Below, in pieces: positions 1 to 26,635 of a stretch of DNA of 26,635 nt. Location of the stretch: positions 1 through 26,635 of the IMG/VR virus record IMGVR_UViG_3300038361_000138. The stretch is one strand, 5' to 3'. Position numbers and translations under genes: made by a program. The notes beneath the pieces were generated by a model. It was given only the letters and a program-made list of their open reading frames with translations, ran no database searches and was not told the origin of the DNA. This DNA comes from a virus. Within the stretch, counting starts at the first letter, position 1; every line of letters starts with the position of its first letter.

Positions 1-2709
1 TTGTTCTGAAAATTGTTGCGTTCTTTTACTTAATATTTCGGAGGATTTTTCTTGATTAAGTTTTAAAATATCCTGTGCATTTCCTAACAAAACATTCGTA
101 TCATAATCATATAAACCTTTTTTGACACCATTTACAACTTTTGATAATTTAATATGTAGCTCTTTTTTTATTTTTTTAATTAATTCTTTCTGTTCTGTCT
201 TCTCTAAAATTTTATCTATTTTTTCTTCTATTTTTGGAATTGCTTTTTCTAATTGTTCAACAGTCTGAATATTTTTAACCGTTGTTAAAAATGCTCCACG
301 CTCTACTTGAGAAATATCTGATTTCTTAATAAAATCTACCAAAGCCGATTGAACCTTTTTTATTTCGGCTTTAGTTATCTTTTTTCCTTGTTTAACACCC
401 TCTTCAAAAGCACTTAACGCACTTTTAAGACCAATTCCTGCTTTTGCATAGCTAACCTTGTCTTTTGTTATTCCATCCAAAATAGAACCAATATCTGTTG
501 TTTTAGCGATCTCTCCCACACCAGTATCAGTTATTCCTTCTGCAACTATTTCCCCATTTTTAATATAAATATCAATAGCTTCATAACCCTGTCTTCTTAA
601 TTTTGAAAGTTTCGGTAAAATTGTTTCAATTTTTTTTCTATCTACAATAAGTTCTTCTGCTTTTGTAATATCTTCTTCAACTCTTCTTATTTCTTCAACT
701 TTTTGTTGATCTAGTTCAGAATATATCTTTTCACCAGCTAACGCTCTATCCACTATTTCATTTGCCATTTCTTCTGCCCTTACAGTATCTTCATAGGTTT
801 CCATAGGTAATCTTGGCATATATCCTTCGTCCATTAAAAATAGAGCCATTTCGTCAGCACTTATACCTTCTTTTTTATTAAACACACGAGCATCTTTAAA
901 TACTTCTGCATCAATCTGACCTGTGCTTCCTTTTCTTATTCCTATTCTACGAAGAGTACTTAAAAGATTTTTTCTTGGTTCAGCAGGTATTCTTTTATCT
1001 GCAATTTTAAGTGTATCCTTCATTTCTTGAACCCTTTCTGGTGTTATTCTTACAGTTTCACCTTCTTGTAATCGGGGTACTATTTCCTTTAAAGCAACTT
1101 CTCTAGCGATTGGTTTTTGTAAAACTTCTTCTACATCTTTTGGAATTGCCTGTTCTTCTGCTACTTCACCTTCTTCTGCTAAAACATCTAAAAACGATAA
1201 ATCAATAGGTCGTCCACCATTAAGCTCTTGATAAATATTTTTAGCCATTGTTTCTTTTTCAGTTTCAGAAAGATTTTGTAATATTTGTTGGGTTTCTTCT
1301 GGTGATTTTCCTTGATCTATAAATTTATTTGCTACTATTTGGGTTGATAAAGAGCCAGCGCCCATAATAGTAAATAAACCTAACTCTAATAATGCTTGTT
1401 CTTTGTTTGGAAAAATAGCATTCATATATTTATCAAATGTTGGTTTATCTTCTTCGTTAAGCCCAGTAGCAACTCGCATTAACTCGCCAACCCTTTCTTC
1501 TCCAAACTCTGTCAAAACACCATTATAGATACCTTTATTAGCAAAAACATCAGCCAATTTTTGGTTTTTTGGCAACATTTTCTTAAAGCCACTTAAAAAC
1601 CTAACATTAAATCCTTTTGGTTTAACTTTTTTAAAAATTGCTCCAGCACCCCTTCCTAAAAGAAGTCCAGATCTTTCACTTGCAACTTCTATTCCCATAT
1701 CTAATAATGACTTTGCTAAAGACATACCTGGTTTTTCTTTGCTTTCAGAAAGGATAACATCTCCTTTATCTGTAATAGACAATCCATCATGCAGTCTTCG
1801 TTCTAAATATCCTTCTGCTACTCTTTGTGGCATTGCTAGTGTAGTACCAGTTATTTTTCCTGCTTCTACTATCGCTTTTTTAGCAAATCCTTTTATACCA
1901 GCTTTTGTAGCGGCTTTTGCTGCTAATGTACCACCTGCGGCACCACCAGTATAAGTTGCTCCTATAAACTCACCTATAAAAGAAGTCATTTCTGGTAATG
2001 CTTGAGCAAATTGTCCTTTAAAACTAACACCTCTAACTTGCATTTCAAAATAGTTTTCAAGAAAACCTGTAAAATATTCTTCTTCACCTTTTGTTAAAAG
2101 TTCACCTTTAACTTTTTTGTTTTTTATATTGTTTAATTTAGCAAGTTGTGTGATTTGTTTTCCAGAAGATAAATATGGCATATAGTCCATAGCTGTTAAT
2201 CGCTCATTCATATCAGTCCAAGATATAGAACCCTTTTTATTCCACTCGTCAACTCTATCCTGTCCAAACATTGTTATAGCTTGTCCTCTTGTGGTTTCCA
2301 TATCTTGTATCAATTTAGCTTTTTGTTCTTGCCATATCGGATTATTTTTATTTATAGTATCAACTTCTTCCATACTCTTTATTCTATTTAAAGCAATTCC
2401 ATTAATTCCTTCTAGTTGATACACTCCCCTTGCAGAAGCGACTGCAAGTTTAGCTTCTTCTTCGGTACGAGATTTTGGAAGAGCAGACATTTTAGTAGGA
2501 AAAAACACATCATCTTTTCGCTGTTTTTTAAAATGCGTAACATCAAAATCTTGTGCCTTTTTCAAAAAAACACCAGATACTTCTTCTTTTTTTTGTGCTG
2601 GAACTTTTGGCAAAACAAACCTATTAAGAAAATCATTTCTAATCTCTTGTTTTTTAGGTATTGGAGCATTTACATATTGCTCATTAGTTGCTACTTCTTG
2701 CCATTTCAT
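1..2709 (-). CDS. Large internal virion / polyvalent ejection protein (partial, C-terminus beyond window)
   Basis: The frame stays open from an ATG at 2709 to base 1, so at least 903 residues are present and the 3' end lies outside the window. The start follows the previous gene's stop directly (TAA then ATG), with a GGGAG site about 10 nt upstream. Around residues 235-260 a run PEMTSFIGEF is followed by a Gly/Ala-rich stretch, as in the membrane-associating part of large phage polyvalent proteins. Around residues 610-640 lies ISADEMALFLMDEGYM, and near residue 800 VERGAFLTTVKN followed by EQLEKAIPKIEEKIDK; both resemble repeated small domains of such proteins. The C-terminal third is rich in Lys and Glu and looks helical. 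By position it matches T7 gp16, the largest core/ejection protein injected with the DNA. No lytic transglycosylase motif is seen at the N-terminus. The role is inferred from gene order and overall character. Confidence 0.72.
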   Translation of the reverse strand, partial: MKWQEVATNEQYVNAPIPKKQEIRNDFLNRFVLPKVPAQKKEEVSGVFLKKAQDFDVTHFKKQRKDDVFFPTKMSALPKSRTEEEAKLAVASARGVYQLEGINGIALNRIKSMEEVDTINKNNPIWQEQKAKLIQDMETTRGQAITMFGQDRVDEWNKKGSISWTDMNERLTAMDYMPYLSSGKQITQLAKLNNIKNKKVKGELLTKGEEEYFTGFLENYFEMQVRGVSFKGQFAQALPEMTSFIGEFIGATYTGGAAGGTLAAKAATKAGIKGFAKKAIVEAGKITGTTLAMPQRVAEGYLERRLHDGLSITDKGDVILSESKEKPGMSLAKSLLDMGIEVASERSGLLLGRGAGAIFKKVKPKGFNVRFLSGFKKMLPKNQKLADVFANKGIYNGVLTEFGEERVGELMRVATGLNEEDKPTFDKYMNAIFPNKEQALLELGLFTIMGAGSLSTQIVANKFIDQGKSPEETQQILQNLSETEKETMAKNIYQELNGGRPIDLSFLDVLAEEGEVAEEQAIPKDVEEVLQKPIAREVALKEIVPRLQEGETVRITPERVQEMKDTLKIADKRIPAEPRKNLLSTLRRIGIRKGSTGQIDAEVFKDARVFNKKEGISADEMALFLMDEGYMPRLPMETYEDTVRAEEMANEIVDRALAGEKIYSELDQQKVEEIRRVEEDITKAEELIVDRKKIETILPKLSKLRRQGYEAIDIYIKNGEIVAEGITDTGVGEIAKTTDIGSILDGITKDKVSYAKAGIGLKSALSAFEEGVKQGKKITKAEIKKVQSALVDFIKKSDISQVERGAFLTTVKNIQTVEQLEKAIPKIEEKIDKILEKTEQKELIKKIKKELHIKLSKVVNGVKKGLYDYDTNVLLGNAQDILKLNQEKSSEILSKRTQQFSEQ

Positions 2710-4308
2710 TTAGAAAAAACTCCCAACATAATCTTCTGTATTTTCGGTATTAACTACTACCGGTTTATAAGAATTATCTACTAATTCCTGTGTTTCTTTT
2801 CTGTCATTTTCTTTTATTTTTAAATTTGTTTCATCTTTTATATCGTTTGTACTTTTACCTTCTGTTTTTATACCCATACCTTCAGCATTATTTTTTATAA
2901 CTTTGTCGTATGCTTTAGTTTGAACTTCCATAAATCTAGGACTTCTAAATAAACTTGTCCAAAATGAAGCTGGTTTTTCACCAATAGTAGAAGGAGTAGT
3001 TGTATCTTCTGGAGGAGATTGTTTCACATAGTTGTCCATCTCCCTAACAACTGCTTCTATCTGTGTAGCATAAGCAAGTTGATAGTCCTTTTTTTGTTGT
3101 TTAGTTAATTTATTTATATTACCATAAACACTTTTCAAATCGTTCTCTATTTTTGTAAAAACTTCTATCCCTTGTTGTGTATATTTTCCATTATTAATAT
3201 ATTCGTTCATGGTAGATTTCGCTAAACTAGCATAAGGATAAATCCAAAGTTCATTTATATTATTATAAGTTTCTTCTGTAATTCTTCCTTCATTTGCCAT
3301 TTTAACAGCTTCTTTTCTTAACTCTTCATACATTTCAAGAGTAGTATCTTTGCCAGTAGCAAGTTTAGCTGACTTATTAATAAGACCACTTTTTGCTTGT
3401 TGTTTTTGTTCTAGACTAAATCTACTTCCACTTCGACCACCGGTACTATACCCGGCTTTGTCTAGCAAGAATGTTTTATCACCTTCAGACAAATTGTTAT
3501 CTTCAACATACTGATTAATTTGAACCACACTTGCCCCCTGATTTTTATATTGTTGTGCGGTCAAATCGAACTCTAACATTACACCAGAAAGGTTATCTAA
3601 ATTTTGGGCGCTTGTCATATAATTTATTCGTCTTTTAGCTTTGCTGGTTAACTCGCTTTCAAATTTGTTGCCGACAGTTTCCTTAACCTTTTCGTCTTTC
3701 AGATATCTTAACGCTTCTGTTGGATTTGTTTCTATCAAACCACCAAGATAATTTACAACCATATCCTGTTCAAAACCTTCCATATATTGTGCTTCTATTT
3801 CTGGTGGTAGCTCTTGTTTCTTGATAACCGCTCTTTGTGTTTCTATATCTAAAGTTTCTAAAGGAATTTGTTCCTTCCCAAAAGTAGCAGCTCTTTCATA
3901 ACCTTTTTCTACTAATTTTTCTGTGAGTACTTGGTTATTTTTAATAGATTGTATTAATCTCCACCTATTCAAACCTTCGGTATGTTTTTTATTTATCTTA
4001 TCTACTTCATCTTTAAAAAATTGTTTCTGGCTACTAGGAACCTTATCCTGTATAGCAGTTAATGCTTTTTCATTTGCTTCAACCCATTTATCAAAACCGG
4101 CTTGATCATCTGGAGTAGTTATATTATCAGCAGTATATTTCTCTGTATTCTCATTAACCTTTTCAGCATAACCCAAAACATCATTTCCAACTCTTTGACG
4201 CACTACCCTATCAAGAGTCAATAATTGATTTACTGGTACTTTTAATTCTGGTATCTGTTCTTCAGTTACCCCTAAATGTTGTCTTCGTGCTTTTGCTATT
4301 CTTACCAT
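2710..4308 (-). CDS. Internal virion protein, T7 gp15-like by position (532 aa)
   Basis: A hydrophilic, largely helical protein rich in Lys, Glu, Asn and Gln, with no transmembrane segment. I chose the ATG at 4308 (MVRIAKARRQ) because GGAG lies 7 nt upstream, inside the end of the preceding gene, and the gap to that gene's stop is only 2 nt. A longer version starting at 4362 would overlap the upstream gene and has no better site. The N-terminus holds an LDRVVRQRVG-like helix, and the middle (about residues 130-260) is a helical array with ETNPTEALRYL, a motif often seen in podoviral core proteins. It lies between a gp14-like and a gp16-like gene, which is the T7 order for the ejectosome. Function is inferred mainly from position. 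Confidence 0.62.
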   Translation of the reverse strand: MVRIAKARRQHLGVTEEQIPELKVPVNQLLTLDRVVRQRVGNDVLGYAEKVNENTEKYTADNITTPDDQAGFDKWVEANEKALTAIQDKVPSSQKQFFKDEVDKINKKHTEGLNRWRLIQSIKNNQVLTEKLVEKGYERAATFGKEQIPLETLDIETQRAVIKKQELPPEIEAQYMEGFEQDMVVNYLGGLIETNPTEALRYLKDEKVKETVGNKFESELTSKAKRRINYMTSAQNLDNLSGVMLEFDLTAQQYKNQGASVVQINQYVEDNNLSEGDKTFLLDKAGYSTGGRSGSRFSLEQKQQAKSGLINKSAKLATGKDTTLEMYEELRKEAVKMANEGRITEETYNNINELWIYPYASLAKSTMNEYINNGKYTQQGIEVFTKIENDLKSVYGNINKLTKQQKKDYQLAYATQIEAVVREMDNYVKQSPPEDTTTPSTIGEKPASFWTSLFRSPRFMEVQTKAYDKVIKNNAEGMGIKTEGKSTNDIKDETNLKIKENDRKETQELVDNSYKPVVVNTENTEDYVGSFF

Positions 4309-4310
4309 TG

Positions 4311-4790
4311 TTATACTCCAAAACTTCCTATTGCTGAGCTTGCTGATGTTGGTTGTTGCCAAGTTATCGGATCAGCAGGCGAGAAAAATCCTTTACTAAG
4401 TTTTTCTTGTTGTAAATAAAGTGCTGCTGATGCCGTTGATCCAAAAAGTGCATTTATAAACGACATCGTACCGAAAGATTTTTGATTTCTTACAGATGTA
4501 CTTACATTTTCTTGAATATTAGCAATGTCCTCAATTCCCACATTATAAGTGTCTTTTAAAATTACTTGAGGCAAACCACCTTCTAAATCTAGACCAGCTT
4601 TCAAAAACTGAAGTGTTTGTCGGCCCATCATAGATGTGATAGTTTTTGCTCTTTGTTTAACAGCAATAGCACCGCGCTTAAAAGTAGTCGCAGAACTAAG
4701 TTGGCTTTGTGCAAAAGAGGTTAGTCCAGAGCCAATACCTACGCCTATTACACCTGTTCCTATCAAAATATTTCTTAAATCGTTTGCCAT
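4311..4790 (-). CDS. Small internal virion protein, T7 gp14-like (159 aa)
   Basis: The N-terminus (about residues 8-26) is a Gly- and Ile-rich hydrophobic segment that could sit in a membrane. It is followed by a helical region with LKAGLDLEGGLPQVILKDTY, then an IEDIANIQENV stretch. The pattern of a 'GLxLEGxPxxxLxxT' element before a coiled helix is typical of small podoviral core proteins, which form the outer-membrane part of the ejection channel. The start at 4790 has AGGAA about 8 nt upstream and directly follows the tail nozzle gene with a 1-nt gap. Length and position fit T7 gp14 (196 aa), although this version is shorter. Confidence 0.62.
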   Translation of the reverse strand: MANDLRNILIGTGVIGVGIGSGLTSFAQSQLSSATTFKRGAIAVKQRAKTITSMMGRQTLQFLKAGLDLEGGLPQVILKDTYNVGIEDIANIQENVSTSVRNQKSFGTMSFINALFGSTASAALYLQQEKLSKGFFSPADPITWQQPTSASSAIGSFGV

Positions 4791-4791
4791 A

Positions 4792-6828
4792 TTAAGTATT
4801 CCTATTTGTATTATAATTTACTTTCATAGTCACCGCTAAAATTGTCATGGGTAATGGAAGCGGTTGCACTATATAATAATGTTTCTTGTTTCTGTACCCA
4901 TCTTTGAACACCAATTTTTCATTAGAGTTCATTGGTAACGGAGGACTATCAAATAAACCTTGTGGATTAAATTTTTGTATTTCGTTTAGATCGTACTGGC
5001 TAGAACCATATTCTCCACCAGCAGAATTTAAAAAATCTATTGTCGCAGAAATTATATTTTTGTTATTAACAAAAGTTTCGATACTTTCCTGTAAAACCAA
5101 ATTCAAACTTTTTATAACACCGAGATATTTGTATCCTATACATGCTGTATTAAGTTCCGCATTAACCGTAACTTCTCCGCTAGACACAGTTTCTTCACCA
5201 ATATAACCACCATTTCCAACAATAGACACCTCTTTACCTTCTAAATGGGAAAGACCGGTAAAAGTATTTGTAGTCAAATACCATTGGTCGTATGTATTGC
5301 TGGAAACACTTTCTGATAACAACTCAACATCCACTACCGTAGTAGAAGTATAAGCGGTTATCTTAAAAACGCCAAATTCAACTCCAGTTTTAGTTTTATA
5401 AACAATCCTATGTCCAACACTATCTGAACTAAAAACTGGTGATGCTGCGGTGATTGTACCCGCTCCTGGACTATATGTGATATCTATCTCTTGTAAATTA
5501 TCGTAAAATTTCGAACTATCTAAATAGACACATTGCGCTAAATCTTCGCCTATCATTCTATAAAAAGAAGTATCATCTGCTTCTTTATCGTCAGTAAAAA
5601 TACTATCTCTTTTCGTAAAGACAATTTCATCTGCTAAATACTCTACAAAATAATCGCCATCTCTTAAAACACACACTATAAGTGTCTTTGTACCATCTGG
5701 TGCGAAGAAACTTCCTACACTTTGGAAATCGCCTTCTGTATCTCGAGTTCCAAATCCTACCGCATTTTGTGAAGGGTCATATAAACCCCATACAAGTTTA
5801 CCATCGTCTCTAATAGCATAAATAAGGTTATCTTGGTCTATCTTATAAGTTAGTTGTGAAATACCGCTTTGTGTGGTTTCTAAAGATAAGATATTTATAT
5901 CTGGTGTAGCCCAATTTTCTGTTATAGCATCGTAAGAAAAACTTCTTATTCTTCTTCGTGTATTTTCGATAAAAAGCATAAGTTCATCTTTTTTGATAGG
6001 GCTAGACTGGTCCGCACCATAACTATTAACTTTTCGAATATAAGGCAGCACATCTGGCGCTAAACTTTCTCTATTGTACCCATTTATTGCTGTAAGACCG
6101 CCCTGTGTACCCGGTGTTAAAGAATTATTTCCTGCAAAAAGCCATTGCACACTATCGGATATTTCACCAGAATTATATTGAAGTGCATCGTCTGGATTAG
6201 TTCCTTCTGTAAAATCGTCATATAGACCTGCTTTACTACCCCAAACACGCGTTGGCTCGTCATCGAAACCGCTATAAAACAGTCTTCCTTCAAAAAAGGC
6301 AATAGCAGCTGGATAACCTATAAAATTTGCTCCCGCAACAAACTCTAAATCTCCTGTTGGTTCTAAAACGACATCTGATAGTGTAAAAGTAGTTGCAGAG
6401 GTCCGTACCAATTTTTTTGGTATTTTACCGGGACATACTATATACATAGTATCTTTATCCCTTACATATTTTAATAGTGGTAAATCGTCTGCGGTATAAG
6501 GTGTTACAACCTCGTATGGACCTGGTATATATCCTATTTGTCCCAACGCATCGTATGTTACAAATCTAAAAACAAGCGGTGTCGCTTCGATCATATAGGA
6601 TTGTTCTTTATTAAAACTAAATTCTATAAAATAGGCCTTCGAATTATTTGCAGTTCCAGCAAGATACCTAAAGCCCGGCATATATTTAGCATTTCCCATA
6701 ACATTTGTTATAAAATTGCTCATAATACTGACAGATTTTCTTAATATTCCGGTGTTAAATTTGTCTCTTACTCTTTCGTCTACTTGTCCACCAGAGAAAT
6801 TATTAACTAGATCGTTATGCTTCTGCAT
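4792..6828 (-). CDS. Tail nozzle / tail tubular protein B-like (678 aa)
   Basis: The N-terminus reads NNFSGGQVDERVRDKF, then a segment with SNFITNVMGNAKYMPGFRYL. This matches the family pattern 'NFSGGxxxxRxxxRxD...xxxNFxxxxxGxxxxRPGxRF' of podoviral tail tubular protein B (T7 gp12-like) and related stabilisation proteins. The rest is beta-rich, with repeated Trp/Tyr/Gly strands as expected for a beta-propeller-containing nozzle ring. The protein forms the distal tail tube below the adaptor. It lies 8 nt downstream of the adaptor gene, the usual order. The ribosome binding site is weak (GTAGGC), so translation may be coupled to the adaptor. Length is somewhat below T7 gp12 (794 aa). Confidence 0.82.
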   Translation of the reverse strand: MQKHNDLVNNFSGGQVDERVRDKFNTGILRKSVSIMSNFITNVMGNAKYMPGFRYLAGTANNSKAYFIEFSFNKEQSYMIEATPLVFRFVTYDALGQIGYIPGPYEVVTPYTADDLPLLKYVRDKDTMYIVCPGKIPKKLVRTSATTFTLSDVVLEPTGDLEFVAGANFIGYPAAIAFFEGRLFYSGFDDEPTRVWGSKAGLYDDFTEGTNPDDALQYNSGEISDSVQWLFAGNNSLTPGTQGGLTAINGYNRESLAPDVLPYIRKVNSYGADQSSPIKKDELMLFIENTRRRIRSFSYDAITENWATPDINILSLETTQSGISQLTYKIDQDNLIYAIRDDGKLVWGLYDPSQNAVGFGTRDTEGDFQSVGSFFAPDGTKTLIVCVLRDGDYFVEYLADEIVFTKRDSIFTDDKEADDTSFYRMIGEDLAQCVYLDSSKFYDNLQEIDITYSPGAGTITAASPVFSSDSVGHRIVYKTKTGVEFGVFKITAYTSTTVVDVELLSESVSSNTYDQWYLTTNTFTGLSHLEGKEVSIVGNGGYIGEETVSSGEVTVNAELNTACIGYKYLGVIKSLNLVLQESIETFVNNKNIISATIDFLNSAGGEYGSSQYDLNEIQKFNPQGLFDSPPLPMNSNEKLVFKDGYRNKKHYYIVQPLPLPMTILAVTMKVNYNTNRNT

Positions 6829-6836
6829 TTTAATGC

Positions 6837-7457
6837 CTACTTTTTAGTTCGTTGTGGATTATTCCCACTATATCTTTGTTGCCATATAGAACGATCTACA
6901 AGAACTGGTTTATCAGATCTTCCTATTGTCGTATTACATGCTAACAGCGCTAATTGAACATCTTTCTTCAATCTATTCTCGGTTTCTTGGTCTATCCCTT
7001 TTATTGGATTTGCTATAACTTCTGCAAATTTTGTATACCAAAATTTTATAAAATTTGCGTTCCTAGACAATTTAGTTACATTTTCTTCATCTACTATATA
7101 TCGTAGTGGAAGACCCGTATCAAAATCGTCATCACACATAAATAGATCACCCTCTACTGTGTAGGAATAATCTGCATTCAAAACTATATCGTTTACTCCG
7201 ATTGGAATTAAAATATCGGTTGGTAGTGTATAAGCGAACCCGAACCCAAAAATAGGAGCATCGGTATTCTTTGGTAAAAACACCCTTTTCCTTGCTTCTA
7301 TTGGTATTGCATCTGCAAGAGCTTCTCTTCTTGTTTGATCATAATGTAGCGCACAAATTTTCTCTTCTACTGTTTTGGGATTATCTAAACTGGTAATTCT
7401 TGTAGAGTTAATTTTATCTAGCGCCAAATTACAAATATCTACGCTTGATGTTGCCAT
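6837..7457 (-). CDS. Tail adaptor / tail tubular protein A-like (206 aa)
   Basis: The N-terminal helix MATSSVDICNLALDKIN followed by ITSLDNP and a helix with YDQTRREALADA matches the 'IxNxALxxLGxxxIxSLxD...xRdxlL' pattern of podoviral adaptor proteins (T7 gp11-like). These form a dodecameric ring between portal and nozzle. I chose the ATG at 7457 because AGAGG lies 6 nt upstream; a longer frame from 7502 would run through an intergenic stem-loop. At 206 residues it is close to T7 gp11 (196). The C-terminus is basic (NPQRTKK). It sits between the capsid block and the nozzle gene. Confidence 0.82.
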   Translation of the reverse strand: MATSSVDICNLALDKINSTRITSLDNPKTVEEKICALHYDQTRREALADAIPIEARKRVFLPKNTDAPIFGFGFAYTLPTDILIPIGVNDIVLNADYSYTVEGDLFMCDDDFDTGLPLRYIVDEENVTKLSRNANFIKFWYTKFAEVIANPIKGIDQETENRLKKDVQLALLACNTTIGRSDKPVLVDRSIWQQRYSGNNPQRTKK

Positions 7458-7472
7458 TTGGTACCTCTTTAT

Positions 7473-7502
7473 GTGTGGGGCCAACCTAAGCCAACCCCAC
7501 AC
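7473..7502 (-). terminator. Intergenic stem-loop between capsid and tail genes (not a classical terminator)
   Basis: The outer arms GTGTGGGG and CCCCACAC (7473-7480 and 7495-7502) are perfectly complementary. In the transcribed minus-strand RNA the inner part UUGGC-UUAG-GUUGG can also pair through four G-U wobbles and one C-G, giving a 13-bp stem with a UUAG loop. The plus-strand RNA would have A-C mismatches there, so the structure suits the transcribed strand. No U-tract follows, so it is more likely a leaky terminator, an RNA-processing site or a stability element that separates highly expressed capsid genes from tail genes. It starts 6 nt after the stop of the 170-residue protein gene. 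Confidence 0.5.
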
Positions 7503-7508
7503 GCTAGA

Positions 7509-8021
7509 TTATTCTGAGCCAGTACCAGAACTTACAAAAAATAGATCATGTTCCCATGAACCATCTGCCGTAGGTTTGGTTGTCATAGTTGCATATATTT
7601 CTAATGCACCGTATGCTTGGAAACTAGCATCTAAACCCAAATGTTCGCCTAAAGTTTTGTATTTAGCAAAACTGGCTATACCGGATCCTAAGATGTTGCT
7701 TCCATCAAGAGCAGTAACTGCGACACCATCTGCAAGAGCATTTGGATCATCATAAGCAGCACCAACAGCAGCAAATGCTGTTACTTCTGTTGCTCTTATC
7801 CCGATATCTATTACCATATCGGTTAAAGTATCTGCTAGGATATTTATCTTTCCTAGTGTATCTCTTGCGGATACTCCGCTGGCTAAAACAACTGTATCGT
7901 CATCAGTAGTACCTGCTGTGGTCAATATTACTTCGTCGATAAGATGTCTGCCCATAAGACCTTTTGTGTAAAAGGAGTTCTTTGTTCTTTCGGTTGCGCC
8001 TTGTCCTATAAATTCAGCCAT
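7509..8021 (-). CDS. Virion-associated protein next to major capsid gene, unknown (170 aa)
   Basis: The protein is small, neutral to acidic, and rich in Ala, Gly, Thr and Asp, with alternating beta-type segments such as DDTVVLASGV and VTAFAAVGAA. It ends GTGSE. There is no signal peptide or membrane segment. It starts 12 nt after the major capsid gene with a strong TAGGAG site. Genes of this size and composition directly after the capsid gene are often head decoration or head-stabilising proteins. That is an inference from position and composition only, since I do not recognise the family. Confidence 0.55.
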   Translation of the reverse strand: MAEFIGQGATERTKNSFYTKGLMGRHLIDEVILTTAGTTDDDTVVLASGVSARDTLGKINILADTLTDMVIDIGIRATEVTAFAAVGAAYDDPNALADGVAVTALDGSNILGSGIASFAKYKTLGEHLGLDASFQAYGALEIYATMTTKPTADGSWEHDLFFVSSGTGSE

Positions 8022-8033
8022 GATAGTAATCTC

Positions 8034-8966
8034 CTATATAGTTGTGTTCACTTGTTGAACTAATCGACCGTCATTTCTAACTGCCCCGATTTCGCATACG
8101 ACCTTTAATCCGGAACTTGCTACTTTAAGTTGAAGATCATCGTACCATCTTACATCAAAAATTCTTTCACATAAAGATATAGCTCCGTTTGCGAGTGCCA
8201 AACATTTTCTTAATGTTGCTCCTTCTTCCAAAATTGGGAAGGGAACCTCAACAGAACTTCCGGTTCTGTTACCCGGGAGTGTTATAATTGCCATCCCGTT
8301 TGTGTTATCGATAGTACCGCCTTTATCAACCATTCTATTTATAGTATAGTCGTTGTTGATAAATTTATCTTCGCCCATTAACTGATAGTTTTCTTGACCT
8401 GTACCAGCGAATGTTAGGTTAGACCCGAACAATGGATCGATTTTAACAGAGTTGTTTATAAACTCTCTCCAAATTCCTCTCATTATGTCGTAGGACATAC
8501 CTGCGGAAGCATCAACGGTGATAACACCATCGTTTGCTGCGGTTACGGTATTAGATACTTCGTCTGAAGCACCTATTAATACATCTGCTAATGCTGCTTT
8601 TGCTACAACTCTATCTTTGTTTCTTTGAAAAGCTGCGTTTGTCATTTGCATTAATGCGCCGTCTGGATTAGCTACCATTTCTCTTACATCTTTTTTATCT
8701 ATAATGAGGGCAACCACAAATCTTGATACAGAATATTTTCTGTTTTCATAGACTGCTTCTTTCCATTCGACATCGGCGTTTCTTTCATTAACTTCTTGTA
8801 CTTCTACCGACAATGTTTTTGCTTTGTTGAATATTTTGGCGTTGAAGGTTTCCAACATAACAGCCGGTGTTCTTTCGAACTCTGAGGTTCGTTGTTGCGG
8901 CGTTGCCATGAAGTTAGCTTTAAAATCCTGCTTCAAGCCATCATTAATACTAGGTGAATTAGCCAT
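8034..8966 (-). CDS. Major capsid protein (310 aa)
   Basis: The region from about residue 25 to 130 has the layout of the 'phage capsid protein' family related to HK97-fold coat proteins. An N-terminal arm is followed by a strand with NADVEWKEAVYENRKYSVSRF, then DKKDVREMVANPDGALMQM and a helix with AAFQRNKDRVVAKAAL. The rest is beta-rich, with WYDDLQLKV near the end. The N-terminus is short, with no cleaved delta domain, consistent with a separate scaffold gene two genes upstream. The start has AAGGAG at good spacing. It follows a 125-bp noncoding gap with a TATAAT, which suggests an extra promoter for this abundant product. Confidence 0.8.
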   Translation of the reverse strand: MANSPSINDGLKQDFKANFMATPQQRTSEFERTPAVMLETFNAKIFNKAKTLSVEVQEVNERNADVEWKEAVYENRKYSVSRFVVALIIDKKDVREMVANPDGALMQMTNAAFQRNKDRVVAKAALADVLIGASDEVSNTVTAANDGVITVDASAGMSYDIMRGIWREFINNSVKIDPLFGSNLTFAGTGQENYQLMGEDKFINNDYTINRMVDKGGTIDNTNGMAIITLPGNRTGSSVEVPFPILEEGATLRKCLALANGAISLCERIFDVRWYDDLQLKVASSGLKVVCEIGAVRNDGRLVQQVNTTI

Positions 8967-9023
8967 AGTAATATCTCCTTGTTAATTTGTTCTTGTTTAC
9001 GACATTGCTACCCTTATCTCTTT

Positions 9024-9029
9024 ATTATA
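9024..9029 (-). promoter_or_regulatory. Possible -10 element ahead of the major capsid gene
   Basis: The 125-bp gap 8967-9091 is the longest one inside the virion block below the large terminase gene. On the minus strand it contains a perfect TATAAT about 58 nt before the capsid start. No convincing -35 box lies 16-18 bp upstream (the hexamer there is A-rich), and the base before TATAAT does not form a TGn extension. It may be a weak or activator-dependent promoter, or chance in AT-rich DNA. Confidence 0.3.
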
Positions 9030-9091
9030 CGAGGACATATCTACCTTTTCTGTTGGCTAAACAAGTTGACTACAACTATTTGCGCAGACCC

Positions 9092-9790
9092 TTAATTAGA
9101 GCTACCTGCGGCTTCTTCAGATTGTTTTTCTATATTCTCTGCAATTTCTGCATTTTCTTCTTTTTCTTCAAATTCTTTTCGTGCTATATGCCCAACTTCT
9201 TCTACTTTCAAACCAGCTTCATCGATAACAACACCTCTTCTGATTTGACTTTCTTTTAGCATACTAGCGAAACTTTTAGAGTTTCCTTTAGCTTCTACAT
9301 TGAAACCTTCTTCATCAACGATAACCTTTTGGTTACCCCATGAGAAAACTCGTCCGCCTGTTTTTTCATCAAATATCCAAAAATCGTTCACTTTATCTAC
9401 ATGAATACCTTGAACTTTTTTAAGATAAAGTTTTGCGGCTGCTGATCTTAAATTGTCTATATCCATTTTGTCTCTTAACGGTATTTGTTTTATATCAAAT
9501 ATAGCAGCGAGATCTTGGATTTGATCTTCGGACATATGTAAAACATCTTTGCCCTTAATCTCAACTTTTTTATCTAAAACTTTAGACTCTCCGATTTTCA
9601 CTCTTGAGAAAAATTCTGGTGGATTGTCTAGTTTAAGAGCATGCTCTAAATATCTATGTGTTACTACTCCGGGCCAGTATTCTTCTCTTATGTTCGGAAT
9701 TTCTACATCACATTCAAAAGTTTTGAACTGTTTTTTCTCGCCATCTGGCGCGATATATTTTCCTGTTACTTTTAGTTGTATATAATTCAT
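9092..9790 (-). CDS. Unknown protein between scaffold and capsid genes (232 aa)
   Basis: The N-terminal third (LKVTGKYIAPDGEKKQFKTFECDVEIP) looks like beta strands. The middle has a basic helix around DNLRSAAAKLYLKK, and the last 35 residues are very Glu-rich (EEKEENAEIAENIEKQSEE) and probably coiled or disordered. The start overlaps the scaffold stop as TAATG, with GAGGAG upstream, so the two are probably translationally coupled. A role in head assembly is inferred from position. I do not recognise the family. Confidence 0.55.
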   Translation of the reverse strand: MNYIQLKVTGKYIAPDGEKKQFKTFECDVEIPNIREEYWPGVVTHRYLEHALKLDNPPEFFSRVKIGESKVLDKKVEIKGKDVLHMSEDQIQDLAAIFDIKQIPLRDKMDIDNLRSAAAKLYLKKVQGIHVDKVNDFWIFDEKTGGRVFSWGNQKVIVDEEGFNVEAKGNSKSFASMLKESQIRRGVVIDEAGLKVEEVGHIARKEFEEKEENAEIAENIEKQSEEAAGSSN

Positions 9791-10599
9791 TAGTTTGCTT
9801 CTCCTCTTTGTCTTTTTAAGTAAGCTTTCATTGTAACTTCTTTTTCGGCTTTTTTAGCCATATCTTTTTCGCCCATATAGTCTTGTACAAGTTTATTGTA
9901 GTCTGCTTGAACGAAAGTATCCTTTGCTTCAACATTACCATTTGTTTTAGTTTGGTCTACATTGGCTTTAGATAAAGGATCTATACCGTAAATTTTGGCA
10001 ATATTGTTAATCCATTTAACCATTTTAAAAACAGTTTCTTTTGGTTGGGTTTTAAGGGCTTCCCAATATTCTTTATCGCCATGTTTTTCGATATGTTCTT
10101 GTGCTTTACCAAGAGCTTCATCTGCTTTATCTTTTCCACCAAAAAATTCGTTAGCGGCTTTTTCAAATGCCTCTGGTGTATTTTTAGCAGCTTCAGCTTT
10201 TGCTAGTTCTTTAAATTGTTTAAACTGATGTTTTGATAAGTTAAGTTTATCTGCTGTATCGGTAAGACCTTTCTGTCTTTCTTCGGTATCGAAAACTTTC
10301 TTATCTTCATCGTCTATTGAATACTCAGCTGGTTTAAGTTTAGAATGAAATTCTGTAACTTCTTCATCACTTGCATCTTCGCCTGGTATTTTGTTTATTT
10401 CTTTTTTACCTATTGCTTGTTGTGCATTGTGTGTCTGCTCCCACAAGTCTTCGGTACTTTTTATATTCTTTGCCCATTCTTCACCTTGGTATGTTTCTGG
10501 AACTTCAAAACCATCTTCTGGTGGAGTAGGAGGAGTTGGAGGAGTTGGTGTTGGTTGTCCACCATCTTCCAAATTTTGATCTTCGTTATTTTCCGTCAT
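9790..10599 (-). CDS. Scaffolding protein (269 aa)
   Basis: The protein is highly charged, with a disordered acidic start, a Pro/Thr repeat at about residues 16-28 (PTPPTPPTPP), a long helical Lys/Glu/Ala-rich middle, and a basic C-terminal tail (KAYLKRQRGEAN). This composition and its place between portal and major capsid gene fit a podoviral scaffold, which is needed for procapsid assembly and is absent from mature virions. The basic C-terminal tail resembles the coat-binding end of other scaffolds. EEWAKNIKSTEDLW near residue 40 matches the 'wa.ni.d.e.L.....ag' type of segment common in such proteins. The start has GAGGAAT upstream. Confidence 0.75.
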   Translation of the reverse strand: MTENNEDQNLEDGGQPTPTPPTPPTPPEDGFEVPETYQGEEWAKNIKSTEDLWEQTHNAQQAIGKKEINKIPGEDASDEEVTEFHSKLKPAEYSIDDEDKKVFDTEERQKGLTDTADKLNLSKHQFKQFKELAKAEAAKNTPEAFEKAANEFFGGKDKADEALGKAQEHIEKHGDKEYWEALKTQPKETVFKMVKWINNIAKIYGIDPLSKANVDQTKTNGNVEAKDTFVQADYNKLVQDYMGEKDMAKKAEKEVTMKAYLKRQRGEAN

Positions 10600-10602
10600 C
10601 TT

Positions 10603-10896
10603 TTATTCCTCTTCTTTTTCTTTTGGTCTTTCAACTTGTATTAACAAGCTGTTGCTCATCAACGGTCTTATCATGTTTATATACAAACCGCGTAAAGCGT
10701 CTCTCTCTATTATATCATTACTAGTCAAGTCTTGTTCTCTATCTGTTTCTGCCATGTGAGTATTTAAGTATAGTAATTTAAGAAAATCCACAAATGCTGC
10801 ATGGTCTTGAAGCGCTACAAATTTTTTCTTAAACAAGTCTCTTAACTCTGCAATGTTCTTTTTTTTTTCATTAACCTTGGTTTCTGGCTTTAGCAT
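10603..10896 (-). CDS. Unknown small protein between portal and scaffold (97 aa)
   Basis: A charged helical protein with a Lys-rich start, a helix FVALQDHAAFVDFLKLLYLN and a Glu/Lys tail (RPKEKEEE). It overlaps the end of the portal gene by 26 bp and has GGAAAGG upstream. Codons 10-13 lie in a run of ten A residues just after the portal stop, a possible slippage site. It is probably a minor head or assembly factor by position. I do not recognise it. Confidence 0.55.
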   Translation of the reverse strand: MLKPETKVNEKKKNIAELRDLFKKKFVALQDHAAFVDFLKLLYLNTHMAETDREQDLTSNDIIERDALRGLYINMIRPLMSNSLLIQVERPKEKEEE

Positions 10897-12559
10897 CGTT
10901 TACCTTTCCTTGTGCTTTATTTTTATCCGTATCACTTTCTACATTAGCAAGTTCTGTACCTTGTGCGATAGCTTGATTTTTCTTTAACTGGTCTACTGCA
11001 TCTTCATAAGTATTATCGTCGACAACTAAATTCTCTTGTGGGTTCAAAATCTTATTAACATAGTTTATAGATTTTTTAACATCTTTTGCTTCTACTGCTT
11101 CTGGTTTTAACTGTGCTAGTCCACCTATATATTGGTCCAACGACATGACAGTATTAAGTCTTTCTGCATTTTCTATTCTTGTTATTTCGTTATTATATTG
11201 GACTGTATACCAAGGTCTATTTTTTTTAATTAGTTCTTGAATTTCTTGTGGTACATTTTGAATAAGTTCTGCCTGCATAATATGCCAGACAAAAAGATCT
11301 GTTGTTGGAGTATATAGATCATTTTTCATTTGTGTACTTTGGCCCATGATACTATTTGCTCTTATCATATAAGCTCTATTTATTTCTGTTGCGGTTTTTT
11401 CTGTTTGGCTTGTAAGATCTAAAAGCGCATCGAGTTTATAGGCCCTCATAATTTCGCCTTTAAGTTCTGGGATCAAAATCTGAACTATTCCGCTAATATC
11501 CTGTACATCGGTTATTCTTTGGGGTATAGGATTTTCTATACCGGTAATAGAGTTCAAAACATTTATTGCCTTGGCGCTTACATCTAAAATATTACCATTA
11601 TTCAAAACGCCTTGATATACTGCCATAGCTGGGCTTAAACTTTTATCTATTGCGTTCATCATTTGTTCTTTAGCATAGTTAAGTTGCAGGATAGTAGAGA
11701 GCATATCGAAAGTTGCTGATCTACCGTACATATCACCTGCTTGTTTATTTATTCTTAAAAACGGGATTGGGAAATGTTTTTTATAATAGTCTGTATGGAA
11801 GACTTCTTCTTTGTCCATATCGAACCATACACCTACATATTTTGCAGAGCCGATACCTTCTTTTGCATCTGGCACAAAGGTTCCATAAATTTTTGATGGT
11901 AGGATAAGATTTTCTAATTTAACTTTTTCGGCAAGTTTATTTTCTTGGATCATTTTCTGCCAAGCTTCTGGAAGACCTTCTCTTCCGAATGTAGCAACTA
12001 CTTCTTGAAGTGTCCATCTATACTGCATACCTAGTGTATTAACTTTTCCATTTTTACCTTCACCGACATAACAACTTTCCACACCATAAGATTTACATTC
12101 ACATAAATTCGTATCGGGATTACCATAATCTGGGTTCTTAAAAACACCATTACCACCGTTACCATAAGTTTGGTTAGAATGACCTGCTGTTTTCAAGAAT
12201 GTTGATAAATTTGTATCTTCGTGGTTCATTTGGAATAGAGTTTCGTAGGTAAGTTCTGTAAAGAAATCTGTTATTTCTTTTGTTCTTTTTAAATTGTGGA
12301 TTGGTTTTAGTGTTATCGCATTTTGGCCCGTACCCCATATAATGCCATGAAAGCTATCTGCTGCTTGGCTTGTAGCCAAACTAACGGTATTATCGACGAC
12401 ATCTATGTCTTGTCGTTCACCGCCTGTATAGTTAAAGGCCTCATCTGCACGAACCCCGACCTTAACAAATTGTCTTATTTTACCCCAAGAGCCGAACCAT
12501 TGCGCTCTTATACTTTTCAAGTTATCTTTATAATTTTTAACATTTGGATTTAATTTCAT
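10871..12559 (-). CDS. Portal (head-tail connector) protein, T7-type (562 aa)
   Basis: Its size and features match podoviral head-to-tail connecting proteins. The N-terminus (VVDNTVSLATSQAADSFHGIIWG) resembles the 'a...a...LAs.l...l.p...Wf' helix of that family. The middle carries YGNGGNGVFKNPD and TLGMQYRWTLQEVV, where connectors have the 'v...r..tl.qai.fG' segment. Further on are IPFLRINKQAGDMYGRS ('R......eYGRSp') and LLDLTSQTEKTATEINRA ('.....TAtEv..r') with a downstream NRPWY. The dodecameric ring forms the DNA channel. The C-terminus is Asn/Asp/Lys-rich and disordered. The start has AAGGAA upstream. It lies downstream of the terminase, GNAT and small membrane protein genes. Confidence 0.85.
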   Translation of the reverse strand: MKLNPNVKNYKDNLKSIRAQWFGSWGKIRQFVKVGVRADEAFNYTGGERQDIDVVDNTVSLATSQAADSFHGIIWGTGQNAITLKPIHNLKRTKEITDFFTELTYETLFQMNHEDTNLSTFLKTAGHSNQTYGNGGNGVFKNPDYGNPDTNLCECKSYGVESCYVGEGKNGKVNTLGMQYRWTLQEVVATFGREGLPEAWQKMIQENKLAEKVKLENLILPSKIYGTFVPDAKEGIGSAKYVGVWFDMDKEEVFHTDYYKKHFPIPFLRINKQAGDMYGRSATFDMLSTILQLNYAKEQMMNAIDKSLSPAMAVYQGVLNNGNILDVSAKAINVLNSITGIENPIPQRITDVQDISGIVQILIPELKGEIMRAYKLDALLDLTSQTEKTATEINRAYMIRANSIMGQSTQMKNDLYTPTTDLFVWHIMQAELIQNVPQEIQELIKKNRPWYTVQYNNEITRIENAERLNTVMSLDQYIGGLAQLKPEAVEAKDVKKSINYVNKILNPQENLVVDDNTYEDAVDQLKKNQAIAQGTELANVESDTDKNKAQGKVNDAKARNQG

Positions 12560-12570
12560 TTTGTGGTTCC

Positions 12571-12822
12571 TTAATTAGCAAAAATATTTTGTACTTCTTG
12601 ACCAGCTGCTCCGCCCGATGTACCGAAAAGACTTTCTGAGAATGCCTTTCGTTTTTTTCTTAAATCTTCTTGTGCTAAAAGTGCATCTTGACTTTCTTTT
12701 ACTTGTCTATCGTATTTACCTTGTGCATCTTTTCGTTTTTTTCTTGCAGAGACTGCTTGTGCGACCCCTACTCCGGCGCTTATTACACCGCTTATTGCTA
12801 AAATTGGTAGTGCTAATGGCAT
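12571..12822 (-). CDS. Small membrane-anchored virion protein candidate (83 aa)
   Basis: The first 25 residues form one hydrophobic Ala/Gly/Val-rich segment (LPILAISGVISAGVGVAQAV), followed by a basic helical stretch (SARKKRKDAQGKYDRQ) and a Gly/Ala-rich tail. The start has a strong AAGGAG site. Short proteins of this kind lie just upstream of the portal in many podoviruses, and T7 gp7.3, a virion protein, is in the same place. That parallel is positional only, and a single-span holin-like protein remains possible. Confidence 0.5.
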   Translation of the reverse strand: MPLALPILAISGVISAGVGVAQAVSARKKRKDAQGKYDRQVKESQDALLAQEDLRKKRKAFSESLFGTSGGAAGQEVQNIFAN

Positions 12823-12823
12823 T

Positions 12824-13249
12824 TTAGATCTCCTTCGAAAACTGTTTTCCTACTTGGTTAAATTTTTCCACTTTATAAAATCCGTCGAGTTGTTCGTCTT
12901 TGCTGTGCATTTCGAGTTCTTGCACTTCATTTTCTTTACACCTTTTAACAAATCTTTCATAAAGTCCTAATCCGCAACCTCTATTTTCTTTATCTACATA
13001 CCAATGTTCTTCTACACCTTTTATTTTACTTGTAAATGGATCGTATACTATAAAAAAAGTAAATATTCCTATTATTTTATTATCTTTTACGGCGATAAAC
13101 AGATGGTAGAGTTCAGAATTTTGCATTGCAATTACATGGTTATATGCGGCTTCTATGTCGATACCACCGAGATCAGAGTTATATCTATGCAATAGATCTT
13201 TGAACTCTTTTTTTAAACCTTCGAGTGTATCTTTATAAATTATGCCCAT
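12824..13249 (-). CDS. GNAT-family N-acetyltransferase (141 aa)
   Basis: The predicted fold order fits GNAT: an N-terminal helix pair, a strand pair around YHLFIAVKDNKIIGIFTFFIV (residues 48-68), a strand VEEHWYVDKENRG, then motif A as RGCGLG (residues 90-95) at the start of the acetyl-CoA-binding helix LYERFVKRC, and a further strand ELEMHS. The protein would transfer an acetyl group from acetyl-CoA; the substrate is unknown. It overlaps the large terminase gene by 10 bp. GNAT genes beside the terminase occur in many podoviruses and may modify virion or host proteins. The family call rests on motif A and strand order. Confidence 0.72.
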   Translation of the reverse strand: MGIIYKDTLEGLKKEFKDLLHRYNSDLGGIDIEAAYNHVIAMQNSELYHLFIAVKDNKIIGIFTFFIVYDPFTSKIKGVEEHWYVDKENRGCGLGLYERFVKRCKENEVQELEMHSKDEQLDGFYKVEKFNQVGKQFSKEI

Positions 13250-14796
13250 ATTCTTGTACTCTTATCTTTAATTTTCATAGGTCCGTCTTCATCTTCGTAC
13301 GAACTTATACTAGAAAGGATACCACCATCTTCGGCAAAAGTCAATACCCCGCTGTCTGTATAGTCGGTAGATTTACCATTATTCATTAATTTTATTTTTT
13401 CTTTTGGGATCATTTTCAGTTTACCGCTGCTCTGCACGACTTCCATAGCTGGAAGCACACAGACTTCACGAACAAACTCTTTATTATTTGGGATAGAGAC
13501 CCCGCCTTCTTGTTCGAACCAAGCTTTAAAACGACCGTACATTTCTGCTCTTTTGTTCATATACATAAGCGGATCGTCAGCGCTCATCCCGAACTGTACT
13601 GCTCGAACTACATGGCCTAAGCCCATTTCTCGTAACCGGTCTGCTAGTGCTGCGCCGTACGCATAATCGATATAAAATCTGTCTAAACCGTGTTTTTTTA
13701 TTAAATTGCTAACGATACCACATTTTTCCATATCGCGTAATATTTTTGGAATTTCTATAACTTTAAAAATAATCCTTCCATTTCTTAAAACGATGACATC
13801 TCTATCTTTCCCGCCGCCACTTGGATCGAGCGCTCCGACTTTTACATTGGTACCTGGCAACAGATGTTTTCCGACACTTCTATGCACTAAATTTGCATTT
13901 AGTAGACTTCCTTCGATATTTAAGAATGCTTCATCCGAATTTGAAGGATATTCTTGTTTAAAAAGCTCAACATTACCTTGAAGTTCACTAATTTTTCGGC
14001 GACGCCATAAAAGTTGGCCTTTATCGAGTTTATAGAGCTTTACAAGCCCTTCTTCTTCTTCTGTAATATCAAAATCGTCGAAGTTTGATGCTCGATAGTC
14101 GTCATGCCAGAACCAAGGCAAGAAAATAGTGTGCCATTCTTTATCGTCTTCATCGTTGCTAAATCCTTTTTGAACATAGTCGTAAAAGATACCGGACCGA
14201 CCATTTGCGGTACTTTCGAATATCATTTCGCTATTTTCGGCTGGAACTGTCTGGAAGAGACCCGTTTTTATCTCGATTTCGTTATTTGGCTCGAAAAACG
14301 CCATTTCTGAGGTTTGAAGATAATTATTTGTGCCACCACGCGCGATAGTAGACGATTTTGCGCTACCAGTCCGGATCCAACTATCTGTATCGAAAACAAG
14401 TTCACTTTCGTTGCTCTTTGTGATCCCGGGCCGTGGCATCCAAGACGGTATATTTTCGTCATACCGCTTCACCATTCCGAACAAATTTGCCGTACTATCA
14501 TCCTTTTCGCAAATTAAATAGTAGTTTTTTCCCGGCTGAAAAAAGACCTTATGATACATCCGTGCAGCTATATATGTAGAAATCCCGAATTGCCGCGCCT
14601 TCAATATAGAAACCCGCACATTCCCGAAATTTTTTCGCTTATGATCCTCTATACATTTGTGAACATATCGCTGACCCTTGTTCATATCGAACGGGATCAA
14701 ACCCTTATCCTTACTCTTTATCTTTAAACAATTTAAAGCAAAATACTCGAAATCGTTTTTTAACCTGTCAAAATGCTGCCTTTCCTGCTCGTTCAT
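13240..14796 (-). CDS. terL: Terminase large subunit (518 aa)
   Basis: ATP-driven DNA packaging motor and nuclease. Numbering from the ATG at 14796: a deviant Walker A KARQFGIST at residues 66-74, a Walker B-like segment LQTSEMAFF with the acidic residue at 164, and a coupling motif STANG at 196-200. The nuclease half has LDPSGGGKDRD with Asp324, FYIDYAYGA with Asp377, and YTDSG with Asp481. These three acidic residues fit the RNase H-like terminase nuclease. I chose the ATG at 14796 over the in-frame TTG at 14808, because GGAG lies between them at proper spacing for the ATG. The gene follows a 23-residue ORF and a possible 10-codon leader whose TGA overlaps this ATG. Confidence 0.93.
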   Translation of the reverse strand: MNEQERQHFDRLKNDFEYFALNCLKIKSKDKGLIPFDMNKGQRYVHKCIEDHKRKNFGNVRVSILKARQFGISTYIAARMYHKVFFQPGKNYYLICEKDDSTANLFGMVKRYDENIPSWMPRPGITKSNESELVFDTDSWIRTGSAKSSTIARGGTNNYLQTSEMAFFEPNNEIEIKTGLFQTVPAENSEMIFESTANGRSGIFYDYVQKGFSNDEDDKEWHTIFLPWFWHDDYRASNFDDFDITEEEEGLVKLYKLDKGQLLWRRRKISELQGNVELFKQEYPSNSDEAFLNIEGSLLNANLVHRSVGKHLLPGTNVKVGALDPSGGGKDRDVIVLRNGRIIFKVIEIPKILRDMEKCGIVSNLIKKHGLDRFYIDYAYGAALADRLREMGLGHVVRAVQFGMSADDPLMYMNKRAEMYGRFKAWFEQEGGVSIPNNKEFVREVCVLPAMEVVQSSGKLKMIPKEKIKLMNNGKSTDYTDSGVLTFAEDGGILSSISSYEDEDGPMKIKDKSTRIWA

Positions 14797-14825
14797 ATAG
14801 AACTCCAAAATTTATTTTGAGGCAT
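14793..14825 (-). other. Possible 10-codon leader ORF coupled to the large terminase
   Basis: The frame MPQNKFWSSI starts at an ATG preceded by TGAGG and ends in a TGA that overlaps the large terminase ATG (ATGA). The internal GGAG serves the terminase start. Such a mini-ORF could couple terminase translation to upstream ribosome flow. It may also be chance, since it is only 10 codons. Confidence 0.25.
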
Positions 14826-14830
14826 AGACC

Positions 14831-14902
14831 TCACTTTTCTAAAATACCGAAAATTATAGCAAAAATTATAGCACTAATGTATATCCCTATGATCGTTCCC
14901 AT
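14831..14902 (-). CDS. Tiny single-span membrane peptide (23 aa)
   Basis: The frame encodes MGTIIGIYISAIIFAIIFGI followed by LEK. It is almost entirely one transmembrane helix with a charged C-terminus. It has a good ribosome binding site (GGAG and AAGGA upstream of the ATG) and lies directly ahead of the large terminase gene. Small hydrophobic ORFs of this size are common in phages, but no function can be assigned. Confidence 0.45.
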   Translation of the reverse strand: MGTIIGIYISAIIFAIIFGILEK

Positions 14903-15106
14903 CTTCCTTCTCCACTTTTTTTAATCCTCATTTTTGTGAGAAATTCTGTGAGGGAGTAGTGTGTGGTGTCGCGGTGCTGTGAGTAGCCCTCCCCACCCCT
15001 TGATACAGAAAAGAATTCTTATCCCTTTGGTTTTTTTAAACACTCATAGTGTGCAATGTATCTGCTCTGCTCTGTAATGCCCGTAAAACAATGAGTATTT
15101 TAGGGC
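14903..15106. other. GC-rich noncoding spacer between the first HNH and large terminase genes
   Basis: No gene is seen in this 204-bp stretch. Part of it (about 14945-15000) is much richer in G and C than its surroundings. It has CTGTGAG twice, at 14947 and 14978. A possible GAGGG/CCCTC stem lies at 14951-14955 with 14988-14992. On the minus strand there is a G-rich run of three G-tracts (14988-15000). The palindrome AAGAATTCTT lies near 15011-15020. It may hold a packaging signal or be part of a homing insertion with the HNH gene. Neither is shown. Confidence 0.35.
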
Positions 15107-15448
15107 TTATCTCTTTTTATGATGCCGCTTCATATGCTCTTGCCAACTCAACACCTCAAGGTTATCAATGCTATTGTTTAGCTTGTTATGGTCTATATGG
15201 TGTACGCTGTGTCCTTTAGGTATCACAATATCGTTATTAAGCACAACCAATCTATGAGTATAACACTTAAAACCTTTATGCTCTATGTACTCATAACCTC
15301 TTTCACAAATATGACGACTGCCATTTAATAGCATATCAGACACTAAATGATTTGGTGGATACTTGCTAGCAATATGTTGTCCCTTTCGTTTCTTCTTCTC
15401 ATAATAGAGAACAACCGATTTATCTGCATTTATCCTTATTTTTAACAT
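15107..15448 (-). CDS. HNH endonuclease, homing type (113 aa)
   Basis: The C-terminal half has the HNH_3-type pattern: THRLVVLNN, then GHSVHHIDHNKLNN (His83-His84 and Asn at 91-92), then IDNLEVLSWQEHMKRHH. The metal-binding His and Asn residues are intact, so it is probably active. The N-terminus has a YEKKKRKGQHIASKY stretch that may contact DNA. Free-standing HNH genes next to a terminase are either mobile homing endonucleases or, in some phages, nucleases that help packaging. It lies between small and large terminase genes, separated from both by about 200 bp of noncoding DNA, more like an insertion than an operon member. No SD close to the ATG is as strong as in its neighbours; AAAAGG lies 12-15 nt upstream. 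Confidence 0.8.
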   Translation of the reverse strand: MLKIRINADKSVVLYYEKKKRKGQHIASKYPPNHLVSDMLLNGSRHICERGYEYIEHKGFKCYTHRLVVLNNDIVIPKGHSVHHIDHNKLNNSIDNLEVLSWQEHMKRHHKKR

Positions 15449-15654
15449 AAAAACTAATCCTTTTCAAAAAGTTATCCCAGCGGTGGGAGATGTTGCCTTT
15501 TATCCTCTGAGCCACAAAAACACAAAGACCTTGAAAACACCTTAAATTTACATTAGATAAACACACAATATAACCAAATAACACTCATAAAGCACCAAAT
15601 ACTGCTCTTTTAAGCCCTCATAATCACTCTACCCATACCATAGCATACCTATAA

Positions 15655-16308
15655 TCAATCTCGTTGATGCGTGTCTACTGCTGGGGCTTCAATAACCTCT
15701 CTTTTCTTGGGTTCTTTCAACATATCAATAAAATTAACTGCCTTGACATCGTGTATGTGTACGCTCCCTGCCTTTTTCTCTGCATACTGTTTATTAAATA
15801 TGCCTGCAAGCATCTTCATACAATGACATAGAACATTTACGGCGTTTGTCTTAGCGTGCAACTGCTTAGGGTCAAAACCTTGCGGGTTCAAAGCGTCCTC
15901 TCTCAAAGAATTAACCAATTCGTTCATATTATCAATTAAAACATTTGCTCGTATCTCGGTTATTCCATCAACAAGTGAGGCAAACTCGGGACTAATCTCC
16001 TTCAATTTATAAAAACAATAAACTGGAATGTCGTTATCCTTCATAATCGTTAAGATAGACTTAGAGCCGTCAACATAGTCTTGACTAATAGAAGCAATTA
16101 CCTTTTTATCAACTAATTTCATAACCTTAGGGGTAGCCATAAAATTAGGGTTAATTATAAATGGTGCGGTCTCTTGGCTGATATCTAATGTTGTGATTAA
16201 ACCTTTTTCAACTTCTTGTTTGTTGGGTTGTTGTGTGTTATCTTGTGCCTTTGTTGGCATTGTGGGTTGTGTTGTAAGCACACCTTTTTCTTTATTTTCT
16301 GTACTCAT
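15655..16308 (-). CDS. terS: Terminase small subunit (217 aa)
   Basis: DNA-recognition subunit of the packaging motor. Residues about 80-105 (DGSKSILTIMKDNDIPVYCFYK) form the helix-turn-helix expected where a terS has 'GkSlrxIcxxxgxpxxTvxxW'. It is followed by SPEFASLVDGITEIRANVLIDNM, equivalent to the conserved 'peF...YarArexxAd' helix, and then a helical oligomerisation region ending NKQYAEKK. The first 50 residues are polar and disordered. I chose the ATG at 16308 (MSTENKEKG). No Shine-Dalgarno precedes it, but an extended -10 box lies 7 bp upstream, so the message may be leaderless. It is the first gene of the leftward block. Confidence 0.75.
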   Translation of the reverse strand: MSTENKEKGVLTTQPTMPTKAQDNTQQPNKQEVEKGLITTLDISQETAPFIINPNFMATPKVMKLVDKKVIASISQDYVDGSKSILTIMKDNDIPVYCFYKLKEISPEFASLVDGITEIRANVLIDNMNELVNSLREDALNPQGFDPKQLHAKTNAVNVLCHCMKMLAGIFNKQYAEKKAGSVHIHDVKAVNFIDMLKEPKKREVIEAPAVDTHQRD

Positions 16309-16314
16309 AAAAAC

Positions 16315-16343
16315 ATTATAGCACATAAAAACAAGCCCGAACA
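16315..16343 (-). promoter_or_regulatory. Leftward promoter for the packaging/virion block
   Basis: On the minus strand TGC-TATAAT forms an extended -10 element (TATAAT at 16315-16320). A weak TTGTTC-type -35 lies 18 bp upstream. The expected start of transcription falls at or a base or two before the terS ATG at 16308. A stronger -10 than -35 suggests dependence on a phage activator. Confidence 0.5.
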
Positions 16344-16358
16344 AATACATATAATCGC

Positions 16359-16386
16359 TATGATACGACCTTATCAAATATGATAC
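16359..16386. repeat. Operator-like repeats in the divergent control region
   Basis: TATGATAC occurs twice, at 16359-16366 and 16379-16386, exactly 20 bp apart, which is about two helical turns. An inverted repeat TGATA/TATCA with a 6-bp spacer lies at 16361-16376. It sits just upstream of the leftward promoter's -35 and far from the rightward promoter. Such spacing fits a dimeric regulator that activates or represses the leftward promoter. The function is inferred. Confidence 0.45.
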
Positions 16387-16463
16387 ACCTTTTATTTATT
16401 TACCTTTTTACCTTTTTTTAATAAAACCACAACAAACAACAACAACTATTTTAAACTATTTTA
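16387..16463. repeat. T-rich ACCTTTT repeats, CAA repeats and a tandem 10-mer
   Basis: This part of the control region has three ACCTTTT-type units at about 16387-16420, a CAA-rich stretch at about 16427-16446, and a perfect tandem copy of AACTATTTTA at 16444-16453 and 16454-16463. These may be protein-binding or curved-DNA elements. No gene is seen between 16309 and 16579. Confidence 0.4.
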
Positions 16464-16496
16464 TCCCCGACAAACTAAAATAAATGAATAAAACAC

Positions 16497-16526
16497 TTGA
16501 CAGATTAGGGAAATAAGTATTATAAT
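16497..16526 (+). promoter_or_regulatory. Rightward early promoter, near-consensus sigma-70
   Basis: A perfect TTGACA (16497-16502) and a perfect TATAAT (16521-16526) are 18 bp apart. It is the best promoter in the window and lies 53 bp upstream of the first rightward gene. It probably drives early genes by host RNA polymerase as soon as DNA enters. Confidence 0.85.
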
Positions 16527-16530
16527 ATCG

Positions 16531-16549
16531 TAGGTAATAAAAACACCTA
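16531..16549 (+). promoter_or_regulatory. Inverted repeat at the early transcript start
   Basis: TAGGT and ACCTA are separated by 9 nt just downstream of the -10 box, covering the expected start of transcription. It may be an operator that represses the early promoter, or a small hairpin at the 5' end of the message. Confidence 0.35.
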
Positions 16550-16579
16550 AAAAGCGAATAATAAAGAGGTACAACTCAA

Positions 16580-16915
16580 ATGACAAATAAACAAATAAAA
16601 AACAAAACTATTAAAAAGGTGGAAAGAGAAATAAACAAACAGCTACATATTGCAGACCTTTTTAAATCTAGTTTCAAAACTAGAAACACAACACTAACCT
16701 TTGATAAAAAGTGTATCGTGCTAATAATTGGGTTCTATAAAATAGCAATAACAACCTTTTACAAGGTGCTTGATGTAGATTTCCAACACCCACAAATAAA
16801 AATATTGACAACAGATGCAACCTATCAAAAGAAGACCAACAAGACCTTTTACAAATTCAACGAAGCTAAAAAGTATTTAAAAAACAACACATTTAGAGAG
16901 GTACAAACAAAATGA
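16580..16915 (+). CDS. Unknown early protein, basic (111 aa)
   Basis: The first gene after the strong early promoter. It is Lys/Asn/Thr-rich and very basic, with one moderately hydrophobic strand (KKCIVLIIGFYKIAI, about residues 43-57). There is no signal peptide, Cys pair or known motif. The start has GAGG 10 nt upstream within the AGAGGTACAA word shared by several genes here. First-expressed small basic phage proteins often target host functions; that is inference. I do not recognise the family. Confidence 0.55.
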   Translation: MTNKQIKNKTIKKVEREINKQLHIADLFKSSFKTRNTTLTFDKKCIVLIIGFYKIAITTFYKVLDVDFQHPQIKILTTDATYQKKTNKTFYKFNEAKKYLKNNTFREVQTK

Positions 16916-17247
16916 TAGACATAAACGAAATAAAACTAATATGCGAAATAAAAGCATTATGCGAAGAAAAGGTAGTAGATAACTCCTTTACAAGCACCGA
17001 AATGTATAAAATAAACGAAGTCAAATATAAAGGAATGGGCTTATCAAGAGCGAGCAATTTTGGGGTTAGAGTAAACAGACAAACAGCAATCACATTGATG
17101 TTAGAGAAAATAAACCTAGACGACGACACCTTCCAAATAATGTGTAAAGAATACGGCAACGATAAAGATTGGGTGGGACTAGAAAAAGAAGACCTTGACG
17201 GCTTAATTAATGGCGAATGGGAAACCTTTGAGTTAGACTGGGACTAA
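16912..17247 (+). CDS. Unknown early protein, acidic C-terminus (111 aa)
   Basis: It overlaps the upstream stop as ATGA and has AGAGAGGTACAA ahead of the start. The C-terminus is strongly acidic (GLEKEDLDGLINGEWETFELDWD), while the middle has a basic SRASNFGVRVNRQ stretch. The acidic tail could mimic DNA, which is speculative. I do not recognise the family. Confidence 0.55.
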   Translation: MIDINEIKLICEIKALCEEKVVDNSFTSTEMYKINEVKYKGMGLSRASNFGVRVNRQTAITLMLEKINLDDDTFQIMCKEYGNDKDWVGLEKEDLDGLINGEWETFELDWD

Positions 17248-17272
17248 ATAAAAAAAGAATAGAGGTATAAAT

Positions 17273-17605
17273 ATGAAAACAAATGTAATAGAAATAACAC
17301 ACGGCGGACTACCAAGTCCAATTGAACTAACCTTTGAAAAGGGTACAGCAAAAGACAAAATAAATAAGTATTGCGAAATAGCACCCATAAAACCCGAACA
17401 GGTCGTAATACTTAAACAATGGAAAGAAGATGTAAAGATAAAACATACCTTTTCTGTTTTTGATGGTAAAGAAAAAATAGGCACTTTCATTACCATAGTG
17501 GAAAATATAACAGAAGCATTTAAAAATGCGGATATGATGGCACAAGGTAAAGTTAAGTTATTCCCAAAAACAGCAGAAAGCTATTGTAAGGTCATAAAAG
17601 AATGA
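17273..17605 (+). CDS. Unknown early protein (110 aa)
   Basis: It looks like a mixed alpha/beta protein, with a beta hairpin near residues 56-77 (KHTFSVFDGKEKIGTFITIV) and a helix after it. AGAGGTATAAAT precedes the start. No catalytic or metal-binding motif is visible, and I do not recognise it. It ends with ATGA into the next gene. Confidence 0.55.
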   Translation: MKTNVIEITHGGLPSPIELTFEKGTAKDKINKYCEIAPIKPEQVVILKQWKEDVKIKHTFSVFDGKEKIGTFITIVENITEAFKNADMMAQGKVKLFPKTAESYCKVIKE

Positions 17606-17805
17606 CAACCATACCAAAGCCACACAAGACGGCTAAAAGCCCAAATTCTAGCGAAATGACCGTGCTAGAAGAGACCCTACAAAGTAGGAATATGAAGAAA
17701 CACGAACTAAAAAAAGAAATTCCTATAAGCCATTGGAAGAAAATCGCACAGATAGACAGACAACCCGACAAGCCAACGGCTTTTATAGGTTATAGAAATA
17801 AATAG
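17602..17805 (+). CDS. Small basic protein, possible helix-turn-helix (67 aa)
   Basis: Residues 21-50 (VLEETLQSRN, then MKKHELKKEIPISHWKKIA) have the length and spacing of a helix-turn-helix, with a turn near EIPISHW. The N-terminus is Pro/Lys/Ser-rich and flexible. It starts inside ATGA shared with the preceding gene. A DNA-binding regulator is possible, but the motif is weak. Confidence 0.4.
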   Translation: MTTIPKPHKTAKSPNSSEMTVLEETLQSRNMKKHELKKEIPISHWKKIAQIDRQPDKPTAFIGYRNK

Positions 17806-17820
17806 AAGAGGTACAAAACT

Positions 17821-18264
17821 ATGGGACTAGATATGTATTTAGACAAAAAACTATATCTTTCAAAGTATAACAAAAAACAAAACAAACAGCGGAAAGATAT
17901 TAAAAAAGTAATCGGAGTTTCTGGTATTAAGGAAATTCAAGCCGATGCAATATATTGGAGAAAATCAAACCAAATTCATAAATGGTTTGTTGACAATATA
18001 CAAGAAGGAAACGATGATTGCGGAACTTACGAGGTTGATATAAGCATCTTAGAAAAACTATTAGCCACCATCAACAAAGTTCTAAAAAGTAAAGGGTTGG
18101 CAACAGAGTTATTGCCCCCAACCGAAGGTTTCTTTTTTGGGGATAACGAAATAAATGACGAGTACTGGACAGATTTAGAGTATACCAAAAACGCACTAAA
18201 GAGAGAGCTTAAATTCGCTAAAGAAAACCCCGGCTGGTATTTTGTTTATAGTTCAAGTTGGTAA
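17821..18264 (+). CDS. Conserved MGLDMYL-family phage protein (147 aa)
   Basis: The protein starts MGLDMYLDKKLYLSK and then carries YWRKSNQIHKWFVDNIQEG, DDCGTYEVD, ELLPPTEGFFFG, a YW..LE.TK helix, and the ending WYFVYSSSW. This is the whole signature of a widespread family of phage and bacterial hypothetical proteins that begin MGLDMYL and end Y..SSW. The biochemical role is unknown to me. The strongly conserved His, Trp and Asp/Cys residues suggest an enzyme or ligand-binding fold. AGAGGTACAA lies upstream of the start. It is followed by a tRNA-like element. Confidence 0.75.
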   Translation: MGLDMYLDKKLYLSKYNKKQNKQRKDIKKVIGVSGIKEIQADAIYWRKSNQIHKWFVDNIQEGNDDCGTYEVDISILEKLLATINKVLKSKGLATELLPPTEGFFFGDNEINDEYWTDLEYTKNALKRELKFAKENPGWYFVYSSSW

Positions 18265-18274
18265 ATTAAATTTA

Positions 18275-18397
18275 GGAGAGTGGCGGAATAGATAGACGCT
18301 AAATTGCCAAAATTGAGAAGTAATCGCTAAAACCAAGACGGCTAATAATGATAGCAATAATAAATCTTCATGTAGGGTGCAAATCCCTACCTCTCCA
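18275..18397 (+). ncRNA. tRNA-like RNA element (tRNA-Leu-type ends, no clear anticodon arm)
   Basis: This 123-nt stretch lies between two genes. Its ends, GGAGAG (18275-18280) and CTCTCC (18391-18396) followed by A, pair as a 6-bp acceptor stem. The next 19 nt, TGGCGGAATAGATAGACGC, match the D-arm of tRNA-Leu/Ser types except that a loop GG is GA. Near the 3' end GTAGGG-TGCAAAT-CCCTAC forms a 6-bp T-arm whose loop keeps T54, C56, A58 and T60 but has G at 55. Acceptor plus T-stem make 12 bp, as in a normal tRNA, though split 6+6 instead of 7+5. The middle 72 nt holds no convincing 5-bp stem with a 7-nt loop and U33. Candidates are GCTA/TAGC and AATT/AATT pairs. No CCA is encoded. It is about 38 nt longer than a normal tRNA-Leu. 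It could be a tRNA mimic acting as a leader for the HNH gene, a decayed tRNA, or an intron-containing tRNA. Confidence 0.6.
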
Positions 18398-18413
18398 CAA
18401 GCAAGGAAAAATA

Positions 18414-18881
18414 ATGAAACCAAGAGTAAGTTTGAAAGATTATTTAGTAAAAAGTGGTTGTGAACTTTCAGAAACCACAAACCAATGGGAAATAGCAAGG
18501 TTTATAGCAAATGGAATAATATGTGTGATATATAGAAACCAAAAAGGACAATATGCCTTTTCAGATAAAATTGCATCAAGGATATTTCACTCTTGGAGTA
18601 ATGGAAAACCCTTTAAGTTGCCAAACATTAAAAGACAAGTGGTAGGCAAAATTCTTAAAGCACAACTCATACGCAGAGATGGGCTTACCTGTTTTTATAG
18701 TGGCGTTGAAATGAAAGAAGAGGAAGCCACAATAGAGCATCTTATCCCGGTTTGTAGAGGTGGAAAAAACATATTAGAAAATCTGGTGCTATGCACGGAA
18801 AAAGAAAATCAGAAAATGGGAAATAAAAGTTTGATACAGAAGATAAAATACAGAGACCAAAATAGAAAAAAGGAGAACTAA
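18414..18881 (+). CDS. HNH endonuclease, Cas9/McrA-like HNH motif (155 aa)
   Basis: The C-terminal half has RRDGLTCFYSG (residues 87-97), ATIEHLIPVCRGGKNILENLVL (105-126, with Glu108-His109 and Asn123) and CTEKENQKMGNKS (127-139). This is the ββα-metal HNH pattern 'hxHxxPxxxGGxnxxxNLvxxxxxxNxxKg'. The N-terminal 80 residues are basic and may bind DNA. I chose the ATG at 18414, with AAGGA 7 nt upstream. The longer frame from 18348 would translate the T-arm of the tRNA-like element. The gene starts 17 nt after that element, which suggests that they move or are expressed together. It is probably a homing endonuclease. Confidence 0.8.
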   Translation: MKPRVSLKDYLVKSGCELSETTNQWEIARFIANGIICVIYRNQKGQYAFSDKIASRIFHSWSNGKPFKLPNIKRQVVGKILKAQLIRRDGLTCFYSGVEMKEEEATIEHLIPVCRGGKNILENLVLCTEKENQKMGNKSLIQKIKYRDQNRKKEN

Positions 18882-18883
18882 AA

Positions 18884-19066
18884 ATGGCAAGAAAATCAGC
18901 AGAAAATGTAATATCAAAAATAACAGAAGCAGTAGAGGAAGCAGCAGGAAAAAACCCGCTCCTTTCACTAAAAGTGGACAGATTAGAAACTGTCTCTGAT
19001 GTTCGTATAACTGTAAATGCAGTAGTACAAATATCTAAAAAAAGAAAAGATAAAACAGGTGGCTAA
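18884..19066 (+). CDS. Unknown small protein (60 aa)
   Basis: An N-terminal Ala/Glu-rich helix is followed by a strand-rich second half (LSLKVDRLETVSDVRITVNAVVQIS) and a basic tail. AAGGAG lies upstream and the stop is 2 nt after the HNH gene. No family is recognised. Confidence 0.5.
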   Translation: MARKSAENVISKITEAVEEAAGKNPLLSLKVDRLETVSDVRITVNAVVQISKKRKDKTGG

Positions 19067-19190
19067 ATTAACCTTTTGTCCTTGTCCGAAGTGGGCTAAA
19101 TTTTATGATAGTATGCTTCTACAAGGCGACCCTAAGGTTGATAGTATGAGAAGATGTCCTTTTTGCAACACTCCAATGCAAGAGAGGTAA
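19059..19190 (+). CDS. Small zinc-ribbon-type protein, GTG start (43 aa)
   Basis: The frame starts with GTG, 8 bp inside the preceding gene, and encodes FCPCPKWAKFYDS, a short loop, then RRCPFCNTPMQER. The CxC and CxxC pairs flank a basic loop, as in small zinc ribbons. A later internal ATG would lose the first Cys pair. The ribosome binding site is weak, so translation is probably coupled. The short length lowers confidence, but the paired Cys motifs and the AGAGAGG of the next gene inside its end support a real gene. Confidence 0.6.
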   Translation: MAKLTFCPCPKWAKFYDSMLLQGDPKVDSMRRCPFCNTPMQER

Positions 19191-19192
19191 TT

Positions 19193-19510
19193 ATGAACGA
19201 GTTTAATTACAAAGAATTACAAGAACGAGAAAAAAGAAGAGTTAGGGCGTACCGGTTCAAACGAATACGCTCTGGGATAAGGAATGTGAGCATAGCCGTT
19301 TGCTGTATTGTGGGTGCAGTAGATATCCTTACCCCTGTGTTTTTATGGCTATATAGTGTCTTTTTAGAGTTTTTACATAAAATAGGTGTCTATGACTATG
19401 TGAGCGTTCAAAAAACACTAGGAGACTCTGTTTTGATAGCAATACTTATATGCTTATGGCTATTTGTCTTGCTGAAATATATAAAACAATTAAAGAGGAA
19501 ACGAAGATGA
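19193..19510 (+). CDS. Small two-span membrane protein (105 aa)
   Basis: A basic amphipathic start (residues 1-30, many Lys and Arg) is followed by two hydrophobic segments: about residues 33-58 (VSIAVCCIVGAV, then FLWLYSVFLEFL) and about 79-97 (DSVLIAILICLWLFVLL). The end is very basic (KYIKQLKRKRR), so both ends probably face the cytoplasm. The start at 19193 has GAGAGG 5 nt upstream; a longer frame from 19154 would cover the zinc-ribbon gene. The function is unknown; an early membrane protein for superinfection exclusion or a holin-like role are possibilities. Confidence 0.55.
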   Translation: MNEFNYKELQEREKRRVRAYRFKRIRSGIRNVSIAVCCIVGAVDILTPVFLWLYSVFLEFLHKIGVYDYVSVQKTLGDSVLIAILICLWLFVLLKYIKQLKRKRR

Positions 19511-19653
19511 AGAAAACAATGTCAATAAATGTGTACCTTTCACTAAAAGACCAAGCAGAATTTAAGAAAGTCTGTAAGTTGAAAGGTACGAATATGGGTG
19601 GAAGAACAGCAGACCTTATTAGAGAAGATGTTGCCAAAAGCAAATCTAAATAG
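19507..19653 (+). CDS. Ribbon-helix-helix DNA-binding protein (48 aa)
   Basis: The sequence has the CopG/Arc-type layout: a short strand MSINVYL (residues 5-11), then helix SLKDQAEFKKVCKLKG, then a turn with TNMGGRTADLIREDVAK as the second helix. Its length is normal for a phage RHH repressor, which binds DNA as a dimer through the paired strands. I chose the ATG at 19507, which overlaps the previous stop as ATGA and has GAGG 9 nt upstream. It could be the regulator of the operator-like repeats at 16359-16386, though nothing shows this directly. Confidence 0.65.
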   Translation: MKKTMSINVYLSLKDQAEFKKVCKLKGTNMGGRTADLIREDVAKSKSK

Positions 19654-19680
19654 TTTCAGTCCATACCCCCCTAAACCAAC

Positions 19681-19711
19681 GGGGCGGGAGATCGTTGTAC
19701 CCTCTCGCCCC
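19681..19711 (+). terminator. GC-rich stem-loop in an early intergenic gap
   Basis: GGGGCGGGAG (19681-19690) pairs with CTCTCGCCCC (19702-19711), 10 bp with one G-U, around an 11-nt loop. It is the most GC-rich hairpin in an otherwise AT-rich region. No T-run follows, so it would be a poor intrinsic terminator. It may be an RNA-stability or processing element. TACCCC(CC)TAAAC occurs on both sides (about 19664 and 19711). Confidence 0.45.
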
Positions 19712-19734
19712 TACCCCTAAACTTTGGAGGTAAA

Positions 19735-19905
19735 ATGAGTAAAGAATTAGAAAAATGTGATGGTTGTGGAGAATGGAGCGACGATATAGAGGTCGTTCAA
19801 ACTGGCAAAGGCGAATATAAAGATTTATGTCCCGAATGCAAAGGCGAAGGACACACAGATATGGATACTCCCGAATTTAAAAGGCATACTAATCCGAGTT
19901 TATAG
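19735..19905 (+). CDS. Small zinc-ribbon protein (56 aa)
   Basis: The frame has an ideal site (TTTGGAGG, then TAAA and ATG). It encodes CDGC at residues 8-11 and CPEC at 32-35, the two knuckles of a zinc ribbon, with an acidic loop between them and an ending FKRHTNPSL. It starts 23 nt after the GC-rich stem-loop. A nucleic-acid- or protein-binding role is likely, but no specific family is recognised. Confidence 0.7.
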   Translation: MSKELEKCDGCGEWSDDIEVVQTGKGEYKDLCPECKGEGHTDMDTPEFKRHTNPSL

Positions 19906-19917
19906 GAGGACAATAGA

Positions 19918-20148
19918 ATGAGTAAAATAACAGAACAAAAAACAATTAAAGAAATGGTCGTTAAAACAAAATTATTAGAGGCAAGAATAGAATTGACCTT
20001 TTTTCCTAATGAAAATGGCTTTTGGAAGTTTGATAATTGTAAATATTATTTCAAGGGTGATTATGGAATAGAACAATGGGAGTTTTTATCAAAAATATAT
20101 GGAATAATATTAAAAGAAGAAAAAAAACTGAACGATAAGGAGTTTTAG
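19918..20148 (+). CDS. Unknown small protein (76 aa)
   Basis: TAGGAGG lies 9 nt upstream. A basic N-terminal helix is followed by strands with aromatic residues (FFPNENGFWKFDN and YYFKGDYGIEQW) and a helical Lys/Glu end. No motif or family is recognised. Confidence 0.5.
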   Translation: MSKITEQKTIKEMVVKTKLLEARIELTFFPNENGFWKFDNCKYYFKGDYGIEQWEFLSKIYGIILKEEKKLNDKEF

Positions 20149-20149
20149 T

Positions 20150-20692
20150 ATGCCAACAGAAGCAGAAATAAGGGGATTGAAAGATATTAAAGTAGGGGAT
20201 AAGATAATAACAAAAAAAGGAAATATATTTATTTGTGTAAAACCAATTGATTGTACTTTGCCAGATATATTTGGTTTTTGTGTTAACTTACCATTAACTG
20301 AAACACCTGTATATATAAATCCAAATAACATCAAAACCATAATCCCTGCGAGGTATGGGAAATCCCATAACGGCGAGGATAAACCTTTTGATATAGAAAA
20401 AACAAGAGGAAAAATAGGTATAGAAATTAATAAGTATGTGGGTTGGATTGAGAGAAACAAAGGACTGCTAGAACAGATACAAAAAGTTGTGGCATTTCAG
20501 CAGGTGGTTGAAAGAATATTAAAATTGGTTTCACCAACCCTCCCAGCAATAACAGAGGACGAAGTACAATGTTTTAAAGAACTTCTAGACATTGATGATT
20601 TACCAAGTACAAGAGGTAAGAAACTAGGTGAGTGTGTTCCAATACTACAATCCCTCTTAACAAAGCTAGAGGGTATGAGGGGGGAGAAATGA
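20150..20692 (+). CDS. Unknown protein with SH3-like start (180 aa)
   Basis: The N-terminal part (about residues 10-65) has a 'VGDKIITKKGNIFICV' strand-turn-strand element resembling small beta-barrels of the KOW/SH3 type. The second half is helical and ends KKLGECVPILQSLLTKLEG. AAGGAG is upstream, the gap from the preceding gene is 1 nt, and the end overlaps the next start as ATGA. No family is recognised. Confidence 0.5.
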   Translation: MPTEAEIRGLKDIKVGDKIITKKGNIFICVKPIDCTLPDIFGFCVNLPLTETPVYINPNNIKTIIPARYGKSHNGEDKPFDIEKTRGKIGIEINKYVGWIERNKGLLEQIQKVVAFQQVVERILKLVSPTLPAITEDEVQCFKELLDIDDLPSTRGKKLGECVPILQSLLTKLEGMRGEK

Positions 20693-21021
20693 AAATAATC
20701 GCATATAGAAGAATTGTATACGATATTAATACTGATTGCCTACATAAAATGAATGAGCAAAAATTAACACTTGAGCAAAAAGCTAAAAAACTTAAAACAA
20801 ACCAGTCATTTATTCGTAGATTGTATGAAAAAGCAGGAGTAAAACACAACTCTCCCCGTGTTCCAGTTTTAAGAAAAGATGAGTTTAGGGTGTTGTTAAA
20901 AAAACACAAAACATATGCTAATGTCGGCAGAGATGTCGGTGTTTCAAAAGAAAGGATAAGACAACTTGCTAACAAGTATGGAATATTTAGAAAATTTAAA
21001 CTAAAAAAGGAAGGTGAGTGA
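20689..21021 (+). CDS. Sigma-region-4-like helix-turn-helix protein (110 aa)
   Basis: Residues 75-100 (TYANVGRDVGVSKERIRQLA then NKYGIF) have the pattern of sigma-70 region 4.2 and related HTH proteins: 'xxxIgxxlGvSxeRVRQIxxxal'. A second, weaker HTH lies at 26-50 (LTLEQKAKKLKTNQSFIRRL). The protein is basic overall. It may bind DNA as a regulator or remodel host RNA polymerase; it lacks sigma region 2, so it is not a full sigma factor. I chose the ATG at 20689 with a GGGGGGAG site, overlapping the previous stop as ATGA. Confidence 0.6.
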   Translation: MKIIAYRRIVYDINTDCLHKMNEQKLTLEQKAKKLKTNQSFIRRLYEKAGVKHNSPRVPVLRKDEFRVLLKKHKTYANVGRDVGVSKERIRQLANKYGIFRKFKLKKEGE

Positions 21022-21022
21022 G

Positions 21023-21169
21023 ATGGGGAAAGCAATATTAATATCAGCAATATTTGGTATTTTTTTAGGAGCAATAAACATTTTTTTAGGTTTTGAAGTG
21101 GCTACACTAACAGGTATAGTTATTATTATCACTAACTTAATACTAATAAAACCAAGCGAGGAGGAGTGA
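21023..21169 (+). CDS. Small two-span membrane protein (48 aa)
   Basis: Two hydrophobic segments, about residues 4-22 (AILISAIFGIFLGAINIFL) and 26-42 (VATLTGIVIIITNLILI), are joined by a short polar turn, with a C-terminal KPSEEE. GGTGAG lies upstream and the stop overlaps the next gene as TGATG. This is a hairpin-type small membrane protein, and a holin-like or early membrane role is possible. Confidence 0.55.
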   Translation: MGKAILISAIFGIFLGAINIFLGFEVATLTGIVIIITNLILIKPSEEE

Positions 21170-21375
21170 TGTCAAAAGATAAAAGGTGTGATGATTGTAT
21201 ATATTTTTCAAAACAATCAGTAAAATGGGTGGGAAAGAATTATTATGATGAACCTTGTTGTAAAAGGTATCCGCCTAAAAACACAACTGACCATACATCA
21301 TTGTATGCTAATACAAGGCGTGGTGATTGGTGCGGAGAATTCAAAGCTAAACAGGAGCAGAATAATGACAGGTAA
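21169..21375 (+). CDS. Small Cys-rich protein, CxxC...CC...PP...WCGEF family (68 aa)
   Basis: The sequence shows CDDC (residues 7-10), EPCCKRYPP, and WCGEFK near residues 54-59. This arrangement, 'CxxCxyf...CCxRxPP...WCGEf', is a recurrent small phage/prophage protein family that probably binds zinc. I chose the ATG at 21169 (TGATG overlap with the upstream gene) over the GTG three bases earlier. GAGGAGG lies upstream. Confidence 0.68.
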   Translation: MSKDKRCDDCIYFSKQSVKWVGKNYYDEPCCKRYPPKNTTDHTSLYANTRRGDWCGEFKAKQEQNNDR

Positions 21376-21559
21376 AGAATTTAACAGAAACTTCACATAT
21401 GATGAGGTTAAAGACTTATGCAAGAAGCATAACCGAAGTTATGACGAGTTCAATAAGTTTATGGTAGGTCAAACAGGCGGATTTAACGAAAAAGGCGAGA
21501 TGATTGTCTACGGCGGTGATGTAGAGAACTTTTTCAAGAGGAGAAAAGTATATGATTAA
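21365..21559 (+). CDS. Unknown small protein (64 aa)
   Basis: It starts inside the end of the preceding gene with AGGAG 9 nt upstream. The sequence is polar and acidic/basic mixed, with FTYDEVKDLCKKHNRSYDEFNKFM as a helical pair and a GGFNEKGEMIVYGGDVENFF turn. A longer frame from 21245 would cover the Cys-rich gene. I do not recognise it. Confidence 0.45.
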   Translation: MTGKEFNRNFTYDEVKDLCKKHNRSYDEFNKFMVGQTGGFNEKGEMIVYGGDVENFFKRRKVYD

Positions 21560-22175
21560 ACAATTGAATAAAGGCGACATAGTATCTTGGAAGGGTAGGG
21601 ATAGACTAGGCGACCAGTTAGTAATTGTAAATATTTATGAAGATGGAACTGCCTTTATTTGCAATAATGCAGGAAGTACTTTTGATAGTGTTGATGTAAA
21701 GGAATTAAAACATACTTATAAACCCAACCCACAAAACCCAACCTTTACTGATGAGCAGATAAAGAAAGTTGAAAGAGCATTAAATGATTATGATACTTGT
21801 CTAGGCGATTGTGATATATGTATTGATAATAAATGCGATAAAGATGCTGACGAACAAGACAATCAACAAATCCTAGCAGGAATGCACCAAGCTAATAAGC
21901 AAGTCGTATATACTCAAAAAGAAAAAGAACTTATAAGCATGGTTGCGTTTAGCCATACAGGTCATAAAGATAAGCCATTATGGGATAGTATAAGAAGTAA
22001 AATGGCAATACCACACCAACAGATTGATTGGGATAAGCTGGAGAATGAAATAATTAAACATATACCATATCCTTCTGAATATACTATTTTACAAAAGAAG
22101 GCGACTATATCATTAATTATGAATATACTCAAAAAACACATAGAGAACCCAGAACTAATTAAGGAGGATAAATAA
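21552..22175 (+). CDS. Unknown protein with Cys cluster (207 aa)
   Basis: The N-terminus has LNKGDIVSWKGRDRLGDQLVIVNI, a small beta-barrel-like start. A cluster of four Cys lies near residues 83-94 (CLGDCDICIDNKC), perhaps a metal site. The C-terminal half is helical (EKELISMVAFSHTG and later ISLIMNILKKHIEN). GAGGAG is upstream. It overlaps the preceding gene by 8 bp. No family is recognised with confidence. Confidence 0.5.
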   Translation: MIKQLNKGDIVSWKGRDRLGDQLVIVNIYEDGTAFICNNAGSTFDSVDVKELKHTYKPNPQNPTFTDEQIKKVERALNDYDTCLGDCDICIDNKCDKDADEQDNQQILAGMHQANKQVVYTQKEKELISMVAFSHTGHKDKPLWDSIRSKMAIPHQQIDWDKLENEIIKHIPYPSEYTILQKKATISLIMNILKKHIENPELIKEDK

Positions 22176-22176
22176 A

Positions 22177-22683
22177 ATGGACAGAGAAAAAGAAATAGCC
22201 CAATTTTGTGGGTGGCTAACTGGACAAAAAGAGTTCAGAAAAATGGATTGTAGTATTCTTGTAAGTTATGTAAAAAAATATTGCGAAACTATTAAGGAGA
22301 AGAAGATAGAAAAACTAAAACAAGAAATAGATTGCTGTCTGGGATATTTGCACGATGTTGGTATATATAGAGAAAAATGTCTACAAAACATTTTGAGATT
22401 AATTAAGCCACACCTAACCCCCTCAACAGACAATGGGTGGAATACTACGGATACCTTACCAGATAAAGATGGCGAATATTTAATACGAATACACGACCAT
22501 TATAGAGATAAGTATCATACTAGAATTGTAGATTTTACAGCAGATGATAGCTATTTCTTCAAAGATGACCCATTTTTAGAGTGTTGTGCTAAGAATAATT
22601 TTACTGACGACTATTGCAAGGTGTTATTTTGGAAAGAAATGCCCATACCACCCCTACCTAAAACAGAAGGGGAGGGGAAGTAA
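22177..22683 (+). CDS. DUF551-like protein with helical N-terminus (168 aa)
   Basis: The C-terminal half fits the DUF551 pattern 'W...s..LPd....yl.......FW..MP.PP.P': NGWNTTDTLPDKDGEYLI followed by VLFWKEMPIPPLPKTE. The N-terminal 80 residues are helical and Cys-containing. DUF551 domains are common in phage accessory genes and have no known activity. AAGGAGG lies upstream and the end overlaps the methyltransferase start as TAATG. Confidence 0.6.
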   Translation: MDREKEIAQFCGWLTGQKEFRKMDCSILVSYVKKYCETIKEKKIEKLKQEIDCCLGYLHDVGIYREKCLQNILRLIKPHLTPSTDNGWNTTDTLPDKDGEYLIRIHDHYRDKYHTRIVDFTADDSYFFKDDPFLECCAKNNFTDDYCKVLFWKEMPIPPLPKTEGEGK

Positions 22684-23576
22684 TGGCATTTGTAAAAGGT
22701 AAAACCAAATATCCCTGTGATGATGTAGCGACACCAGAGCATATAGCAAAACAAATTATAGATAGTTGTGATATTATATTACCAACATCAATATTAGACC
22801 CGTTTTTAGGGAATGGTGTATTTTTTAATAATTTCCCAAAACACACAAGCAACTTTTGGACAGAAATAAAAAAAGGTAAGGATTTCTTTGATGTTCAAGG
22901 TAGTGTAGATTGGATTATATCCAACCCACCATATAGCATATTCGATGAGGTGCTAACACATAGCTATAAAATAGCCGATAATATCGTTTATTTAGTTCCA
23001 CTTGGTAAGTTATGGTCTAGTATGGGCAGGTTAAGAAGACTTAAAGAGTATGGTGGTATCGTTAGTATAAATGTAATATCAGCTGGTAAGTGTGGTTTTC
23101 CTTTTGGGTTTCCTGCTGGGTGGATACATCTGAAAAGAGGATATAAAGGCAGTACAGAGATTAATATAGAAGGCAAGGAGGGTAGAGTGATGGGATTATA
23201 TATAAGTTTTGAGAAAAACCAAAAGCAAACAAAAAAGTTAAGTTTTGATGAGCTGGAGGCTATTACTTGTGAGTTTGCTTGGTCACAATGCGGTGGTATC
23301 TTAGAGTTTGTTTGTGATAGAGATGAAGATTATAAAGATACTCCATTTCACCCAGAAGAAGTAAGTATTGATATTGATTTTATGAAAGAATTATTATCAG
23401 ATGTTGAGAAAGCACTTTCAGATAAGAAGAATGCTAGGAAAATTATTAAAAATGATTATACGAATGACGATGTTTTTTTTGGTAGATTGGAAAATCTTAA
23501 AATGATGTTGGAAGTAGAAATAGAGTTTTCAGAAATATATAAAGACTGGGAACATAGATGTATTATAACAATGTAG
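22683..23576 (+). CDS. N6-adenine-type DNA methyltransferase (297 aa)
   Basis: Motif I is DPFLGNG at residues 39-45 and the catalytic motif IV is NPPYS at 81-85, with EIKKGKDFFD between them as in SAM-binding adenine methyltransferases. ATPEHIAKQIID near the N-terminus is the conserved motif X-type helix. The catalytic fold ends about residue 180; the last 115 residues (LSFDELEAITCEF onward, acidic) are not typical and may be a recognition or partner domain. It would add a methyl group to adenine in DNA, perhaps to protect phage DNA from host restriction. No restriction gene is nearby, so it looks like an orphan methyltransferase. Confidence 0.8.
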   Translation: MAFVKGKTKYPCDDVATPEHIAKQIIDSCDIILPTSILDPFLGNGVFFNNFPKHTSNFWTEIKKGKDFFDVQGSVDWIISNPPYSIFDEVLTHSYKIADNIVYLVPLGKLWSSMGRLRRLKEYGGIVSINVISAGKCGFPFGFPAGWIHLKRGYKGSTEINIEGKEGRVMGLYISFEKNQKQTKKLSFDELEAITCEFAWSQCGGILEFVCDRDEDYKDTPFHPEEVSIDIDFMKELLSDVEKALSDKKNARKIIKNDYTNDDVFFGRLENLKMMLEVEIEFSEIYKDWEHRCIITM

Positions 23577-23587
23577 GAGGCAATAGT

Positions 23588-23785
23588 ATGGCAGAGAAAA
23601 ATAAATTAGATAAAATAATAGAACTATTAAAAGAGATAAGCAATAAGCTAGTACCAAACATAATTACACAGGATGATTATATGATTAATGTTGTTTGTCC
23701 TTTTTGTGGAAGCACACAATATGGTGTTGATGAAAATAGCACAGCACCAATAAAAAAATGTAGTGGTTGTGGAAATACCTATTAG
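23588..23785 (+). CDS. Small zinc-ribbon protein with coiled start (65 aa)
   Basis: A helical, charged N-terminus (NKLDKIIELLKEISNKL) is followed by VVCPFCGSTQYGVD and IKKCSGCGNTY, which give two CxxC knuckles of a zinc ribbon. I chose the ATG at 23588 with TAGGAGG upstream. It is probably an adaptor or nucleic-acid-binding protein. It follows the methyltransferase by 11 nt and may work with it, though this is only positional. Confidence 0.65.
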   Translation: MAEKNKLDKIIELLKEISNKLVPNIITQDDYMINVVCPFCGSTQYGVDENSTAPIKKCSGCGNTY

Positions 23786-23793
23786 GAGGACTA

Positions 23794-24063
23794 ATGGCTA
23801 GATTAAGTGAAATAGTTATAAAGAAATTTAGTGGTTGTACTAATAATGCTATAGAAGTTGATGGTAAAAGTATTAATGGTATGTCTAATAAAGAGCTTTG
23901 CGAGATTATAGATATAATAGTAAAAGAAATTAAAAGAGAACCTAACCTGAATTTTGTGCCTCTATTAGAATCTATAGAACCTGACGAATGGGATATGGAC
24001 GATGATTGTTGCGACCAGTGTGGTGATAGTTTTCAGGAAGAAACTTGGAGGTTTAATAAATGA
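23794..24063 (+). CDS. Unknown small protein with C-terminal CCxxC (89 aa)
   Basis: The start has TTAGGAGG upstream. The first half contains FSGCTNNAIEVDGKSINGMS and a helix NKELCEIIDIIVKEIKRE. The last 25 residues are acidic with DDCCDQCGDSFQEETW, a possible metal knuckle. It overlaps the next gene as ATGA. No family is recognised. Confidence 0.5.
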   Translation: MARLSEIVIKKFSGCTNNAIEVDGKSINGMSNKELCEIIDIIVKEIKREPNLNFVPLLESIEPDEWDMDDDCCDQCGDSFQEETWRFNK

Positions 24064-24299
24064 AACTAAGCGATATGACAGAAGCTCAGATTAAAGAGCA
24101 TATTGATAAGGGATTGCCTTTGTGGTCTAATACTTATCTTGGACAGATTAAAAAGACATTTAAAAAAGGTAAAAAAAGTATTAGAATTTGGAGGGGATAT
24201 GTGTGGATATCTCCTGTTGGAAGTATTTTTTTAACATACCTTTTTCTAACACACACCTTCACCACAAAAAAAGAGGCAGAGGAGGAACTGAAGAAATGA
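24060..24299 (+). CDS. Unknown small protein (79 aa)
   Basis: A helical start (MTEAQIKEHIDKGLPLW) is followed by a basic stretch (KKTFKKGKKSIRIWRG) and a hydrophobic segment (ISPVGSIFLTYLFLTH) that could be a strand pair or a weak membrane segment. It ends with KKEAEEELKK. The ATGA overlap with its neighbours on both sides argues that it is a real gene. Confidence 0.5.
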   Translation: MKLSDMTEAQIKEHIDKGLPLWSNTYLGQIKKTFKKGKKSIRIWRGYVWISPVGSIFLTYLFLTHTFTTKKEAEEELKK

Positions 24300-24394
24300 T
24301 AACACTAGACACAAATGCACCAAAATCAGAACAAGAAAAATACTGGAAAGCAGTAGGTAAAGCTCTTGATCACATGAGCAAACACGACGATTAA
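24296..24394 (+). CDS. Very small protein (32 aa)
   Basis: It overlaps the previous stop as ATGA and is preceded by GAGGAGG. The product has a KSEQEKYWKAVGKALDHMSK helix. It is the last gene before a promoter. It was chosen as a short frame with its own start rather than the longer frame from 24188, which has no ribosome binding site. Confidence 0.45.
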   Translation: MITLDTNAPKSEQEKYWKAVGKALDHMSKHDD

Positions 24395-24402
24395 AAATAT
24401 AG

Positions 24403-24432
24403 TTGACAGAACACCGGACTATCTGATATACT
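24403..24432 (+). promoter_or_regulatory. Promoter for the replication genes
   Basis: TTGACA (24403-24408) and TATACT (24427-24432) are 18 bp apart in the only gap (83 bp) of this gene block. The same TTGACAGA word and 18-bp spacer occur in the early promoter at 16497, so the two may share regulation. Confidence 0.75.
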
Positions 24433-24439
24433 TGTTGGG

Positions 24440-24453
24440 TAGCCTTTTGGCTG
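24440..24453 (+). promoter_or_regulatory. Small hairpin in the replication-operon leader
   Basis: AGCC-TTTT-GGCT forms a 4-bp hairpin with an added T-G pair, about 8 nt after the -10 box and 24 nt before the first start codon. It may stabilise the 5' end of the message. Confidence 0.35.
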
Positions 24454-24477
24454 TAACAAAATAGAGAAAGAGGACTT

Positions 24478-24669
24478 ATGACAGAGAAAGAAAAATCATA
24501 TCAAATTAAATTTAACAATACACTTAAAGAAATACTAACTCTTTTGGAAGTTTCTGGAAATCAGACACTTAAAAATAAAGTTAGAAAAAGTCTTTATGAT
24601 TTTTCTGATGAAGTAAAGTCAATCTACGGAGATAGAGAAAATGAGCAACAAAAAACCAATAGTGGATAA
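24478..24669 (+). CDS. Unknown helical protein ahead of the initiator (63 aa)
   Basis: The protein looks all-helical (NNTLKEILTLLEVSG and KVRKSLYDFSDEVKSIY) with a polar end. AGAGG lies 5 nt upstream of the ATG. It overlaps the initiator gene by 29 bp. A replication-accessory role is a guess from position. Confidence 0.5.
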   Translation: MTEKEKSYQIKFNNTLKEILTLLEVSGNQTLKNKVRKSLYDFSDEVKSIYGDRENEQQKTNSG

Positions 24670-25309
24670 AGGTATTATCCTTTATTACGATTACGACTTT
24701 ATTCTAAACTTCCTTTCAAACGAAGAAGTTGGGATACTAATTAGACAACTACTTAAGCATAGGGATAACCCTAGTCTTAACCCTACCAGCAACAACAGTG
24801 TTAATAATGCTTTCAACTATATAGCAAATAGAATAATAGATTACAAAGAAAAGAAAAAATTAGCTTCTAAATGGGGAAGTAAAGGAGGAAATCCTACTCT
24901 TTTATCCTCTGAACAAAAGCCCACCCTTAACCCCCCCCATAAGACTGGGGTTAAACTAAAAGAAAAGAAAATAAAAGAAAATAAAAGAAAAGAAATAAAA
25001 AGAAAAGAAGAGAAGATGAACTACCTTTCTTCTTTAGAAGAAAATTTTAAAAAACCTATGACTGAATGGCTAGAGTACAGGATCAAGCTAACAGATATAA
25101 AGCAATGGGAATATCAGTATAAATTTTTAAAAAAAGTTGTAGCAAAAACAGGACATAATCCTTACGATATAGTTCAGCAATCCATAGGAAATGGATATAC
25201 TGGACTATTTGCCATAAAGAATAACCCTATTGTTGAAAAACTAAACACAGAAGAAACTCCACACGAGAAGATAGCTAGAGAACAAAGAGAAAAGGAGGGG
25301 CTTAAATGA
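24641..25309 (+). CDS. Replication initiator / helicase-loader-like protein (222 aa)
   Basis: The N-terminal domain (residues 10-75: GIILYYDYDFILNFLSNEE, IRQLLKHRD, NRIIDYKEKKKLASKWGSKGG) fits DUF6291/initiator-type proteins with the 'Lsdee.g.l.ral..y...g' helix set and the '.a.k.G.kGG' end. A Lys/Arg/Glu-rich linker covers about 104-125. The C-terminal domain (about 140-192: EWLEYRIKLTDIKQW, YDIVQQSIGNGYTGLF) matches the 'Wl.yr.....i...q...l.k......d...iI..SI.nGy.GlF' element of DnaD-like helicase loaders. It would bind the origin and recruit the DnaB-type helicase encoded next. The linker region of its own gene also carries repeats that may be the origin. Confidence 0.75.
   Translation: MSNKKPIVDKGIILYYDYDFILNFLSNEEVGILIRQLLKHRDNPSLNPTSNNSVNNAFNYIANRIIDYKEKKKLASKWGSKGGNPTLLSSEQKPTLNPPHKTGVKLKEKKIKENKRKEIKRKEEKMNYLSSLEENFKKPMTEWLEYRIKLTDIKQWEYQYKFLKKVVAKTGHNPYDIVQQSIGNGYTGLFAIKNNPIVEKLNTEETPHEKIAREQREKEGLK
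24766..25016. repeat. Possible replication origin inside the initiator gene
   Basis: TAACCCTA occurs at 24766-24773 and 24778-24785, 12 bp apart. TTAACCCC (24927-24934) and GGGGTTAA (24947-24954) form an 8-bp hairpin with a 12-nt loop that begins inside a run of eight C. From about 24955 to 25016 one strand is almost pure A/G (A-rich with short G spacers). Repeats, hairpin and A-rich tract inside an initiator gene resemble the lambda O-gene origin. Part of the repetition could simply reflect the peptide NPSLNPT and the Lys-rich linker. Confidence 0.4.
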
Positions 25310-26583
25310 TTGAATATACTGATAATAACGCAGAGATGGCTGTATTAGGTGCAATGTTATTTGATAGGCATGCACTATCAAAAGGAATAGAAAAGCTGAA
25401 ATGCGAACACTTTTATACCACTAAACATCAAGCTATATTCAAAGAGCTGTGTACCTTTAAAGATAAAGATATAGACTTGGTTATATTTTGTAGCCATTTG
25501 AAAGATAAAAGACTTTTGACTAAAATAGATGGCGAAGGATATATGACTGATCTTATGGATAAAGTTTCAAGTTCTGCCTTAATATCTGGTTATGCAGATA
25601 TAGTTGTTAGAAAATACTATCAAAGAGAGCAGAATAAGTCTTTGTTAAAATTAATTCAAGGCAAACTAACCGATGAAGGTAAAGACAAGGAACTTGAAAA
25701 CATAAATATTTGTGCAGTTGAGGTTAATAATATAGAAAACAAAAGCACCTATTTAAAAACCATAAAAGAAGTGGCTAGTGAGTTTATAGAAGATTACGAA
25801 AGTACAGAAAACAATAAAATTAAAATAGGTTTTCCAAGTTTTGATAATAATTTAGACTTAGAAAAAGGTCAAATGTTAGTGGTGGCAGGTAGACCAGAAG
25901 CAGGAAAGAGTTTGTTTGCTATGAATATTTTTAATAAATTTTTAATTGATGGTAAGAAAGTTGTTTATTTTCCTACAGAAATGAAGTCTAAAAAAGCATT
26001 TGGTAGATTGTTGAGCATAAGAGCAAAAACTTCAAATTATAAAATAAGAAATAAGATTTTAGATGATGATTTAGCAGAAAACACTAAGAAATGTTCCGAA
26101 CTATCAAACACTACTGGAATGTTTTTTGAAAAATCAGCCCCCACAATTAATGAAATAAAGTCGGTAATAGGAACTGAAAAACCCGATTGTATAATTATAG
26201 ATCAGATTACAGATATTAAACTTAATAAAGCCGAAAGCAAGGCATATGCTATTGGGGATTTTATAAGGGAACTACACTCCGTTTGTGTTGATGCTAATGT
26301 TTGTTGTGTATGTATGGCACACTTAAACAGAGAAAGCGAGCATAAAACAGGTTTTAAGGACAAGTCCTTAAAACCCACCATTGCGAACATTAAATATAGT
26401 GGAGATATAGAGCAATCTGCCGACAAGATAATTTTAATATGGAAAAAAGAAGAAGATAAAAAACTAAAAACAATAAACTTTACAATAGGTAAAAATAGAG
26501 ATGGATTTTCAAAAGATGGTGAAATTATTTTAGACAGAAATACTTTAGAAATGAATGAAGCATATTTTGGAGCTAAAAAATGA
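25306..26583 (+). CDS. dnaB: Replicative DNA helicase, DnaB family (425 aa)
   Basis: The N-terminal domain has the DnaB-N layout: NNAEMAVLGAMLFD near residue 7, EHFYTTKHQAIFKEL at 34-48, and the linker helix near 95-120. In the C-terminal RecA-like domain Walker A is GRPEAGKS (195-202), the strand with FPTEM (222-226) is motif H1a-like, Walker B is CIIIDQ (295-300), motif H3 is AHLNRE (338-343), and DKIILIW with GKNRDG (373-400) completes the family pattern. At 425 residues it is slightly short for DnaB (about 470). It overlaps the initiator stop as ATGA. It unwinds phage DNA ahead of the host or phage polymerase, and primase would come from elsewhere. Confidence 0.93.
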   Translation: MIEYTDNNAEMAVLGAMLFDRHALSKGIEKLKCEHFYTTKHQAIFKELCTFKDKDIDLVIFCSHLKDKRLLTKIDGEGYMTDLMDKVSSSALISGYADIVVRKYYQREQNKSLLKLIQGKLTDEGKDKELENINICAVEVNNIENKSTYLKTIKEVASEFIEDYESTENNKIKIGFPSFDNNLDLEKGQMLVVAGRPEAGKSLFAMNIFNKFLIDGKKVVYFPTEMKSKKAFGRLLSIRAKTSNYKIRNKILDDDLAENTKKCSELSNTTGMFFEKSAPTINEIKSVIGTEKPDCIIIDQITDIKLNKAESKAYAIGDFIRELHSVCVDANVCCVCMAHLNRESEHKTGFKDKSLKPTIANIKYSGDIEQSADKIILIWKKEEDKKLKTINFTIGKNRDGFSKDGEIILDRNTLEMNEAYFGAKK

Positions 26584-26635
26584 TTAAGTTATGTTTAACA
26601 AAAAAAGGAATTAAAGAACTATCCAAAAAGATAAA
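26580..26635 (+). CDS. Start of an unidentified gene (partial)
   Basis: It begins at an ATG overlapping the helicase stop as ATGA, with TTTTGGAG upstream. Only 18 complete codons are present (MIKLCLTKKGIKELSKKI). The sequence is too short to assign, but its place in the replication operon suggests a replication or recombination gene. Confidence 0.5.
   Translation, partial: MIKLCLTKKGIKELSKKI

Follow-up and report, generated by a model that had tools for sequence, protein, structure and literature searches.

A phage tRNA-like RNA without an anticodon arm, found ahead of an HNH endonuclease gene, is one copy of a widespread and unnamed family

The locus and the fold of the element

The window analysed here is a whole stretch of 26,635 nucleotides of viral DNA (IMG/VR record IMGVR_UViG_3300038361_000138), and the tRNA-like RNA under study occupies positions 18275-18396, on the plus strand, in the gap between two genes of the same orientation. 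The upstream gene (17821-18264, plus strand; 147 aa, phrog_7971) is of unknown function, and its stop codon lies 10 bases 5′ of the RNA. On the other side, an HNH endonuclease gene (18414-18881, plus strand; 155 aa, HNH_4/HNH_5) starts at ATG 18414, 17 bases past the element, and its ribosome binding site, AAGGA at 18403-18407, does follow the RNA within a few bases, as the initial annotation of this locus had stated. Read back from this start, the HNH frame contains no stop through the T-arm and reaches a further ATG at 18348, within the RNA (18348-18881); of the two, ATG 18414, which has the ribosome binding site, is the more probable start. A second HNH gene, of the HNH_3 type, is located on the minus strand at 15107-15448, near the terminase gene.

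The putative processed ends of the RNA are joined by an acceptor-like helix in which GGAGAG (18275-18280) pairs with CTCTCC (18391-18396); A18397 takes the discriminator position and no CCA follows. This 6-bp helix was already recognised in the initial annotation, and it covaries across the family described below, whose outermost acceptor pair alone is missing in the window (A18274 versus A18397). A TG linker (18281-18282) leads into a D-arm of the tRNA-Leu type, the two spanning 18281-18299, with the stem formed by GCG (18283-18285) and CGC (18297-18299) around the loop GAATAGATAGA. Then come a hypervariable middle of 72 nt (18300-18371), in the place of the anticodon and variable arms, and a T-arm (18372-18390) made of GTAGGG (18372-18377), the loop TGCAAAT, with G at position 55, and CCCTAC (18385-18390); in the family, the loop is conserved and the outer T-stem pairs covary. 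The D-arm word, the T-loop deviating at position 55 and the 12 bp of acceptor and T-stem split 6+6 had all been described correctly, with the refinement that the family usually has 7+6. Within the middle, a variable-arm-like helix of only 4 bp, GAAG (18317-18320) with CTTC (18366-18369), ends two bases 5′ of the T-stem and is not significant alone (p=0.17), while a possible pseudoknot strand, ATTGC (18303-18307), would pair weakly with GCAAT (18354-18358), a pseudoknot that is not significant family-wide. The minimum-energy fold of the element includes all three end helices (z = -2.0).

With default settings, ARAGORN called neither a tRNA nor a tmRNA in the window, and Rfam 15 gave no match at the gathering score in the whole window, the tRNA (RF00005) and tmRNA models included; at E up to 10, the region 18200-18450 returned chance matches only. 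The earlier statement that no named RNA family fits the element therefore agrees with Rfam. An intron-bearing tRNA was considered and rejected, since ARAGORN forced a cloverleaf only at a lowered threshold and with an invented 41-nt intron. A leave-one-out covariance model built from 49 homologues, with the window excluded, places positions 18274-18398 at 70.8 bits (E=2e-18, the E-values of these models being rough), and the second-best place in the window scores 15.2 bits.

Covariation and distribution of the family

The window RNA is one copy of a widespread phage RNA family that has no name. Viral contigs and bacterial genomes together supplied at least 119 distinct members, and the carriers include phages of Lactobacillus, Listeria, Enterococcus, Brochothrix and others. 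The IMG/VR pattern fixed part of the D-arm and the GGG/CCC of the T-stem, with 55-85 bases between them, and left T-loop positions 55, 57 and 59 free. Among the matches listed, 66 of the 87 distinct ones carry the T-loop TGC(A/G)AAT, and G at position 55 is a rule of the family; matches with a TTC loop are mostly off the family register and mostly represent ordinary tRNA-Leu or chance. Because the search patterns behind these counts constrain part of the T-arm or D-arm, the family is probably more varied than they show. The usual register is a 7-bp acceptor stacked on a 6-bp T-stem, which makes 13 bp. GG is typical of the family D-loop, with GAATAGGTAGA found in 93 of 119 members. It had been proposed that the elbow contacts of the window RNA are altered on both sides: G55 stands as a family trait, and the D-loop GA in place of GG is a private change of the window element, seen in 1 of 119 members.

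The acceptor helix provides the most direct test of conservation, given that, one G excepted, the search made no use of the sequence 5′ of the D-arm or 3′ of the T-stem. In 45 non-redundant members, acceptor pairs 2-6 are formed in 42-45 and pair 7 in 39, versus 18-24 in shuffles in which the 3′ bases were dealt anew among members. The innermost acceptor pair is G-C in all 45, and most acceptor pairs occur in all four Watson-Crick types. When 16 pairs of the acceptor, D- and T-stems were scored in 58 members, 98.8% of the cells were paired versus 75.7% after shuffling, and the covariation score reached 0.613, as compared with 0.140 in shuffles and at most 0.10 with the partners slid; the 45-member acceptor test is the cleaner one, because this larger set was preselected for acceptor pairing. 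The initial annotation had proposed a search for compensatory end-stem changes at homologous loci, and the outcome is strongly positive in both sets. In genomes found by the model and not by the pattern, the T-stems have changed altogether (GTAAGG/CCTTAC, GTGAGG/CCTCAC and GTGTGG/CCACAC) and the loop is still TGCAAAT. By comparison of sequences, then, the acceptor, D- and T-stems are shown to be kept by compensatory change, and the D- and T-loops to be conserved. Most clear members score 57-88 bits with the family models and ordinary tRNA-Leu 26-55, with a blurred boundary at about 50-57 bits; lower scores occur in a few members whose loop is TTC or whose parts are degenerate.

The middle follows another regime. 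It ranges from 30 to 129 nt (median 62), is dissimilar between members, and differs even among Lactobacillus plantarum phages that have the acceptor (GTGCTTG), the D-arm and the T-arm in common. Hairpins resembling an anticodon arm with U33 occur at chance, in 7 of 119 members versus 6.0 in shuffles, which together with the default ARAGORN result bears out the earlier view that no usable anticodon arm is present; CCA directly after acceptor and discriminator is found in 2 of 119 members in the 7-bp register and in 9 of 119 in the 6-bp register. A helix ending 1-2 bases 5′ of the T-stem, at the site of the tRNA-Leu variable arm, is enriched, beating dinucleotide shuffles at p<=0.05 in 42 of 87 among the matches listed. 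A general pseudoknot of the H type, in which the lead would pair with the variable-arm loop, was first suggested by eye and by joint scoring, and was rejected once the helix was held fixed (6 of 39 at p<=0.05; Wilcoxon p=0.1); it is convincing in one group only (L030, L176, L190 and L171).

Several variations on this architecture were observed. In eight loci (L020, L129, L133, L154, L185, L186, L108 and L158), the middle includes one more T-arm-like word, of the ordinary kind (GGGTTCGATTCCC or one like it), as if another tRNA piece were nested there. Tandem or close copies, two or three per phage, are present at L020 11362-11737, L144 705-1302, L179 12737-13513, L190 11-2127 and L398 2171-2529 (LP65), some of them being weak model matches. 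Lactobacillus phage P1 has a 59-nt miniature (L122 2572-2630) with acceptor, T-arm and a small hairpin for a D-arm, and the copy of Listeria phage P70 (L309 2501-2634; 16.9 bits), degenerate and with poor T-arm pairing, might be a pseudogene.

At model E<=1e-10, matches were obtained in 16 of 151 Lactobacillaceae genomes, 6 of 25 Listeria genomes and 6 of 299 Bacillota genomes, two of the last six being ordinary tRNA-Leu. The T-arm pattern extends among GTDB genomes to Paenibacillus, Virgibacillus, Sporosarcina, Thermincola, Acidobacteria, Planctomycetota and others, not all of these matches being complete elements, and a short T-arm query, weak alone, matched 45 phage records, some of which were confirmed by the model. 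The Desulfobacterota model matches that were read, the centre genome apart, turned out to be ordinary tRNA-Leu. One Lactobacillus-type member found no match in the E. coli genomes searched with it, and the element is absent from Listeria A118. In the named records that were looked up, the element is unannotated or, as in B054, lies under a small hypothetical ORF; no paper on such an RNA was found in the open-access literature, and a description in a subscription paper is possible.

Genomic setting and candidate roles

Members of the family are often located in intergenic gaps between a late activator and the packaging genes. Among flanking ORFs of 120 aa or longer that lie up to 2.5 kb from an element, and that around viral members were called by a simple ORF rule, 364 share its strand and 66 are on the opposite one. 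The initial annotation had placed the RNA directly ahead of an HNH gene, which is not the defining neighbour in the family: the commonest upstream gene is a RinA/ArpU-type late activator (phrog_248 in 22 of 81 members, phrog_36 in 19 of 81), and HNH shares with the terminase small subunit the place of commonest named downstream neighbour. The 1.5 kb downstream of the element contain an HNH ORF in 10 of 57 members and the upstream side does so in 3 of 57, versus 6% of random windows, so the association is real, modest and not defining. The order is RinA, element, HNH and terminase in Sha1, and ArpU, element and terminase in phiFL2A, whose match has just 24.4 bits; LP-101, PSA and Brochothrix BtpYZU01 are further named examples of this late-operon setting. 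In Iacchus, LP65 and ATCC 8014-B2, the elements lie among tRNA genes, and 25 of 119 members have tRNAs within 1 kb (24 of them on the same strand), versus 8% of random positions.

In the Listeria phages PSA and LP-101, the element is flanked by rli62 (RF01486) on its 5′ side and mcrA RNA (RF03010) on its 3′ side. There, rli62, the tRNA-like RNA, mcrA RNA and a terminator-like hairpin stand in a row (L307 2416-2861; L310 2919-3344) that spans about 500 nt of non-coding DNA before the next gene and is probably one composite leader or non-coding transcript. In Iacchus and ATCC 8014-B2, the tRNA-like RNA adjoins ROOL (L123 1891-2446; L125 2262-2834).

The window itself does not follow the late-operon arrangement. 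Its HNH protein has no relatives in IMG/VR, named phages have no DNA similarity to the window region, and relatives of its terminase and of its upstream gene carry no copy of the RNA. This departure from the common arrangement, and the lack of the RNA beside relatives of the upstream gene, suggest that gain and loss of the element are not tied to the genes around it.

These comparisons show, at the level of sequence, that a tRNA-like body without an anticodon is conserved as RNA, on the transcribed strand and beside phage genes. We give an even chance to the explanation that the window RNA, as a member of this family, is an excised, non-decoding, tRNA-shaped RNA with an action of its own. The RNA would fold into a tRNA-like elbow with an acceptor/T stack of 12-13 bp, and host RNase P and RNase Z would cut it out of a longer phage transcript; in the window, its excision from the message between two genes would give the HNH message a new 5′ terminus. 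Processing by RNase P and RNase Z is plausible for the window RNA, the tRNA-like fold by itself not being proof of cleavage by either enzyme, and some tRNA enzymes might work poorly on an RNA with a 13-bp stack and G55. A 13-bp stack resembles that of bacterial tRNA-Sec, and it could disfavour EF-Tu. The RNA would be transcribed, and after release it would be stable and incapable of decoding. Its likeliest action would be that of a tRNA-shaped scaffold or decoy whose partner is a tRNA-recognising factor of the host or the phage, and the rapidly changing middle would presumably be the portion under diversifying pressure; we infer this step from the shape of the RNA and the variability of its middle alone. 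That the family as a whole consists of trans-acting phage RNAs, with a body similar to tRNA-Leu that lacks an anticodon and with a quickly diversifying insert, used against or through the host machinery that handles tRNA, is a tentative proposal to which we give slightly less than an even chance.

It could also be envisaged that the element is cis-acting punctuation, a processing or stability signal in a polycistronic phage message from which an RNA without a role of its own is released. We regard this as rather unlikely, with real points in its favour. The elements follow the transcribed strand, the Listeria phage copies lie inside the non-coding DNA between rli62 and mcrA RNA, and the window element is wedged between two genes that are so close that purely cis-acting processing would look alike there. 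What such a signal leaves unexplained is the conservation of the T-loop TGCAAAT and of the D-loop sequence, the tandem copies, and a middle of variable length with its own helix.

Another explanation would turn the RNA into an anti-defence decoy, a lure for host nucleases or modifying toxins whose targets are the tRNA acceptor or elbow, with an arms race varying the middle. The acceptor, D- and T-domains are kept and the middle is free to vary, even behind the same acceptor GTGCTTG, and the accessory distribution in Lactobacillaceae and Listeria genomes is consistent with this role; nevertheless, a decoy does not need a variable insert, and we consider this version distinctly improbable. A DNA-level element (a homing target, attachment site or packaging site by the HNH or terminase genes) draws on the frequency of packaging genes among the neighbours and on the downstream enrichment of HNH, and appears very unlikely: the acceptor keeps its pairing and not its sequence, the loops keep a tRNA-like sequence, orientation tracks transcription, and many members have neither HNH nor terminase as nearest neighbour, and the homing role suggested earlier for the element gained no positive evidence. 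Finally, an ordinary or intron-bearing tRNA-Leu, or a decayed remnant of one, has the same D-arm word and scores of 26-55 bits with the family models, and is in the main refuted and barely credible, given the chance level of anticodon-arm hairpins, the rarity of CCA, the missing Rfam tRNA match, the different T-stem register and compensatory pairs that would not persist in a remnant. The initial reading of the window RNA, as a mimic of tRNA that does not decode, is upheld.

Relation to known tRNA-like and phage RNAs

A strongly covarying RNA family is absent from Rfam 15 and not annotated in the records that were looked up, in spite of carriers long present in databases, such as Listeria PSA, Lactobacillus LP65 and Sha1. 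With it, phage tRNA islands and late-operon leaders gain a second class of tRNA-shaped product, and the purpose of non-decoding phage tRNA-like RNAs, T4 RNAs C and D among them, becomes testable in cultured phages with small genomes.

The T4 RNAs C and D (species 1 and 2), for which we know of no established function, are like the family in being stable, phage-encoded, about 120-140 nt long and part of a tRNA cluster, and RNA C shares with it a terminal variable-arm-like hairpin followed by a T-arm. Unlike the family, they have the T-loop TTCGAAT and no matching D-arm; RNA C was considered as a homologue and rejected, its 12.8-13.4 bits (E 0.2-0.3) with the family models not being significant. 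Bacterial tRNA-Leu (type II, RF00005) shares the D-arm word TGGCGGAATNGGTAGACGC, the place of the variable arm and a discriminator that is mostly A, whereas the family has no anticodon arm, a 6-bp T-stem with UGCAAAU, a middle of 30-129 nt and only rarely a CCA. The tRNA standard of a 7-bp acceptor, a 5-bp T-stem and the T-loop UUCRANY differs both from the 6+6 of the window and from the 7+6 of the family. The tRNA-like domain of tmRNA likewise combines an acceptor with a T-arm and has the anticodon arm replaced; the family differs in retaining a paired tRNA-Leu D-arm, and neither ARAGORN nor Rfam calls a tmRNA in the window.

As for the neighbouring non-coding RNAs, rli62 and mcrA RNA are separate Rfam families that leave the tRNA-like part uncovered, and their position directly 5′ and 3′ of the element in PSA and LP-101 indicates that the three probably belong to the same leader transcript. 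ROOL and GOLLD are phage non-coding RNAs frequently found near tRNA islands (PMC12286853); they are far larger than the family members, adopt other folds and have no tRNA-like ends. The tRNA-like structures of plant viruses, such as that of TYMV, mimic the tRNA elbow and differ in topology elsewhere (PMC4810234), and in contrast to the phage family, structures of this type lie at the 3′ ends of RNA genomes and have a different connectivity.
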